This document shows positions 1 through 64,000 of a stretch of 64,000 bases of DNA, in pieces. Each line of letters starts with the position of its first letter. Positions within the stretch are counted from its first letter, which is position 1. A program made the translations under genes and the position numbers. A model generated the notes under the pieces. The model was not told the origin of the DNA. It worked only from the letters and a program-made list of their open reading frames with translations, and did no database searches. The stretch is from an uncultured Clostridia bacterium (GTDB lineage: Bacteria > Bacillota > Clostridia > Christensenellales > UBA1242): assembly GCA_944377485.1 (NCBI GenBank), contig CALWFB010000006.1, positions 1 through 64,000 on the forward strand, read 5' to 3'.

Positions 1-236
1 TCAATTGATAATGTTTTACCTTGATAAATATAATCTTTATCTAAATAAACTCCACCACGATTTATGCCACCACAAAAAGTTTGTATTGGATAGCGATAAG
101 AAAGTGATTGAATATGTCTTCGAACAGTCATTTTAGATATTTCAATTTCATCTGCAATTTCTTGCAAAGTATGCACTTTATTATCAGATAATAAATTTAA
201 TATATCTGCTGTTATGCTTGACTTCTTCAAGTCCAC
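1..236 (-). CDS. HTH-domain transcriptional regulator (N-terminal part, cut by window edge)
   Basis: A reading frame starts at a GTG at 236, preceded by a strong AGGAGG site, and runs off the left edge after about 78 residues. Residues about 8-50 form a winged-helix HTH of the HTH_11/DeoR type (LQEIADEIEISKMTVRRHIQ), followed by a glycine-rich NRGGVYLDKDY segment. Short HTH proteins of this form are common on mobile elements of Firmicutes. The frame is open to the edge, so the length and the C-terminal domain are unknown. A 9-bp palindrome lies just upstream (293-317) and may be its operator. Recognition of the HTH is from sequence pattern; the element-related role is inference. Confidence 0.7.
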   Translation of the reverse strand, partial: MDLKKSSITADILNLLSDNKVHTLQEIADEIEISKMTVRRHIQSLSYRYPIQTFCGGINRGGVYLDKDYIYQGKTLSI

Positions 237-292
237 CTTCTATCACCTCCTTTTAATGTCTTTTTGTTTTGACACGCATATCTTAGCAATGT

Positions 293-317
293 CGCGTGTT
301 CACCATTTGAACACGCG
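293..317. promoter_or_regulatory. Palindromic operator candidate upstream of the HTH gene
   Basis: Perfect 9-bp inverted repeat CGCGTGTTC / GAACACGCG around the 7-nt centre ACCATTT. It is GC-rich in an AT-rich surrounding, and a half-site GCGTGT follows on the minus strand closer to the HTH gene start. Its place 57-81 bp upstream of the GTG suits autoregulation. A plus-strand hairpin terminator is the alternative, because a T-run follows at 325-331. Confidence 0.45.
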
Positions 318-342
318 GGAAAAGTTTTTTTGATTTTTTAAA

Positions 343-382
343 CAAAAAAAATCCCAAGCGATTTATTCGTATTCGCTTGGGA
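343..382 (-). terminator. Rho-independent terminator (distal of two)
   Basis: Arms TCCCAAGCGA (352-361) and TCGCTTGGGA (373-382) are perfectly complementary. On the minus strand they are followed by a run of T's. With the hairpin at 410-454 this makes a tandem terminator behind the lexA/zinc-ribbon transcript. Confidence 0.75.
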
Positions 383-401
383 AATTTGATGATTTTTGTC
401 G

Positions 402-454
402 AAAATAAAAACCCAGCGAGCGATTGAATGATTTTTCAACCGGAACGCTGGGTT
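402..454 (-). terminator. Rho-independent terminator (proximal)
   Basis: Arms AACCCAGCG (410-418) and CGCTGGGTT (446-454), followed on the minus strand by TTTTTATTTT. It lies 15 bp after the stop of the zinc-ribbon gene. Confidence 0.75.
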
Positions 455-468
455 CGCTAATGGTTATT

Positions 469-657
469 TTAATCTATAAATTCCATGACAATATAAAGTT
501 GTCTTTTACATTTTAAACATTTCATATCATGAACAAAATGCTTTTTTCTTAGACGAGTTGGTTTTGATATTAAAATTTTGCTTATAGCACTATCATCACT
601 TGACACACACTCGCCCAAACAACGCCCACAATGTGGACAAAAAAGTTTGTTAGTCAA
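469..657 (-). CDS. Small zinc-ribbon protein
   Basis: A 62-aa protein with CPHCG near the N-terminus (residues 7-11) and CLKC near residues 47-50, a four-cysteine zinc ribbon, with a basic central part (PTRLRKKH). Start is a TTG preceded by AGGAGG at good spacing. It begins 13 bp after the stop of the LexA-like gene, so the two are probably one SOS-controlled transcript ended by the tandem terminators at 454-343. Short zinc-ribbon proteins of this layout occur in phages and integrative elements (Com-like), but no family is assigned with confidence. Function unknown. Confidence 0.6.
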   Translation of the reverse strand: MTNKLFCPHCGRCLGECVSSDDSAISKILISKPTRLRKKHFVHDMKCLKCKRQLYIVMEFID

Positions 658-670
658 TGAATATCGCCTC

Positions 671-1270
671 CTATTTAAAACTATGAATTACATGTTTTAC
701 AATACCTTGAATAATCACATTATCTGCTAAAATATCTTTATATTTTGGATTTTCAGGGTGCAAGTAAATGTGACCATTTCTTTTGTGTAATGTCTTAACA
801 GTTGCAGAATCTTCAATCAAAGCGACAACAATATCTCCTTCTTTTGCTGTATCGCAAAGTTCAGCTACTATTAAGTCTCCATCATTAATGCCAACACCTA
901 TCATACTATCCCCTGAAGCATGCAACATCATTGACTTTGCACTTCCAAAAATAGCTGTAGGTAATTGATATGTCTCTTCAATATTTTCTTCTGCAAAAAT
1001 TGGAGTTCCGCAAGCAATAGTTCCGACCAACGGGGCGATTATTGTCTTTCCTTTGCTTAAATTGTTTGGTATGATTATTTTGCCAATTGTATTCTTTTGT
1101 AACATTTTTCGTTCTTGTAATACATTTACATACTTTTGAGCAGTAGCAAGACTTGGAAAACTACAGCCCTTTGCTATTTGCCTAAAAGATGGAGAACGAC
1201 CTTCGTTTTTTTGAAATTCTTTGATAAATTCGAATACTTTTACAACTTTATCTTCACTTATCACTTTCAT
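671..1270 (-). CDS. lexA: LexA-type SOS repressor / S24 family self-cleaving regulator
   Basis: 199 aa from the ATG at 1270, chosen because GGGAG sits just upstream; an ATG 21 bp further up has no such site. The N-terminal winged helix (residues about 8-55, SPSFRQIAKGCSFPSLATAQ) fits LexA DNA-binding domains. The C-terminal half is an S24 peptidase: cleavage site Ala-Cys-Gly at about 86-88, nucleophile Ser122 in SGDSM, general base Lys159 in ATVKTL. LexA represses SOS genes and cleaves itself on RecA filaments. A consensus LexA box lies between the -35 and -10 of this gene, so it should repress itself. It sits within an integrative element, so it may be the element's own repressor and not the host LexA. 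Cys replaces the usual Ala at the P1' side of the scissile region; Ala/Cys-Gly is known in the family. Confidence 0.88.
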   Translation of the reverse strand: MKVISEDKVVKVFEFIKEFQKNEGRSPSFRQIAKGCSFPSLATAQKYVNVLQERKMLQKNTIGKIIIPNNLSKGKTIIAPLVGTIACGTPIFAEENIEETYQLPTAIFGSAKSMMLHASGDSMIGVGINDGDLIVAELCDTAKEGDIVVALIEDSATVKTLHKRNGHIYLHPENPKYKDILADNVIIQGIVKHVIHSFK

Positions 1271-1314
1271 ACCAACTCCCATTATAAACATACATACTGT
1301 ATGCTTATGGTTAC

Positions 1315-1343
1315 ATTATAGAACATTTGTTCTAAAAAAGCAA
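1315..1343 (-). promoter_or_regulatory. lexA promoter with embedded LexA box
   Basis: On the minus strand, -35 TTGCTT (1343-1338), a 17-bp spacer and -10 TATAAT (1320-1315). The spacer contains GAAC-ATTT-GTTC read from 1321-1332, the Gram-positive LexA consensus GAAC-N4-GTTC, extended to a 16-bp near-palindrome at 1319-1334. A second small palindrome CATAC-T-GTATG is at 1293-1303, in the leader. Confidence 0.85.
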
Positions 1344-1353
1344 TAGTTTTTAA

Positions 1354-1388
1354 TAAAAAAATTGGATTCTTTTAAATCCAATTTTTTA
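1354..1388. terminator. Bidirectional terminator behind the methyltransferase operon
   Basis: AAAAAATTGGATT (1356-1368) and AATCCAATTTTTT (1375-1387) form a stem with A/T runs on both sides. It lies 17 bp beyond the stop of the last methyltransferase gene and upstream of the lexA promoter. Confidence 0.75.
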
Positions 1389-1404
1389 TTATTGATATTA
1401 AAAA

Positions 1405-2517
1405 TTAATATTTTAATTGTGGTAAAACTATTTTCAAAATATGTATTAATACATCTACAACTATCGAATTACCTGCTTGTTTATACATTTGAGCACGAGA
1501 AACCACAATTTTAAAATCATCAGGAAATCCCATTAAACGTAAAGCTTCTCTTTCTGTTAACATCCTCAATTCGCCATTAACATAATGGTAATTATCAATT
1601 CCAGCTCTATGTCTATTACCCATTGTTGCTAATAATGTTCTTGCTATTTTCAAATCAACTTCTGGTTTTTGATAAAAGGTTTTTGTTCCCGGTTTTAATA
1701 CATATGCTTTTACTTTAGGTGATAAGAAATATCTTTTATCGACTTGTTCACCACCAGCAATAACTTCCAATTTCCCATTAATAGAAACAAAATTTCCTTC
1801 TTTGCAATTTTCTTGTAAAATATCTTTTACATTAAAATATACATTTTTTTCTGGAGTAGGTGGATATTCAAAATTATTTTTAAGAAATTTTTCTTTATAA
1901 CCTACAACATATAATCTTCTTCTATTTTGCGGAATACCATAATCTTTAGCATTTAAAAGATCAAATTTATACTGATAATTCAATTCATCAAATGTAGATT
2001 GTATTACTTTCCATGTATTACCACCATCGTGTGTATATAAACCTCGAACATTTTCATATAGAAACATTTTTGGTTGAATCTCTTTTACCAATCTAGCAAA
2101 TTCATAAAATAAAGTTCCTCTTGTATCTTTTAATCCACCACATTTTCCTACCGTTGAAAAACTTTGGCATGGACTTCCGCCAATTAGAATATCAACTTTA
2201 CCAGTAAAATCTTTACCATCAAGCAACTTTATATCATAGAAAAACATGTCATCTTTTATTTTATAATTTGCTTCATATGACTTTTTTACATAATTTTCTT
2301 TTCTTGAATGCGTTTTATATAAATTTTCCACATAATCTCTTTTTTGGGCTGGGCCTTCAAGAGATAAAACTTTTTCGAGTTCTTTATCAAAATCTATATT
2401 CTCTAATGGAATATTGCCATTATCACAAGCAAAAACAATTTCATATTCTATACCCATTCTTTTTAATGCCTGTTCAAACGCGCCAATACCACTAAATAAC
2501 GTAGCTATTCTTAACAT
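1405..2517 (-). CDS. DNA (cytosine-5-)-methyltransferase, first paralogue
   Basis: 370 aa, a normal length for a C5-MTase. The motifs come in order: I FSGIGAFEQALKRMG (8-22), IV GGSPCQSFS with catalytic Cys117, VI ENV (155-157), VIII QNRRRLYVVG, and IX/X near the C-terminus (MGFPDDFK, QAGNSIVV). Between VIII and IX is a short target-recognition region (about 225-300). It transfers a methyl group from SAM to C5 of cytosine in a specific site and should protect host DNA from the nuclease partners encoded upstream. It is the last gene of the operon, 9 bp after its paralogue. The two share framework motifs but differ in the target-recognition region, as expected for enzymes modifying different strands or sites. 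Confidence 0.93.
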   Translation of the reverse strand: MLRIATLFSGIGAFEQALKRMGIEYEIVFACDNGNIPLENIDFDKELEKVLSLEGPAQKRDYVENLYKTHSRKENYVKKSYEANYKIKDDMFFYDIKLLDGKDFTGKVDILIGGSPCQSFSTVGKCGGLKDTRGTLFYEFARLVKEIQPKMFLYENVRGLYTHDGGNTWKVIQSTFDELNYQYKFDLLNAKDYGIPQNRRRLYVVGYKEKFLKNNFEYPPTPEKNVYFNVKDILQENCKEGNFVSINGKLEVIAGGEQVDKRYFLSPKVKAYVLKPGTKTFYQKPEVDLKIARTLLATMGNRHRAGIDNYHYVNGELRMLTEREALRLMGFPDDFKIVVSRAQMYKQAGNSIVVDVLIHILKIVLPQLKY

Positions 2518-2526
2518 ATTTCACTC

Positions 2527-3600
2527 CTATATCAGTTTATATTTTAATAGTTGTTTTACTATTTCTTCCAATACATTAACAACTATTGAATTCCCAGCTT
2601 GTCGATACATTTCCACATCATCTACAACAATTTTAAAGTCATCTGTAAATCCCATAAGTCTCAAACATTCTCTTGGTGTCAGCTTTCTAACCACCCCGCG
2701 AACATTATTATAATAACCTATATATGCATTATCAAGAATATCTTGTCTATTTTTTATTTTTTCATATTCTTCAAAAACAAAATCACCATTCCAATTAAAT
2801 TGTTGATTTGCTTTTTGTGTGGATATTATTTTACTATTTATTCTTGCTCTTTTATTTGTTGTGACAAATTCAAATCCTTTTTGTTTAAAATAATACTTTA
2901 CATCAACATTACTTTCTAAAAAATCAAACATTGTTTTAGTTAATTTTTGTTTTTCAAGTGTATCTGGTAACAAATTTTCTTTTAAAGTTCCTACTAAAAA
3001 AATTCTTCTTCTATCTTGTGGAATTCCAAAATCTTTTGAATTAAGTTCATAAAATTTTATATTATATCCCAATGACATAAAAACATCTTTAACAACTTTC
3101 CAAGTATTCCCTTTATCATGACTAAGTAACCCTTTAACATTTTCATATATAAATGCTTTTGGCTTACATTCATCAATTATTCTAGCATAATCATAAAACA
3201 AAGTTCCTCTAGTATCATTTAACCCCGCTCTTTTCCCAATTATAGAAAAACTTTGGCATGGACTTCCTCCAACAATTAAATCCACTTTATCTTTGTATTG
3301 ATTTGCATTCAAAAATCTAACGTCTTGATAAAAATGCTTTTTTGATAAATTGTAATTATTCAAATATGAACATTCCATTTTGTTTTCTTTCTTACATTTA
3401 TGTTCATATAATTCATCTATATATTCTTTTTGTTTATCATAAGGTAAATTTTTTATCTCATTGTTAATTTCATCTACATTTAATGAAATGTTTCTTTCCC
3501 CATTATCGCAAGCAAATACTATTTGATGTTCTATACCCATTTTCTTTAATGCTTGTTCAATTGCGCCAATACCACTAAAAACAGTTGCTAAACGTATCAT
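2527..3600 (-). CDS. DNA (cytosine-5-)-methyltransferase, second paralogue
   Basis: 357 aa. Motif I is FSGIGAIEQALKKMG, motif IV GGSPCQSFS with Cys115, motif VI ENVKG, motif VIII QDRRRIFLVG, and motif X QAGNSIVV near the C-terminus. The N-terminal 40 residues are closely similar to the downstream methyltransferase, including FACDNG, so the pair looks like a duplication; the target-recognition region (about 215-300) is different. Co-transcription with the neighbouring nuclease and ATPase genes makes it the modification part of the system. Two C5-MTases together usually mean an asymmetric recognition sequence needing one enzyme per strand; that is an inference here. Confidence 0.93.
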   Translation of the reverse strand: MIRLATVFSGIGAIEQALKKMGIEHQIVFACDNGERNISLNVDEINNEIKNLPYDKQKEYIDELYEHKCKKENKMECSYLNNYNLSKKHFYQDVRFLNANQYKDKVDLIVGGSPCQSFSIIGKRAGLNDTRGTLFYDYARIIDECKPKAFIYENVKGLLSHDKGNTWKVVKDVFMSLGYNIKFYELNSKDFGIPQDRRRIFLVGTLKENLLPDTLEKQKLTKTMFDFLESNVDVKYYFKQKGFEFVTTNKRARINSKIISTQKANQQFNWNGDFVFEEYEKIKNRQDILDNAYIGYYNNVRGVVRKLTPRECLRLMGFTDDFKIVVDDVEMYRQAGNSIVVNVLEEIVKQLLKYKLI

Positions 3601-3616
3601 TTTTTTCTCCTATGTA

Positions 3617-4108
3617 TTATTTAATATTATAAGTTTCTTCAAATGTAGATTTCTTCATAACATCAACTTTCCAATTAATAAAATCAGCAATAAATATTAA
3701 ATCATCATCAACCGTAAATCCACCTTTTTTCATTTTTGCTTTTATTATTTCATTCATTGATCCATTTGTTTTTGTTTTATTCGTTTCTTTATCTAATAAA
3801 GATACTTTTAACTGGAATTGACCGTTTGGTTCATTTGCATTAATTGTTATTTTCACAAACTTATTTTTTAAACCTTGACAGTTAAAAATTTTATCACCAT
3901 ATTCTCCTAAGTTTTTTTCTCTTCCAAGAAAATATGCCGTAACAGGATTTTCAAACCTATGTTCAATATCCAACAGCCCAAAATACAAACTATTATCAGA
4001 ACCCACCGCTAATTTATTTGCATTAGTCATTTTCCTTGCGATAATAATTCCATTATCTTTTATTTCATAATAAAATTCAAATTTTGAATTAACAACTCTC
4101 TTTTTCAT
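3617..4108 (-). CDS. Conserved-looking 163-aa protein of the defence operon, unknown function
   Basis: No family is recognised. The protein is soluble, without signal peptide or membrane segment, and rich in alternating beta-type stretches (SKFEFYYEIKDNGIIIARKM, FVKITINANEPNGQFQLKVS). It may be a small beta-rich accessory subunit. It lies 8 bp after the AIPR stop and 16 bp before the methyltransferase start, in the same direction, so it is part of the operon. The position between the nuclease/ATPase genes and the methyltransferases suggests a specificity, inhibitor or accessory role, but the sequence gives no proof. Confidence 0.75.
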   Translation of the reverse strand: MKKRVVNSKFEFYYEIKDNGIIIARKMTNANKLAVGSDNSLYFGLLDIEHRFENPVTAYFLGREKNLGEYGDKIFNCQGLKNKFVKITINANEPNGQFQLKVSLLDKETNKTKTNGSMNEIIKAKMKKGGFTVDDDLIFIADFINWKVDVMKKSTFEETYNIK

Positions 4109-4116
4109 ATTGCTCC

Positions 4117-6189
4117 TTATTCTGAGAACCCTTCAATTCTCAATTTATTTAATGCTTCCATAGCACGTTTACTTTGTTTGTCCGAAAGTATCTTGCCACT
4201 TGTTGCTAATTTAATTATAGAAGATTCTTCAAAAGTTAATAATCTATGTTGTTGTCCCCATAATAGCGCTGATTTCCAAAAATCTTGACCTTTGTTATAA
4301 ACTTCCATTATTAAACTGCAATCATCTTCTATTTTTTGATTGTATGTCGCATTCTTCCTTTCTTCATCAACAAATTCTTTTGATACTAACGCTGATAATG
4401 TATTTTTAGAAAAATCATAATTTATAGATTTTATACCTTTCCAACAAGCTTCTTTTTTACACCATTCGGACACATTCATTATTTGTCGATCTTCATTTGT
4501 AATTTTATCGAAAATTATTTTACTTAGTTTTGTTAATTCTTTTACAATTTCTGGATTAAGTTCTTGATGTTGCCAAACATATTTAAAATTATAAGAAAAT
4601 TGTGGATATTTTGTTTGTAAAACGTAAAAAAACTCTGAAATTGTATATGTTACAATATTAGCTCTATATCCCTTTTCATACCACGGTTGATTAAGTATAA
4701 TATCTTCTAATTTTTTAAACATAATTGCATGGCATACAGCTTCTTTAAAATAATTTTCATTATAATTTGCATTATGTTTTTCCCAGTCATCAGTAATTAC
4801 CTCGGCAAAAGATAGAAAATTCCTTTGAGCACCTTTACTTACTTCGTATGGTTTTTGATTGTAACTATTCAAATACTTTGCTAAATCGGTTTTTGTTATT
4901 AACTGTTTTTTAGGATTTTCCAATAAAAATTTTGATTTCATTGCAGGTGTCAACTTCATTTGTTCTTGTGTATATTGCCCTCTTGCTCTTTCATAATACC
5001 ATCTAGTATGATATTGTGCGCCATTAACAGCAGGAGCAAGAATTTTCCTAGATAATTGTTCAAAACGTATATGAAATTGATGATTAGAAAAGAAATCTGC
5101 TTCACTTACTTTGTTTTGACTATTAGCACATCTTGCTATTTCAGGAATTATATATGGAGCTTTTTCTAATGGTAAAATCGAAATTTTCGCAGGCACTAGA
5201 ATATTGCTTAAATCAACACCTTTTTCTTTCGCATTTGTCATAGATAAAGAAGCTGTTGTTTGTCCACCATTAACAATTTGTAAAGACTTTATTTTTTTTA
5301 TAAAAAGTCCCTCATTTGTATTATCTAATTCAATATTAGTTGCCGTTGCTGCTATACCATTATTGTATGCAAAAAACATTTGTGGTTCAGTTAAAATAGT
5401 TCTTTTTATTCCACTATTAACTTTACCTTTCAAACTCAAAAATGAACGAACATTTCCTTCAAGTAATCGTCCACCGAATTCGTCATATATTTTTACCAAA
5501 AATTCTGCTGGAATTATACAAAGATAAGATTCATAATTTGCATTTTCCATATTTGCTTTAATACATGGTATACCTTGCTTTGTATAGTCGTCTACATTTA
5601 TTTCTATATCTTCCTTACCACTTGTTGATTGTTGAAGTTTGTAAAATCTTGAAATATCCCACAAGTGATATTCAATATCTATATCATTATAAGTTTTTGA
5701 TTTTATGGTTTTGATTCTTTCACTCGCAATACCGTCACAAACTAAATATATTTTAATCTTTCTTATATACTTTGATTTTAATTTAGTTTGCATATCAAGT
5801 GCAAACTCATATCCAGCAGCACTTTCTTCTCCATTTTTAATTATGTAATCATTTTCATCAATAAATACTCCAACTCTATCAAAGTATTTTTGTGCAATTG
5901 TTTGATTAATTATTGTTGGTGTGGATGATCCATCATAAATACAACAAATTATATATAATGTCATATCACTTTCATCAAAAGCATATCCATCTATTTCAAA
6001 TTTTTTATTATGGCTTGCTGTCCCCTCATAATGACATTCTTGAAAATCATTAAATTCTTCGGCGTCACTAAGGATATTTGTAGTATATTTCAAAAACTCT
6101 AATTTTTGATAGTTCAAATTTACATTTGAATTTAATTTAACATCTTGCAAAATTGAATTTCTAAAATCTATTAATTCGTCATTTGTCAT
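4117..6189 (-). CDS. AIPR family (abortive infection phage resistance) protein
   Basis: 690 aa. The hallmark NGGQTTASLS (about 307-316), preceded by FFAYNNGIAATA (about 272-283) and followed by IPEIARCANSQNKVSEADFFS, matches the AIPR family (Pfam AIPR), named for abortive-infection phage resistance and usually found in restriction-type operons. The N-terminal 200 residues include a possible REase-like alpha/beta domain (MTLYIICCIYDGS, IKIYLVCDG), but I see no clear catalytic triad. The start overlaps the stop of the PD-(D/E)XK gene by 4 bp, showing translational coupling. It probably acts in restriction or infection sensing; the biochemical role is not settled. Confidence 0.85.
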   Translation of the reverse strand: MTNDELIDFRNSILQDVKLNSNVNLNYQKLEFLKYTTNILSDAEEFNDFQECHYEGTASHNKKFEIDGYAFDESDMTLYIICCIYDGSSTPTIINQTIAQKYFDRVGVFIDENDYIIKNGEESAAGYEFALDMQTKLKSKYIRKIKIYLVCDGIASERIKTIKSKTYNDIDIEYHLWDISRFYKLQQSTSGKEDIEINVDDYTKQGIPCIKANMENANYESYLCIIPAEFLVKIYDEFGGRLLEGNVRSFLSLKGKVNSGIKRTILTEPQMFFAYNNGIAATATNIELDNTNEGLFIKKIKSLQIVNGGQTTASLSMTNAKEKGVDLSNILVPAKISILPLEKAPYIIPEIARCANSQNKVSEADFFSNHQFHIRFEQLSRKILAPAVNGAQYHTRWYYERARGQYTQEQMKLTPAMKSKFLLENPKKQLITKTDLAKYLNSYNQKPYEVSKGAQRNFLSFAEVITDDWEKHNANYNENYFKEAVCHAIMFKKLEDIILNQPWYEKGYRANIVTYTISEFFYVLQTKYPQFSYNFKYVWQHQELNPEIVKELTKLSKIIFDKITNEDRQIMNVSEWCKKEACWKGIKSINYDFSKNTLSALVSKEFVDEERKNATYNQKIEDDCSLIMEVYNKGQDFWKSALLWGQQHRLLTFEESSIIKLATSGKILSDKQSKRAMEALNKLRIEGFSE

Positions 6190-7115
6190 AAAATATCTCC
6201 CTTATAAAATTTTTCTATTTCAGAAGTTGATATTTCATATTTTAACGCAATTATTTCATTAGGAATAATATTTCTACGAATCCTAGGGAAATTGCAATCT
6301 ACCAAATAAGTTTTCATTCTTTTCATTTCAAAAGTATAATTATTGTATTCTTCATCTTTTATATATCCAAAATTAAAAATTATCTCTTCAAATTTTTCTT
6401 TTGCATTTATATTCTTTAATCCATTTAGCGTGTTTTCAATTAATTCATTTAGATTTATTGCATGTGAAGATGTTGAAGCTGTTTTGTTCAATTCTATGAC
6501 AATTAGTTTCCCATCTTCATTCGTATCCAATTGTTCAATAGACGATATTTCTATACCTTTGGCACCAGAATTTATACTTTTAATTTCAAACCACGTTGAA
6601 TTAATAACAAAATCTTGATCAGCCCCCATAGTTCCAAGCCACGAATTTATTGCTTTTTCTTCACCAAAAGTTGGTATCATATATTTTTTTAAAAAGAGTA
6701 TTTCTCCAATTAGTCCCTTAATTTCAGATTCTGAAAGTATTTTTAATTTTTGTTTTGCAAATAATTCACGCCATTTTAAATATCTATTAATTATTGCCGC
6801 ATTACCATTTGTTTTTTGAGAATACCTTGTTGATTCTATAATATCACTACAAAAAATATAAAATAGATCTTCTATAGTTTTATCTTTTAATTTAAATGTT
6901 AGAATGTTCTCATTGTCTTTTTTATATTCATTTACAAGAATTCCTTTTGATGATTTAACATCTCCAAATTCGATCTTAGAGATAACAAATAAAGTTTTTA
7001 GCCCCTCATCACTTAACCCTAAAAATATGTCTAATGGATGTTTAGCATCTATTCTTTGCATAGTGCTACTTCTACTAAAATTGTCAAAAAATTGTTTCAC
7101 TTCCTGTTTATCCAT
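6186..7115 (-). CDS. PD-(D/E)XK motif protein (DUF4420-like restriction nuclease)
   Basis: 309 aa. The core reads GLIGEILFLKKY (about 133-144), then GADQDFV with Asp168, then WFEIKS with Glu177-x-Lys179, which is the E...D...ExK pattern of the restriction endonuclease fold, at about 135-180. Length and motif spacing fit the PD-(D/E)XK family formerly called DUF4420. It is the likely DNA-cleaving subunit. Its start abuts the Z1 stop directly and its stop overlaps the AIPR start, so it is firmly within the operon. This family and Z1 helicase-like proteins are repeatedly found side by side. Confidence 0.85.
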   Translation of the reverse strand: MDKQEVKQFFDNFSRSSTMQRIDAKHPLDIFLGLSDEGLKTLFVISKIEFGDVKSSKGILVNEYKKDNENILTFKLKDKTIEDLFYIFCSDIIESTRYSQKTNGNAAIINRYLKWRELFAKQKLKILSESEIKGLIGEILFLKKYMIPTFGEEKAINSWLGTMGADQDFVINSTWFEIKSINSGAKGIEISSIEQLDTNEDGKLIVIELNKTASTSSHAINLNELIENTLNGLKNINAKEKFEEIIFNFGYIKDEEYNNYTFEMKRMKTYLVDCNFPRIRRNIIPNEIIALKYEISTSEIEKFYKGDIL

Positions 7116-9851
7116 TTACATATCCTCCTCGTCTTCAAATGTATCTCCATATAATTCCCTAAATTTAATTAGATTGATTACATATTTAATCGTTATTATC
7201 TTTTCATCATTTGTTGTTGGAAATCCAATACTTAATCCGACAATTGGCTTATCAAACTTATCTAATTGCTTCTTAGTCTCTTTACATATTAAATTTGTTT
7301 CTTTGTCAATTATATATGCTTTTGGTTTAATCAAATGGATAATTAAAATGGGGTTTCTTTTTATGCCATGTAAAAACACTTTATCGCTTACCGATTTACC
7401 AGTTGCTTTTGTATAATCTTTTTCCATTTTTGCTGCTGTTTTTTTATCTAAACCTAGTTTAGTGGTATAAGTTCCACCAAGCCTTGCATTTGAGAATTGT
7501 AAAGCAGATTTACTAGGAATATATTTAGCACTTCTTGATATAAGCATTGTTTTAACATTATTGGTTACATTGTATTCTTCTCCTGAACCAGTAGCAAATG
7601 AAATATCCCAAAAATCAAAATTACCATCTTCATCATTGTCAATTATTTTTGCTAATTCTTCAGTTTGAAAATCAAAATTGAAATAATTTGATTTGTATCT
7701 CTTTATAAATGAAGTAACAATTTCTTTTGGAACATTTTGCCATAAGTTTGGAGCTCCTATGATATTAAAATCATTGCACTTGTATTTATTATCTAATGAT
7801 ACTAATAAAGAGATCAAATCATCATAATTTTTATCATTAATACTGCTATCACTATTAACAATTGCCGTTTCTAATACTTCTCCACTAATAGAAACAGGAA
7901 TTTCTATTGATTCCGTGCTTCTCATTTTATTTCTTGCAGTAACTAATAACGAAGCTTTATCGGAACGAACCTTTAACCCAAAATCTATTGGGCTTTTATT
8001 TTCGCCTTCCATAATTTTAATTTCTTCTCTTAAATCATCACTTGCCCTAGATATATAAGAATACCAATCAATAGCTTCTTGTGATAACCAAATTCTACAC
8101 AAATCTTCATAGCCAGTTCTATAACCAAACCACCTACCCATTTGCATTAATGTATCATACATTTTTGAATTTCTATAAAAATAACTTATTATTAATCCTT
8201 CAAGTGTTAACCCTCTTGATAAACTATTACCTCCAATTGCTATTAATCGTAATCCATCTGGATATTCAGAATAATTCAAATTTTTTGCACCATTTGATTG
8301 GTTAACAACACGAACTACAATAGGGCCAATAGATTCTGATAGTTTACATTGTATTTGACTCCACGTAAATTCAGTAGTTTTTGCATAATTCTTTTCCCAA
8401 TAATATTTTAATTTTGCAATTGTTTCACATTTAAGAGCTCTTTCTTCATCTAATAAACAATTTGCCTTAATATCTCTTTGAATATTTCTAACAAAAGCAT
8501 CAATTATTTCATAAACTTGATTCTGAACTTTTGTAAATCTACTTACATTAACAAGCATTGATCTATGTGCTTTATTTTTCTTACGTAAATCACGAATAAC
8601 ATTTGCAATCATAAATGTATATAATGCTTCATATAAATCCTCAGGTAACTGAGAAACAGCATAATCACTTTTATGAGATTCGGGTAAGAATTTTGAAATT
8701 TCCTCATCATTTATTACTTTTAACATATATCCATGTTTTGATTGAACTGTTTCACCATCTTCATTCGTTGTTGGGAAAATTGTCCTAGCACCAATATAAT
8801 TTGATGGTGCATCCAAAGCGTATATAAAGTCACGAGGAAATAAATCTTCTCCAATCATATCATTATCCGTCTCAGGGTTTATAAATATATTAGCAAAAGG
8901 CGTAGCTGTAAAACCAACATAAGTTGCTTTTGTAAACATATTTAATATCTCTCTTATTTTTCTATTGATTGCTGTTGGATCTTCTTCACTACTTTTTGTA
9001 TTTATGGACGCATTATCAGCTTCATCATCAATTACTAATATTGGTTCATCTACTTTTGGTAAATATCCTTTACTTAAATTTAACCAATCTATAACCCTTT
9101 CTAATATTGTTTTATTTTTTTTAATTACTAATAAAATTGGTGCATTAATATTTGATATTGTCGCAACAAGATGTGTTGCAGCAGCAGTATTAAAATCAGA
9201 ACTTGTTGATGTTAAAGATAAAGCATTTATACTACTATCAAACTTACCTACACCTACAAAACTATTTGTTTTTTTCTTTATAATTGACAAACTATCAAGT
9301 CCAACAAAACCCTCATCAAGTCTAACTTGTGTTTGCTTTCTTAAATTTTCTAGTGTTCCAGTAAGCAATACAATCACTTTATATCCTACATCTGCTGCCT
9401 TATTAATAAGTGCTGTATAATTGGCAGTTTTACCTGATTGTACATCTCCTATAACTAATCCTCTTCGATTAAATGGATCTCCTTCTGGGTCTCCTAACAA
9501 ATCTATTATTCTATCTGAAGAAGCGTCAATAGAGTTAACCACATTACTAGCAAACTCTTTGTCAACTGTAAGATAATCTCTATATCTTAACCAAAATTTC
9601 ATAGGTTTAATAGCTCTTCTACTATCAAACCATTTCTTATGAATACCGTTACCTTGAACAACAGATCCTAATGTCATAAAAATTTTATATTTTGCATTTA
9701 TTTCGTTTTTTATTTCTTCTTTTTCTTCTTCAGTAATATTAAACAATAAAGAGAATTTGTTTATATTTGTTACTATATCATCCATTGTAACAGTATCTAG
9801 CTTGCTTAATAATGTGTTAAGTAAATTAATTACTGTTTCCTTATTTGTCAT
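7116..9851 (-). CDS. Z1 domain helicase-like ATPase of a MORC-type restriction system
   Basis: 911 aa. Walker A is GDVQSGKT (135-142), Walker B/DEAD-like is VIDDEADNAS (273-282), and motif III-like is GFTATPFANIF (313-323). The following region (LIAIGGNSLSRGLTLEGL, then MGRWFGYR) is the Z1 signature that replaces helicase domain 2 in this superfamily. Such proteins are predicted to couple ATP hydrolysis to DNA translocation or remodelling for an associated nuclease. The start overlaps the end of the GHKL ATPase gene by 11 bp. The long C-terminal 300 residues have no motif I recognise. Confidence 0.9.
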   Translation of the reverse strand: MTNKETVINLLNTLLSKLDTVTMDDIVTNINKFSLLFNITEEEKEEIKNEINAKYKIFMTLGSVVQGNGIHKKWFDSRRAIKPMKFWLRYRDYLTVDKEFASNVVNSIDASSDRIIDLLGDPEGDPFNRRGLVIGDVQSGKTANYTALINKAADVGYKVIVLLTGTLENLRKQTQVRLDEGFVGLDSLSIIKKKTNSFVGVGKFDSSINALSLTSTSSDFNTAAATHLVATISNINAPILLVIKKNKTILERVIDWLNLSKGYLPKVDEPILVIDDEADNASINTKSSEEDPTAINRKIREILNMFTKATYVGFTATPFANIFINPETDNDMIGEDLFPRDFIYALDAPSNYIGARTIFPTTNEDGETVQSKHGYMLKVINDEEISKFLPESHKSDYAVSQLPEDLYEALYTFMIANVIRDLRKKNKAHRSMLVNVSRFTKVQNQVYEIIDAFVRNIQRDIKANCLLDEERALKCETIAKLKYYWEKNYAKTTEFTWSQIQCKLSESIGPIVVRVVNQSNGAKNLNYSEYPDGLRLIAIGGNSLSRGLTLEGLIISYFYRNSKMYDTLMQMGRWFGYRTGYEDLCRIWLSQEAIDWYSYISRASDDLREEIKIMEGENKSPIDFGLKVRSDKASLLVTARNKMRSTESIEIPVSISGEVLETAIVNSDSSINDKNYDDLISLLVSLDNKYKCNDFNIIGAPNLWQNVPKEIVTSFIKRYKSNYFNFDFQTEELAKIIDNDEDGNFDFWDISFATGSGEEYNVTNNVKTMLISRSAKYIPSKSALQFSNARLGGTYTTKLGLDKKTAAKMEKDYTKATGKSVSDKVFLHGIKRNPILIIHLIKPKAYIIDKETNLICKETKKQLDKFDKPIVGLSIGFPTTNDEKIITIKYVINLIKFRELYGDTFEDEEDM

Positions 9852-11310
9852 TTAACATCTCCTCCTTAATTTTGTTTATTATGTGAATATATTTATTAAA
9901 AGGTTCTATGGTTATCAAACTATTTACTAAATCTTTCATTTCAAGACCTGCTTTCTCCCCATTCTCAATATATTCCATCATTTCTTTGAAAATAAATTCA
10001 TCATTTGGTTGCTGTGAAGCAATATTACCTTTACTTACATCAACATAGACAGCATCATAAGGAAAAGAATCCTGAATTAAATTTATAAATTTTTCAAACT
10101 TACTTTTTTCTTCTATAGTTAAAGAATTTTCATATTGTTTTACAATTGGGTGATTTTGATTGATTTGATATGAATAATTTCCTCTATTTTCAATTTTAAC
10201 CCAAACAGAATTTATATTTTTTGAGTTAACATTTCTACCTCGATATGTAAAAACTTTTTCACTTTTATCTACAATATTTTTTATAATATTGCATAAATTA
10301 ATTTTAATAACATCAGGTAAATTAGCAGAAGATTTTTTTATATCTATTTGCCAAATTGAATCTAATGTATTAGGTATATCTACCATAACTCTTGCTAATT
10401 TAAATAGCTCTTCTTGTCTTGACATCTTAAACCAAGTTCCCCACTTAATTAACCTTTTATTCCTATAAATATAAAAACCTTGGTTTCTCTTAAACCCATC
10501 TTCTCCACCAACCATATATTTATCTTGTTGCGATAATTTGCTAAAATGTGGTAATATGTAGGGTTTTACAAGTATTTTTTCTCCAAATATTTCCAATGGT
10601 TCCAAAGGTAATACTTGTGTAGCAGTATGATAACTTAAAAATGGATCTAATGGTTTAAGTTTGTTATTATTTACAAATATATTAACTCCATGTTGTGGGT
10701 CCTCGTAAGATAAATATCTATGGAATACTAATGATAAGTGGTACATTAAATCATTGGTTTTTTCATTTAAACTATCCGATAAAGATATAGAACTTTCTTT
10801 TATATAATCAAAATTTTGCCATAAGACTATTGTCCCACTTTCTAAATTACTTAATTTTTCAATCATTGGAATGCTTGCATTAATTTCGTCTTTCTCAAAT
10901 ATAATCAATTTCCAAGATTTGGTCTTATTTATATAATCTAAATCCCAACAACAAGCATTTATTACCCCATTTTTTTTAGAAATTACCGTTAGTTTTCTAC
11001 ATTGAGATAAAGAAGCTGTTTTCATACCTAATCCAAATCTACCCAAATCATTTGAATCTCTTGTTTTATTTGGATTATCGCTACCGTATCTCATTGCATT
11101 TTGCAAATCAATTAAATTCATTCCAAAGCCATCATCCAATATAGCGACATATGGACTGTCGTAAGCATTTATATCAACATATATATTTTTTGCTATTGCA
11201 CTTATACTATTGTCTATTATATCAGCAACAGCAGTCTCAAATGAATAGCCAATAGATCTAGTTGATTCTATTAAATTAGGTGCTAGCGGCAACATATCAA
11301 TATCTTTCAT
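9841..11310 (-). CDS. GHKL (MORC/MutL-like) ATPase, first gene of the defence operon
   Basis: 489 aa. The Bergerat fold is clear: N box AVADIIDNSISA (27-38), G1 box DDGFGM (59-64), G2 box GRFGLGMKTASLSQ (90-103). After the ATPase is an S5-like region with YIYRNKRLIKWG (about 275-290), typical of MORC and MutL relatives. Published comparative genomics links prokaryotic MORC-like ATPases with Z1 helicases, REase-fold nucleases and cytosine methylases in restriction-modification operons, which is exactly the present set. It is likely an ATP-driven DNA clamp that gates nuclease activity. It is the first gene of the operon; a -10-like TATACT lies upstream on the minus strand near 11340. Confidence 0.9.
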   Translation of the reverse strand: MKDIDMLPLAPNLIESTRSIGYSFETAVADIIDNSISAIAKNIYVDINAYDSPYVAILDDGFGMNLIDLQNAMRYGSDNPNKTRDSNDLGRFGLGMKTASLSQCRKLTVISKKNGVINACCWDLDYINKTKSWKLIIFEKDEINASIPMIEKLSNLESGTIVLWQNFDYIKESSISLSDSLNEKTNDLMYHLSLVFHRYLSYEDPQHGVNIFVNNNKLKPLDPFLSYHTATQVLPLEPLEIFGEKILVKPYILPHFSKLSQQDKYMVGGEDGFKRNQGFYIYRNKRLIKWGTWFKMSRQEELFKLARVMVDIPNTLDSIWQIDIKKSSANLPDVIKINLCNIIKNIVDKSEKVFTYRGRNVNSKNINSVWVKIENRGNYSYQINQNHPIVKQYENSLTIEEKSKFEKFINLIQDSFPYDAVYVDVSKGNIASQQPNDEFIFKEMMEYIENGEKAGLEMKDLVNSLITIEPFNKYIHIINKIKEEMLNDK

Positions 11311-11423
11311 ATTATCTCCAATAACTTTTCTATTTTAAGTATACCATATATTTTTACAAAATGTTTAAAATTTTCATAAAAAATTACCAAAATCTTTAAT
11401 ATATAAATATTAATTTAATAACA

Positions 11424-11996
11424 TTATTTAAATTGAAGTAAATCAATAACAATTATTGGTTTCTTTAGTGATTTCGCATAATCTAATGTCTTTTTAGTTC
11501 CTCCATTCTTACCATTAAATAATGCAATTACAAGTGATGAATTATTAATCATATACTGATTACGCTCGAACATACACTTTGGACCAATGTAATCATCGTA
11601 AATACATCTTACACCATCTAATTTTGATAATATATTTTTATACTTTTGTTTGTCTTTTTCGTTCCAAAGTTTATCTTGTGTCTTACACGGAATAGCTCCA
11701 ATTAATTTTATATTTGGGTATTCTTTTTTTAATTGCAAAATAATTTCCGCACATATCATATCAAATCCAAGAGCCATACCCGAAATAAATGTTGTGTAAC
11801 CATTTTTAATTGCTTTAATTATTTCTTCCTTTAATTTATTTTTCATTCTAATACATCTCTCATCTTGTTCATTAAATCTCCATGGTAAACTTTGTGGTCT
11901 ATGACCAGTAAAACAGCAAACTTTATTTGATAATTTATTATCTAACTCTTTTAATTTATTTTTCAATCCAAATATATTTTTAGATAACATATTCAT
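11424..11996 (-). CDS. SLOG-domain (DUF1273/YpsA-like) nucleotide-sensing protein
   Basis: 190 aa. The sequence CCFTGHRPQSLPWRFNEQD (about 27-45), FISGMALGFDMICAEI (about 70-85) and RNQYMINNSSLVIALFNG mark the DUF1273/YpsA branch of SLOG/Rossmann proteins, relatives of DprA and LOG. SLOG proteins bind or produce nucleotide-derived ligands and several act in anti-phage or conflict systems. The start ATGAATATG has AGGAG 8 bp upstream. It is divergent from the XRE repressor gene, with shared operator-like repeats between. It is separated from the defence operon by 113 bp with no clear terminator. Possible roles are a ligand sensor for the element or an independent defence gene. Confidence 0.85.
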   Translation of the reverse strand: MNMLSKNIFGLKNKLKELDNKLSNKVCCFTGHRPQSLPWRFNEQDERCIRMKNKLKEEIIKAIKNGYTTFISGMALGFDMICAEIILQLKKEYPNIKLIGAIPCKTQDKLWNEKDKQKYKNILSKLDGVRCIYDDYIGPKCMFERNQYMINNSSLVIALFNGKNGGTKKTLDYAKSLKKPIIVIDLLQFK

Positions 11997-12010
11997 AAAT
12001 CTCCTAGATA

Positions 12011-12081
12011 ATTATGTTTTTACATATATATAATAACATAAAAATGTTCTTTCTCAATAAAAAATATTATGTTTTTACATA
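12011..12081. promoter_or_regulatory. Repeated operator-like sequence between SLOG and XRE genes
   Basis: The 16-mer ATTATGTTTTTACATA occurs exactly at 12011-12026 and 12066-12081. Each holds the palindrome TATGT-TTTT-ACATA. Partial copies (TACATAATTACATA) follow near 12124-12138. The position in the divergent promoter region fits binding by the XRE protein at 12167. Confidence 0.55.
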
Positions 12082-12166
12082 ATTATTTATAAAAATGGCT
12101 ATGTTAAACTATACCTAGTTAAATACATAATTACATAGTTAAAATAAATATTGGAGTTGATAGAAT

Positions 12167-12409
12167 ATGAAAGTGTCACAAGCAGTTGCTACAAGAATTA
12201 GAGAAATATTATCTCAAAAACAAATGTCGCAATATAGATTGGAAATGAATTCTGGATTAAGTAAAGGAACATTAACTTCTTTAATGTATGCAAGATATAA
12301 AGGTGTAAATCTTACAACTTTAATTATAGTCATAAGAACACTTGGCATATCCATTGATGAATTCTTTAATAGTCCATTATTTAGTGAAGAAAATTTAGAC
12401 ATTGAATAA
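12167..12409 (+). CDS. XRE-family (Cro/CI-type) transcriptional regulator
   Basis: 80 aa, essentially one HTH_3/HTH_26 domain: ATRIREILSQKQMSQYRLEM (about 7-26), the recognition helix region LSKGTLTSLMYAR, then LTTLIIVIRTLGISIDEFFN. GGAG lies about 10 bp upstream of the ATG. It probably represses its own promoter and the divergent SLOG gene through the repeated palindromes at 12011-12081. It is the rightmost gene of the integrated element before the tRNA-Thr scar. Confidence 0.85.
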   Translation: MKVSQAVATRIREILSQKQMSQYRLEMNSGLSKGTLTSLMYARYKGVNLTTLIIVIRTLGISIDEFFNSPLFSEENLDIE

Positions 12410-12426
12410 ATTAAATATTTCATATT

Positions 12427-12468
12427 AAAAAAAGAGAGAATGGAAAGATTTTTCCATTCTCTTTTGTG
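12427..12468 (+). terminator. Terminator after the XRE gene
   Basis: A hairpin with arms GAATGGAAA and TTTCCATTC extended by flanking A/T pairs (about 12429-12466), followed by TTTTGTGTTTTG. It lies 18 bp after the XRE stop. Confidence 0.8.
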
Positions 12469-12605
12469 TTTTGCACTTATGGTAGAACACAACAAAATTG
12501 ACATTTTAACTTATAGTTAAAGCCATTTGGTAAGTTAAAATTCAATCGTTATCTTTAATTAATTTCACTCCAAGTTTTGAAATTTTACTATTTCACCAAA
12601 TAAAA

Positions 12606-12736
12606 TTTGACAACAAATATTTTTGATTTTAGATGATTTTAGGCAATTTTATATGGTAAAACAGGTGCATTTTACCCCTAAAAAATAGGCATTTGTTGTC
12701 AACTGTTGTCAATTTACTATTTTTTTGACAACAATT
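12606..12736. repeat. Four TTGTTGTCAA repeats in both orientations
   Basis: ATTTGTTGTCAA at 12691-12702, CTGTTGTCAATTT at 12703-12714 in tandem, and inverted copies at 12606-12618 (TTTGACAACAAAT) and 12725-12736 (TTGACAACAATT). The shared core is TGTTGTCAA. Short, repeated, mixed-orientation motifs beside an att site are typical of tyrosine-integrase or excisionase arm sites. Confidence 0.6.
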
Positions 12737-12820
12737 CTCGTTTTTGTTAACTAACAAAACTCTTTATTAATAAGGGTTTTAATCATATTGAGTTCAATTC
12801 CTTATCTTAAATATTCAAAA

Positions 12821-12866
12821 CTTGGTAAGGCGGAGGTCACGGGTTCAAGTCCCGTCATCAGCTCCA
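12821..12866 (+). other. attR scar: 3' half of a tRNA-Thr(GGT) gene
   Basis: From the anticodon loop onward the sequence is a proper tRNA: loop TTGGTAA with anticodon GGT (12824-12826), 3' anticodon strand GGCGG, T arm ACGGG-TTCAAGT-CCCGT (12839-12855), acceptor CATCAGC (12856-12862), discriminator T and encoded CCA (12864-12866). The 5' half is absent: AAAAC stands where CCGCC should pair. Only the 3' half is thus duplicated, which is what site-specific integration into a tRNA gene leaves at the distal end. The orientation places the element to the left (below 12821). Confidence 0.85.
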
Positions 12867-13178
12867 TTCATAAAGCCCTTGAAACTTTAGTAAAATAGGC
12901 ACTTTCAGGGGTTTTCTTTATTACTTAAATTTTATAAGTATTTATCAAAAAATCATTTGCTGTCAATTCTAGGACTAATTGCTGTCAAAATAGGGAGAAA
13001 AAAATAGACTGATAGTCAAAAGATAACTCATCGGTCTAAATCTTTTATAAACTGCCTAAAACTAACATATTTGCTGTCATTTGCTGTCATTCTTTTTATC
13101 TACTTAATTGTATATTTTTCTTTCATTTTACTCTTTTTTATCCGTTTAATTTGTATTAATAGCAGGTATCAAATATTA
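12867..13178. repeat. Gene-free stretch with four TTGCTGTCA repeats
   Basis: Copies at 12957-12966, 12979-12988, 13071-13079 and 13080-13089, all in the same orientation, the last two in direct tandem. They differ from the left-side repeats by one base (TTGCTGTCA against TTGTTGTCA). A repeat family on both sides of the tRNA scar suggests a second, related element or its remnant to the right. No gene is visible. Confidence 0.6.
12872..12920 (+). terminator. Putative native tRNA-Thr terminator
   Basis: An imperfect hairpin pairing AAGCCCTTGAAA with TTTCAGGGGTTTT, followed by a T-rich tract, directly behind the tRNA fragment. It would have ended the original tRNA transcript. Confidence 0.5.
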
Positions 13179-13631
13179 CTACATATACTTAGGATTTTCA
13201 ACTTTATCCCAAATATCTTTTACAAGTTCGTCACCTATTTTTGCATTTTGAATGAAATCTTCTTTGTCTAAAAAGAAATATACATTTTCTGGACTCCAAC
13301 CAAATTCGATTTTTTTATTCGTATTGCTTCTTAGATACAAGCAACAATTTAACCCCTTATACCAAAACTCCATTTCACTATAAAAATATAGTCCGTCAAG
13401 AAAATCATTTAAATCTGGTCTAAATGGCTTTCCTTCTTGATATAATATTTTTGCCTTATTTAAAGATATCAAATTAGGGAAAATTACTTCGTTTTCGTTT
13501 ATTTCTCCGAGTCTATTGTTATACCAACCGCAATATTGACACTCTCCATTTCCGGTTTTGCTGGCAAGTAAAGTTTTGCCACAAACATCACATTTTTTTT
13601 CAAAAATTTTATCATATTGATTATTTTTCAT
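13179..13631 (-). CDS. Cysteine-rich immunity-like protein (CPCC-type zinc ribbon)
   Basis: 150 aa. The N-terminus has CDVCG (14-18) and CQYCGWYNNR (about 31-40), a zinc ribbon resembling the CPCC family of presumed immunity proteins found beside polymorphic toxins. The rest is acidic and aromatic (FRPDLNDFLDGLYFYSEMEFWYKGL), typical of soluble immunity proteins. RBS AGGAGAAA precedes the ATG. It lies 12 bp downstream of a small toxin-like ORF in the same direction. An immunity role is inference from architecture and context. Confidence 0.6.
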   Translation of the reverse strand: MKNNQYDKIFEKKCDVCGKTLLASKTGNGECQYCGWYNNRLGEINENEVIFPNLISLNKAKILYQEGKPFRPDLNDFLDGLYFYSEMEFWYKGLNCCLYLRSNTNKKIEFGWSPENVYFFLDKEDFIQNAKIGDELVKDIWDKVENPKYM

Positions 13632-13643
13632 TATTTCTCCTTT

Positions 13644-13961
13644 TTAACAATAATTCATGTTTATTTTTTCACCATTTGGACCTACATATTCAAGTCTAGG
13701 AGGGTGTTCGCTATTTTTCTCCCAATCCCAATAATGGTCGTGGGGAAAAGTGTGGGTATTGTTTGAATTGTTGTGTTTCCAATCTCTATCCCAAATAGCT
13801 TTACCTTCTGCATCATACCATCTTTGTTGTAATAGTTCCCCAGTCACTTCATCATAATAATCAGTTCTAGAATTTGGAGCACATCCTTCAATATCTTTTA
13901 TATTTTTTCCAAATGGACCATAAACTTTATTCACTCCACCGCTTGGTTTACACATTCCCAT
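13644..13961 (-). CDS. Small polymorphic-toxin-like C-terminal domain protein
   Basis: 105 aa with YGPFGKNIKDIEGC, then RWYDAEGKAIWDRDWKH (about 47-63) and a histidine-rich HTFPHDHYWDWE (about 70-81). This conserved D/H-rich pattern resembles C-terminal toxin domains of Rhs/polymorphic toxins, here without a long N-terminal delivery region. The ATG overlaps the stop of the HNH gene (TAATG), so it is translationally coupled. The next gene looks like its immunity partner. The exact toxin family is uncertain. Confidence 0.55.
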   Translation of the reverse strand: MGMCKPSGGVNKVYGPFGKNIKDIEGCAPNSRTDYYDEVTGELLQQRWYDAEGKAIWDRDWKHNNSNNTHTFPHDHYWDWEKNSEHPPRLEYVGPNGEKINMNYC

Positions 13962-14782
13962 TATAACACCTCCTGTGGCAAAAGTCCAAATGCTTTAGAC
14001 TTCGTTTGTCCGTTATCACCTAATAATATAAAATAAATTTCTTTTCCCTCTAAATTTTCAACCTTTAGAGTTGTAACAAATTCTCCAATGACATTGTATT
14101 TTGTTTTTATTTTAATACCATCTAAAACCCAAATTATTTTGTTTGCGAACAACGAAGATACCGTAATTATACCTTGATAATTATCCACATCTAAATAATT
14201 AATTTTAGGAGCACCAATCAAGTTATCATTTGTTCTTTTTATATTAAATAATTTTTTTATTTCGTTATAACTAAGAATATTCAAATCAACATCTTGATAT
14301 GGATTCTCAATAAAAGGAATATTTTTCTCTTTTATTGTGGCGTTTTCAAGACCAAAATTTGTCAAATCTGCCTTTATTTTCCATCTGTAAATTTTATTCT
14401 GTTCTTCAAAATCCATTTGCGCTTTCATTAAATGCGCGGCATAATCTAATTCGCTACACTTGTTTACATTTATAAAATGCCTTTTAACTTCTTCTTCATA
14501 ACCCAATCTTTGAGAATTTTTAATATGTTTCACTCCGTGACATTTACTACACAATGCAATGATATCAAGTAATGATTGAGTTTTTGTTTTTATATCAAAC
14601 TCCCAAACTTCGTGAGCATCTAAATCATCCGTTACAAATCCACAAATTTGACATCTATGATTTGCTCTTTTGTAACAAAAATTTCTGACAATATCCCACT
14701 CTTTTTTAGGCAATGTTTTACTAAAGTCATTATTCCAAGCACCTTTTGGTAACAATTCTATAGTAAGTTTTAAAGTTTTCAT
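13961..14782 (-). CDS. HNH-type endonuclease-like protein
   Basis: 273 aa. Residues about 30-90 carry an HNH/zinc module: RANHRCQICGFVTDDLDAHE with Cys pair and His, then IIALCSKCHGVKHI with second Cys pair and terminal His. The remaining 180 residues include a beta-rich C-terminal part (YQGIITVSSLFANKIIWVL) that I do not recognise. It sits between a DUF4417-like gene (9 bp upstream) and the toxin-like ORF (overlap). It could be a nuclease of a phage-derived or defence cassette. Confidence 0.75.
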   Translation of the reverse strand: MKTLKLTIELLPKGAWNNDFSKTLPKKEWDIVRNFCYKRANHRCQICGFVTDDLDAHEVWEFDIKTKTQSLLDIIALCSKCHGVKHIKNSQRLGYEEEVKRHFINVNKCSELDYAAHLMKAQMDFEEQNKIYRWKIKADLTNFGLENATIKEKNIPFIENPYQDVDLNILSYNEIKKLFNIKRTNDNLIGAPKINYLDVDNYQGIITVSSLFANKIIWVLDGIKIKTKYNVIGEFVTTLKVENLEGKEIYFILLGDNGQTKSKAFGLLPQEVL

Positions 14783-14791
14783 TACCGCCTC

Positions 14792-15502
14792 CTAAATTTC
14801 AGGGTATAGTTCACCTGCTAAATATTTCTTTGTAAATTCGACAAATCCCATCTTCTTTATTAGTTCTTCTTTATTAAAAGGATCAATTGCTTTTATTTTA
14901 CCTTTCATTTCAGAGAACGGCGTCCCATAACAAATAATTGCAGAAGGTTCTATAATTTCTAACATTTTATTATAACCTAGCATAAAGTCATCTCTATTAT
15001 CTTCTCTTGTGTAAGTTGAGACTGCTACAACCGAGCCTCTTTCAATTCCATCAAAGCAAAACTCCAAACATGGGATTGAGCCCCAAGAGATTGTTGGAAT
15101 AACAATCATTCCCTGTTTTTGCCAAAATGCACCACACCATCTATTTTTAAATACGCTATCTATTTGTCTTGCTAGTGGCATGTCTTTATATGTACTAAAT
15201 TCTGGTGTAAGTAAAGCATAATATTGGTCTAGTTTTTCAAGCGATTCCTCTGGTTTTTCATATACACTTTGAAAATTCCAATCATACGTAAAAAAATGAA
15301 TTGTTTTGTTTTGATTTTCTTCATCATTATGTTTTGTTTTTGTAAAAGCCAACAATTCAATTTTATCTAAATCAATATTTTGTCTTTTTATTAATGGCAT
15401 TCCATATTTGCCAACTCCTTTAAATTCATTTCTTACAAGTTTTTGTTTTCTCTTTAGTTTTTCTTCTTGGTATTCATTTTTTAAATTTAATTGATTTTCC
15501 AT
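14792..15502 (-). CDS. DUF4417-like protein
   Basis: 236 aa. The region GMIVIPTISWGS (about 133-144), then GSVVAVSTYTREDNRD and GYNKMLEIIEPSAIICYG, matches DUF4417, a family mostly seen on phages and mobile elements of Firmicutes. Function unknown. First gene of a four-gene minus-strand cluster (DUF4417, HNH, toxin-like, immunity-like). AGGAG lies upstream of the ATG. Confidence 0.65.
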   Translation of the reverse strand: MENQLNLKNEYQEEKLKRKQKLVRNEFKGVGKYGMPLIKRQNIDLDKIELLAFTKTKHNDEENQNKTIHFFTYDWNFQSVYEKPEESLEKLDQYYALLTPEFSTYKDMPLARQIDSVFKNRWCGAFWQKQGMIVIPTISWGSIPCLEFCFDGIERGSVVAVSTYTREDNRDDFMLGYNKMLEIIEPSAIICYGTPFSEMKGKIKAIDPFNKEELIKKMGFVEFTKKYLAGELYPEI

Positions 15503-15618
15503 ATATTGCTCCTTTTAAAATGTAAAAGGTTAAGGAGTTAAATAATCTCTTCAACCTTTTTAGCATCCTGTCATAAGTTTTATTTAACTTAATACTTATG
15601 TGTCACTTTTTACACAAT

Positions 15619-15836
15619 TTACATCTCAAAATCTTTTTCTCTTTTCTTTCTTTTCTCTTTCAGTTTTTCAAGTCCACGAATTCTCAGTTCTATTTCTTCA
15701 TCGGTCATTTCGTCTTTTGAAAATTCCTCGGCTTGTTCATTTTCTTTTCTTGAATTTTTGCGTTAAGTCTATCGGTTGTTTCTCTTACATAATAGCTATT
15801 GACGGAGTTATAAACCGTAATTGTTGCTTCTCATCT
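15619..15836 (-). pseudogene. Decayed gene remnant, frameshifted, charged coiled-coil end
   Basis: On the minus strand one frame encodes YNSVNSYYVRETTDRLNAKI followed by QEK; after a frameshift near 15745 another frame continues ENEQAEEFSKDEMTDEEIEL and further charged residues to a TAA at 15619. Neither frame is long enough alone, and a stop lies just before the first piece. The lysine/glutamate-rich end looks like the tail of a mobile-element protein, but no family is assigned. A direct repeat GTAATTGTTGC (15818-15828 and 15852-15862) sits at its upstream end. Confidence 0.45.
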
Positions 15837-16011
15837 CAATGACCCAATATCTGTAATTGTTGCCAACAAATAAACGATAAGAAATTACAAATGTATCTTA
15901 GCCAAGAAAAATTGTTCGGTTGAGAATATAAATAAAGCCTTTATTGAAAATTGATTAGTTTTTATATAAATTTAATATTTCAAAATATTTGAAAGAAATT
16001 TTATAAAAATA
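15837..16011. other. AT-rich gene-free stretch
   Basis: Between the decayed gene and the riboswitch promoter I see no gene, RNA or clear repeat beyond the short GTAATTGTTGC copy at 15852-15862. Confidence 0.5.
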
Positions 16012-16039
16012 TTGACTTTTGAAAATTCTATTATATAAT
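16012..16039 (+). promoter_or_regulatory. Promoter of the Mn2+ riboswitch transcript
   Basis: TTGACT (16012-16017), 16-bp spacer, TATAAT (16034-16039). Start of transcription near 16046 would put the first riboswitch base at the RNA 5' end. Confidence 0.75.
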
Positions 16040-16046
16040 AAAAATA

Positions 16047-16148
16047 TAAAAAGGGAGTAGTTTCCACTAGCCCAAGTGGTCGTGAGGCGTCAAAACGGAC
16101 TAATTGTCCCGCTTTACGAGAGCAAATTTTGCTTTAACAAGACTTTTT
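16047..16148 (+). promoter_or_regulatory. yybP-ykoY (manganese-sensing) riboswitch
   Basis: The conserved parts of the class occur in order: AAAAAGGGAGTAG at the 5' end (16048-16060), a variable hairpin CCACT...AGTGG (16064-16079), the conserved loop CGTCAAAACGG...CCCGCTTTACG, a second hairpin AGCAAATTTTGCTT, and the 3' element TTTAACAAGACTTTTT. P1 forms AAAAAG with CTTTTT (16143-16148). This RNA binds Mn2+ between its two internal loops. It normally controls manganese exporters (MntP, TerC-like, P-type ATPases). The 3' strand of P1 is also part of the terminator hairpin at 16136-16174, so metal binding should block termination. Confidence 0.85.
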
Positions 16149-16176
16149 GATTATTCAGAAAGTCTTGTTTTTTGTT
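16136..16176 (+). terminator. Riboswitch expression-platform terminator
   Basis: AACAAGACTTT (16136-16146) pairs perfectly with AAAGTCTTGTT (16159-16169), followed by a T-run. The upstream arm overlaps the conserved 3' strand of the riboswitch, so aptamer and terminator exclude each other: transcription goes on when Mn2+ is bound. Confidence 0.85.
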
Positions 16177-16206
16177 CTTTCTGAAAATATAAAAGGAGAA
16201 AGAAAA

Positions 16207-16611
16207 ATGAAAAGAATTATTGAAAAAATGATTGCATTAGGGCTTACTGGAACCATAACAGCTTCACTGGTTGGACTTACTGGCTGTAGTAGAAGTTTTG
16301 ATATCTCAGATACTGAACTTAGCAATTATATTGTTGAGAAAAATGTTTATATTGTCGTTAACGAAAATGATATTGCAACCCTTCACAAAGGAGATGTGAT
16401 TTACCATGTTTATGGTAATAGAGGCTATACATTCACGCCTGTTTTAAAATTTAATTGTGGCGAAGAAATTACAACTTCTCAATATATTTCATATTATCAA
16501 ATTTGTCCAAACGAAGAAAAATATGACCAAGTTTGTGAGTGTGCTTACACGTTAATTAAACAAAATGAAACTTCAAACAAACAAGAACATAATCACGAGC
16601 AAGAACTATAA
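16207..16611 (+). CDS. Small lipoprotein under Mn2+ riboswitch control
   Basis: 134 aa from the ATG at 16207, which has AAAGGAGAAAG upstream; the earlier in-frame ATG at 16147 lies in the terminator hairpin and is not used. Signal sequence with basic MKR start, hydrophobic core (MIALGLTGTITASLVG) and lipobox LTGC (Cys about 27), so it is a membrane-anchored extracytoplasmic lipoprotein. The mature part has four further cysteines (FNCGEE, QICPNE, CECAY) and a C-terminal EHNHEQEL tail rich in His/Glu. No family recognised. The riboswitch and the His/Cys/Glu content make a metal-related role plausible, but that is inference. Confidence 0.8.
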   Translation: MKRIIEKMIALGLTGTITASLVGLTGCSRSFDISDTELSNYIVEKNVYIVVNENDIATLHKGDVIYHVYGNRGYTFTPVLKFNCGEEITTSQYISYYQICPNEEKYDQVCECAYTLIKQNETSNKQEHNHEQEL

Positions 16612-16647
16612 GATTAAATTGATTATTTTAGATATGCAATCATTAAA

Positions 16648-16678
16648 AAAAATTGCGAGATTTTACCTCGCAATTTTT
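16648..16678. terminator. Bidirectional terminator between lipoprotein and transglutaminase-like gene
   Basis: AAAAATTGCGAG (16648-16659) and CTCGCAATTTTT (16667-16678) form a 12-bp stem with A/T runs on both sides, between convergent genes. Confidence 0.85.
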
Positions 16679-16706
16679 GTGCCTATTCATGAAGAAAAAT
16701 TTTTTA

Positions 16707-17660
16707 TTATTCTTCAAAATTTAAGTTAGTGATTATACCATGGTTTTTCAATAATTGATAAACCCAAGTGTGCTCATATTTTTGAGGATTATTTCTCACC
16801 CTATCAAATGTTGGCTTTAAATAATTAGCTAAATCTTTTGTCGTCTTACCTTGACTATTAAAAACTGCTGTTAATGCTTTTGACATAATTGTTTCTGAAA
16901 TTTCATGAGTATTTTCTTTTGCAGATTTTAGTAATTTTTTATCCGCATTAAACAATTGTAATTCATTATTGTCTAAATTTTTCTTTATCTCGGAATCGTC
17001 ATAAAGTGAAAAAACATCATCTAAATCTTTTAGTATAATTGAAATAAATGTGTTTTTATTTGAAAGACAATCATAAGTTGGGTCAGAGTAATAAAGTGAA
17101 TTTTTTATGCCATATTTTTCATCGTTTATTAAAATCGCATTTATTGCATGCCAACCATCGACATTTATTGTTTTATCTACACTATTTATACCGATACGTG
17201 AACAAAGTTCATTTAATAATTTAGCAAAACCTACACATACACAATAATCAGAGTTTAGTACTGAAACAAATTTTCTTGATAACATTCTTAAACTTTTATC
17301 TTCACTTTCTTTATATTTTCTGTTTTTAACAATCATATATGCATAACAAAATTTTTCCAAAGGAGAAAGTTCTTTTCCATCAACTTTTGCACTATTTATC
17401 GTATTTGCCCAATCGTCTAACGTCTTTTTTGCAAAAAGTATATCCTTTAACTCATATAAAATTTGAGGTTCACCATATTCAGTTATATACAAAACTCTTC
17501 CGTTTTCTTTTAACAAAGAGTCCGCTTTTAAAATTGATGCAACTTTGTCCATGTTTTTTATGTTTTCTTTAACTACAATATTTATATTTGAATGACTTGT
17601 CAATTCTAAAAATTCTTTTAATTTGTTAGTATTTTTTAAGAATTTTAAGATATAGAGCAA
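16707..17660 (-). CDS. Transglutaminase-like cysteine protease-fold protein
   Basis: 317 aa. A transglutaminase-type triad is visible: Cys142 in CVCVGFAKLLNELC, His171 in DGWHAINA, Asp193 in YYSDPTYD. No signal peptide or membrane segment, so the protein is probably cytoplasmic or released another way. The N-terminal 75 residues (VLYITEYGEPQILYELKDI) and the C-terminal 100 are unassigned. The listed start is a TTG without a clear RBS; an ATG 36 codons in is possible. Bacterial proteins of this fold are usually proteases or amidases. Substrate unknown. Confidence 0.7.
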   Translation of the reverse strand: MLYILKFLKNTNKLKEFLELTSHSNINIVVKENIKNMDKVASILKADSLLKENGRVLYITEYGEPQILYELKDILFAKKTLDDWANTINSAKVDGKELSPLEKFCYAYMIVKNRKYKESEDKSLRMLSRKFVSVLNSDYCVCVGFAKLLNELCSRIGINSVDKTINVDGWHAINAILINDEKYGIKNSLYYSDPTYDCLSNKNTFISIILKDLDDVFSLYDDSEIKKNLDNNELQLFNADKKLLKSAKENTHEISETIMSKALTAVFNSQGKTTKDLANYLKPTFDRVRNNPQKYEHTWVYQLLKNHGIITNLNFEE

Positions 17661-17929
17661 AAGTTGTTTTAGAATATAAGTATATTAATAAGGCACAATT
17701 TTACCGTAGTATCATACATAACACTAATATCTATTTATTTTTTGTTAATCAATATAATCTTTCCTTTATTTTTCTGTTTAGTTATAAAAATTTTTATATA
17801 TTTTTTTATAATCTAAACCTCCAACATTTTAACTATAATTTCTATAGTTTAGAAAATATTAAATAGACTTTTGATTATCCAAAAATATTAAAAGTAATAA
17901 TTTTTATAATTATTTATAGAATTTAATTT
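17661..17929. other. AT-rich intergenic stretch
   Basis: 269 bp between two minus-strand genes. No gene or stable hairpin found; the codon structure is lost in all frames. Confidence 0.4.
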
Positions 17930-20878
17930 TTAATTTAATCCAAATAATTCCAACAAAGAGCTTTTAATTTCTTCTGTCATTACCCCGCTTTCAGATTCAT
18001 AATTATTTAATGCAATTTTCATATTTTCACTTTGAGCTTGGATTTTACTTAATTGTTCTTCACTAAGCACAACTTGAACAATCTCTTTTGCGGTATCAAT
18101 TACTTCTTGTGCATTATCGCCTAAGTCTTCAATAGTTTTTTCTAGATTTTGTACAAACTGAATTCTTCCGCCATCTGTTGACAAATCCACTTGATTTAAG
18201 TTTTGTACAACCTGATTGCCAAACTCAATGAAATCAACCAATCCCTCAACTTCTGCCAAATAATCTATTCCATAATATCCATTATCATATTTATCAGCAT
18301 CTAAATATTCTTTTGTCTTATCCGCATATTCAAAAGGTGTAATTTTACCAAGATATGAATTAGCGTTGTTTTCGTCAATAACTTCACCTGTCATATACCA
18401 AATCAAATTAGCAAATATTTCATCAAATACATCTTGTTGTGCATATGTCTTTAAATCATTTAAAATTTGGCCAATCGCCGTTAGTTGAGTAGTTAAATCC
18501 TCACTATCAAACAAACCTTCATCAAGATAACTAATCATAGAAGTAATTAAATTAATATAACTTTCCTTTTCTGTGTAAAGATTATCAATATTCGTATTAA
18601 CATGAACAGTTGTAAAGTCCGCAATTTGATTATCTATTATAGAGAAAATTTGATTATTTAAAGGTTGATATATACTATTACTGAAAATTATATCTAACAT
18701 TTCTTCAATGGTATTATCATTGTTCATGTTTTTAATTAAGTTGAAATAATCTGGGCTATCACTTAAAATATATTTTAAATATGTTTTGGTCTCATTTCCC
18801 AACAGCATTTCTCCATCATTTAACGTATCAATTAATGAAGCAACTGAAATGAGTCTATTTTCCCACGTTTGATAGTTTTCTGTTTCTGATGTGGTTGAGA
18901 GATTAATAACTTCACTTAGATTTTCATTTAAAAGATTTGTTATATTTGTAAATACTAATTCTTTCAATGACTGTCCTGCAAAATTTGCTTGTTCTAATTC
19001 GTAAAAAGGCATCAAGATGTCCGCTAAGAAATATAAATCTTTATCTGAATCTTGTGTACCGCTAATTGCAGAAGTCAACGTGTCAACTATTATATTAAAA
19101 TCTACATCTTCATTTAATAAATCAACTAAACCTGTGTCAATAATCTTCCTTATTGGTTTACTAATATAAGTAAAGAATTCTTCATAAGAATTTAAGATTT
19201 CAGTTTGTTGAGTTTCGCCAACTTTTATGCTAACTGTATCTCCTAAGACATCAATACCGGTTAATTTCAACATATTTTCAAAACTACGTACATTTTCATC
19301 TGTTTCGTGATTTGTATAACTTAATAATTCCAACTCATTGATATCATCTAATATTGCTCCAAATTTAGTTAATGCAATGTCTACATTTTTAATTTTTAAA
19401 ATTGAATCTAAAACATTGTCAGTTTTTAAAATATCAAGGATATTGTAATCCTGTTCTAATTCATTTATTTGTGACAAAATTGAATTCTCGCCACTAAACA
19501 ATGTTGTTATTGTATTTTTAAATTCTTGATTAGAAATATTAGTATTGAATGCGACAACTATATCTTGGTCATTTTCGAATTTGGTTTGAATTGATTGGTT
19601 AACATAATCAAGAATAATTGGTAATGTATCGTTTACTAAGTTTAAATCAGCAAAATTTATCAATGAAGTTGATAGAAGATTGCTGTTTTTGGTAAACATA
19701 TTTAAAATTTCACCAATATTTCCATTGAGTTCATTGAAATTAATGAACTCATTCAACTTTCCGCTACTTATTATTGTATCTGCGATATCAAGCAATTTCA
19801 TTAAGTCATTTGAAATATAATCATAAGCATCAAAATTCTCTGATGAAAATTTTGTTTGTAAAGTGGTAATAATATTTTTAGCAATATCAGGAAGATTATT
19901 GGTTAAATTTCCTCCAATTTCTTCAAAATTAACAACAAAATCACCAATAGTATCTGCAATAACTGTTTTAAATAAATTATTTTGAATCACGAATTTAACT
20001 GAGTTCTTAAAGTCTGAAAATTTTAAGTTTGTATAATTTTCATCAATAATATTGTTATATAAGACTACAAATGAATTATAACTATTCGCCACTGAAACAA
20101 TTTCTTCTCTTATATGGATTTTTTCGCCATTAACCTTGATACTTGAAAGTCCATCAAACAATTTATTATTTATTCCACCAATAGAACATAATCTGCCGAT
20201 TGCAGATTTATTAAATGAATCTATCGCTTCGCCAACATCATCTGGCACATTTGTTGAAACTATACTGCCAATAGTTTGCAGATGATTGCTGTCATTAACA
20301 TTATAGGAAACAACCTCTGCGGCGGATACTGTTGATTGTTCTACAATTTCACTATATGTGTTTGTTAACGATGTAATTGGTGCAAACAAAACAAACACAA
20401 AAAGACATGCTTCAATTATACCTACTAAACCACCTGGTAAACGATGAGCTTTATGTTGTTGCAAATCTTTCTTTTTCTTTCCAAAAGCAATTCTTGCTAT
20501 AATTAGATAAATAATATCTATTACAAAATATACAAGAATCATAAGAACCATAAAAACAATAGGACTAGCAACAGCTGACGGCAGAGCACGAATAAATGCA
20601 GAAGCCGAATCAAAATTTGACAAATCTACTATGTTCTCATTAATAATAGATAAAATATAGTCACTAATTGGCATCATTGAACCATCAACATTTATAACAA
20701 TTCCTAACACAACATTTACAACTGGTCTTGTTATGAAAAATGCAACTAAAATACTCACTATAACAAAAACAATATGTAATGCTGAACGTTTCACTCCTCT
20801 GATTAAACCAATCAAAAATCCTAAAACCAAAAAAAATACAATCAGTCCAATACTAACACCAAAAATGATATCTGACAT
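17930..20878 (-). CDS. Large CvpA-like membrane protein with long helical extracytoplasmic/cytoplasmic region
   Basis: 982 aa. The N-terminus has a CvpA-like membrane part: TM1 about 5-27 followed by IGLIRGVKRSALH, TM2 about 33-55, TM3 about 105-130 (PIVFMVLMILVYFVIDIIYL), then a basic loop and TM4 about 148-170 after HRLPGGLVGIIEAC. The G-x-x-x-G-x-x-R-G pattern is typical of CvpA (colicin V production family), normally about 180 aa. Here about 800 residues follow, leucine/isoleucine- and asparagine-rich and without cysteine-rich motifs, predicted to be alpha-helical. AGGAGAAAGT lies upstream of the ATG. The function of the extension is unknown; a divisome- or envelope-linked scaffold is one idea. 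Confidence 0.7.
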   Translation of the reverse strand: MSDIIFGVSIGLIVFFLVLGFLIGLIRGVKRSALHIVFVIVSILVAFFITRPVVNVVLGIVINVDGSMMPISDYILSIINENIVDLSNFDSASAFIRALPSAVASPIVFMVLMILVYFVIDIIYLIIARIAFGKKKKDLQQHKAHRLPGGLVGIIEACLFVFVLFAPITSLTNTYSEIVEQSTVSAAEVVSYNVNDSNHLQTIGSIVSTNVPDDVGEAIDSFNKSAIGRLCSIGGINNKLFDGLSSIKVNGEKIHIREEIVSVANSYNSFVVLYNNIIDENYTNLKFSDFKNSVKFVIQNNLFKTVIADTIGDFVVNFEEIGGNLTNNLPDIAKNIITTLQTKFSSENFDAYDYISNDLMKLLDIADTIISSGKLNEFINFNELNGNIGEILNMFTKNSNLLSTSLINFADLNLVNDTLPIILDYVNQSIQTKFENDQDIVVAFNTNISNQEFKNTITTLFSGENSILSQINELEQDYNILDILKTDNVLDSILKIKNVDIALTKFGAILDDINELELLSYTNHETDENVRSFENMLKLTGIDVLGDTVSIKVGETQQTEILNSYEEFFTYISKPIRKIIDTGLVDLLNEDVDFNIIVDTLTSAISGTQDSDKDLYFLADILMPFYELEQANFAGQSLKELVFTNITNLLNENLSEVINLSTTSETENYQTWENRLISVASLIDTLNDGEMLLGNETKTYLKYILSDSPDYFNLIKNMNNDNTIEEMLDIIFSNSIYQPLNNQIFSIIDNQIADFTTVHVNTNIDNLYTEKESYINLITSMISYLDEGLFDSEDLTTQLTAIGQILNDLKTYAQQDVFDEIFANLIWYMTGEVIDENNANSYLGKITPFEYADKTKEYLDADKYDNGYYGIDYLAEVEGLVDFIEFGNQVVQNLNQVDLSTDGGRIQFVQNLEKTIEDLGDNAQEVIDTAKEIVQVVLSEEQLSKIQAQSENMKIALNNYESESGVMTEEIKSSLLELFGLN

Positions 20879-21059
20879 ACTTTCTCCTTTACTATGTTTA
20901 TTATAAACAAATTTTACAATGTTTACAAATAATTTTTATAACATAATCAGCCATTTGCGAAAATAATATCAAATTCGACAGACAAAATAAATATTAAAAA
21001 TTCTAATTTTACTTAAAAAAATAAAAATCAATATGTTTATTAATCCTAAACTTATTGTT

Positions 21060-21091
21060 TTAATCATGTTAATACTATTTAACATGATTAA
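21060..21091. repeat. 13-bp perfect inverted repeat
   Basis: TTAATCATGTTAA and TTAACATGATTAA around the 6-nt centre TACTAT. No T-run follows, so an operator or recombination site is as likely as a terminator. Confidence 0.55.
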
Positions 21092-21286
21092 TAATTTATA
21101 ACATATTGACTTTGAAATTATTCTATATTGTTTTTAATTATGATATAATTCTTATATTCTAATTTACCTTATTACATTTTACACACATTTATTATCTCCA
21201 ACATAAATTATTGTTTATAGATATCCACAATTTAAAATCCTTAAAATGAGCACCCAAAATGAAACTTTATAATCTGCATGTCAGTT

Positions 21287-21322
21287 GTTTTAGAGGTATC
21301 TAGAATAACATAACTCTCAAAC
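21287..21322 (-). repeat. Lone 36-nt sequence resembling a type II CRISPR repeat
   Basis: Read on the minus strand it begins GTTTGAGAGTTATGTTATT and ends CTCTAAAAC, exactly 36 nt. The start, the end, their mutual near-complementarity and the length all fit type II-A repeats of Firmicutes (GTTTTAGAG-TATGTTATTT type). There is only one copy and no cas gene within the window, so it could be a remnant, a tracrRNA anti-repeat or coincidence. Confidence 0.35.
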
Positions 21323-21451
21323 CTCAAATTTGAAAATATGTCTTGCTTACGGCAATTTTTCTAGATATTGGTAGTTTAATGAAATTAATATAATTCGTCA
21401 AGAATTTTAATATAATCAATTATTATTTCAATTATTTACATAACTATTATT

Positions 21452-21655
21452 TTATATAAATAACTGCAACAAATAAATTAATAAAATGTGAGTTGGATAA
21501 AATATATAAAAAAGCCATTTTAGATTAGTCCTACCTTTCTGCCCATTATATAACAATAGACATGGAATGGATAGTAGTGCAAACAATTCTACAAAAATAT
21601 AAAACGAAATATTTTTTATCGAAAGAAAATTATATAGCCAAAATAAAATTATCAT
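21452..21655 (-). pseudogene. TraX-family C-terminal remnant
   Basis: 67 aa. The end LLLYNGQKGRTNLKW followed by LFYIFYPTHILLIYLLQ is the typical C-terminus of TraX (PF05857) membrane proteins, which are about 240 aa with many TM segments and linked to pilin N-acetylation in conjugation. Here only the last two TM segments remain. Five codons upstream is the TAG stop of the 61-aa ORF in the same frame, so the pair reads as one frame broken by an amber codon, but the upstream part does not look like TraX. Likely a truncated, dead copy. Confidence 0.65.
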
Positions 21656-21670
21656 TAATGCTATTAATGT

Positions 21671-21856
21671 CTACATTATGAATTTTTTTATTGTTGTAGT
21701 CACGCTAAGAAATCTTCCTATGCTAGACAAATTTTGAGAATCGAGTACAACGTTTTTGTTGTTTTCACAACAATCAAAATCTATGTTATGACTGACCATG
21801 TCGTTGACATCTATTAATATTGAAGGATTAGTAGTTTTGTCATTACACTTACTCAT
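21671..21856 (-). CDS. Small 61-aa protein, unknown
   Basis: A strong GGAGGATAAT site lies directly before the ATG, which favours real translation. The protein is polar with a DCCENN pair of cysteines near the middle and SIGRFLSVTTTIKKF at the C-terminus. No family recognised. It ends in TAG, and the TraX remnant continues in the same frame 15 nt later. It might be a fusion scar, or a short peptide gene (for example a precursor peptide) next to a dead TraX. Confidence 0.4.
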   Translation of the reverse strand: MSKCNDKTTNPSILIDVNDMVSHNIDFDCCENNKNVVLDSQNLSSIGRFLSVTTTIKKFIM

Positions 21857-21910
21857 ATTATCCTCCTACTTTTATTATATGCTAATAATGTTATAACGTT
21901 GAATTAACAG

Positions 21911-21955
21911 AAAAAAACAGGTTAAATTAGAATGAAAATTCTATCTAACCTGTAA
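21911..21955 (-). terminator. Terminator after the helicase gene
   Basis: ACAGGTTA...ATTAGAAT pairs with ATTCTATCTAACCTGT (about 21917-21953, one bulge). On the minus strand it is followed by seven T's. It lies 5 bp past the helicase stop. Confidence 0.8.
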
Positions 21956-21959
21956 GATT

Positions 21960-23504
21960 TTATGAATATTTCTTTTTCGCTTCATTTATTGCTTTAACGA
22001 TATTTGATATCACTTTGTTTTTATTCATCCACCAATCTCTACTCCACACTCGCATAATTGTCCAACCACGAGATTGAAGGAATTTAGTTCTATAAACGTC
22101 TCTTTCCAAAATTGAATCACTGCTTTTAAATGCTGCATAATCACACTCAATACCTAATAAATATCTGTCAATTTTTTTATCGTAAATTGCAAGCGACAAC
22201 TTATAATCGGTATTTCCCAAATTTGTTTCTACATTATAACCTAATTTAATCAATTCGTTTTTAATATCATTTTCAATTGAATTATTCACGATTTCAGAAT
22301 TTGAACTTGGTAAACTCGGTTTGAAACTATCGAGAACAAAACCCGCTTCCCTATACTTTTTATTAGAGATAGCACGCACGTATTTCAAATAACTCTTGAA
22401 TATCTTAGGACCAGCATTTTTGCTTCCCTCTACAATCAATTCTTCTGGTTCAATGCTGGTGACGACATATATTTTTTCTTTTGCACGAGTGATTGCAACA
22501 TTTAGTCTATTCTCGCCACCTTCTACTGACAAGGCTCCAAAATGTGCAACAACTTTGCCATACTCATTTCTCGCATAACCAATACTGAATATAATAATAT
22601 CTCGCTCATCGCCTTGAACATTTTCTAGGTTTTTAATAAATATCGAAACATCTTCATTATTGACCTTTCTATTCTGTTCTCTAATATATGCATCTCTGAA
22701 AGCTGAATCTTTTTGACATTCTAAATCAATAGCATCTTCAATTGCATTTTCTTGTTCTGTATTAAATGTGATAATTCCAATCGATGACTTGTTCCTCTTA
22801 TTTTTTATCAGTTTTTTCAACAAAGTGACAACTGCATTAGCTTCTTCTTGATTGCGTCTACCTAGCCATTGACCATTTACTTTTATTCTTTCAATCGGCT
22901 TACTGCCAATATTTTTTGAAATATTTGGAGCGATTTGCAATTTGCCATCATAAAATGCATAGTTTGAAAAGTTGATTAATTCTTCATTTTTGCTTCGATA
23001 GTGATATGTCAAATTTGTACTATTAAATCTAGAAGTTGCCAAATCCAAAAGGCTTTCCACTTCTAGTGCTGCCTGTGTTGCCAAATCTAATTCATCATCA
23101 GAATCATTACCCATATAACGTTTTACAAATGTTGCAGTTGGACGCAATTGTTTTGAATCTCCCGCCACCACAATGCTCTTTCCTCTGTAAATCGTTGGTA
23201 AAGTATTCTCAATAAACACCTGACTCGCTTCATCAAACAAAATAATATCAAACATCTCTTTTTTCAATGGGAAGATTGTAGAAACGCTTTCCGGAGACAA
23301 AAGCCAACAAGGGAACAATTTCAACAAAAAGTCATTATATAAATCCATCATCTTTCTAATCGGTAAAAGATTTTGTTGTTTTGTAATTTGATATAGATAA
23401 TTTTTATTTTCTTCGTTTGAATTATAAAATTCAATGTATTCATCTTTAAATTTATTCAAACAAATGTCCATAGATATTTGTTTTTCGTCTTTCTTTAAAG
23501 ACAA
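21960..23504 (-). pseudogene. COG1112-type helicase, C-terminal half with MTES_1575-like nuclease (frameshifted gene)
   Basis: 514 aa beginning at a TTG inside the end of the upstream half. It supplies Walker B IILFDEASQ (about 88-95), motif III GDSKQLRPT, motif IV-VI pieces (YHYRSKNEELINFSN; VQGDERDIIIFSIGY; RLNVAITRAKEKIYVVTS), all Upf1/DNA2-like SF1. The last 110 residues (ENDIKNELIKLGYNV, LGIECDYAAFKSSDS, LQSRGWTIMRVWSRDWW) are the REase-fold domain known as MTES_1575, with likely catalytic Glu-x-Asp. Walker A is in the other frame, so this half alone cannot work. A -1 change near 23510 would restore one protein of about 1280 aa. Confidence 0.8.
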
Positions 23505-25768
23505 AATACGTTTCGAATATTTTCAAAATTAATTATTTTAGAAAGTTTTTCTTTGTATAGTTCTTCATATTTTATAGTTTCATGATAAATTCTAATTTCC
23601 ATCAACTTTTCAATAATTTCTTTATATTGTCTAGCATTTTTAGAATTTTCGTAGGCAAAATTTAATATTATTCGTTCATCGTCTGTGAGTCCTAGTAGTG
23701 CAATGTTGACATCACGAATTTCCAAATAATCATTAAGAGCATTCAATAATAATTTCAAAAAGATTGAATTTCCATTGATTAGGTTATCAATAGTCATCAA
23801 AAAACCTTTTCTATCCAACACTTTATTTAACAATGAATATTCACTGATATAATTTTGAATATCTTCAAGCGTTTGTTCAAAATTCGCTTTAATCTCTTCT
23901 TCTTTTTTGTTTACTTTCTTTTTAACAAAAGGATAGGCAGGGAAAAGAATTTTTGACCATCTAAGGTCGGTATGTAATTTTTTATTTTCAACTTTTGAAA
24001 TCATACTAATCAGCGGCTGCATATCTTCAATCTTGTCCACATCATTTTCTAACATATATATAAGTAATTGTCTAGCATGTGGATGTTTCGCCGTATCAAA
24101 AGGTACGATATTTTTGTTTATTATATCTTTCAAATAGACTTTCATTTGATTTATAGTATGAATTTCAACATTTGCTTTAATATGGTCAATCAATGGATTA
24201 TTTTTCTTCAACTCAATATATCTATAATATAAATTAGCTTTATTTTTCTCTTTAATAATTCTCAATGTTGAATGCAGCCTAGAATAATCCATGTTCATTA
24301 TATCTTTATTTTTTTTCATTAGCTTGTATAGAACATAATCATTGCTGTTTTTACCAATTTTAGCTGAATTAGTATACATTTCTTGAAGTGATAACCCAAA
24401 TGAAGTTTTACTAAACATTGCATCAGTTATAATCTGCAATTCTTCAATCTCTTTGTTTATAGCATTTTCTACCCTATCAAAATCCTGACTTGAAATAGAT
24501 ACATTGTTAGAATTCATTACCGCTTGATGCATTTGTGCACAGCGTTCGTAAAATTCAACTTTGTTTTTCTCTGCATCTGTTATAAACATGCACTTAGAAT
24601 TCAATGTATTCAAACGATTAAATACTACTTCAAGAGCTGCTTTTTTCTGTGAAACTACCAGCACTCGTTTATTTTTACATAGTGCATCAGATATGATATT
24701 GACTATTGTTTGTGATTTACCCGTACCTGGTGGTCCATATATCACTAAATTATTGAATTTATTTAACTTGGCAATAGCACTTTCTTGCGCATAATCTAAA
24801 TCATTGATTGTGTAAATTCTTTCATCAAATTTTTTGTTTTTCTTGATATTTTTAGCTTCTAATAACTGTCTAATTGCAGATGAAGTTAAATGCTTTTTCT
24901 CCAACAAAGAATAATCATTATATATAGAATTGGCTAGTGGAAAACGCCCTATAACACATGAATTTACAATTTTTAATCCTTCTACCTCATTAGGTTCTGG
25001 GATATCCTCAAATTTTATAAATTTGTTAATTGAATCAAAATTATCTTTTATGTCAAACTTGTAGCCAAAATTTGATAAATAATCTACTACATCTTTTACA
25101 GTTCTGAGTTTATAATCAATAAGATTATCAAACTCCATTATCATGCCATCATTTTTAAGCCTATGTTCCTTAGCATAAGCAAGCATCAAAACTTTGTTAA
25201 ACTGAACAAGTTCGTCTGTTTTAGCTTCAATTGAAACAGTATTATCATTTTCTATATTGATTACCACAGGAAATAGAATCAACGGAGCCTTCACAACTAT
25301 GTCCTTATTCAACACTCCTGTCACGAAAGGATACCCAATAAATAATTCGTATCTACCCGTTTCTTTTGCAAATTCATCAATCTCACGTTTTAAACTTCTT
25401 AGCGAGTTTACTTGTGAAGAAATAATTTTTTTTCCTTCCTCTCGTCTTAAACGTTCTCGTCTAAGATTTTCTGCCCGTTTTTCTTCTGCTTCCAAGCCGT
25501 CAATAGGTTTAAATTGTGTCTTTATTTTCCCTTCCAAATTGAAATTTTTAAAAAGGCGCTCTTTCATATTCTTATCAATCAAAGAATAACCAGTTCGTTT
25601 ACCCTTCCATAGAAATGTAAAAAATTCTTGGAATTCATCTTTGTCGTTTCCAATCACAGCACCTATATCATACGAATATTTTTTGCTAATATTCCTTGAA
25701 TAAAGACTTCTATTCTTACCACTAATCTCTATTAAACGTTCTTTATAATATTTATAAATCGATGCCAT
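23495..25768 (-). pseudogene. COG1112-type helicase, N-terminal half with DUF4011-like region (frameshifted gene)
   Basis: 757 aa from the ATG at 25768, preferred because AAAGGA lies 9 bp upstream; an upstream TTG exists at 25816. The N-terminus YYKERLIEISGKNRSLYSRN is the DUF4011 signature of large Upf1-like helicases. Walker A is VIYGPPGTGKSQT (about 342-354), followed by RVLVVSQKKAALEVVFNRL. A long helical insert (about 420-740) follows, as normal before motif II. The frame ends at TAA at 23495 while the remaining motifs continue in another frame. Intact members are about 1300 aa and occur as solitary defence-like genes. Confidence 0.8.
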
Positions 25769-25816
25769 ATTACATTCCTTTTCTATTATTTTATCAGAAT
25801 GTGGCAAATTTTTCAA

Positions 25817-26047
25817 CTTAAATTTAATATTATTTTCTTATTTTAAAATTTATACAATTTTTTAATAATTGGAAAAATTTATCAGCTTTCAAGAAAATTT
25901 ATAAAAATTTTGAAATAAAATATTTCAACAAACTTTATTGACAATTTTTTATAAAGTTTTGATAAAATTTATAAAAATTAAATTAAAATTAAAAAAAATT
26001 AGAAAATATTTATTTTTTATTACATTTTTATAAATTTTTATTAAATT
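25817..26047. other. Extremely AT-rich intergenic stretch
   Basis: About 230 bp of near-pure A/T with several TTTATAAAATTT-like repeats. No gene. A TTGACA-N17-GATAAA on the plus strand (25938-25966) would point antisense into the next gene and is judged fortuitous. Confidence 0.4.
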
Positions 26048-26983
26048 TTATTTTTTAGGTAATGCAATTAAAACAATTTCAGTGGCAAAAATACAACCAC
26101 CATAATATCTCAAATAGAAATTATAATTTTCATTATAAGTTGAAATCAAATTTGGTATTTCAATCAAATCTGTATTGTTGTGATACACTGAAATCATCAA
26201 TATTGGGCAATCATTTTTTATATGTTCTTTCATGCCCTGCAATGCTAAATATTCTCCTCCTTCGATATCCATTTTGACTATATCTATTTTTTCTGATATA
26301 TCACCATCTAATGAAGTACCCTTAACTTCTAATTTGCCTGTGTTAGAAATTTTATTCGCTGAACTTTCACTATTTTCATCAAAAAATAACTTACATTCCC
26401 TATCAGACACCGCTTTTTCTTTAATAATTATATTATCATATTCTTTTAGGTTATATCGTATTTTATCTATGTTTTCCTTACTTATTTCATAGCAATATAT
26501 TTTTTTATAACCTTTTATACCATAACTATTTAGAAAATCTAATGTACTATCACCAGTAAAAGCTCCAACATCAACAAAAACTTTGTCTTTAAATTTAGGC
26601 ATTAAATCTAAATCAAAATAATGTTTATATATATTTTCCATCGAATTTTTAAGGTGCTCAAAATCAAAATTATAAAAGTTATTTAATATTGAGAATAAAA
26701 TGTATTTAGACTTATAGTCTGCTAAGCTTTTATATAATTTTATATACTCGTCTTGGTATTTTTTAAAAACAACTGATTTATTTTTCAACATTTCATAATT
26801 ATCTTTTTCTATCTCAATTTTACCCCAATAGTTGAACTTGTTTAAAAATTGTTGTATTGATAATTGTGTGGTAAACGGAATCATTCTAAATTTTGTAAAC
26901 ATATTAAAATAAATATCATTAGAATCTTTTGCCTTAATTTCAGTCATTAAATTATAAAATAATTTATCAATATAATTTTTCAT
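26048..26983 (-). CDS. FkbM-family SAM-dependent methyltransferase
   Basis: 311 aa. SAM motif I is VFVDVGAFTGDSTLDFL (about 138-154), the acidic strand IYCYEISKENIDKI follows, and IDIVKMDIEGGEYLALQG (about 236-253) is the FkbM hallmark. The C-terminus ILMISVYHNNTDLIEIP also fits the family. Substrates are usually sugars or polysaccharide and natural-product hydroxyl groups. The gene stands alone between AT-rich stretches, so no pathway partner is visible. The 130-residue N-terminal extension is alpha-helical and unassigned. Confidence 0.85.
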   Translation of the reverse strand: MKNYIDKLFYNLMTEIKAKDSNDIYFNMFTKFRMIPFTTQLSIQQFLNKFNYWGKIEIEKDNYEMLKNKSVVFKKYQDEYIKLYKSLADYKSKYILFSILNNFYNFDFEHLKNSMENIYKHYFDLDLMPKFKDKVFVDVGAFTGDSTLDFLNSYGIKGYKKIYCYEISKENIDKIRYNLKEYDNIIIKEKAVSDRECKLFFDENSESSANKISNTGKLEVKGTSLDGDISEKIDIVKMDIEGGEYLALQGMKEHIKNDCPILMISVYHNNTDLIEIPNLISTYNENYNFYLRYYGGCIFATEIVLIALPKK

Positions 26984-27168
26984 CTATCCCCTTTAATATA
27001 TGACAATTCATAATCCATATATCAATATATGTTTATTTTTAAAAATTGTTAATAAAAAATAAGCAATAAAAACTTTTATTTCTTATTAAAAAATCTAAAA
27101 ATATTTATTTTTTTTGATAAATTATCGATTTTTTTAAATATTTATATATTTATTTAATAATTTTTTAA

Positions 27169-27963
27169 TTATTTTTTTGTATAATCATATTTATTTTGTT
27201 GAAAATTTATATTTTGTTTTTTTGTAAACGAATAAGTATTAGCATATTTTTCATACATTTCTGATAGCAACCCTTCACAACCAAATGAGAAATAATCTTC
27301 TTCATTTAAAATAATATGGTCCAGTAAAGCGACACCCATAATCATGCAAATATCAAAAATCTTCTGAGTTGTTTCAATATCTTCACTGCTTGGATATGCT
27401 TCACCATTTGGGTGAGTATGAAACAATATAATCCCTGTCAGCATTTTGCTTGTAATCATCTGAGCAAAATCCTTCAAACCAATTTTAATATTGATGTCGT
27501 TCATACCTTCAATTTCAAATGTCTTTACAATTTTGTTCATGCTGTTTAGTCCAATAACATACAAAAACTCTTTTGAACGTAATTCGTACTGTTTTCTAAA
27601 ATACTCAACACAGTCGCGTGGACAACCCAATTTGGTTTCATGAATTTTTGATTTATTTGCCTTGAATATGTCAAAAACATCGGGAAGCATTGTCAGAAAT
27701 AAAGCCGTCTCTTCTCCGACTCCTTTCATCTCCATTAAATCTTTGTAATCTGCTTCCAATACATTTGAAAATCCATTATATTTATCAATCAAATCATGCG
27801 CAAGTCCATTAGTATCCTTTTGTGGAATTGTATATGTTAGCAGCAACTCCAAAACTTCATGTATACTCAAAGATTTTAGTCCGTTCATACGCACTTTGTT
27901 CTTTAATCTTTGCCTATGTCCTGCATGTTTATGTGAATATTCCCTTTTCATCTTCTGTTCCAA
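27169..27963 (-). CDS. radC: RadC/MPN-domain (JAB metalloprotease fold) protein, copy 1
   Basis: 264 aa. The N-terminal helix-hairpin-helix (KGVGEETALFLTMLPDVF, about 81-98) and the JAB/MPN motif GIILFHTHPNGEAYPSSEDIE (His-x-His near 180 and a following Asp) define RadC. The N-terminus [18 protein letters not shown] matches the second RadC at 42678, so they are paralogues. Despite the name, RadC is not required for repair in tested species; the JAB domain is often carried on mobile elements. Intact zinc ligands suggest a functional fold. Confidence 0.88.
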   Translation of the reverse strand: MEQKMKREYSHKHAGHRQRLKNKVRMNGLKSLSIHEVLELLLTYTIPQKDTNGLAHDLIDKYNGFSNVLEADYKDLMEMKGVGEETALFLTMLPDVFDIFKANKSKIHETKLGCPRDCVEYFRKQYELRSKEFLYVIGLNSMNKIVKTFEIEGMNDINIKIGLKDFAQMITSKMLTGIILFHTHPNGEAYPSSEDIETTQKIFDICMIMGVALLDHIILNEEDYFSFGCEGLLSEMYEKYANTYSFTKKQNINFQQNKYDYTKK

Positions 27964-28052
27964 TTTTTATTTAGGTTATCATAAATTATAATTTTTTCAA
28001 AATAATTTTAAATTATATAAAATAATTGATATAAAAATTTTTTCTTTGTGAT

Positions 28053-28058
28053 ATAATA
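28053..28058 (+). promoter_or_regulatory. Extended -10 promoter element of the protease gene
   Basis: TATAAT at 28053-28058 preceded by TG one base upstream (TGATATAAT), 79 bp before the protease start. The best -35 (TTGATA, 28027-28032) is 20 bp away, so the extended -10 must carry most of the contact. Confidence 0.5.
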
Positions 28059-28136
28059 AATTATTATATACAATTATCATAATCTGTTTATAAAAATTTA
28101 AGATTTAAATAAAATCTCATTTTCAAAGGAGAACAT

Positions 28137-29741
28137 ATGAAAAAATTTAGAATATTTCTTTTAGTAATTTTGATGCTTCCTTGTGTGCTTCTTTTTGGCG
28201 GTTGTCAAGAAAATGTCTATATCACTAGAATTGAGAAAACTGAAACTGTGGGCTCAACCGATACTTACACTATATATTATTCTGATAATACCACCTCTAA
28301 TTTCACGGTTGAAAATGATTCAGATGACAATTCAGACGTATATGTCACTCGAATAGAAAAAACTGAAACAATAGGCACTACTGACACATACACGGTATAT
28401 TATTCTGATAATACAACTTCTAATTTTACTATCGAGAACGGTGCCGATGGAGAAAATGGTACAGACGTCACAATTGAAAACATTTTTCAAACCTGTGTAA
28501 ACCGTGGAATGTATGAAAATAGTGACAAAGGCTTCTTAGAATTTTTGTCTGATTATTTGAACTTTACAGTTGAAGACGACAATTCGATTAATCAAGCAGT
28601 TGTAAAAGCAATGAAATCTGCCGTTAGTATTTATGTTGAGCACCCTGTCAATGCTTTAACCGGAACATATCCTCATATAAGTACAGAAGTTGCTTCTAGT
28701 ATCTATTGCGGTGCTGGTGTAATTTATAAGATGGATGATGATTATAGTTATTTAATCACAAATTACCATGTGGTTTATCTAGTTAATTCATTAGCTGAAA
28801 ATAATATTGCTCGTATGATTTATGCATATCAATATGGAGAAAATGTTGAAATCTCAAATACTGATGTAGAAGATGCTAGTATTGCTCCTGCAATTGAATT
28901 TGGCGGAGATGGTGTTGAATGTCAATATGTGGGTGGTTCACTGAATTATGATTTGGCTGTATTAAAAGTATCAACCGATGACTTGTTAGCAGTCAATCCA
29001 GATGCCGAACCTGTCACAATCACATCAGAATACGGTCTAGCGGATACAGCAATAGCTATTGGTAATCCAGAAGGTAATGGAATCAGTGTGACAACTGGTG
29101 TTGTTTCTGTTGTTAGCGAAAACATTACTATGACCGGCGCTGATGACAAAACAGAAGTGACATTCCGTGTTATGAGAATAGATGCAGCTGTTAACGGAGG
29201 TAATTCTGGTGGCGGATTGTTTAATGACAAAGGAGAATTGATTGGAATAGTTAATTCAAAATTGGTATACAGCTCTGATGAGACACCAATAGACAACATT
29301 TCATATGCTTTACCTTATGATAACGTCACAAAAGTTGTTGACAATATCATACATTATCATGAAGCAACAACAACTAATGGTTCCTTGATTACTCCTGTCA
29401 ATGTGACAAAACTTTTATTAGGTATCAATATCGCAGCAGAGAATAGTCAAGCGACATACGATTATGTGTCAGGAAAAATTACAATTACTGATGATGCTCT
29501 TGTCACAGGAATTAGTTCAGATTCTCTTGCTCAAAATAAAGGAATGCAGGTTGGAGATATCATTGAATCAATAGTCATTAATAAAACAGAGTATGAAATT
29601 TCACGTTATTATCAGGTAAGTGATTTATTACTCACTATCCGTACAGGAGATAGCGTTATAATCAATGTATCAAGAAATAATATCAGTCAATCAATCGTAA
29701 TAGGTGAAGTGACATCTGACATGCTAACTACTATATTGTAA
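28137..29741 (+). CDS. HtrA/DegP-like S1C serine protease lipoprotein with PDZ domain
   Basis: 534 aa. Lipobox LFGGC (Cys23) after a hydrophobic signal, so it is anchored on the outer face of the membrane. Residues about 28-60 and 69-101 are a near-identical tandem repeat (TRIEKTET, TDTYT, YYSDNTTSNFT). The trypsin-like catalytic triad is His211 (TNYHVV), Asp272 (NYDLAVLKV) and Ser357 (GGNSGGGLF). The C-terminal part (about 420-525, ITGISSDSLAQ-like, MQVGDIIESI) is one PDZ domain. The role is envelope protein quality control. AAAGGAG precedes the ATG. The N-terminal repeat is unusual for HtrA and may form a spacer from the membrane. Confidence 0.9.
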   Translation: MKKFRIFLLVILMLPCVLLFGGCQENVYITRIEKTETVGSTDTYTIYYSDNTTSNFTVENDSDDNSDVYVTRIEKTETIGTTDTYTVYYSDNTTSNFTIENGADGENGTDVTIENIFQTCVNRGMYENSDKGFLEFLSDYLNFTVEDDNSINQAVVKAMKSAVSIYVEHPVNALTGTYPHISTEVASSIYCGAGVIYKMDDDYSYLITNYHVVYLVNSLAENNIARMIYAYQYGENVEISNTDVEDASIAPAIEFGGDGVECQYVGGSLNYDLAVLKVSTDDLLAVNPDAEPVTITSEYGLADTAIAIGNPEGNGISVTTGVVSVVSENITMTGADDKTEVTFRVMRIDAAVNGGNSGGGLFNDKGELIGIVNSKLVYSSDETPIDNISYALPYDNVTKVVDNIIHYHEATTTNGSLITPVNVTKLLLGINIAAENSQATYDYVSGKITITDDALVTGISSDSLAQNKGMQVGDIIESIVINKTEYEISRYYQVSDLLLTIRTGDSVIINVSRNNISQSIVIGEVTSDMLTTIL

Positions 29742-29744
29742 AAT

Positions 29745-29773
29745 AAAAATCTTAGCAATGCTAAGATTTTTTT
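29745..29773. terminator. Bidirectional terminator
   Basis: AAAAATCTTAGCA (29745-29757) and TGCTAAGATTTTT (29759-29771), one unpaired base between them at the tip, with A/T runs on both sides. It lies between convergent genes. Confidence 0.85.
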
Positions 29774-29827
29774 ATTATCCAATCTTAATAATTTAATTCA
29801 TTTTTCTATAATAACTATGTTAAACAA

Positions 29828-31501
29828 TTACATCTCTTGCAATGTGTCTATACAAATGAGATAGAAGCCAACTTTCAAGCAATCTCTTAAAGCGCGTACG
29901 AGATTTACTTTTGCTTTACTCGTATTATTATTTCCGTCTAAGATTTTACAAGTTGTGTACATTTTATTAAATGTTTTGCACATGTCCATGATTCTTTTGC
30001 ACATAATGCTAGCATCTCTCTTTTCTAATGCTAATCTGATATATGCAGTAAAATCATTGATTGCTTTAACTAATGCAAATGCTTCTTCATTAAAACACGA
30101 ATAATCTGCTTCGCATTCTACGTCTTCATACTTTCTAAGGATGCTTTCTAGTCGTGTGTAAGTATATTGCATATATGGAGCAGTTTCACCATCGAACGAA
30201 AATGATTTTTCTGTATCAAAAATACAATCTTTAATACGTTCCACTCTCAACACGCTAAAATTCAAAACTGCACGAGCCACTTTGTTTGCTACATCATTCG
30301 GATTTTCAATTTCAAATTTTCTATCTTTAATAATATCTTTTGCTCTATTTAATGCAAACTCCAACAAGTCAACCAAAATGGCTTGTTTGCCTTTTCTAGA
30401 ACTAATTTTTCCATCTGGAAGACTAAATCTGCCATAAGGAACATGTTCCATCAACTGATAAAATTCATACCCCATTTTTTCGATGATTTTAATCAACTGT
30501 TTAAAATGAAGTATCTGAGCAATATCCGTCACATAAATCATTTTATCAAACTTATACTCATTAAATCTTGAAATTACAGCAGATATATCACGTGTAATAT
30601 ATAATGAAGTACCATCATTTTTCAAAATCACTGCTGGTGGAAGATTAACATCAGATAAATCTACTATTTGAGCATCTTCGCTCGTGATTAACAATTTCTT
30701 TTCTCTCAATTCGTCCAACACTTTTGGAACGAATTGACTATAATACATCTCGCCACGATAATCATCAAAATGAACACCCAAAATGTCAAACATATTTTTT
30801 GCATCTTTCAATGCAATATCAATTATCATCTCATAAATTGGATATATATCACTATCTTTTTCTTCAATTTTCTTAAATATATCTCGTGCATATTGGCTTA
30901 GTTCAGGATTATTTACTTCTTCCTGATTGAATTTAACATAATATTCTTGCAAAGCATCATTGCCACGTTTTTTTACATCATCAATACTGCCCCACATTTT
31001 CATTCCACCAATAATTTTACCAAAAGGTGTCCCGTAATCCCCAATATAATTTAATCTTTTCACCTGATAACCACATTGCGTAAACAAACGTGCCAAACAT
31101 TCACCTATAATTGTTGTTTTCAAATGTCCTATATGTAAATATTTTGCTAAATTTGGACTACCATAATCAATGGTGACAATTTTATTATTTCCGTCATTCA
31201 AATTCAAATTTTCAGGTTTGAATTTTTCAATAATTTCTTCACTTAAAATTTCTTTATTCAAAAAGAAATTAAGATAACCATTCACTATCTCAACTTTTTC
31301 AATAAATGTATCACACTTCACACTTGCCGCTAATTCTTGTGCAATTTGGTTAGGATTTTTTCTAAGCAATTTTGATAACGAAAAACATGGCAAACAATAG
31401 TCACCTTTATCTTCTGATATTGATTCTATAATCAAATCTTCATAATTTACGCCATCAAATTTATCAGTTATTGAATCGGCAATTATCTTTTTTATATTCA
31501 T
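29828..31501 (-). CDS. argS: Arginyl-tRNA synthetase
   Basis: 557 aa, normal for ArgS. The N-terminal Add-1 region spans residues 1-90, then DYGSPNLAKYLHIGHLKTT with the class I HIGH motif (about 110-128), and GKISSRKGK at about 360 as the KMSKS equivalent. The C-terminal DALR anticodon-binding domain (YMQYTYTRLESILRKYED) ends the protein. It charges tRNA-Arg with arginine in the cytoplasm. It stands as a single gene; the next gene in the same direction ends 60 bp upstream. Confidence 0.95.
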   Translation of the reverse strand: MNIKKIIADSITDKFDGVNYEDLIIESISEDKGDYCLPCFSLSKLLRKNPNQIAQELAASVKCDTFIEKVEIVNGYLNFFLNKEILSEEIIEKFKPENLNLNDGNNKIVTIDYGSPNLAKYLHIGHLKTTIIGECLARLFTQCGYQVKRLNYIGDYGTPFGKIIGGMKMWGSIDDVKKRGNDALQEYYVKFNQEEVNNPELSQYARDIFKKIEEKDSDIYPIYEMIIDIALKDAKNMFDILGVHFDDYRGEMYYSQFVPKVLDELREKKLLITSEDAQIVDLSDVNLPPAVILKNDGTSLYITRDISAVISRFNEYKFDKMIYVTDIAQILHFKQLIKIIEKMGYEFYQLMEHVPYGRFSLPDGKISSRKGKQAILVDLLEFALNRAKDIIKDRKFEIENPNDVANKVARAVLNFSVLRVERIKDCIFDTEKSFSFDGETAPYMQYTYTRLESILRKYEDVECEADYSCFNEEAFALVKAINDFTAYIRLALEKRDASIMCKRIMDMCKTFNKMYTTCKILDGNNNTSKAKVNLVRALRDCLKVGFYLICIDTLQEM

Positions 31502-31562
31502 AAAAATGATGATAACATAAAATATTTAATTTTGCAATAAAATTTTAAAATAAATAAGTGTA

Positions 31563-32171
31563 TTAAACTCTCACTTTATTAGGAATTAATTTAAAATCGT
31601 CTACACCGTAATTTTCAAATCTAACGATATTGTCTATGCCATTCCAACTATCAGCAAAAATAATATTTTTGAATTTATCCGTATTGATTTTATTGTTAAG
31701 ACATATACTTCGGATTCCACGAATATTAGCATCAAGACAAATTAACGGAGAATTATCTATCAACAAATCAATATCAAATTTTTCGCAAAATTTTGATTTA
31801 TTATTACAATTAACTACCATACCATTATATTTTAAATTTGACTTGACAAAAAATTGTTTCAATGCCAAATTTAGCGAAGCAAAATTTGGTCTACTTGAAA
31901 GTATATATATCTTTATTCCTTTTTCATACCATGAATTCACCACACTAATTGCATTTTCAATTTGTTTGTACGAATTGGCATTTGCCATTTTGCTGAATCT
32001 TGCAAGTAGTTTTGATATCAAACCATTATTCCCAACATAATTTTCTTCAACAAAACAATAATGTAGTTCTTTTTCCGATATGGCATCAGAAAAATATTTA
32101 TTGGCAATCCAATATATGAATGAATCACAGTCTATTAAAGTTTTATCTAAATCAATCGCAATTTTTTCCAT
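31563..32171 (-). CDS. HAD-superfamily phosphatase (5'-nucleotidase-like)
   Basis: 202 aa. HAD motif I is IAIDLDKTLIDCDSF (about 4-18; nucleophile Asp7 and Asp9), motif II is IYILSSRPN (about 92-100), and a late motif LLIDNSPLICLDA (about 137-149) carries the acidic residue. Size and motif layout resemble small nucleotidases and hydrolases of the 5'(3')-deoxyribonucleotidase type. The substrate cannot be told from sequence. Soluble, cytoplasmic. It lies between argS and a YigZ-like gene, all minus strand. Confidence 0.75.
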   Translation of the reverse strand: MEKIAIDLDKTLIDCDSFIYWIANKYFSDAISEKELHYCFVEENYVGNNGLISKLLARFSKMANANSYKQIENAISVVNSWYEKGIKIYILSSRPNFASLNLALKQFFVKSNLKYNGMVVNCNNKSKFCEKFDIDLLIDNSPLICLDANIRGIRSICLNNKINTDKFKNIIFADSWNGIDNIVRFENYGVDDFKLIPNKVRV

Positions 32172-32227
32172 ATTTGTTTATGATAACATATGATGATAAT
32201 TTTTTCAATGCTAATTAAAAAATTTAA

Positions 32228-32578
32228 TTAAACTTTTATCACTTCGCTACAAGCCTTAGTGTATGCTCTCACCAATCCACCAGCGCCAAGTTTCACTCCA
32301 CCGAAATATCTGACAACCGCCACCATAATATTTTCTAAATTTTTCTTTTTTAAGACATTTAATATTGGATATCCTGCTGTTCCACCAGGTTCTCCATCAT
32401 CACTACATTTTTCGCTAACAATATCTCTATTGTATATGTATGCATAACAAATATGTGTTGCTTTTTTATGTTCATTTTTTAAATTAGTTAAAATACTCTT
32501 GACCTCTTCTAATGAATTTAATGTAAACTTATATGCTATAAACTTTGATTTGTTTATTATTAACTCAATACTTTCCAT
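32228..32578 (-). CDS. IMPACT/YigZ (UPF0029) family protein, short form
   Basis: 116 aa with the family core: KSKFIAYKF near the N-terminus, ATHICYAYIYN (about 40-50), SDDGEPGGTAGYPIL (about 59-73) and VVRYFGGVKLGAGGLVRAY (about 88-106). Full YigZ proteins are about 200 aa with a second C-terminal domain; here only the IMPACT N-domain is present. The family is linked to translation control (GCN1/IMPACT relatives), but the bacterial role is not settled. Confidence 0.88.
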   Translation of the reverse strand: MESIELIINKSKFIAYKFTLNSLEEVKSILTNLKNEHKKATHICYAYIYNRDIVSEKCSDDGEPGGTAGYPILNVLKKKNLENIMVAVVRYFGGVKLGAGGLVRAYTKACSEVIKV

Positions 32579-32644
32579 AAATTTAGTGTATCAAAAAATA
32601 GAATTAAGTCAAATTATTTTGATTCTACAATGGTAAAAATTAAT

Positions 32645-32666
32645 AAAAAAGCGATTACTCGCTTTT
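32645..32666 (-). terminator. Terminator overlapping the end of degV copy 1
   Basis: AAAAGCGA and TCGCTTTT (32647-32654 and 32659-32666) with a 4-nt loop that includes the stop codon. On the minus strand it is followed by T's. Confidence 0.75.
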
Positions 32667-33575
32667 CATCATATCTTTTATTATTCCCATTCTATCAACG
32701 CTATATCCAATCGCCATAGCATTTGGTCCTGTGTGACAAACAATAAATAGTGGCAATGGGTCAAATGTGAAGAATGGCAAATCTGGGAATGCTTTTAACA
32801 CTTCTTCCTTGAAATCTTTTAATTCTTGTGCATCGAGATTTGGATTACTATGAGCCATACCAATATAAACTTTCCCTTCTTTTGCTTCTTCTGGGAATCT
32901 TTCTTCTATCTCTTTTCTTGTTGCATTAATCATCTTTGCTCGAGCCTGTTTCATAGACATAACTTTTGCATAAGCATCAAGTTTTCCACCATGGATTTGA
33001 AGAATAGGTTTAATGTTGAGTAGCGTTCCAATTGCTGCTGCCGCAGGAGTCACCCTTCCGCCCTTTTTCAAATATCTTAGTGTGTCAACTGCAATATACA
33101 CACCACATTCACTTCTTGTCTTTTCAAGATAATCCTTGATTTCCTTTCCGCTCTTGCCATGGTCAATCATATAGCGAGCTTCAAACATTGCCATTTTATT
33201 CATGTACGCAACACGCTGATTATTGACAACAAAAACTTTGCCTTCAAATTCATCGGTATGGCTAGCATTAATAGCTGTATTACATGATTCGCTCAATCCA
33301 CTGGACAAAATTATATAAACAAGCTCATCATATTCCTTTAAAACATTTCTCCATTCCTCTTTAATCATCTCAATACTAGGTTGAGAAGTGCTGACATCCG
33401 TCTTCTTGTCTGCCAAATATTTATAAAATTCTTCATAAGACATATTTACATTCTCATAGTATTCATCTCCGTTGACAATGAAAGAAATAGGAATTAACTT
33501 TGTCACATGTATTTTTTCCATCTCTTCTGGTGTCAAGCTTCCTGAATTATCTATTACAAGTGCAACTTTTTTCAT
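32655..33575 (-). CDS. DegV family fatty-acid-binding protein, copy 1
   Basis: 306 aa. DNSGSLTPEEM at the N-terminus (about 9-19), then TSQPSIEMIKEEW (about 79-91), YIILSSGLSESCNTA (about 107-121), RYLKKGGRVTPAAAAIGTLL (about 172-191) and VCHTGPNAMAIGY near the C-terminus are all DegV hallmarks. DegV/FakB proteins bind a fatty acid and present it to the kinase FakA, which is not encoded here. Divergent from the TetR gene; a second DegV is 2 kb away. Confidence 0.92.
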   Translation of the reverse strand: MKKVALVIDNSGSLTPEEMEKIHVTKLIPISFIVNGDEYYENVNMSYEEFYKYLADKKTDVSTSQPSIEMIKEEWRNVLKEYDELVYIILSSGLSESCNTAINASHTDEFEGKVFVVNNQRVAYMNKMAMFEARYMIDHGKSGKEIKDYLEKTRSECGVYIAVDTLRYLKKGGRVTPAAAAIGTLLNIKPILQIHGGKLDAYAKVMSMKQARAKMINATRKEIEERFPEEAKEGKVYIGMAHSNPNLDAQELKDFKEEVLKAFPDLPFFTFDPLPLFIVCHTGPNAMAIGYSVDRMGIIKDMMKSE

Positions 33576-33702
33576 ACAAGTTCCTTATCAAAAATAAACA
33601 AATGTTTATAATTGTATTATAATAAAACCGATTAAATTCTACAACAAAAATATAATAAATTTAAAAAATTTGTTAAAAATTATTCAAAACATTAGACATT
33701 AA

Positions 33703-33731
33703 TTGACAAAACTGTTTATTTTTGATATATT
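33703..33731 (+). promoter_or_regulatory. Consensus promoter of a near-leaderless TetR gene
   Basis: TTGACA (33703-33708), exactly 17 bp, TATATT (33726-33731). The TetR ATG at 33739 begins 8 bp after the -10, which is about where transcription should begin. Confidence 0.8.
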
Positions 33732-33738
33732 ATTAAGT

Positions 33739-34332
33739 ATGAAAAAAGCTGAATATAAAAATGCCATACAGAGCAAAAAGAAAATATCGTCCACATATTT
33801 GACTCTTTTGATTGAAACTGATAATAAATTTTCTGTGACAGATATTGTGAAAGCGGCTGGAATCAACCGTGGAACATTTTATTTGCATTTTAAGAATCTT
33901 GATGACGTTGCGAAATATATTGAAGACGAACTAGCGGCTAATTTTAAAGAATTAGAAATAGATTTTAGAATGTCTGATATTGACCATCTACCAGAAGTAA
34001 TGATTGAAAAACTAAATGAAATATTATCAAAAGATTTAGATTATTACCGATTAATTATAACTGCGAGTGATAACGGTAATTTGATGGAAAAAATCAAAAA
34101 TTCAATATTGAAATCAATAGCAAATAATTTTAAAATCATGAAATATGTGACGAATTATGAGGTTTTCAAAATTGTAGTCCAATATATTGTTGGTGGAGTA
34201 GTTAATGTCTACACAGATTGGTTCAAGGGTAATATAAATTGTAAATTAGAAGATTTACAAAAATTCTTACCAACATTAATTCGCAATGGAATAAAAGGAA
34301 TAATCAGATACAATGCAAACGACTATTATTGA
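33739..34332 (+). CDS. TetR/AcrR-family transcriptional regulator
   Basis: 197 aa from the ATG at 33739. An upstream TTG at 33703 would be the -35 box itself, so it is rejected as a start. The HTH is clear at about 30-55: FSVTDIVKAAGINRGTFYLH followed by FKNLDDVAKYI. The C-terminal ligand domain is helical. It overlaps the RlmD-like gene by 20 bp, so the two are co-transcribed. No RBS can exist upstream if transcription starts after the promoter above, hence leaderless translation is proposed. Targets may include the flanking degV genes; that is inference. Confidence 0.85.
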   Translation: MKKAEYKNAIQSKKKISSTYLTLLIETDNKFSVTDIVKAAGINRGTFYLHFKNLDDVAKYIEDELAANFKELEIDFRMSDIDHLPEVMIEKLNEILSKDLDYYRLIITASDNGNLMEKIKNSILKSIANNFKIMKYVTNYEVFKIVVQYIVGGVVNVYTDWFKGNINCKLEDLQKFLPTLIRNGIKGIIRYNANDYY

Positions 34333-35581
34333 TTATGGAATGAACGCAGAAGGAGTGGCAAAAGTTGATAATTTCATATATTTTGTTCCATATTCTATGT
34401 TTGGAGAAAAAGTAGAAATTGAAGTAGAACAACAATTCAAAAATTATGCTATTGCCAAACTAAAAAACATTCTCGTTCAGTCCACAAAAAGATTATCTCC
34501 ACCCTGCCCATATTTTTATGAATGTGGAGGTTGTGCTCTGCAACATATGGATTATTTTGAACAATTAGAGTATAAGGCATTACTAATAAAAAAGACTATT
34601 AAAAAAATTACAGGTATAGACGCCCCCGTTTCTAATACAGTTGCTAGTGACAACATCTTTAAATATAGAAACAAAGCAAGTTTTAATTTTTCAAATAATA
34701 AATCTGGATTTTTCAAACACAATTCAAAAGATATAATAGACATTTCATATTGCATGCTTTTAGATGACAATATTAATCAAATATACTCTCTATTTAAAGA
34801 ATATTTGTCTAAACATAATTCAATCAAACCATATATAAAAAATCTAGTAGTCCGTAGTATTGACCAACAAATTTTAGTTGGTATTGTGAGTAGTACAGAT
34901 ATCAAATGTAATTCTTTTTATGACTTGCTTACTAAACATTTTAAACAAGTTGGCTTATATTTAATAATAAACAAACGAAAAGATTCTGTGGTCCTTAGTG
35001 GACAATGTAAACATATCGCAGGCATTAAAGAAATAAATATAAAAAACTATAACATAAACTACAATATTGACCTATTATCTTTTCATCAGACAAATATAGA
35101 TATTCAAAACAAAATTTACGATAAAGTTTTAGATTATATAAAAAGAGATGAAACTGTAATCAATGCATTCAGCGGAGCAGGTCTACTAAGTGCAATCATT
35201 TCTAAAAAAGCAAGGTTTGTATATGGTATAGAAATAGAAAAAAGTTCACACGAAAAAGCTGAACAATTAATCAAAACTAATCATATCAAAAATGTTAAAA
35301 ATATACTTGGAGACTTTAATCAAAAATATAAAATAATTAAAGAAAAAGTCGATACAATCATACTTGACCCATCAAAAAAAGGTTGTGGAAAAGACATAAT
35401 GCGACAAATAAATGGAATAAATTCAATAATTTATATTTCCTGCAACCCTATTGCACTAGCAAAAGATTTGCAAATTATCAAAAATAACTATATAATAGAA
35501 GAGATTATACCATTTGACATGTTTGCTAATACAAACAGTGTTGAAACTTTGGTTAAATTGAAAATAAAGGAGAAAATATAA
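34313..35581 (+). CDS. 23S rRNA (uracil-C5)-methyltransferase, RlmD/RlmCD family
   Basis: 422 aa. N-terminal TRAM-like region (1-55), then an iron-sulfur site PPCPYFYECGGCALQH (Cys63, 69, 72 approximately) plus a later Cys, SAM motif NAFSGAGLLSAIIS (about 284-297), and the catalytic region ILDPSKKGCGKD and YISCNPIALAKDL with the nucleophile Cys near 379. It methylates C5 of a uridine in 23S rRNA (U747/U1939 in relatives). Translationally coupled to the TetR gene upstream and overlapping by one base with degV downstream. Confidence 0.9.
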   Translation: MQTTIIDYGMNAEGVAKVDNFIYFVPYSMFGEKVEIEVEQQFKNYAIAKLKNILVQSTKRLSPPCPYFYECGGCALQHMDYFEQLEYKALLIKKTIKKITGIDAPVSNTVASDNIFKYRNKASFNFSNNKSGFFKHNSKDIIDISYCMLLDDNINQIYSLFKEYLSKHNSIKPYIKNLVVRSIDQQILVGIVSSTDIKCNSFYDLLTKHFKQVGLYLIINKRKDSVVLSGQCKHIAGIKEINIKNYNINYNIDLLSFHQTNIDIQNKIYDKVLDYIKRDETVINAFSGAGLLSAIISKKARFVYGIEIEKSSHEKAEQLIKTNHIKNVKNILGDFNQKYKIIKEKVDTIILDPSKKGCGKDIMRQINGINSIIYISCNPIALAKDLQIIKNNYIIEEIIPFDMFANTNSVETLVKLKIKEKI

Positions 35582-36426
35582 TGATATTAAGTACAGATTC
35601 TACTGCTAACCTACCAAAAGAATACTATGAAAAATTGAATATTCGCATGATTCCTATGCAAATTAATTTAGACGATAAAACATACAACGACCTAAGCGAT
35701 GACTTACCCGTTGAAGAATATTATCAAAAAATGAGAGACGGTAGCACTCCTACCACTTCCCAAATTAACGAATTCAGAGCACGTGAGTATATAGAAGATT
35801 TATTAAAATCTGGTGAAGACATTTTACATATAGGATTCTCTTCTGCATTGAGTGGAAGCACTGCTACGATGAAAAGACTTGCTGATGAATACAACCAAAA
35901 GAATAAAAACAAAATGATTGTAATAGATTCACTCAACGCAGCATCTGGCGAAGGTCTGCTTGTATTAAAAGCTTATGATTTAATGCAAGAAGGTAAAAAC
36001 ATTGATGATATAGCTCAAGAGATAACTGCCCTAATACCTTATGCTTGTAGTTATTTTACAGTCGAACAATTAAAATATTTAGTGCGTGGTGGACGAGTTA
36101 GCAAAGTATCAGGAATGATAGGTTCGTTGCTTAACATTAAACCAGTTCTTAGAGTAGATGAACAAGGTAGACTTGTTTCTTATCGTAAAATTATTTCAAG
36201 AAGGAAAGCAATTAATGAATTAACCAAAATCTGTGCCGAAAAAATTGCTGACAAAAAATATGTATTTATTAATCATGCCGTATGCCTAGATGATGCCAAT
36301 AAACTTGCTGAAACATTAAAAGAACAATTAGGAGTGGAACCAATCATCACAGATTTGACTCAGGTCATTGGCTGTCATACTGGCCCAGGACTGCTTGCCT
36401 TATTCTTCTTCGGTAAAGAAAAATAA
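35581..36426 (+). CDS. DegV family fatty-acid-binding protein, copy 2
   Basis: 281 aa. ILSTDSTANLPKEYYEKLN at the N-terminus, TSQINEFRAREYIEDLL (about 58-74), HIGFSSALSGSTATMKRL (about 82-99), QLKYLVRGGRVSKVSGMIG (about 162-180) and GCHTGPGLLALFFFG at the C-terminus are DegV motifs. It is divergent in sequence from copy 1, so the two may bind different acyl chains. Its ATG overlaps the stop of the methyltransferase gene (ATAATG), so it is expressed with TetR and RlmD. Confidence 0.92.
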   Translation: MILSTDSTANLPKEYYEKLNIRMIPMQINLDDKTYNDLSDDLPVEEYYQKMRDGSTPTTSQINEFRAREYIEDLLKSGEDILHIGFSSALSGSTATMKRLADEYNQKNKNKMIVIDSLNAASGEGLLVLKAYDLMQEGKNIDDIAQEITALIPYACSYFTVEQLKYLVRGGRVSKVSGMIGSLLNIKPVLRVDEQGRLVSYRKIISRRKAINELTKICAEKIADKKYVFINHAVCLDDANKLAETLKEQLGVEPIITDLTQVIGCHTGPGLLALFFFGKEK

Positions 36427-36436
36427 AATAATAAAT

Positions 36437-36473
36437 AAAAATCCACAAACTTAAATTATTTGTGGATTTTTTT
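36437..36473. terminator. Bidirectional terminator overlapping the end of the phosphatase gene
   Basis: AAAAATCCACAAA (36437-36449) and TTTGTGGATTTTT (36459-36471), A/T runs on both sides, between the convergent degV and inositol monophosphatase genes. The minus-strand stop codon lies in the loop. Confidence 0.85.
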
Positions 36474-37241
36474 ATCTATGCATTCTTTAATAATTTTTTC
36501 CATTTTGTCACACAATTTTTCATTAATAGCGATGACATGATAATTAATGTCTTTGTAAACTTCAAATTTTGATATTGCACCAGCTTCTTTACATAATAAT
36601 TCACCCGGCATGCTATCCCACGGCTTGATTATATGGTTAACAAGAAAAAATACTCCATAATATCCACAGGCTAAATAGGCACATTCACAACCATAACTGC
36701 CAATGTCTCTAAAAGATACACAGTTTTCACGAATTTTCAACATAATATCAAAATTGAGTTGCATTAATTCTTTTGGTTTAAGAAAGTCGGCATTTACAAG
36801 TATCGATTTTTCATCTAAATTTGGATTAATTTTTAATAATTGCTTATTAAGATATGCACCTTGTCCTTTCTTCGCATAATAAAATTCATTTTGCCTTGGC
36901 AAGTATATAATAGAAAATTGCGCTTCTCCTTTTGCAAAAAAAGCTAATTGAACACAAAAAATTGGCAGATTATTCATAAAATTATGTGTGCCATCAATAG
37001 GGTCAATCACCCAAGTTCTATCTAAAAGTTGATTATTCGAATTGTTTTCTTCTGTCAAAAAATTATCACTAGGAAAATGTTGTTTTATTTTATTTATTAA
37101 ATAAGTTTCGCTCTCAATGTCTTTATCTGTAAAATAATCAAAATTACCTTTTTCTGTTTTAGAAACTGCATTTTTTTTCAATATGTGTTTTCCTACATAT
37201 TTTATTGCCTTTGAAGCAATGTTAAATTCTTTATCGTACAT
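36456..37241 (-). CDS. suhB: Inositol monophosphatase family protein
   Basis: 261 aa. Metal-site motifs are TDKDIESETYLI (about 33-44), LTEENNSN with the catalytic Glu (about 60), WVIDPIDGTHNFMNNLPIF (about 72-90) and IIKPWDSMPGELLCKEAGA (about 205-223, Asp in KPWD). All four metal ligand positions are present. Acts as a Mg2+-dependent phosphatase on inositol phosphates, or related sugar phosphates, in the cytoplasm. The next gene upstream on the same strand starts 37 bp away. Confidence 0.92.
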   Translation of the reverse strand: MYDKEFNIASKAIKYVGKHILKKNAVSKTEKGNFDYFTDKDIESETYLINKIKQHFPSDNFLTEENNSNNQLLDRTWVIDPIDGTHNFMNNLPIFCVQLAFFAKGEAQFSIIYLPRQNEFYYAKKGQGAYLNKQLLKINPNLDEKSILVNADFLKPKELMQLNFDIMLKIRENCVSFRDIGSYGCECAYLACGYYGVFFLVNHIIKPWDSMPGELLCKEAGAISKFEVYKDINYHVIAINEKLCDKMEKIIKECIDKKIHK

Positions 37242-37277
37242 ACATCTCCAAATATAATTATACCCTTTATAACTTAA

Positions 37278-37787
37278 TTATTTTATTTCATCTTTTGAAA
37301 AGGTCATGTCACAATAAGGACAATGCCAACTCTCTCCAACTTGTTCCAACTTACCCCCACAATTATTACACTTTTTGATATGTAATTTTTGAACAGGTTG
37401 TTGTTTGTCGTTCATAGTCAACTTTGTGCCATCATAAAGATATCCAAGAAGATATTTTTTATTAACTGCTTTGTATATCTCATTTTTAACATCTTTTTCA
37501 TTCATTGATAATTGCTGAGCAATTTCTGCATTTGTCATTAAATTTTCTTCAACGATGACTTCTACCACACGTTTTGTTTTCCTTTTGCCAGCATATGATA
37601 ACCATAGCATAGGTGAACCATAAAACCCAAACACCACAAATACAATTCCAATAGTCATCACTATCCAGTTTTTTCCAGCAAACATGGCAATTAAAGGAAT
37701 ACCTACTACAAATAACACACTCGCAACTATCGAGATAATCAACATTTTATTGACGTCTTTTTTCACTCTCTTTAAATTATCTTTCAT
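37278..37787 (-). CDS. Two-TM protein with winged-helix-like segment and C-terminal zinc ribbon
   Basis: 169 aa. TM1 about 15-36 (MLIISIVASVLFVVGIPLIA), TM2 about 41-63 (WIVMTIGIVFVVFGFYG). Residues about 75-115 (EENLMTNAEIAQQLSMNEKD) resemble a PCI/winged helix, and the C-terminus has a zinc ribbon CNNCGG...CPYCD (about 139-160). Membrane-anchored, with the zinc ribbon on the cytoplasmic side most likely. No named family; related double-TM zinc-ribbon proteins occur in Clostridia. Confidence 0.7.
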   Translation of the reverse strand: MKDNLKRVKKDVNKMLIISIVASVLFVVGIPLIAMFAGKNWIVMTIGIVFVVFGFYGSPMLWLSYAGKRKTKRVVEVIVEENLMTNAEIAQQLSMNEKDVKNEIYKAVNKKYLLGYLYDGTKLTMNDKQQPVQKLHIKKCNNCGGKLEQVGESWHCPYCDMTFSKDEIK

Positions 37788-37857
37788 AATATTTATATTA
37801 TATAATATTTTTTTTCAATAGTAAAAGTTTTTTGACACATTTATAGTAAAATTTTAA

Positions 37858-38532
37858 TTAATAATCTAACTTATTATTATATATATGGAATTGACGCTTA
37901 TCATAATCAATGATTCCTTCTTTTTTTAATTTGCTCAATTCATTGGACATTGCACTTCTATCCACTGATAAATAATTTGCCAACTCGGTAATATTAAAAG
38001 GTATCTCAAAATAGTTTGACTTTTCCCTCTCGCTAATTGAACTAAGATATGACAATAATTTCTCCCTAGTTGTCTTTTTAGATATATGCGTCAGTTTATC
38101 TAACAATTTTAAGTTGCTTTCTGCCACCATTTGCATTAAATTTTTAACAACTATATCATGACGTTTACATCTGTTTTCACATGGATTAATCAATCTATGC
38201 TTATTCATAAATAACACTAAACTTTTCTCTGTCGCAATCACACTATCTTTATAATATTCGTCACCAGCATATGCACTTTCAATCCCATAAACATCGCCTT
38301 TCTTTAATTGCATAACTATTGAAATATTCCCAAGACTATCTACATTTTCAACATTTCCGCCACCTTTTAAAATCAAAATAATGTCTTCCATTCTGTCGCC
38401 TTGTTTGATAATGTTTTCATTTTTGTCAAATGTTTTGAACTTAGTTTTGAAACAAAACATCATTGCCTGACACTCAAATTCAGACGCAGAACTAAAAATT
38501 TTGGTAGCTTTTAACTCATTAAAATATTCCAT
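37858..38532 (-). CDS. Crp/Fnr-family transcriptional regulator
   Basis: About 224 aa from the ATG at 38532; a GTG 30 bp upstream (38562) is the alternative and neither has a strong RBS. The cyclic-nucleotide-type beta barrel is in residues about 10-120 (FDKNENIIKQGDRMEDIILI, MQLKKGDVYGIESAYAG) and the HTH_Crp near 165-215 (ITELANYLSVDRSAMSNELS). Between is NPCENRCKRH, a cysteine/histidine cluster typical of clostridial Crp/Fnr proteins, which may hold heme or metal. It is divergent from nrdD, with two palindromes between, so control of anaerobic RNR is plausible. Confidence 0.85.
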   Translation of the reverse strand: MEYFNELKATKIFSSASEFECQAMMFCFKTKFKTFDKNENIIKQGDRMEDIILILKGGGNVENVDSLGNISIVMQLKKGDVYGIESAYAGDEYYKDSVIATEKSLVLFMNKHRLINPCENRCKRHDIVVKNLMQMVAESNLKLLDKLTHISKKTTREKLLSYLSSISEREKSNYFEIPFNITELANYLSVDRSAMSNELSKLKKEGIIDYDKRQFHIYNNKLDY

Positions 38533-38545
38533 ATTCCCATAAATT

Positions 38546-38623
38546 TGTTGTAAAAACAACACTTTTTACAATTTCATTATAGTATAATAGTCATGTAATG
38601 TCAAACAAAAGCAAGTTGTTTGA
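38546..38623. promoter_or_regulatory. Divergent crp/nrdD control region with two palindromes
   Basis: TGTTGT-AAAA-ACAACA at 38546-38561 lies by the Crp start. TCAAACAA (38601-38608) and TTGTTTGA (38616-38623) are 7 bp apart between the nrdD -10 (TATAAT, 38583-38588) and the nrdD ribosome binding site. Either could be bound by the Crp/Fnr protein or another RNR regulator. Confidence 0.55.
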
Positions 38624-38644
38624 TTTAATCTTAGGGAGGAAAAT

Positions 38645-40825
38645 ATGAAAGTTATCAAACGAAATGGACAAGAAGTTATCTTCAATCCAGACAAAATCAG
38701 AATTGCTGTCACCAAAGCAAACAATTCATTAGACGAATTGAGCAAACGCTTAAACGAATCTCAGATTGAAAGAATCGTCAATTCAGTTGTGGCAGAATGT
38801 GAAAGCATGGGCAGAGCTGTTGGAGTTGAAGAAATTCAAGATATGGTTGAATATGCAATAATGAAAGAAAGTGCATTTCAAGTTGCAAAAAACTATATTA
38901 CATATCGTTATGACAGACAACTTGCTAGACAAGCAAATACGACTGATGAAAAGGTGTTTGCTTTGATTGATTTGAAGAATGAAGAGATTAAACAAGAAAA
39001 TTCAAACAAAAACCCTACTGTAAACAGTGTTCAACGTGATTACATGGCAGGAGAAATGAGCAAAGATTTGACCAAACGTTTTCTATTGCCTAGTCATATA
39101 TGGAAAGCACATGAAGATGGAATTATTCATTTCCATGATGCAGACTATTTTGCTCAACGTATGCATAACTGTGACTTGGTTAATCTTGAAGATATGCTAC
39201 AAAATGGAACCGTTATTTCAAACACAATGATAGAACGACCACATTCTTTCTCAACCGCATGTAATATTGCGACACAAATCGTTGCACAAGTTGCATCCAG
39301 TCAATATGGCGGACAAAGCATCAGTATGGCACATCTTGCCCCATTTGTAGATGTCAGTCGTAGAAAAATTAGAAAAGAAGTTGAAGAAGAACTAAAACTT
39401 GTGAATGAAAATGTAGATAAAGAGCTATTAGATAAAATCACTGAACAACGTGTAAGAAAAGAGATAAATAGAGGAGTTCAGACCATTCAATATCAAGTAA
39501 TCACTCTTATGACAACAAATGGACAAGCACCTTTTGTGACCGAATTCTTGTATCTCGGTGAAGCGAAGAACGAACGTGAAAAAGAAGATTTAGCTCTTAT
39601 CATAGAAGAAACTTTGCAACAAAGATATGAAGGTGTGAAGAACGAAAAAGGTGTTCCTATCACCCCAGCATTCCCAAAAATTGTATATGTATTGGAAGAA
39701 GACAACATTCATCCAGACAGCAAATATTACTATCTAACAGAACTTGCAGCTAAATGTACTGCTAAACGACTTGTTCCAGATTATATCAGTGAAAAGAAAA
39801 TGCTTGAATTGAAGATTGACAAAAATGGTGAGGGTCACTGTTATCCATGTATGGGTTGCCGTTCATTCTTGACACCATATGTTGATGAAAATGGAAAACC
39901 TAAATATTATGGACGTTTCAATCAGGGTGTTGTCACAATCAATCTAATTGATATCGCATTGTCAAGTGAAAAAGACATGAAAAAATTCTGGAAAATATTT
40001 GATGAACGTATGGATTTATGTCATGAAGCTTTGCGTTGTAGACATGAAAGACTTTTGGGCACCACCTCTGATGTTGCTCCAATTCTATGGCAACATGGTG
40101 CAATAGCTAGATTAAAACCAGGCGAAAAGATAGATAAATTATTATATGGAGGATATTCAACTATTTCTCTTGGATATGCAGGCTTATGGGAAACTGTTTA
40201 CTATCTCAATGGTCATAAATTAACCGAACCAGAAGGTGAAGCATTAGGTTTAGAAATAATGAAAAAACTTAATGAATACACAAAGAAATGGAAGCAAGCT
40301 GAAAATATAGATTATTCACTTTATGGCACACCATTGGAAAGTACAACCTACAAATTTGCAAAATGCTTACAACGTAGATTTGGAATTATTCCAGGTGTGA
40401 CAGACAAAAATTATGTGACAAATAGTTATCATGTGCATGTGACAGAACCTATTGACGCATTCGAAAAACTAAAATTAGAGAGTGAATTCCAAGCATTAAG
40501 CCCTGGTGGAGCCATAAGTTATGTAGAAGTTCCAAACATGCAAGACAATATTGAAGCAGTATTGCAAGTCATTAAATATATTTACGACAATATTATGTAT
40601 GCCGAATTAAACACAAAATCTGATTATTGTCAAGTTTGTGGCTATGATGGTGAAATCTTAATTGAAGAAGATAAAGATGGAAAACTAATTTGGGTATGCC
40701 CTCACTGTGGCAATAAAGACCAAACAAAAATGAATGTAGCAAGACGTACTTGTGGATACATTGGTAGCCAATTCTGGAACCAAGGTAGAACACAAGAGAT
40801 ACGAGATAGAGTATTGCATCTATAA
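38645..40825 (+). CDS. nrdD: Anaerobic (class III) ribonucleoside-triphosphate reductase
   Basis: 726 aa. ATP-cone at the N-terminus (MKVIKRNGQEVIFNPDKI). The core contains FHDADYFAQRMHNCDLVNL with the conserved catalytic Cys and QSISMAHLAPFVD. The C-terminus has four zinc cysteines (YCQVCG, CPHCGN) and the glycyl-radical loop RTCGYIGSQFW with radical Gly near 707. It reduces NTPs to dNTPs without oxygen, with formate as reductant in most members. A strong GGGAGG precedes the ATG. NrdG follows 8 bp later. It is the only RNR seen in the window and fits an anaerobic lifestyle. Confidence 0.96.
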   Translation: MKVIKRNGQEVIFNPDKIRIAVTKANNSLDELSKRLNESQIERIVNSVVAECESMGRAVGVEEIQDMVEYAIMKESAFQVAKNYITYRYDRQLARQANTTDEKVFALIDLKNEEIKQENSNKNPTVNSVQRDYMAGEMSKDLTKRFLLPSHIWKAHEDGIIHFHDADYFAQRMHNCDLVNLEDMLQNGTVISNTMIERPHSFSTACNIATQIVAQVASSQYGGQSISMAHLAPFVDVSRRKIRKEVEEELKLVNENVDKELLDKITEQRVRKEINRGVQTIQYQVITLMTTNGQAPFVTEFLYLGEAKNEREKEDLALIIEETLQQRYEGVKNEKGVPITPAFPKIVYVLEEDNIHPDSKYYYLTELAAKCTAKRLVPDYISEKKMLELKIDKNGEGHCYPCMGCRSFLTPYVDENGKPKYYGRFNQGVVTINLIDIALSSEKDMKKFWKIFDERMDLCHEALRCRHERLLGTTSDVAPILWQHGAIARLKPGEKIDKLLYGGYSTISLGYAGLWETVYYLNGHKLTEPEGEALGLEIMKKLNEYTKKWKQAENIDYSLYGTPLESTTYKFAKCLQRRFGIIPGVTDKNYVTNSYHVHVTEPIDAFEKLKLESEFQALSPGGAISYVEVPNMQDNIEAVLQVIKYIYDNIMYAELNTKSDYCQVCGYDGEILIEEDKDGKLIWVCPHCGNKDQTKMNVARRTCGYIGSQFWNQGRTQEIRDRVLHL

Positions 40826-40833
40826 AGGAAAAT

Positions 40834-41391
40834 ATGAATTACGGAAATATAAAATACAATGATATTGCTAATGGTGAAGGTGTCCGTGTATCCCTATTTG
40901 TGAGCGGATGCACTCACCATTGCAAAAATTGTTTTAATCCTGAAACCTGGGATTTCAACTATGGCAAACCTTTTACAAAAGAGATAGAAGACAATATTAT
41001 ATCAGCATTAGCACCAGACCATATCAACGGATTAACTTTGCTAGGTGGTGAACCAATGGAACCCGCCAATCAAAAAGCATTGCTAGATTTTGTTAAGCGT
41101 GTGAAATCTATTTATCCTAACAAAACCATATGGTGCTATTCTGGATATTTATTTGATACTGAGTTATTATCCGAAAGCAGAGCACACTGCCCTTGGACAA
41201 AAGAATTATTATCATATATCGATATATTGGTAGACGGCGAATTCAAAGAAGATTTAAAAGATATAACTCTTCGCTTCAAAGGTAGTAGCAATCAGCGAGT
41301 AATTGATGTGCAAAAAAGTCTAAAAGAAAATAAAGTCGTTCTTAGTCCGTATAATGATAAAAAAAATTCAGATTTCCACAAAATATATTAA
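40834..41391 (+). CDS. nrdG: Anaerobic RNR-activating radical SAM enzyme
   Basis: 185 aa. The radical SAM cluster CTHHCKNC is at about 26-33 (CxxxCxxC), followed by NPETWDFNYG, LTLLGGEPM (about 68-76) with the GGE motif, and KTIWCYSGYLF. It installs the glycyl radical in NrdD using SAM and an iron-sulfur cluster. It lies 8 bp behind nrdD in the same operon and its end overlaps the operon terminator. Confidence 0.95.
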   Translation: MNYGNIKYNDIANGEGVRVSLFVSGCTHHCKNCFNPETWDFNYGKPFTKEIEDNIISALAPDHINGLTLLGGEPMEPANQKALLDFVKRVKSIYPNKTIWCYSGYLFDTELLSESRAHCPWTKELLSYIDILVDGEFKEDLKDITLRFKGSSNQRVIDVQKSLKENKVVLSPYNDKKNSDFHKIY

Positions 41392-41412
41392 AATTGTGGA
41401 AATCTTTTTAAA
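41371..41412 (+). terminator. nrdDG terminator, overlapping the end of nrdG
   Basis: GATTTCCACAA (41371-41381) and TTGTGGAAATC (41394-41404), loop of 12 nt, followed by TTTTTA. The stop codon of nrdG is in the loop. Confidence 0.85.
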
Positions 41413-41478
41413 ATTTAATAAATTATAATATATTTAATAATTAAATTTATTTTTTACTAAATAAAATATAGGAAAAAT

Positions 41479-41643
41479 ATGAAAAAAATTAAAATATTAA
41501 AACATCTGCCTAAAAATCAAAAATCACAAAAAAATTATACAAAAGAAAAACCCTATAAAAATACTGAAAAAGATAAGAAAAATGAAAATTATCTTCAATT
41601 TTATGATGACATTAAAATATCGTCAAAAAAATATGATTGGTAA
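41479..41643 (+). CDS. Short 54-aa lysine-rich protein, hypothetical
   Basis: An ATG at 41479 with AGGAAAA upstream opens 54 codons to TAA at 41643. The product begins MKKIKILKHLPKNQKSQ and ends ISSKKYDW, with about a third of lysines and no membrane segment. The AT-rich base composition makes lysine codons likely by chance, so this is a tentative gene. A hairpin of AAAAATAGAAAA with TTTTCTATTTTT at 41681-41709 could end its transcript. Confidence 0.4.
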   Translation: MKKIKILKHLPKNQKSQKNYTKEKPYKNTEKDKKNENYLQFYDDIKISSKKYDW

Positions 41644-41777
41644 TAATAATTTACTAAAAAATAAAATTAAATATAAATAAAAAAATAGAAAATTAAATTT
41701 TTTCTATTTTTTATAATAATTTATATTTTTTATTAATTAATTTTAATTTTTTTATAATTTTTATATAAATTTTATTT

Positions 41778-42635
41778 TTATTTAGAATCCAAACTTATAT
41801 TTATTTCCTTTTTCTTTGTTTTTTTATTTACAAAATATGCAATTAACAATAATATTCCGCTAATCAAAATTCCCACACCAATCAAAACAATCATGCAATT
41901 AGTCCGATTTGCGACATTATAATAAATTACTAATTCTTGTGTTAAATCATTTCCATCAATTATCCAAGTATGATAATATTTCCCATCTAATTCAGTGATA
42001 TAATCAGCATCACTGTGCTCCCTATGCAAATCAGTAATGTAAGTATATAAAAGTTCATTATTTTCACTTTCCACCAAGTTTGGATAATTTGTGGAATAGT
42101 AAGCATTTAATTTTTCATATAAATCAGAATAATTGACATACATGCTCAAACCGTAATAATAAATTTTATTATAAAAGAAGTGTTTTTTGGTATAAGTCTT
42201 TGAACTACTGTTATTCGTTATATTGTAATAATACCTATATATGTCCGAATTTTTAAACCTTATACCAATTACATACATATCATCTTGCCATGTATTTCCT
42301 ACCACTTCAATACCATTTTTGAAACTATTTAAAATACTAATTGTCTCACTGTCACTTGTTGTAGCAATATCTATACTAATTTTTAGATTCAAATTATAAA
42401 CAATCTGCTGGGCTTCATTCATGCTTGAAACTGAAATTCTATTTTTCATCTCATCTAATGTATATCCTGCATTTATAATCTCTTCTTCATTTAGGCTGAC
42501 ATATACAAGCTCATCAATACTTCCGTCTTCATTTGTGACAGTCATAGCACGTACACTACTGCATGCACTCAAACAAAAGACTACAACTAGTAGCATTATA
42601 CAAAATATAATTTTATAATATTTGCTTTTTGCCAT
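41778..42635 (-). CDS. Lipoprotein with C-terminal membrane anchor, unknown
   Basis: 285 aa. A signal of MAKSKYYKIIFCIMLLVVV with lipobox LSAC (Cys about 25). The outside part (about 26-235) is Tyr/Asn/Ser rich, without recognised motif. A single TM near the C-terminus (CMIVLIGVGILISGILLLIA, about 247-266) is followed by KKTKKKE inside. It would be held to the membrane twice. Repeated short motifs were not seen. It stands near radC and gyrA but not in their operon by distance. Confidence 0.7.
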   Translation of the reverse strand: MAKSKYYKIIFCIMLLVVVFCLSACSSVRAMTVTNEDGSIDELVYVSLNEEEIINAGYTLDEMKNRISVSSMNEAQQIVYNLNLKISIDIATTSDSETISILNSFKNGIEVVGNTWQDDMYVIGIRFKNSDIYRYYYNITNNSSSKTYTKKHFFYNKIYYYGLSMYVNYSDLYEKLNAYYSTNYPNLVESENNELLYTYITDLHREHSDADYITELDGKYYHTWIIDGNDLTQELVIYYNVANRTNCMIVLIGVGILISGILLLIAYFVNKKTKKKEINISLDSK

Positions 42636-42677
42636 GTATTAATTTATTCCATTAAATTCAAATAAATACTAAATCCT

Positions 42678-43463
42678 CTATTTTTCATTATCTTTATCCG
42701 AAACTGACGAATCTAATTGAAAAATATTGTCAATTTTATTGTAATATGAGTTATTCATGCTATCAATTTCTTTTTTCATTGAATAATAATCTTCCTCATT
42801 AAATATAAGATGATTATTTAATTCAATACCTAATATTTTACAACCCATCAGCAATTTAAATGTTATTTCAATATCTTCCTTACTCGGAACACATTTACCC
42901 TGTGGATGAGTATGAATAAACACAACACTACTAGCATGCGTGGCAGTAATTTGAGCGAGCAAAGTTTTAAAATCAAAACTAACACTCCTCTCATCTACCC
43001 CTTCAATATTTATCTCTTTTATCAAGGCATAATTAGAAGACAAACATAGGCAGAAAAATTCTTCTTTTTCTTTCACGACGTGTTTCTTTCTAAAATATGC
43101 CACAATCGCTCTAATATTATTTAATGACTTTGTATTGACCTTTGTTTTGCTTGCGTAAAAAACATCACAAAATTGGCTCAATAAATTTAAATATATAGCA
43201 CTTTCTCTGCCTATTCCATTATTAGCAATCAAGTCTTCAAATTTTGCATTACATACATCATATATTGAACCATACATATCAAGAAGTTTATGTGCCAATG
43301 CATTTGTATCTTTATAAGGAATAGAATATGTCAGCATCAATTCTAGCACTTCATGCTCATTGAAAGAACGCAAACCATATTCTACAAATTTATTTTTCAA
43401 TCTCTGTCTATGTCCTGCATGCAAATGATTTTGTGCATTAGATGGTTTCTGCATTTTCTTCAT
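42678..43463 (-). CDS. radC: RadC/MPN-domain protein, copy 2
   Basis: About 261 aa from an ATG at 43463 with GGAAG upstream; starts at 43481 and 43454 are also possible, and all overlap the gyrA end at 43438. [20 protein letters not shown] near the N-terminus matches copy 1. [18 protein letters not shown] is the HhH region. The JAB motif [22 protein letters not shown] (zinc ligand His-x-His and later Asp) is complete. Likely translated by coupling with gyrA, an unusual partnership. Role not established for either copy. Confidence 0.85.
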
Positions 43464-45933
43464 CAACTTCTTCCGTATCAATATCTGAATTATCTCTATC
43501 TACCACTGCAACACTGACCACTTTGTCATTGGCACTGACTTTCATTAATCTAACACCTAAACTTGTCCTGCTCACTAGATTAATACTATCAGCATGAGTT
43601 CTAATCATCACACCATCGCCAGAGATTGCTAAGATATCCTTATTTTCATCTATTGGACGCATCGCTACGACCTTTCCTGTCTTTTCATTAAATACACCAG
43701 CTTTTAGTCCCTTGCCCCTTCTTCCTTGCAATCTATAATCACTGATTTTACTTCTCTTAGCATAGCCTTTTTCTGTCACTGTCAATAAATCCATATCAGG
43801 AACAATTGCAATCATATCAATGATGTTCTCATCTGGTTCTATCTTCATGCCTTTCACTCCAAGTGACGTTCTGCCAACCAACCTTATGGTTTTCTCGTTG
43901 AAACGAAGACATTTACCATTGTCAGATGCTATCAATAATTCATCATTAGGGTGAATTATCTTAGCACTAATCAAACTATCATTTTCATTTAATTTTATAG
44001 CGATTTTTCCATTTTTTCTAACATTGTCAAATTCTGAAAGTTTTGTCTTTTTAATTAAACCTTTTTTAGTAGCTAAAACGAGATATGCACTATCATCTCT
44101 TTCAAATTTGAGAATGGTATTAATTTTTTCGTCGGCTTCAAGTGGTAATAGATTTACCAATGCTCTACCTTTATTTTGTCTTCCAGCTTCTGGAATATTG
44201 TAAGCACGCAATACATAAACTTTACCAAGATTACTGAAAAACATTAGGTCATCATGGCTGTTTACCACAAACATGTCTGTCACAAAATCTTCTTCCTTAG
44301 TCTTATGCGCATTCACTCCACGACCTCCACGATGCTGTGACTTATATTCACTGACAGGAAGTCTCTTGACATACCCTTGACTAGTGAGCGAAATAACTAC
44401 ATCATGTCTCTCTATTAAATCTCCTATATCAATATCATCATAATCCATAATGATTTCTGATTTTCTAGGAGTTGGATATTTTTCTTTAATCTCTAATAAT
44501 TCAGTTTTTATAATCTCATTAATTTTACCTTCATCACTTAAAATCTCTTTTAAGTGTACAATTAAAATCTCTAATTCACCTAATTCGGCATTTAATTTTT
44601 CAACTTCTAATCCTGTCAGTCTACTCAATTTCATTTCTAGTATTGCATTTGCTTGACGCTCAGATAATTCAAATCTTGTTTGCAATTTAGTTAATGCGTC
44701 ATTTTTATCTTCACTCTGTTTAATAATTTTAATTACTTCATCAATATTATTTACTGCAATTACCAAGCCTTTTAAAATATGCTCACGTTCTTCTGCTTTC
44801 TTTAAGTCATATTTTGTACGTCTTGTAATCACTTCTCGTTGGAAAGACAAATAATAATAAATGATTTCTTGCAAATTAAGTACTTTTGGTCGTCCATCAA
44901 CTAATGCCAATAAGATTATTCCACTAGACATTTGTAAAGGAGTTTGTTTGTACAATTGATTGAGTATAATATGTGGGTTAGCATCTCGTTTAATTTCTAC
45001 CACAATACGCATACCATCTCTATCCGATTCATCTCTAACATCAGATATGCCATCAATCTTTTTATCCTTTGCTAAATTAGCGATTTGAGCAATCAATTTA
45101 GCTTTATTTACTTGATATGGAATAGCGTGTGCAACAATTCTAAAACGTTTTCCATTATCGTAAGTCTCTATATCTGTTTTAGCACGCATAACAACGCCAC
45201 CACGTCCAGTTTTATACGCCTGTTTGATTGCATTATTTCCTAGTATTTCACCACCAGTAGGAAAATCTGGTGCTGGGATATATTGCATTAACTCATCAAT
45301 GGTGATATTAGGATTATCAATCATCGCAACTACACCGTCGATTACTTCGTTCAAATTATGTGGTGGAATATTTGTCGCCATACCAACAGCAATGCCATCA
45401 CTACCATTTACCAATAGATTAGGGAAACGGCTTGGCAATACTTTTGGTTGCACGGTAGTCGCATCAAAGTTAGGATAAAAATCCACAGTATCTTTGTCAA
45501 TATCTCGCAACAATTCGCCTGCAATTTTACTCAGTCTTGCCTCGGTATAACGATATGCCGCGGCTGGGTCACCATCGACACTACCAAAATTTCCATTAGG
45601 GTCAATTAAAGGTTCATTGATTGTGAAATCTTGCGCAAGACGCACAAGTGCATCATAAACCGAACTATCACCATGTGGGTGATATTTACCCAACACATCT
45701 CCGACAATCTTTGCACATTTTCTAAATGGCTTATCACTAGTTAGTCCTGTTTCATTCATTGAATATAATATTCTTCTATGCACAGGTTTTAATCCATCTC
45801 GCACATCAGGAAGCGCACGTGACACATTTACAGCCATAGCATAAGCGATGAATGATTCCTTCATCTCGTGTTCTACATCTATATCTATATATCTAGTATT
45901 ATCAATTTTTTCAAACATTTCTTTATCTTTCAT
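43438..45933 (-). CDS. gyrA: DNA gyrase subunit A
   Basis: 831 aa. The quinolone region [15 protein letters not shown] is wild-type at the usual Ser83 and Asp87 positions, and the catalytic Tyr is in [11 protein letters not shown]. The GyrA box [15 protein letters not shown] near residue 530 tells GyrA from ParC. The C-terminal beta-pinwheel has repeating VKGM/GRRGKG-like turns. The start is a plain ATG 9 bp after the gyrB stop. It breaks and rejoins DNA in an ATP-driven A2B2 tetramer that introduces negative supercoils. Its end overlaps radC copy 2. Confidence 0.97.
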
Positions 45934-45942
45934 CTCTTACTC

Positions 45943-47901
45943 CTAGACATCAAGGTCGGTCACAAGTGTCGCATGATTTTCAATAAATTCACGTCTACCT
46001 TCTGGACGGTCACCCATTAGCAAATCAAACACTTCATTACAACTTACTTCATCTTTCATCGTCACTTTTTTTAGTGTTCTAGTCTCTGGGTTCATAGTAG
46101 TCTCCCAAAGTAAATCGGCATTCATTTCTCCTAGACCTTTATATCTTTGTACATTATATCCTTTTTCAGTGTCTAAAACTGCGGCTTCTTTTTCTTCCTC
46201 TGTATAGTAATATGAAACCTGTTTTCCGTGGGTCACTTTATATAATGGTGGTTGTGCCACATACACATGTCCTTCTTCAATTAATGGACGCATATATCTG
46301 AAAAAGAATGTCAACATCAGAATTTCAATATGACTACCATCAACATCTGCATCAGTCATGATAATAATTTTGTCATATCTCAATTTTTTAGGGTCACAAT
46401 TCTCATATATACCACAGCCAAATGCTGTTATCATAGCATTAATTTCTGCGTTTTCCAGTGCATGTGCCAGTCTTGTCTTTTCAACATTCAAAATCTTTCC
46501 ACGAAGAGGTAAAATTGCTTGATATCGTCTGTCCCTGCCTGATTTTGCTGTACCACCAGCTGAATCACCCTCAACAATAAATATTTCACATTCACTAGCA
46601 TTTTTTGAACTACAATCTGCCAACTTCCCTGGCAAATTTGTAGATTCAAGTGCACTCTTTCTTCTAGTCTCTTCACGTGCATTTCTTGCAGCTTCTCTTG
46701 CTCGCTGAGACATCATACATTTGTTAATCAAATCTTTACTCTCTTTTGGGTGTTCTTCAAGATAATCTTTGAATGTTTCTTCCATCGCCTTTGAAGTAAA
46801 GGTTTTAATTTCATCTGTACCCAATTTGGTTTTAGTTTGCCCTTCAAATTGTGGTTCTTCCACTTTGACTGAAATTACAGCGACAATTCCTTCACGAGTA
46901 TCTTCTCCGCTTAACTTTTTATTATCCTTGATAATTTTATTGTTTATTGCATAATCATTAATTATTTTCATCAGACTATTTTTAAATCCGTCAACATGTT
47001 TTCCGCCTTCTTCGGTATTAATGTTATTGCAATAGCTGTGTATATTTTCAGTGTAAGTATCAGTATATTGAAAACTAAATTCAATCTCACATGTAGCATC
47101 TACACTTTTTCCATTTTCATCTTTTCGCTTGTATTTATATGTTTTGTCCACATATATAGGTTCTGGAAAAACGCAAGTTTTGTTTTCAGTAAGGTCAGCA
47201 ACAAATTCTTGAATGCCTCCCATGAATTGATATAAGTTTTCTTGCTCTTTGCCTTCTCTTAAATCAGACAAATGAATTCTAAGACCTTTGTTTAAAAATG
47301 CGATTTCTCTAAGTCTAGCTTTTAATGTATCATAATTAAATTCCGTAATTGGGAATATTTCATCATCTGGTTTAAATGTCACCTTTGTGCCTGTCTTTTC
47401 TATTGGGACATCACCCACAATAGTCAATCTTCCAGTTGGCACTCCTCTATGATATTCTTGATGATAATGTTTACCATTTTGATATATGTCCAAAATAAGT
47501 GTTTCACTAAGAGCATTGACGACAGACAATCCAACTCCATGAAGACCACCAGAAATCTTGTACCCTCCGCCGCCAAATTTACCGCCGGCATGTAATTTTG
47601 TCAGTACTAATTCTGCTGCACTGATTCCTTCTTTTTCATGAATACCAGTAGGTATGCCTCGACCATTGTCAAGCACACTAACTGAACCATCTTCATTAAT
47701 TATTACATTGATTTCATTACAGTATCCTGCAAGTGCTTCATCAATCGAGTTATCTACAATCTCAGTCACTAGGTGATGCAATCCTTTTTCATCGGTCGAA
47801 CCAATGTACATGCCTGGGCGTTTTCTTACGGGTTCCAATCCCTCTAATACTTGAATGGCACTCGCTCCATATTCGCCAGTCACTTTCAAATCATCTGTCA
47901 T
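45943..47901 (-). CDS. gyrB: DNA gyrase subunit B
   Basis: 652 aa, a usual length. GHKL ATPase motifs EIVDNSIDEA, DNGRGIPTG and GGKFGGGGYKISGGLHGVG in residues 45-130; TOPRIM motif EGDSAGGTAKSG (about 445-456), and IIMTDADVDGSHI for metal binding (about 515-527). LPLRGKILNVEK lies between. It supplies ATP energy to gyrase. AGGAG precedes the ATG. It is the first gene of the gyrB-gyrA-radC operon. Confidence 0.97.
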   Translation of the reverse strand: MTDDLKVTGEYGASAIQVLEGLEPVRKRPGMYIGSTDEKGLHHLVTEIVDNSIDEALAGYCNEINVIINEDGSVSVLDNGRGIPTGIHEKEGISAAELVLTKLHAGGKFGGGGYKISGGLHGVGLSVVNALSETLILDIYQNGKHYHQEYHRGVPTGRLTIVGDVPIEKTGTKVTFKPDDEIFPITEFNYDTLKARLREIAFLNKGLRIHLSDLREGKEQENLYQFMGGIQEFVADLTENKTCVFPEPIYVDKTYKYKRKDENGKSVDATCEIEFSFQYTDTYTENIHSYCNNINTEEGGKHVDGFKNSLMKIINDYAINNKIIKDNKKLSGEDTREGIVAVISVKVEEPQFEGQTKTKLGTDEIKTFTSKAMEETFKDYLEEHPKESKDLINKCMMSQRAREAARNAREETRRKSALESTNLPGKLADCSSKNASECEIFIVEGDSAGGTAKSGRDRRYQAILPLRGKILNVEKTRLAHALENAEINAMITAFGCGIYENCDPKKLRYDKIIIMTDADVDGSHIEILMLTFFFRYMRPLIEEGHVYVAQPPLYKVTHGKQVSYYYTEEEKEAAVLDTEKGYNVQRYKGLGEMNADLLWETTMNPETRTLKKVTMKDEVSCNEVFDLLMGDRPEGRREFIENHATLVTDLDV

Positions 47902-48232
47902 AATATCTCCTTATTAATGTCAATTTCATTGTTATAAAAGCACATTCAAAAGTCTAGAAATAGTAAATAAAATGCAATTGTTTGATATGGTTTTATAAAA
48001 AAATATATTATATATAAATATATAATATATTCTACCAAAATTATAGCAAAAAAACAAGTGTTTAACACCCTAAAAAATAGGGAAATTTGCCATATTTTAG
48101 CCATGTAATTTAATTATTTCAATCAAGATAAACCAACAAAAAAATTTGCTCAAAATTGAGCAAATTAATTACTAATTTTCATTTATTGGTTATAATAAGC
48201 CATTCGTTTAATAATGTAAAATATAATTTAGA
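47902..48232. other. Intergenic region between gyrB and metG
   Basis: No gene. It holds the gyrB upstream region with a long AT palindrome (AATATATTATATA / TATATAATATATT near 48001-48033), a small CCCTAAAAAATAGGG inverted repeat near 48069-48083, and the metG terminator at 48140-48166. The last 66 bp next to metG show nothing. Confidence 0.5.
48140..48166 (-). terminator. Terminator behind metG
   Basis: AATTTGCTCAA (48143-48153) and TTGAGCAAATT (48156-48166). On the minus strand a run of seven T's follows. It lies 67 bp after the metG stop. Confidence 0.7.
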
Positions 48233-49801
48233 TTAAACATTAATTTTGTTTAATTCTTCAATCTCTTTGTTGATATCCAAACGTTGATATAAATTTTCAT
48301 TTTTCGCTACCGCTGTATTGTCACCAATAAACCCGTATTCTCTGTAATTATCAAAACTATAAGGAATTGTTAGTCCCCAACTAGCGTAAACGAGTTTTGG
48401 TTTTACAGTCAAGAATGGCAAAAGCAGAGTATTTGTAATGATAATTGTTTCACTTAACACATTCAAAACAGTATTCAACCTTTCTGTATCCCCAGATTTT
48501 GCAAGCACCCAAGGAGCATTCTCGTCAATAAATTTATTGGCACGAGAAAACATCTCAAAAACTGTATTCAAAGCACCTGTCGGATTGATATCTTCCATCA
48601 TTTCAAACACCTGTTTGCGTTTGTTTAAAATCTCAGTCTGGAACTCTCTATCGCTTTCAGTTAAATTGGTTGCCCTGTTTATGGTTCCGCCAAGATATTT
48701 ACCTATCATTCCAATCGTTCTTGATACAAGATTGCCATATTCGTTGGCAAGATTGGTGTTGTATGAATTCAAAAATAATTCTTGCGTATATGGTCCATCC
48801 TGCCCAAAAATCACTTCTTTGATTAAAAACATTCTAATAGCATCAATGCCATATCTATCAGATAAAATACGTGGGTCAATCACACTTCCTGAATTGGCCT
48901 TTGACTTGGATAATTTTCCTCCGTCAAACAACAGCCAACCGTGCCCATAGACTTGTTTTGGCAAAGGCAGGTCAAGTGCCATCAAAATTGCTGGCCAAAT
49001 AATCGAATGGAAGCGAACAATCTCTTTCCCCACCACGTGAACATCGCACGGCCAAAACTTTTTAAATAGGGAATCATCTTTTTGAAGATATCCCAATGCA
49101 CTAATGTAGTTTGGCAACGCATCTATCCAAACATAAACTGTATGTTTTGGGTCAAAATCGACAGGCACTCCCCATTTCACACTGGTCCTGCTGACGCACA
49201 AATCTTTTAATCCAGGCTTTATGAAATTGTTTATCATTTCATTCACACGAGTATGCGGACGCAAAAAATCAGTCTCGGTCAGCAATTTTTCAATTCTATC
49301 CTGATACTTGCTAAGTCGGAAAAAATACGCCTCTTCTTCCATTGGTTCAACTGGTCTACCACAATCTGGGCATTTCCCGTCCACCAATTGTTCTTCTGTC
49401 CAAAACGATTCACACGGAGTGCAATATAGCCCTTTGTATGATGATTTGTAAATATCTCCCTTTTCGTACAACTTTTTGAATATCTTTTGCACTGTCTCGA
49501 CGTGACTAGAATCAGTAGTTCGAATAAATTTGTCGTACGAAATATCTAGCGTGTCCCAAAGAGCACGTGTGTCAGCAACAATCTCATTCAAATATTCTAT
49601 TTCACTGAGATTTTTTTCTCTCGCTATCTTTTCAATCTTCTGACCATGTTCGTCCGTTCCAGTTAGATAAAACACATCTTTTCCCATCATTCGATTAAAA
49701 CGAGCTATACTATCACAAAGAATTGTAGTATAGCAATTTCCTAACGTCATCTTGTTGCTAGGATAATAAATAGGTGTTGTGATATAAAATGTGTTCTTCA
49801 T
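48233..49801 (-). CDS. metG: Methionyl-tRNA synthetase
   Basis: 522 aa, the short form without the C-terminal tRNA-binding domain. TTPIYYPSNKMTLGNCYTT holds the class I signature, here TLGN and not HIGH. Zinc-knuckle cysteines are CTPC and CPDC (about 128-149). GKLSKSKANSG is the KMSKS loop (about 297-307). The helical C-terminal half matches the anticodon-binding domain. It charges initiator and elongator tRNA-Met. Its upstream neighbour is a SAM methyltransferase 36 bp away. Confidence 0.94.
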   Translation of the reverse strand: MKNTFYITTPIYYPSNKMTLGNCYTTILCDSIARFNRMMGKDVFYLTGTDEHGQKIEKIAREKNLSEIEYLNEIVADTRALWDTLDISYDKFIRTTDSSHVETVQKIFKKLYEKGDIYKSSYKGLYCTPCESFWTEEQLVDGKCPDCGRPVEPMEEEAYFFRLSKYQDRIEKLLTETDFLRPHTRVNEMINNFIKPGLKDLCVSRTSVKWGVPVDFDPKHTVYVWIDALPNYISALGYLQKDDSLFKKFWPCDVHVVGKEIVRFHSIIWPAILMALDLPLPKQVYGHGWLLFDGGKLSKSKANSGSVIDPRILSDRYGIDAIRMFLIKEVIFGQDGPYTQELFLNSYNTNLANEYGNLVSRTIGMIGKYLGGTINRATNLTESDREFQTEILNKRKQVFEMMEDINPTGALNTVFEMFSRANKFIDENAPWVLAKSGDTERLNTVLNVLSETIIITNTLLLPFLTVKPKLVYASWGLTIPYSFDNYREYGFIGDNTAVAKNENLYQRLDINKEIEELNKINV

Positions 49802-49837
49802 ATTTTCTCCTTAATTTTAAAATTTTAATGTTTTATT

Positions 49838-50422
49838 TTATTTAGAATTTTTCACCAAATATGCGATATAGTGACGGCTGTCGAATTCGAGTTTGTATTT
49901 ATCAAATTTCACCTTTGGATAATGCTCTGGGATTGGATTTTTGAATTTCTTTTTCTTAACGATTTTGAATCCTTTTTCTTTCAAATACTGCTCGATATAT
50001 CTAAAATGCACGCATGGGTCTTCAAATATGTCTATGATGAGGAAATAATCTGCCTTTATATCCATAATGTGATGGAACATATTTTCAAACGAATTGCCCC
50101 ACCTAAGCGCCTCGCCTAGCGAGCAATGGACTAGACAAAAATCATATTGTTTCCTAAAAGTTGTGGTGCAAATGTCCGCCTCCATTATCTCTAATCTATC
50201 GCTACCAATTGCATTTTCAAGTGGATTTTTCTTCCTATTATCTCCCGGAAAAATCACTGCATCAACTTTTGCTCGTGGGAAATATTTCAATGCAATGCTC
50301 GCACTAATCTTTCCGCTCCCTGCATCAATCACTTTTTTAAATTCGTCCCTATTCAACTTTTTCGTCATCACACGAATGATTTTATCGTGAATTAATTTTG
50401 ACGTATCGACCAATTTTTCCAT
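49838..50422 (-). CDS. Class I SAM-dependent methyltransferase-like protein
   Basis: 194 aa. KKVIDAGSGKISASIALKYF (about 29-48) is the glycine-rich SAM loop, followed by the acidic strand end KVDAVIFPG and LEIMEADICTT. FCLVHCSLGEALRWG has the place of motif IV, but without a classical DPPY or DxxY. Substrate not predictable. The gene is next to metG and a 122-aa gene in the same direction. Might act on RNA or small molecules. Confidence 0.7.
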   Translation of the reverse strand: MEKLVDTSKLIHDKIIRVMTKKLNRDEFKKVIDAGSGKISASIALKYFPRAKVDAVIFPGDNRKKNPLENAIGSDRLEIMEADICTTTFRKQYDFCLVHCSLGEALRWGNSFENMFHHIMDIKADYFLIIDIFEDPCVHFRYIEQYLKEKGFKIVKKKKFKNPIPEHYPKVKFDKYKLEFDSRHYIAYLVKNSK

Positions 50423-50431
50423 ATCTTTCCC

Positions 50432-50800
50432 CTATGGTAATCTAACTTTCAATACCTTATCTGCTTGCTTTTCTTGATTGATTTTATCATACATTATTGA
50501 CACATATTTCGGTCCATGCTCTCTAAGTTCTTCTATCATATTAGGAATTTTTTTATCCAATTTCCTTAAAAATGAAAATTTCAATCTCGATTTTAACATT
50601 GCTTTTACTTCTTCATTTGATAAATCTTCATTGTCTTTCAAAAATTCATATAGTGCCACAATTTGAAAATATTGTTCATTACTCAATTGTGTAATTGTAT
50701 AACTTCCTGCGGTTTGATTTTGTATTGATTTTGATGTTCTAGACATTTGCTTTGATTCTTTCAATTTGTTCGACAGCATAACAATTAAATTATTAGACAT
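50432..50800 (-). CDS. 122-aa hypothetical protein, helical
   Basis: Highly charged and helical; a serine/glutamine segment (KQMSRTSKSIQNQTAGSYTI) lies between two helices, and the C-terminal half (IPNMIEELREHGPKYVSIMY) looks like a coiled coil. No family recognised. AAAAGGGA precedes the ATG. It lies 9 bp before the methyltransferase gene and 21 bp after dtd, so it is in the same operon. Confidence 0.65.
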   Translation of the reverse strand: MSNNLIVMLSNKLKESKQMSRTSKSIQNQTAGSYTITQLSNEQYFQIVALYEFLKDNEDLSNEEVKAMLKSRLKFSFLRKLDKKIPNMIEELREHGPKYVSIMYDKINQEKQADKVLKVRLP

Positions 50801-50821
50801 AATGAATTTTCCCTTTTGCTT

Positions 50822-51256
50822 TTAAATCTCTTTATATATTGTGACCGGGCCATCAAGGTGGCAATCTATTTGCATATCTCCACCAAACTGACCTAACTTT
50901 GTATCAACTCCCAAATTTTTCAACTCATTCGCAACTGCCAGATAAAGATTTTCTGCTTTTTCTTTGTCTGCGGATAAAGAAAAGTCTGGTCGTGCTCCAC
51001 TGTTTTCACTTGTGCATAGTGTAAAATTTGATATCAACAACACCGAATAATTTAAATCAAGTACACTATCATTAAGTTTATCATTTCGAGCAAATAGACG
51101 AATAGTTGAAATTTTCTTTGCCATGCGTGTCACATTATTGATATCATCTGTCTTTGTCACGCCCAACATAACCATTAAGCCTGGACCAATCTCACTAATT
51201 AATTTGTCATCCACAGAAAGTTTAGCATATTTCACACGCTGAATTACTGCTCGCAT
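50822..51256 (-). CDS. dtd: D-aminoacyl-tRNA deacylase
   Basis: 144 aa, exactly the family length. MRAVIQRVKYAKLSVDDK at the N-terminus, LMVMLGVTKTDD, VLLISNFTLCTSENSGARPDF (about 72-92) with the SNFTL and SGxRPDF motifs, and DGPVTIYKEI at the C-terminus with the cross-subunit Gly-Pro motif. It frees tRNA from D-amino acids and glycine mischarged on tRNA-Ala. The yqeY gene ends 2 bp upstream. Confidence 0.95.
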   Translation of the reverse strand: MRAVIQRVKYAKLSVDDKLISEIGPGLMVMLGVTKTDDINNVTRMAKKISTIRLFARNDKLNDSVLDLNYSVLLISNFTLCTSENSGARPDFSLSADKEKAENLYLAVANELKNLGVDTKLGQFGGDMQIDCHLDGPVTIYKEI

Positions 51257-51258
51257 AC

Positions 51259-51678
51259 CTATCCCCTTGCAATTTTGCTCACTAAACTCATATCCACTTT
51301 CCCAGCATAATTTGCTTTGAAATGTTTCATCACTGACGGAATTGATTTATCTTCTAATGAATTAATTACTGCCATTATTTCCTCTTCCGTCATCATTTTT
51401 GGAAGATACTTTGAAATTATTTCAATCTGCTTAGCGATATTTCCAGCCTCAGTTTCATTTTTAACTTTAAGATAACTTTCTCTTTCCTCTGTTAGTTCTT
51501 TTATCGTCTTTTGAATGATTTGAACGACATCACTGTCCGCTTGCTCTTTTCCGTCCTTTTTCAGTTCAATGCTATTTAATAGCACCTTGTTCATCACCAC
51601 GCCGAAAATTGCACGTGCCACACTGTCGTGGTCTTTCATTGCTTGAACATTATCCTTTTTAATCTCATCAATCAACAT
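51259..51678 (-). CDS. yqeY: GatB/YqeY domain protein
   Basis: 139 aa. LIDEIKKDNVQAMKDHDSVA at the N-terminus, DVVQIIQKTIKELTEER, IISKYLPKMMTEEEI (about 91-105) and HFKANYAGKVDMSLVSKIARG at the end agree with the YqeY family (tail domain of GatB). Thought to bind tRNA. It lies 11 bp after dnaB, in the same operon. Confidence 0.93.
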   Translation of the reverse strand: MLIDEIKKDNVQAMKDHDSVARAIFGVVMNKVLLNSIELKKDGKEQADSDVVQIIQKTIKELTEERESYLKVKNETEAGNIAKQIEIISKYLPKMMTEEEIMAVINSLEDKSIPSVMKHFKANYAGKVDMSLVSKIARG

Positions 51679-51689
51679 ATTCTCTCCTT

Positions 51690-53123
51690 CTATTCATCTT
51701 TGAATATATCTTCTATTTCACTATTCTCCATTGGGGTCAACACGACATCTTTTTCTTTCTGCACTTTGCTCGTGTTTTTTGTATATAAATTATCCTTACC
51801 AGGCTCGTAGAATTGAGTAAATTCACTCTTCCACTTGATTGGAATTGTGCCTCGCATACCATTTCTATGTTTTGCAATCACTAAGGAATAGTCTAGTGCA
51901 TCATCAGAACTATCACTTGCATTTTCGCTAGCAACATCAGATATGAACATAACAATATCCGCATCTTGCTCGATACTTCCCGATTCTCTTAGGTCACTTA
52001 ATTGTGGAGTCTTGTCCGCACGCTTTTCGCTCTCACGATTGAGCTGTGATAAAAGTAGAATCGGAACGCCTAATTCTCGTGCCGCCAATTTTATGCTACG
52101 TGTCAATTCTGCTACTTCTTGCTGACGATTGCCGTCTTTGTTTGCTCTCTCACTTTTCATCAACTGTAAATAGTCGATTATTACCATATCTAGTCCTGAT
52201 TGAGCCTTCAATCTTCTACATTTTGATAATATTTCTGCTGGTGTAATAGTCGTTGTATCGTCTATATAGATATTTGAATTTTCAAGAATTTTCTTAGTTT
52301 CAAACAAAGTTGCCCAGACATTGTTGTCTTTTGTGCCGCCTTTTACAAAATCCATTGGCACACGTCCAGTCGAACATATAAAACGTTGTGCCACTTGAAG
52401 CGCCGACATCTCCAAGTCAAACATTGCAACATATTTATTATATTTTAAAGCAGAATTAATCGCAAAATTTACAGCCAAAGTTGTTTTACCAATACCTGGT
52501 CGAGCTGCGATGATAATGAGTTCACCTGGCTTAAAGCCATTAGTAATCTTGTCAAGGGTAGGAAATCCTGTCTTAACCCCCATATTTGCATTAGGGTCAA
52601 TTGAAATCTTTTCCATAAGGTCAATCGCTTCGTTGACTCCCTTTTTAATATGTTCAAGGTCATTTGTTCTTCTGGTTTGTGCAATATCAAAAATATACTT
52701 TTCCGCTCTCTCCAACACCTCTTTTGCAGAACCCAATTCAAATGCTTCATTGATTGTCTGTTGTGACGCTTCTATAATTTGACGCAAAATACTATCATTC
52801 CTAACAATGTCCATATAATACTTGTAATTTGCCGCACTTGGCACAAAATTCGTCAAATCAGTAATATAACCTAAACCACCCACTTCTTCGAGTTCGCCTT
52901 TTGTTTCAAGCACTTTGCTGACAGTAATATAGTCAATCGCTACATCTTTATAATAATTGTCTAACATCGCTTGATAAATTTTTTGATGTGTATTTGAATA
53001 AAAATCTTTTGCGTTGATGCTTGGAAAGACATCAGCACATGCGTCAATTGAAAGAAACAAACAACCTAGCAAACTTTGCTCCGCTTCCAAATCGTTAGGT
53101 AAAATCTTTGGTTTTTTATCCAT
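51690..53123 (-). CDS. dnaB: Replicative DNA helicase
   Basis: 477 aa. The N-terminal primase-interacting domain is residues 1-105 (LPNDLEAEQSLLGCLF). The RecA-like core has Walker A AARPGIGKTTLAVNFA (about 208-223), VIIDYLQLM (about 316-324, Walker B) and DLRESGSIEQDADIVMFI (about 375-392). It is the hexameric 5'-3' helicase that opens the fork. Start with AAAGGAGAAATT upstream. It is followed by yqeY and dtd and preceded by a small membrane protein. Confidence 0.97.
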   Translation of the reverse strand: MDKKPKILPNDLEAEQSLLGCLFLSIDACADVFPSINAKDFYSNTHQKIYQAMLDNYYKDVAIDYITVSKVLETKGELEEVGGLGYITDLTNFVPSAANYKYYMDIVRNDSILRQIIEASQQTINEAFELGSAKEVLERAEKYIFDIAQTRRTNDLEHIKKGVNEAIDLMEKISIDPNANMGVKTGFPTLDKITNGFKPGELIIIAARPGIGKTTLAVNFAINSALKYNKYVAMFDLEMSALQVAQRFICSTGRVPMDFVKGGTKDNNVWATLFETKKILENSNIYIDDTTTITPAEILSKCRRLKAQSGLDMVIIDYLQLMKSERANKDGNRQQEVAELTRSIKLAARELGVPILLLSQLNRESEKRADKTPQLSDLRESGSIEQDADIVMFISDVASENASDSSDDALDYSLVIAKHRNGMRGTIPIKWKSEFTQFYEPGKDNLYTKNTSKVQKEKDVVLTPMENSEIEDIFKDE

Positions 53124-53159
53124 AATTTCTCCTTTTTTAATCGTCTTTTAAAATTTAAT

Positions 53160-53411
53160 TTACTTAAAGACATCTTTTTTATCTTCAACTTCTACTTTGT
53201 TTTTCTTTTTTCTTCTTGCTATCAATTCTTCAATTAATACCGCAACACCCATTATCAACACAAAACATAAAATTTGTAATCCGTTTGAAGTTATAACATT
53301 TCTAGTTAAATAAGCAAATATAATCAAAAATGGCACACAACAAAGCATTGTTATAGCAATTCGTTTCGCTACTTTCATACCATTTTCATACATTTCATTG
53401 CGATTTTGCAT
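53160..53411 (-). CDS. 83-aa two-TM membrane protein
   Basis: Two TM segments (about 15-38, IAITMLCCVPFLIIFAYLT; about 45-64, GLQILCFVLIMGVAVLIEE) followed by a very basic stretch (ARRKKKNKVEVEDKKD) on the inside. No family recognised. The ATG overlaps the typA stop (TAATG), so it is coupled to typA and lies 36 bp ahead of dnaB. Confidence 0.65.
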   Translation of the reverse strand: MQNRNEMYENGMKVAKRIAITMLCCVPFLIIFAYLTRNVITSNGLQILCFVLIMGVAVLIEELIARRKKKNKVEVEDKKDVFK

Positions 53412-55231
53412 TATCCCTCCACGATTGGTTTTTTAGATTTTGCACGAAGTTGATGGTCCAAAATTGCCTTTCTAATTCTAATAGATTTAGGTGTCACCTC
53501 TACCAATTCATCATCTGCTATAAATTCAATCGCACCTTCTAGTGACAACTCTTGAATAGGAATTAGTTTAAGTGCTTCATCACTTGAACTGCTGCGAGTG
53601 TTTGTCAATTGTTTTTTCTTACATACGTTGACCACAATGTCATCACCCTTAGGATTTGAGCCAACGACTTGCCCCATATAGACTTTTTCACCAGGTCTAA
53701 CTAGTAATCGCCCTCTACCTTGTGCGTTAAAAAGTCCATAAGTGACAGCCTCTCCTGTTTCGTATGAGATAAGTGAACCAAAATTCCTTCCCTCAATCTC
53801 TCCCTTATATGGTTCATAGTCATAGAATACAGATGACATAACCCCTTCACCTCGTGTGTCGGTAAGCATCTGTGATTTATAACCAAATAATCCACGACTT
53901 GGCACCAAAAACTGCAAACGCATTCTGCTACCAATAGGTGACATGTCTAGCAACTCACCCTTCTTAACACCCATAGATTGCATAACTGTTCCAACCGCAT
54001 CTTCTGGCACGTCTAAAACGACCTTATCAATAGGTTCATATTTTATTCCATCAATTGTTTTAAATAATGCACGTGGCCTGCTAACTTGAAATTCATAACC
54101 ATCTCTACGCATGTTTTCAATCAATATTGATAGATGCATTTCCCCTCGACCTCTCACTTTGAATTGGTCAGCAGTGATGCCATCTTCGACTTGCAAAGAT
54201 AAGTCTTTAACGGCTTCCTTATATAATCTATCTTTTAGATGTCTACTGGTCACAAACTTCCCTTCTTTCCCTGCAAATGGACTATCATTGACCATAAAAG
54301 TCATTTCTACACTTGGTTCGCTAATCTTTACAAAAGGAATAGGTTTCATATCTGCATTCTCACTGGCAGTATCTCCAATAGTTATATCAGGAATGCCGGC
54401 AATACAAATTATATCTCCCGCTGTACCAACCTCAATTGGGTCTCGTTTTAACCCATTAAAATTGAAAATATTGACTACTTTACCTGAGTAGTGTTTGTTT
54501 TCATCAAAATAATTTGAAATATACAAAGTTTGGTTTAATTTGATTTTCCCTGTTTCGATTTTACCAACCGCAAGTTTTCCAAGATAATCGTTTTGCTCAG
54601 TAGATGATATCAACATCTGGAAAGGTGCATCAACATCCATACCAGGTGGGTCAATGTGATTGATAATAGCTTCAAAAAGCGGTTTCATATCTGTCCCTGG
54701 CTTTCTATAATCAGTGGTTGCCACTCCATTACGTGCAGAACAATAGATTATTGGGCTATCTAATTGTTCATCACTAGCATTGAGGTCAAGCATCAACTCC
54801 AACACTTCATCTGCAACTACATCTAGTCGAGCATCTGGTCTGTCGATTTTGTTAATAACTATAATTACTTTTAAATTAAGAGCCAACGCCTTTTCTAACA
54901 CAAATCTCGTCTGCGGCATAGGCCCTTCAAAAGCATCAACAACTAACAAAACGCCATCTACCATTTTAAGTACTCGTTCAACTTCCCCACCAAAATCAGC
55001 ATGTCCTGGTGTGTCAACAATGTTTATTTTAGTGTCATTATAATATGCAGAACAATTTTTTGACAGAATAGTAATACCCCTTTCTCTTTCTAGTGCATTG
55101 CTGTCCATTACTCTATCTTGAACTTCCTGATTATCACGAAAAATACCACCTTGTTTCAAAAGTGCATTTACCAAACTTGTTTTTCCATGGTCTACGTGTG
55201 CAATTATAGCAATATTTCTAATGTCTAACAT
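53411..55231 (-). CDS. typA: Ribosome-associated GTPase BipA
   Basis: 606 aa. G1 AHVDHGKTSLVNALL (about 11-25), G3 DTPGHADFGGEV (about 72-83), G4 VINKIDRPDARL (about 125-136), and G5-like YCSARNG. The order of domains (GTPase, beta-barrel, then two EF-G III/V-like domains, and the C-terminal BipA-specific part with SGSALS-like TRSSSSDEAL) fits BipA. It helps 50S assembly at low temperature. It ends by overlapping a small membrane protein gene. Confidence 0.96.
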   Translation of the reverse strand: MLDIRNIAIIAHVDHGKTSLVNALLKQGGIFRDNQEVQDRVMDSNALERERGITILSKNCSAYYNDTKINIVDTPGHADFGGEVERVLKMVDGVLLVVDAFEGPMPQTRFVLEKALALNLKVIIVINKIDRPDARLDVVADEVLELMLDLNASDEQLDSPIIYCSARNGVATTDYRKPGTDMKPLFEAIINHIDPPGMDVDAPFQMLISSTEQNDYLGKLAVGKIETGKIKLNQTLYISNYFDENKHYSGKVVNIFNFNGLKRDPIEVGTAGDIICIAGIPDITIGDTASENADMKPIPFVKISEPSVEMTFMVNDSPFAGKEGKFVTSRHLKDRLYKEAVKDLSLQVEDGITADQFKVRGRGEMHLSILIENMRRDGYEFQVSRPRALFKTIDGIKYEPIDKVVLDVPEDAVGTVMQSMGVKKGELLDMSPIGSRMRLQFLVPSRGLFGYKSQMLTDTRGEGVMSSVFYDYEPYKGEIEGRNFGSLISYETGEAVTYGLFNAQGRGRLLVRPGEKVYMGQVVGSNPKGDDIVVNVCKKKQLTNTRSSSSDEALKLIPIQELSLEGAIEFIADDELVEVTPKSIRIRKAILDHQLRAKSKKPIVEG

Positions 55232-55421
55232 ATCAAACCTCTTAATATTATTACTTAGTATAGATAATATAATAACATAGAATCAAAAAAATTGCAATAA
55301 AAGTATAAATAATAGCCCTATAAAAATTTCGAAAAACACCTTAAAAATAGTTGATTTTTTATTTTTTATTTGATAGCATTTTTATAAGTTGAATGTTTCA
55401 ACGGATAAAAAGGAGAAAAAT

Positions 55422-55706
55422 ATGAATACAATTAGCGCAGGGGAATTCATTAAACAGGTAGCAGAAGCGACCGGTTTTACTCAGACCCAAATCAAAACAA
55501 TCATGAATACAGCAGGCGAAAAGATTAAAGAAAATCTTAAAGCTGGTAAAGAAATGCATTTCATTGGATATTTTAATATCGGCATTAAAGCAAAAAAAGC
55601 TGGTGTTAAACTCAATCCATTTACTGGGGAGAAAGTTAAAGTTGCAGCTTGCAAAGTACCTACAATTAAACTTAGCGCATCTTTCAAACAATTGTTGAAA
55701 AAATAA
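55422..55706 (+). CDS. HU family DNA-binding protein
   Basis: 94 aa from the ATG at 55422, which has AAGGAGAAAAAT upstream; a non-ATG start at 55389 is rejected. TISAGEFIKQVAEATGFTQT at the N-terminus, GKEMHFIGYFNIGIKAKKA (about 48-66) for the beta arm start and NPFTGEKVKVAACKVPTIKLS (about 70-90) are HU/IHF motifs, with slight deviation (usual RNPxTG is LNPFTG). It compacts DNA as a dimer. Divergent from typA. Confidence 0.92.
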   Translation: MNTISAGEFIKQVAEATGFTQTQIKTIMNTAGEKIKENLKAGKEMHFIGYFNIGIKAKKAGVKLNPFTGEKVKVAACKVPTIKLSASFKQLLKK

Positions 55707-55708
55707 TT

Positions 55709-55732
55709 AAAACGGCTTTTGCCGTTTTTTTA
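55709..55732 (+). terminator. Terminator behind the HU gene
   Basis: AAAACGGC and GCCGTTTT around a TTTT loop, with a T-run after it (55710-55732). It lies 3 bp past the HU stop. Confidence 0.9.
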
Positions 55733-55951
55733 TTTTAAAAAATTAAATAAAATACAACTACAATTTATTAAATAATATTCAACAATTAAATTTAATAAAT
55801 ATTAGTTGCAATGATTTTTTATTCTCTTTATGATAATAAATTATTTAATTAATTACAAATTATAAAAATAGTAATATACAAGAAATATTACGATTTTTTA
55901 TAAATTTTTTAATATTTATTTTAATAATTGTTTTAAAATATAAATAAATAT
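55733..55951. other. AT-rich gene-free stretch
   Basis: About 220 bp between the HU terminator and the next promoter with no gene or convincing structured RNA. Only short repeats of ATTAAATTTAATAAAT type are seen. Confidence 0.4.
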
Positions 55952-55980
55952 TTGTTAAATTTAAATTAATTTGGTATAAT
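55952..55980 (+). promoter_or_regulatory. Promoter of the membrane-anchored N/Q-rich protein
   Basis: TTGTTA (55952-55957), exactly 17 bp, TATAAT (55975-55980), with the ATG at 56004 and AGGGGGT ribosome binding site. Confidence 0.75.
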
Positions 55981-56003
55981 ACTATTAAATTTAGGGGGTA
56001 AAT

Positions 56004-56765
56004 ATGTGGACAACCATTGCGATGTGGGGTGGAGTTGCAGGATTATTTATATCAATTTTTGCAGTTATAATTTTGTTTTTAACTAGAAAAAATATTTTAG
56101 ACATTTTAGATAAAGATGTCATTTTATTTGATAGAAATTTTGAGTTGAAAAAATCTGCCATCGAAGATGCTTTCAAATTGGTGGATGAAATTCAAGAAAA
56201 GGGTGAGCAAATCACTTTGAATAATGAATTCAAAATGAGAGCAAAAAAATGCTATAATGAATTGCTATGTGTAATCACTGATGTTCGTATAGCAGACGAA
56301 TTTTATAATATCGCTATTGATAACAATGAACAAGTTAGTGATACTCGAATTGCAAATTTCAAAATTTCATGTAGAAAAGACATTGGATTAAATGTAAAAA
56401 AAGCGAATGCAGTAAATCGTATTATTAAACAAAATGAAACTGGCACAGGAGCCAATGAAACAGTGTTAAGAGCAAAATCTATTAATGGCACAAATAATGG
56501 CAATACAAACAATAATTTAAATTCAAATATTACAAATCAAAACAATCCTTATCAACCAGGTTATACTGCCCAACCTACTCAGAATGTTAGACCTGCCCAA
56601 ACAAACACGACAGCTAATATTCAACCAAATTCTAATACTCAAACCACCAACCCATCTCAGTCTATACCTCAAACACAAACTTCTACTAATAAACCAAACC
56701 AAACAATAAAGCCAAATACCTCTTCTGCCAGTCAAACGACAACAACAAAAATAAATAAAAAATAA
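56004..56765 (+). CDS. Membrane-anchored protein with N/Q/T/P-rich tail
   Basis: 253 aa. N-terminal TM (about 9-29, GVAGLFISIFAVIILFLTR), then a helical cytoplasmic-type domain (about 30-140, with KKCYNELLCVITD and NFKISCRKDIGLNVKKA). From about 155 the sequence is low complexity: Asn/Thr/Gln/Pro with NGNTNNNLNSNITNQNN and QTTNPSQSIPQTQTS. No family. A strong RBS AGGGGG precedes the ATG. The tail resembles disordered linkers. Orientation of the tail relative to the membrane is not clear. Confidence 0.7.
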   Translation: MWTTIAMWGGVAGLFISIFAVIILFLTRKNILDILDKDVILFDRNFELKKSAIEDAFKLVDEIQEKGEQITLNNEFKMRAKKCYNELLCVITDVRIADEFYNIAIDNNEQVSDTRIANFKISCRKDIGLNVKKANAVNRIIKQNETGTGANETVLRAKSINGTNNGNTNNNLNSNITNQNNPYQPGYTAQPTQNVRPAQTNTTANIQPNSNTQTTNPSQSIPQTQTSTNKPNQTIKPNTSSASQTTTTKINKK

Positions 56766-56793
56766 AAAAGTGACATTAATTTGTCATTTTTTT
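56764..56793 (+). terminator. Terminator after the N/Q-rich protein gene
   Basis: AAGTGACA and TGTCATTTTTTT make a short stem with T-run, overlapping the stop codon region. Confidence 0.65.
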
Positions 56794-56917
56794 AATTTAT
56801 TAATTAAATATTAGCAAAAATAATTATAAATAAAATACTTTTTTATTTTATAAATTTATTTAACTATAAAAAAATAATTAATTTTATTTTATTATAAAAA
56901 TTAAAATATTAAAAATA

Positions 56918-57520
56918 TTATTTATTTTTAGTTGTATATTCGGTATTTAAATTATTTAAATATTTCATATAAACTTTTTTACAACTAAAATCTTTACCCA
57001 TCTTTAAATTTAATGAACAAACAAAATTTTTTAAAAATTCAAATTTTTCATTATAATTCATATCCTTCATATTTTCCGTTTCTTCGCATTCAAGAAAAAT
57101 ACCTAAATCTTTTACGACTTGAATTACCAATTCAAAATCTCCCAATTTATAGACAAAAGAATGATTTTTTAATTCGCACCAGCAATTTAGACCGCTCTTT
57201 AAAAATATTTCATTCGCCTTGCTAACATCGTCAATATTTACATTTAATTTATCCTCAGCAATAACATTACCATTTTTATCTAGTTTCTTATTTTTATATA
57301 CAATCTTTGCTATTGTCTTGTCATCAATTATTTCTCGTAAAATAAAAGATTTATCCATCAATTGGATATATTTTATCATTTTTATTTCTTCAAAACTGAA
57401 TTTAGAAAAATAAAAATCATTTATTCGATATTCTTCAATAAATGACCCGCCTTGACCACTCAATCTATCGACAATGGTTTCTAAATTATCAAATAATTGA
57501 ACTGTTATTTCTGTTTTCAT
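56918..57520 (-). CDS. CYTH-like (adenylate-cyclase/ThTPase fold) protein
   Basis: 200 aa. MKTEITVQL at the N-terminus has the place of the ExE start, GGSFIEEYRINDFYFS (about 25-40) resembles the DxYxF strand, and FVYKLGDFELVIQVVKDLGIFLECEE (about 122-147) matches the CYTH strands ending in LGxFxExE. Several of the usual basic ligands are absent, so substrate binding may differ. CYTH proteins act on triphosphates. No linked gene of known function. Confidence 0.55.
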   Translation of the reverse strand: MKTEITVQLFDNLETIVDRLSGQGGSFIEEYRINDFYFSKFSFEEIKMIKYIQLMDKSFILREIIDDKTIAKIVYKNKKLDKNGNVIAEDKLNVNIDDVSKANEIFLKSGLNCWCELKNHSFVYKLGDFELVIQVVKDLGIFLECEETENMKDMNYNEKFEFLKNFVCSLNLKMGKDFSCKKVYMKYLNNLNTEYTTKNK

Positions 57521-57557
57521 ATTTATATTATATCATAAAATGCATATGTAAAAAACA

Positions 57558-57592
57558 AAAAATAGCATTTTCATGCCATTTTTTTTATTTCT
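57558..57592 (-). terminator. Terminator after the YcxB-like pair
   Basis: AAATGGCAT and ATGCTATTT with a GAAA-type loop and a T-run on the minus strand, overlapping the end of the second YcxB-like gene. Confidence 0.65.
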
Positions 57593-58137
57593 CGCTTGGT
57601 CACATAGATGATACCTTCATCATTTAAATACTGTTCTATTTTATCACGTAGCAACTCAATTCTACCAGATAATTTCTCCTTTCTAACTACCACAAATTGG
57701 CTTTTGTCAAACACTATTACAAATCGTTCTTCATCTTCAAAACAAGCCGTAATGTTGTTTAAATCTAGCACCCTTTTACTAACTTCTTCATTTTCTTTAT
57801 AAAATGAAACTCTGCAACTATCATCGTCTATACTAACTACGCAATACTTATTTTCGGCAATATATTCATTGTATGTTTTTATAGCACTCTTTTTCCACAT
57901 CTTAGGCGAATAGAAATGATATATAATAACACCTATTGAAAGTAAGATTAATAAGATATCAAATATAATACTATCACCTAAAATTATATCTAATATCAAA
58001 GATATAATAGCGAACAATAAACATATTCCTAATAATACATATATTACTATATTTAATTTTTTATTTTTCTTTTTCGTTGTATATATAGTTCCAGCAATAT
58101 TGTCATCTAGACTGAATTCAAATCTTGATTCAAACAT
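57571..58137 (-). CDS. YcxB-like two-TM membrane protein, copy 2
   Basis: 188 aa. MFESRFEFSLDDNIAGTIYT at the N-terminus, TM1 about 27-50 (LNIVIYVLLGICLLFAIISL), TM2 about 54-73, then a cytoplasmic YcxB-like domain with YCVVSIDDDSCRVSFYKEN, LNNITACFEDEERFVIVFD and a final KIEQYLNDEGI. It is paralogous to the gene 6 bp upstream. YcxB proteins have unknown roles. The pair is probably co-transcribed with the giant surface protein. Confidence 0.7.
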   Translation of the reverse strand: MFESRFEFSLDDNIAGTIYTTKKKNKKLNIVIYVLLGICLLFAIISLILDIILGDSIIFDILLILLSIGVIIYHFYSPKMWKKSAIKTYNEYIAENKYCVVSIDDDSCRVSFYKENEEVSKRVLDLNNITACFEDEERFVIVFDKSQFVVVRKEKLSGRIELLRDKIEQYLNDEGIIYVTKREIKKMA

Positions 58138-58143
58138 TTTTAC

Positions 58144-58686
58144 CTACTTTTTACCATTGATATTTTTACTCATGCATTTTTCAAGAAAAGCCTTTAATTT
58201 ATCCACTCCACCTGTCAATTTATCCTTTCTGATACAGACAAATTCAACTTTATTGAATACGAGAACAAGTCTAGTACTATCTTCCAAAAAACTTGTCAAA
58301 GATTTCAGAGAGTGAACATTTTTAGCCTGTTCACTCTCATCTTTATACAAGGTCTCAGTGCATAACGAATTATCTATAACAATCTTCAAGTAGTCCATTT
58401 CATCTAATTTTTGCTGTTTATACGATTTCTTTTGCGAACGAACCAACGTGACAGGGATAATAAGATATACAATTTCTAAAACCACTAATGCCACAAGTAA
58501 AATGATGTCTAAAACATATGAATTTTTCATTACAATGTCTACAATTAACATTGCCACCATTGCTATCATCAAAATTGGAATCAAAACTGCGATTACTTTA
58601 TCCTGTTTTCTTTTTTGTGATTTGTACACATATTTTGCACATATCAAACTATCTTCAAGTTCAAATTTATATTTGCATTCAAACAT
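58144..58686 (-). CDS. YcxB-like two-TM membrane protein, copy 1
   Basis: 180 aa. MFECKYKFELEDSLICAKYV and the C-terminal LKSLTSFLEDSTRLVLVFNK and KLKAFLEKCM correspond residue by residue to the downstream copy. Two TM segments (about 30-50 and 55-77). It lies 8 bp after the giant protein's stop and 6 bp before copy 2. Tandem duplication is evident from the sequence. Confidence 0.7.
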   Translation of the reverse strand: MFECKYKFELEDSLICAKYVYKSQKRKQDKVIAVLIPILMIAMVAMLIVDIVMKNSYVLDIILLVALVVLEIVYLIIPVTLVRSQKKSYKQQKLDEMDYLKIVIDNSLCTETLYKDESEQAKNVHSLKSLTSFLEDSTRLVLVFNKVEFVCIRKDKLTGGVDKLKAFLEKCMSKNINGKK

Positions 58687-58694
58687 TCCGTCTC

Positions 58695-61600
58695 CTAAAT
58701 TTTGTCATTTACGCTATATTCTTCTTTCTTCTTCTTTCTGACAATTATAAATATGATAATTATAATTGCAATCAATAATATAGCACCTATCACAATCAAA
58801 ATAATTTGCCACAATTCTAATAGCACACGTTGTTCGGTAATGATAATAGTATTGACATTAGCACTCATTTGATTTAAATCAATCGTTATATTATCTCCCT
58901 GAACTTCATAATCAAGTTCTCCAGATTGCTCACCAGTCAACCAAATTGCACCTGTTAAACGTTCTTCATTAGGGATTGTCAAGTAAAGACTATTGCTAAT
59001 ATTCCTACTTATTCCATTCACTTCAAATCTTAACACATAACCAATTGAGAATATATTACTATTTGATAGATATCTAACTATGCTATCATATATGTTTACA
59101 TATTCATTTGTATCTGCATTTATGATGTCTACTCTAAGTGATGCATTGATAGGAATTAAACTAGCTAAACTCGGGTCGGTCAAACCTCGTCTATTTGTAA
59201 TCGTCACATCTCCAACTCCATCAATATGCGTAGACACACTATATGGATAAATGCTAGCTGTAATTGAAGTATTATTCAATTTATAGTTTTGTGCATCTGC
59301 GCCAATCAATGCGCTTTCAGAATTTATATTTACTTGTTTTTGTAGACCTATTGTTGAATCTACAAATTTAATATCAAGGTTATCAACAATCAGGCTGACA
59401 TCGTCATTTGACAATACTCCTTGCAAACTAATGTTTGCATCTTGACGTATTGTCACATCTGTTGTACCATCATAAACTTTATCATTAACTTGAATTCCAA
59501 GAATATTTAATTCTCGTTTCATGATTCTAATAGAATTCAAGAATGTGACTGTATCATTGTTTAAAGTAAAGTTATTGTTATATGTACCATAAGCAAGGTT
59601 AATCCCCGATAAAGTTATATTATAGAATATACTTTCATTTGCGATATTGATTGGAGTTTCTATACCATTGATAGTATAAGTAATATTTGCGGAATAGTTT
59701 TGAGTTAAAATGAACTGACTTCCTTCATAAGCAATAGTCATTGCTCCGTCCGTAAATACTAAATACTGCAATAATCTAGTTGCATCATAACTAGAACTTC
59801 CATCATATGTTTTTGTAAAAGTATCTGTCATGTTATACGAAACTGTAATTGCCCTAGGGACGATTACCAAACGAACTTTATAACCTAATTCGATACTACT
59901 GAGCCAAGAATATTCACCCGTATCATTAAATTGTATGCTAACATCATATTCACCTACATTTGTAGGATTTACTACTGCACCATTTCTATCATAATACGTA
60001 ATATTATACTCATTATTTTCATTCATCATGAAATTCAAAATAAATTCTGATGATTGAATATCATTATTAGAGGTTGCACCAACAGATAATTTTTGAGCTA
60101 CACCATTACCTCTATTATCACAGATAAATGTCGATGTGAAAATGTAAACACCATCTATATACTCAGCACCATTATATATAATTTGAGGTTGAACTTGTAA
60201 TTTAACCACAAGGTTTTCAATAAATCTTATGTCTATGCTCTGAATGTGTCCATCAGAATCACGTATGATTGAAATTCCATAAGTGTTTAAATCAGTACGA
60301 GTAGCGGTCTGAGAATCAATTAACAATTCACCAGCTTCATTATAGATTTTGAAATCGTTTATATAGAAGAAATCTCTATAATTTACATTATCAATAGTAT
60401 GGAAATTATAATTAATTCGGGTCTTACCCATGAACTGTAAATTGTTTATTAGATATGACTGTCCACCTGATGAATATATTTGAGCATCAAATCCAAACAT
60501 GTTATTATCATAGCTCATTTCAAAACGAGTGCTATCATTAACCTTGTAAAAGGATTCATCATCAATATTAGTTGTTAAAGTAATCTGCTTTTCTCCTACC
60601 AAATATCTATAATAAATTGGCAATTCTCCATCATCTGGGACATTTGCAATAATATCACTTATATTAAAACTAAATTTATATTGACCAGCAGTTTGTAGAC
60701 TTTCGAATGTATAATTTTGCGCCAACATATAAATCTCTGCCAGATACACACCTTTGCTCAAATCATATGATTCATTAGCATTAATAGAAATAGTGTTTAA
60801 TGTAATGTAGATATCAATGCTATCCAAATAATTGACCGTTTCGCCCTCTTGCAAAACGTGTTCTTCACCATTTGTTGTCACAATAATCTCGTATGTACTA
60901 TACTCACTAGGGTCAATACTAATGTCTCCTCTAATCAAAGTGACATCTGAATAATTTGAACTATTATTCACTAAGGAAATTTCCAAATAGGCATATTGTA
61001 TATAGAATGTGATTACTCCACCTTCTAAATAATAATTGCTAATATCAAATAAAGTGTCTTCATAAGTAGTACTTTCATTATAATAAATCTGTGTCAAATC
61101 ATAACTATAATAAGTGGTATTCGGATTGTATTCACTTGATGTATTTAACACATAACCATAGACCGGAGAATATGTATATAATTTCAAATAATTCAATGCC
61201 CAACTATCTTCTGAATAATGATATTCTTGATAAGTGTAAGTATTATAATATAAATTATCAAATCTAAAACCATTATTTTTGTTGGCATTCATCTGTATTT
61301 TCAAATTGTCATACATAGTAATCTGGTCAGAAACAATATTATTTACTAATACAGTAGGATTACCCCTATTGGCATTATCTATCACTATATTGACAGTATA
61401 TGAGTCATAACTCAATTTATATTTAAACTCTTCATTCTGACGCATATTTGGAATATTTAAACTCATACTGCTATGAGTATAACTAGGCGCTTCGTCCAAC
61501 ATCGTTGTCCAACCAAAAGCGGATAGTCCATTTGGAATATTCCCAGTCACAGATATTTGCACGTTGCTATTATATGGAATTGCGTCAAATAAAATTTGAT

Positions 61601-64000
61601 TGTTCACAACATTGCCGGTAATAATTTGTGGTAAATTTTCATACATGTACTGAATTGTCATAGAAGGGAATTGTACCATCAAATCATAATCGTTATTTTT
61701 AGGATTCGTTAATTCAAAATTAATAGTAATCGAATAAGTATGAATTTGATATACAATTGACATGTTCAAATCTACATAATCTGATGAACTGATTCCGTAT
61801 GTGCTAACTAAATCAATTAATTCTTGCAAACTGAACTCATAACTAAACAAATTAGAATCATAACTATTTGTTTGGTTCATGTCAGCATATTCATGCTGTC
61901 CATTATTGATAAAGTATACGTTTGAAGCAAAATATCCAGTTGGCATATTGAAGCTAACAGACCTATCTTCCACCGTTATCACTTTGTAATTCTCTTCATC
62001 AAACATGACATATTCGCCATCGTATCCAGCTCCGCCACCCGTTTGCATAATTGACAAATGATATTCGATTTCTTCAAAGTTAATTACCAAATATTGTATA
62101 TTTGAACTGGTGACAGTATAGGTATATGATAATTCATCAGTCACAGTATTCGTTTCTTTACCTTCTGAAATAAATGTGTATCCTACTAAATTGTATCCAA
62201 AAGCAATTATTGAACTAGCTTCTTCACCATTAGGATTTAAAACAACTTGTATTTCCTGCCCAGCTTCTACTATTACACTATCATCTGTTTTTTCTAATTC
62301 TAATCCGTTCTGATATATCACTACATTGTCAAGGTCATATGCATCTAATCTATCAGTAGATATCTGCAATCTAGCACTTGGCATTGTATAAACAACTTTT
62401 ATACTGATATCACGTAAAATTGTTTCCACATGAGTATAAGTATCTGTACCGCTAGCATAGGTATAACTTAAATTCGTCTTATCATTTTCAGTAAATCGTA
62501 CAAACATATATGTATACTCTTGCTGAATTTCCTCGTTGTTTACAGTTTTACCTTTTGAATTTAAAGTCACTTTGTCATACAACTTTAATCCGCTGATAAT
62601 AATTTCATATTTATCTTCATTATCATTGACTACTACACTTTGGCTATCTGTATCATATGTTAAATCTGCCATAATAGTATCAAGTTCAGAATATGTATCT
62701 TTCGTGGCTTCAATATAATATGTCAAAGTATAGGTCGTATAATTTTCATATACGTATATTTCAATTTCATTCTCACCATTAGCAAATTGAGAAATAATAT
62801 CAGAAGTTAGTTCGAAGTTAATACCATTGCTGACATTTACATAATCTCCGACTCCACCAATTTTATATCCAAAAAGGTAAAAACCATTCACAATATCTGA
62901 ATATAAATTAATATCATCACCTATGTTTGCAGATATATCAAACGTAATATTTTTTTCTACGTTTGCACGTAAATCATCCGCATAGAAAGTATCAGTATTA
63001 ATACTATTTCCTTTTGCAATTGATAAAGTTGTTCTTGATATAGGATAATAATCAGTTTCGCCATCATTCAATGTTATTTGGTCAAAATTTACAAACTTAA
63101 TTGAATAGTCAATATATTCAAACAACATTAAAATCGTATACTCTTCTGGTTTATCAACACTAATTTGAACATCAATTGAAGTATTTTGACTTATTTGAAA
63201 TTCGCTAAATGCAAAACCATAGAATTCGTAGCCTACATTATTTGAAGCATTAGTTTTGTTTATTGTAATACTATCTCCTCTAACAAGAGAAACTACTGGT
63301 TCAAGATTGAAATTTCCATTCGGTTGACTGATTGTCCCAGTGGCAGAATCATATAATCTAAATTCAAAATTTACACTATAATTAATTGAATTATAATTAA
63401 TTCTAATTGTAATATTTTCATCTACATCTGGGTATTGCATGGACATAACTTCTAATTCATCAATAGATTCAAATTGATAATAATTATAAGTCCTAGCATC
63501 AATAACTCTGCTAATCATTGGAGCACAAACTACTCTAAAAGCATTATTGTTATTATCACTTGCTTTCTTTATGAAATACACTCCATCTGATATTTGAGAA
63601 TAATAGAAAGTGACTGTTGTGACGTTTAAAACACTATTAATATCTTCACCCTCAGCAGCTTCATCGTCTAAATATGCAGCAATGTTTGCTGTATATAAAT
63701 TGTGATAGTTCACATTTACTACCGACTCTTGATTAGAAGAATTAAGAATAGTATAATTGAAACTAATTGAAGAAGTACGCAAATATTCATCTTGTTGAAT
63801 TACAAACGAATTTGACTCTGCATCTTGAACTAAATCGACAATATTTCCATCAGCACTCACACTCATTGCTCTAACATCAATATTGACACTAGATTCAATC
63901 TGCGTATCAATGTCAATATCAAAAGAGGCTTCCACTGAATCATTTAATCTAAATGCACCCAAAGTATAATCGACTTTTTGCTCTAAATTTTCATCTGTCA
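58695..64000 (-). CDS. Giant surface protein with MBG/YDG-type repeats and C-terminal TM (5' end cut)
   Basis: The frame stays open to the window's right edge (upstream residues include DENLEQKVDYTLGAF), so more than 1768 residues are seen and the N-terminus lies outside. Repeated beta-rich units recur every 80-100 residues with endings like YEFYGFAFSEFQ, YNLVGYTFISEG and FGYKIGGVGD, as in InlB-type repeats. Near the C-terminus are MBG/YDG domains (TYDGSSSYDATRLL; KVYDGTTDVTIR). The end is a TM (LWQIILIVIGAILLIAIIII) with KKKKEE inside. It is a probable adhesin or stalk protein anchored in the membrane, without LPXTG. Tyr/Asn/Ser/Thr-rich, cysteine-poor. Confidence 0.85.
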   Translation of the reverse strand, partial: TDENLEQKVDYTLGAFRLNDSVEASFDIDIDTQIESSVNIDVRAMSVSADGNIVDLVQDAESNSFVIQQDEYLRTSSISFNYTILNSSNQESVVNVNYHNLYTANIAAYLDDEAAEGEDINSVLNVTTVTFYYSQISDGVYFIKKASDNNNNAFRVVCAPMISRVIDARTYNYYQFESIDELEVMSMQYPDVDENITIRINYNSINYSVNFEFRLYDSATGTISQPNGNFNLEPVVSLVRGDSITINKTNASNNVGYEFYGFAFSEFQISQNTSIDVQISVDKPEEYTILMLFEYIDYSIKFVNFDQITLNDGETDYYPISRTTLSIAKGNSINTDTFYADDLRANVEKNITFDISANIGDDINLYSDIVNGFYLFGYKIGGVGDYVNVSNGINFELTSDIISQFANGENEIEIYVYENYTTYTLTYYIEATKDTYSELDTIMADLTYDTDSQSVVVNDNEDKYEIIISGLKLYDKVTLNSKGKTVNNEEIQQEYTYMFVRFTENDKTNLSYTYASGTDTYTHVETILRDISIKVVYTMPSARLQISTDRLDAYDLDNVVIYQNGLELEKTDDSVIVEAGQEIQVVLNPNGEEASSIIAFGYNLVGYTFISEGKETNTVTDELSYTYTVTSSNIQYLVINFEEIEYHLSIMQTGGGAGYDGEYVMFDEENYKVITVEDRSVSFNMPTGYFASNVYFINNGQHEYADMNQTNSYDSNLFSYEFSLQELIDLVSTYGISSSDYVDLNMSIVYQIHTYSITINFELTNPKNNDYDLMVQFPSMTIQYMYENLPQIITGNVVNNQILFDAIPYNSNVQISVTGNIPNGLSAFGWTTMLDEAPSYTHSSMSLNIPNMRQNEEFKYKLSYDSYTVNIVIDNANRGNPTVLVNNIVSDQITMYDNLKIQMNANKNNGFRFDNLYYNTYTYQEYHYSEDSWALNYLKLYTYSPVYGYVLNTSSEYNPNTTYYSYDLTQIYYNESTTYEDTLFDISNYYLEGGVITFYIQYAYLEISLVNNSSNYSDVTLIRGDISIDPSEYSTYEIIVTTNGEEHVLQEGETVNYLDSIDIYITLNTISINANESYDLSKGVYLAEIYMLAQNYTFESLQTAGQYKFSFNISDIIANVPDDGELPIYYRYLVGEKQITLTTNIDDESFYKVNDSTRFEMSYDNNMFGFDAQIYSSGGQSYLINNLQFMGKTRINYNFHTIDNVNYRDFFYINDFKIYNEAGELLIDSQTATRTDLNTYGISIIRDSDGHIQSIDIRFIENLVVKLQVQPQIIYNGAEYIDGVYIFTSTFICDNRGNGVAQKLSVGATSNNDIQSSEFILNFMMNENNEYNITYYDRNGAVVNPTNVGEYDVSIQFNDTGEYSWLSSIELGYKVRLVIVPRAITVSYNMTDTFTKTYDGSSSYDATRLLQYLVFTDGAMTIAYEGSQFILTQNYSANITYTINGIETPINIANESIFYNITLSGINLAYGTYNNNFTLNNDTVTFLNSIRIMKRELNILGIQVNDKVYDGTTDVTIRQDANISLQGVLSNDDVSLIVDNLDIKFVDSTIGLQKQVNINSESALIGADAQNYKLNNTSITASIYPYSVSTHIDGVGDVTITNRRGLTDPSLASLIPINASLRVDIINADTNEYVNIYDSIVRYLSNSNIFSIGYVLRFEVNGISRNISNSLYLTIPNEERLTGAIWLTGEQSGELDYEVQGDNITIDLNQMSANVNTIIITEQRVLLELWQIILIVIGAILLIAIIIIIFIIVRKKKKEEYSVNDKI

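Follow-up and report, generated by a model that had tools for sequence, protein, structure and literature searches.

The DNA analyzed here was derived from an uncultured gut Clostridia bacterium with a genome of 1.02 Mb (98% complete), and the whole stretch of 64 kb is referred to as the window. The element under study occupied positions 16012–16611, with all of its features on the forward strand. Its promoter (16012–16039) consisted of a −35 box TTGACT (16012–16017), a 16-nt spacer, and a −10 box TATAAT (16034–16039), matching 11 of the 12 consensus positions, and TTGACA/TATAAT-like boxes at equal distance were also present in other leaders of the host family. Downstream of the promoter lay a yybP-ykoY-type aptamer with a four-way junction (16048–16149), delimited with the covariance model R2 and by covariation. 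It comprised the A/U-rich closing helix P1.1 (16049–16053/16143–16147), the closing helix P1.2 (16060–16062/16136–16138), and the helices P2 (16064–16068/16075–16079), P3 (16080–16089/16110–16119), P3.1 (16097–16100/16106–16109), and P4 (16120–16125/16129–16134). The loop L1 was formed by the 5′ side GGGAGUAG (16053–16060) and the 3′ side AAGAC (16139–16143), while L3 had the sequence UCAAAAC (16090–16096), in which A16092 is the counterpart of the published Mn2+-sensing adenosine (A41 of UCA41 in L. lactis, A48 in X. oryzae; PMC6754395).

The aptamer overlapped an intrinsic terminator (16136–16179), whose stem (16136–16150/16155–16169) of 15 pairs, including one G-U, was followed by a T-rich tail; one such stem was found versus 0.2 expected. 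The 5′ arm of the terminator (16136–16150) contained the 3′ strands of both P1.2 and P1.1. A third hairpin, designated H2 (16154–16185), was formed by pairing of UUCAGAAAG (16154–16162) with CUUUCUGAA (16177–16185), with the T tract in its loop. The fold of the leader had a z-score of −4.9, and none of 200 shuffled sequences was equally stable. A Shine–Dalgarno sequence GGAG (16195–16198) preceded a gene (16207–16611) encoding a lipoprotein of 134 amino acids with the lipobox cysteine C27. The next gene (16707–17660) was on the opposite strand, making the lipoprotein gene the only one downstream of the leader, and the palindrome between the two convergent genes (16648–16678) is probably a two-way terminator, judging from its sequence. 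When the window was scanned with R2, the aptamer scored 70.7 bits and the runner-up place in the 64 kb scored 11.6 bits, the former value being partly a matter of construction because R2 was built from 72 sequences that include the window. The promoter, aptamer, and overlapping terminator named by an earlier sequence-only reading were thus confirmed, as were the sole downstream gene and its product with five cysteines (C27, C84, C100, C110, and C112) and an EHNHEQEL tail.

The covariance-model search by which the sequence-only reading proposed to check its class assignment gave a divided result. With Rfam, the outcome that this reading had named as refuting literally occurred, but the positive controls invalidate that test. 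The Rfam model RF00080 had no match in the whole 64-kb window or elsewhere in the host genome, none in 401 bases of the leader under lax thresholds, and none at nine further loci, including relatives of Gemmiger, Angelakisella, and Clostridium. In the positive control, RF00080 gave the validated E. coli mntP leader 41.6 bits, below its cut-off of 45, and left the alx leader unreported. Since both of these validated leaders fall short as well, the miss is uninformative about the window. The printed structure of RF00080 (177 positions) was observed to lack the closing P1 pairing, and the model also missed many leaders of exporter genes across the order. By comparison, the model R1, built from 11 leaders of the host genus only and none from outside it, placed the mntP leader (29.3 bits, E = 1.2e-5) and the alx leader (24.2 bits, E = 2.4e-4) as its top two hits in 13 kb of E. 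coli DNA, so that this part of the search did identify the class. With R2, the same leaders scored 40.0 and 35.7 bits, respectively.

A pattern of two core motifs matched in 4 of 34 genomes of the genus (none with the reversed control), and a DNA search added further leaders. Scanning with R1 yielded 11 good copies in 10 of the 34 genus genomes, as well as matches in 66 of the 396 order genomes and 34 of the 309 family genomes. One place, G018:C5 (25 bits with R1), was taken as a false match because the L1 and L3 motifs were absent there. In the 11 genus leaders, 94.8% of the cells of a 30-pair structure supplied by hand were paired and 16 of the 30 pairs were doubly changed, which no shuffle reached. 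In 72 leaders, 93.8% of the cells were paired and 29 of the 30 pairs showed compensatory double changes, compared with 37–45% pairing in slid controls, although these counts lean towards the structure because the alignment was fitted to it by the model. GGGA and UA of L1 were invariant in the 72 leaders, AGAC was kept in at least 71, and the position of the Mn2+-sensing adenosine was kept in 70. Homology to the E. coli leaders, covariation, and the conserved core support the identification of the leader as a yybP-ykoY riboswitch, upholding the original assignment, with Mn2+ as its presumed ligand. At one further locus (L277), two Mn2+-type aptamers shared a strand and were separated by about 1 kb (G492:C2:766–869 and 1801–1899), each of them upstream of a different unknown gene.

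The overlapping terminator of the L. lactis leader is blocked when Mn2+ stabilizes P1.1 (PMC11087558). Because the layout of P1.1 and terminator is the same in the window, its leader probably acts as an ON switch as well. The computed energies were −27.1 kcal/mol for the aptamer, −35.9 kcal/mol for the aptamer plus H2, and −46.1 kcal/mol for the terminator; since the terminator is far lower in energy than the aptamer forms, OFF should be the default without ligand. At low Mn2+, the far more stable terminator stem (16136–16169) would take over the 3′ strand of the weak A/U-rich P1.1, and transcription would stop. Mn2+ bound between L1 and L3 at A16092 would hold P1.1 and block the terminator, allowing RNA polymerase to read through into the lipoprotein gene, after which H2 would capture the 3′ arm of the terminator and probably lock the read-through form.

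H2 competes with the terminator, with which it shares that arm, and is compatible with P1.1. The same arrangement recurred in 14 other leaders of the host family and was accompanied by compensatory changes, such as AGGAAG/CUUCCU in L278, CCAG/CUGG in L270, and CGAAAAG/CUUUUCG in L057, a count that leans towards pairing because the arms were picked for complementarity. Nevertheless, two-sided changes at several pairs of the predicted hairpin would be hard to get without real pairing. H2 can hardly prevent first-pass termination because RNA polymerase has passed the T tract by the time the 3′ arm of H2 is transcribed, and our guess is that H2 either locks the read-through form or shields the 5′ end of the mRNA.

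The N-terminus of the lipoprotein (MKRIIEKM...LVGLTGC) contained the charged n-region, hydrophobic stretch, and lipobox LTGC by which bacterial lipoproteins are recognized. Searches against Pfam, NCBIfam, PHROGs, and PDB sequences returned no credible match. A profile of the protein detected 29 genes in 26 of the 309 family genomes (E ≤ 1e-8), and in a sample of the remaining order its matches covered mainly the signal peptide; in the sequences searched, this orphan lipoprotein family is found only in the bacterial family of the host. Neither the leader pattern nor the lipoprotein was found in viral contigs. Eighteen aligned lipoproteins all kept the lipobox cysteine, His60 within LHKGD, and C84, while C110 was nearly invariant and followed by a further cysteine two or three residues on (C112 in the window); those with the CxC spacing of the window protein also carried C100. 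The EHNHEQEL tail was rejected as a metal site because this His-rich tail is not conserved among the aligned proteins. The predicted structure had a small all-beta core of moderate confidence (mean pLDDT 62.5), for which the fold search gave no match with E < 0.2, and VIA-align gave Z values of at most 4.6, to SH3-like or tudor-like cores, which is too weak to use.

Of the 29 lipoprotein genes, 10 had the aptamer in front of them. They belonged to two genera and were located at nine loci, namely the window, G009 (two genes), G013, G395, G511, G525, G529, G530, and G533, the last of which had its own second promoter besides the aptamer. The claim of an unusual lipoprotein target therefore held, since the protein recurs behind the same aptamer in both genera. 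For most of the 29 genes no aptamer was found nearby, most of these loci having been inspected, so that the lipoprotein is not always tied to Mn2+ control. The window protein was 41–46% identical to its closest proteins in the sister genus and 25–30% to those of its own genus. The product of the convergent neighbor (16707–17660) was 68% identical over 307 aa to that of the second gene behind the sister-genus Mn2+ leader L271. These similarities hint at a module shared between the genera, with paralogy as the alternative. The neighbor also contained a CVCVGF stretch that recalls transglutaminase-like proteins, and it had no match in Pfam.

Leaders of the yybP-ykoY class are usually accompanied by genes for P-type ATPases or other exporters. 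Outside the host family, 52 of the 55 leaders found in the order preceded transporter genes of the usual kind, comprising 25 P-type ATPases, 18 Na/Ca exchangers, 5 OAD-beta, and 4 CitMHS/ArsB-type proteins, with 3 others, according to a heuristic motif screen of which five loci were checked by Pfam. Inside the family, nearly all leaders inspected preceded small unknown lipoproteins or small membrane proteins, and the targets tested had no confident Pfam match. An exception was L285, from another genus of the family, with a Na/Ca-exchanger-like gene behind the leader. This comparison of downstream genes at homologous loci, proposed in the sequence-only reading, thus separated transporters outside the family from envelope proteins nearly throughout it. 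No known Mn2+ exporter was downstream of the window leader, and the type IIA (Ca/Mn-type) P-ATPase of the host genome lay elsewhere with no aptamer in front. A search of titles and abstracts found no relevant report of the yybP-ykoY class with a lipoprotein, the downstream-gene list of Dambach 2015 being outside its scope.

Two further features of the family leaders were observed. In the other main target class (L059, L062, L064, L126, L267, L269, L271, L275, L276, and others), the small proteins carried a membrane span at the N-terminus, followed by a coiled central part containing an F.nGEIs..Ef stretch, and many had a further span. In L055, L056, L057, and L059 (G004, G006, G014, and G021), a strong Shine–Dalgarno sequence and a start–stop mini-ORF (ATG TAA) lay after the terminator, about 35–45 nt past the aptamer, followed by a second Shine–Dalgarno sequence and then the real gene. 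This mini-ORF was kept in these four same-genus leaders, and L127 had a similar one (ATG AAA TAG).

Taken jointly, we consider it very probable that the element is a yybP-ykoY Mn2+ transcriptional ON switch driving a family-restricted envelope lipoprotein, a reading in which the anatomy, the homology to the class, the covariation, and the recurrence of the target are demonstrated, while the ligand, the direction, and the role of H2 are inferred. The suggestion of the sequence-only reading that the protein may bind metal or take part in stress responses is a guess. Speculatively, its sequence would allow transition-metal binding via the candidate ligands H60 and C84/C110/C112; equally speculatively, it may be located at the surface and be induced in response to Mn2+ as a signal from the environment. 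The latter idea belongs to an explanation whose probability comes close to even, according to which the Mn2+ switch works while the lipoprotein is a structural or surface protein, a small disulfide-stabilized beta domain without any metal role, and Mn2+ is a niche cue. It agrees with the small all-beta core of the predicted structure and with the other family targets of the switch, which are unrelated, fast-evolving membrane proteins. It is further favored by aptamer-free paralogues (L254, L257, L258, L259, L260, L261, L262, and L264), which had a strong TTGACA–TATAAT promoter directly before the Shine–Dalgarno sequence and a leader of only about 20–40 nt. However, the invariant histidine and three conserved cysteines are roughly as compatible with a metal site as with disulfides.

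It is improbable that the same RNA architecture responds in this lineage to another divalent metal, such as Fe2+, Co2+, Ni2+, or Cd2+. Such a ligand would explain why the targets in the host family are non-exporters, and a review names Co2+, Cd2+, and Ni2+ as further in vitro ligands of the class (PMC11477304), but conservation of the Mn2+ site (L1 and UCA of L3) was equally high inside and outside the family, and one model unites the family leaders with those of exporter genes. A plain terminator or chance structure without a riboswitch, to which the missing RF00080 match would point, has a very slight probability in view of the R2 score relative to the runner-up, the E. coli cross-matches, the covariation, and the intact core.

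The gene beside a riboswitch is usually interpreted through the ligand of the switch, and with Mn2+ as the ligand, this logic points repeatedly, in two genera of small-genome gut bacteria, to an unknown envelope protein family. If Mn2+ does induce these proteins, its role in these bacteria extends past efflux to the envelope. As a tentative wider interpretation, which we regard as possible but somewhat less probable than not, one bacterial family may have rewired a widespread Mn2+ riboswitch from exporters to fast-evolving envelope proteins (LHKGD lipoproteins and small membrane proteins), with Mn2+ as an envelope-remodeling cue and not only a toxin, and with H2 locking read-through. Moreover, because short representatives of the class escape the curated Rfam model, part of the Mn2+ regulon has probably gone unrecognized, and genome surveys with RF00080 will undercount the yybP-ykoY class.

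Among known proteins, the DUF903-type small SH3-like lipoproteins (for example, PDB 5cai) gave a weak structural match to the small all-beta core that the moderate-confidence model places after the lipobox (Z = 3.6 over 47 residues, a value too low to claim that the fold is shared), whereas the window protein differs by its conserved set of histidine and cysteines and had no detected sequence relation to them. As for arrangements of aptamers, a review states that no tandem Mn2+ riboswitches have been reported (PMC9481103), and the pair at L277 represents neighbors rather than a true tandem. The RNA itself belongs to a known class, and what is new is its target family, the recurrence of this target, and the extra hairpin. 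With the yybP-ykoY class (RF00080; L. lactis yoaB, X. oryzae, E. coli mntP and alx), the window leader shares the four-way junction, the GGGAGUAG/AGAC sides of L1, the UCA of L3 with the Mn-sensing adenosine, and a weak P1.1 overlapping the terminator. By contrast, members of the window type are short, A/U-rich, and below RF00080 detection, and the window leader differs by the extra hairpin H2 after the terminator and by its target, which is an orphan lipoprotein instead of an Mn2+ exporter or TerC-type protein.
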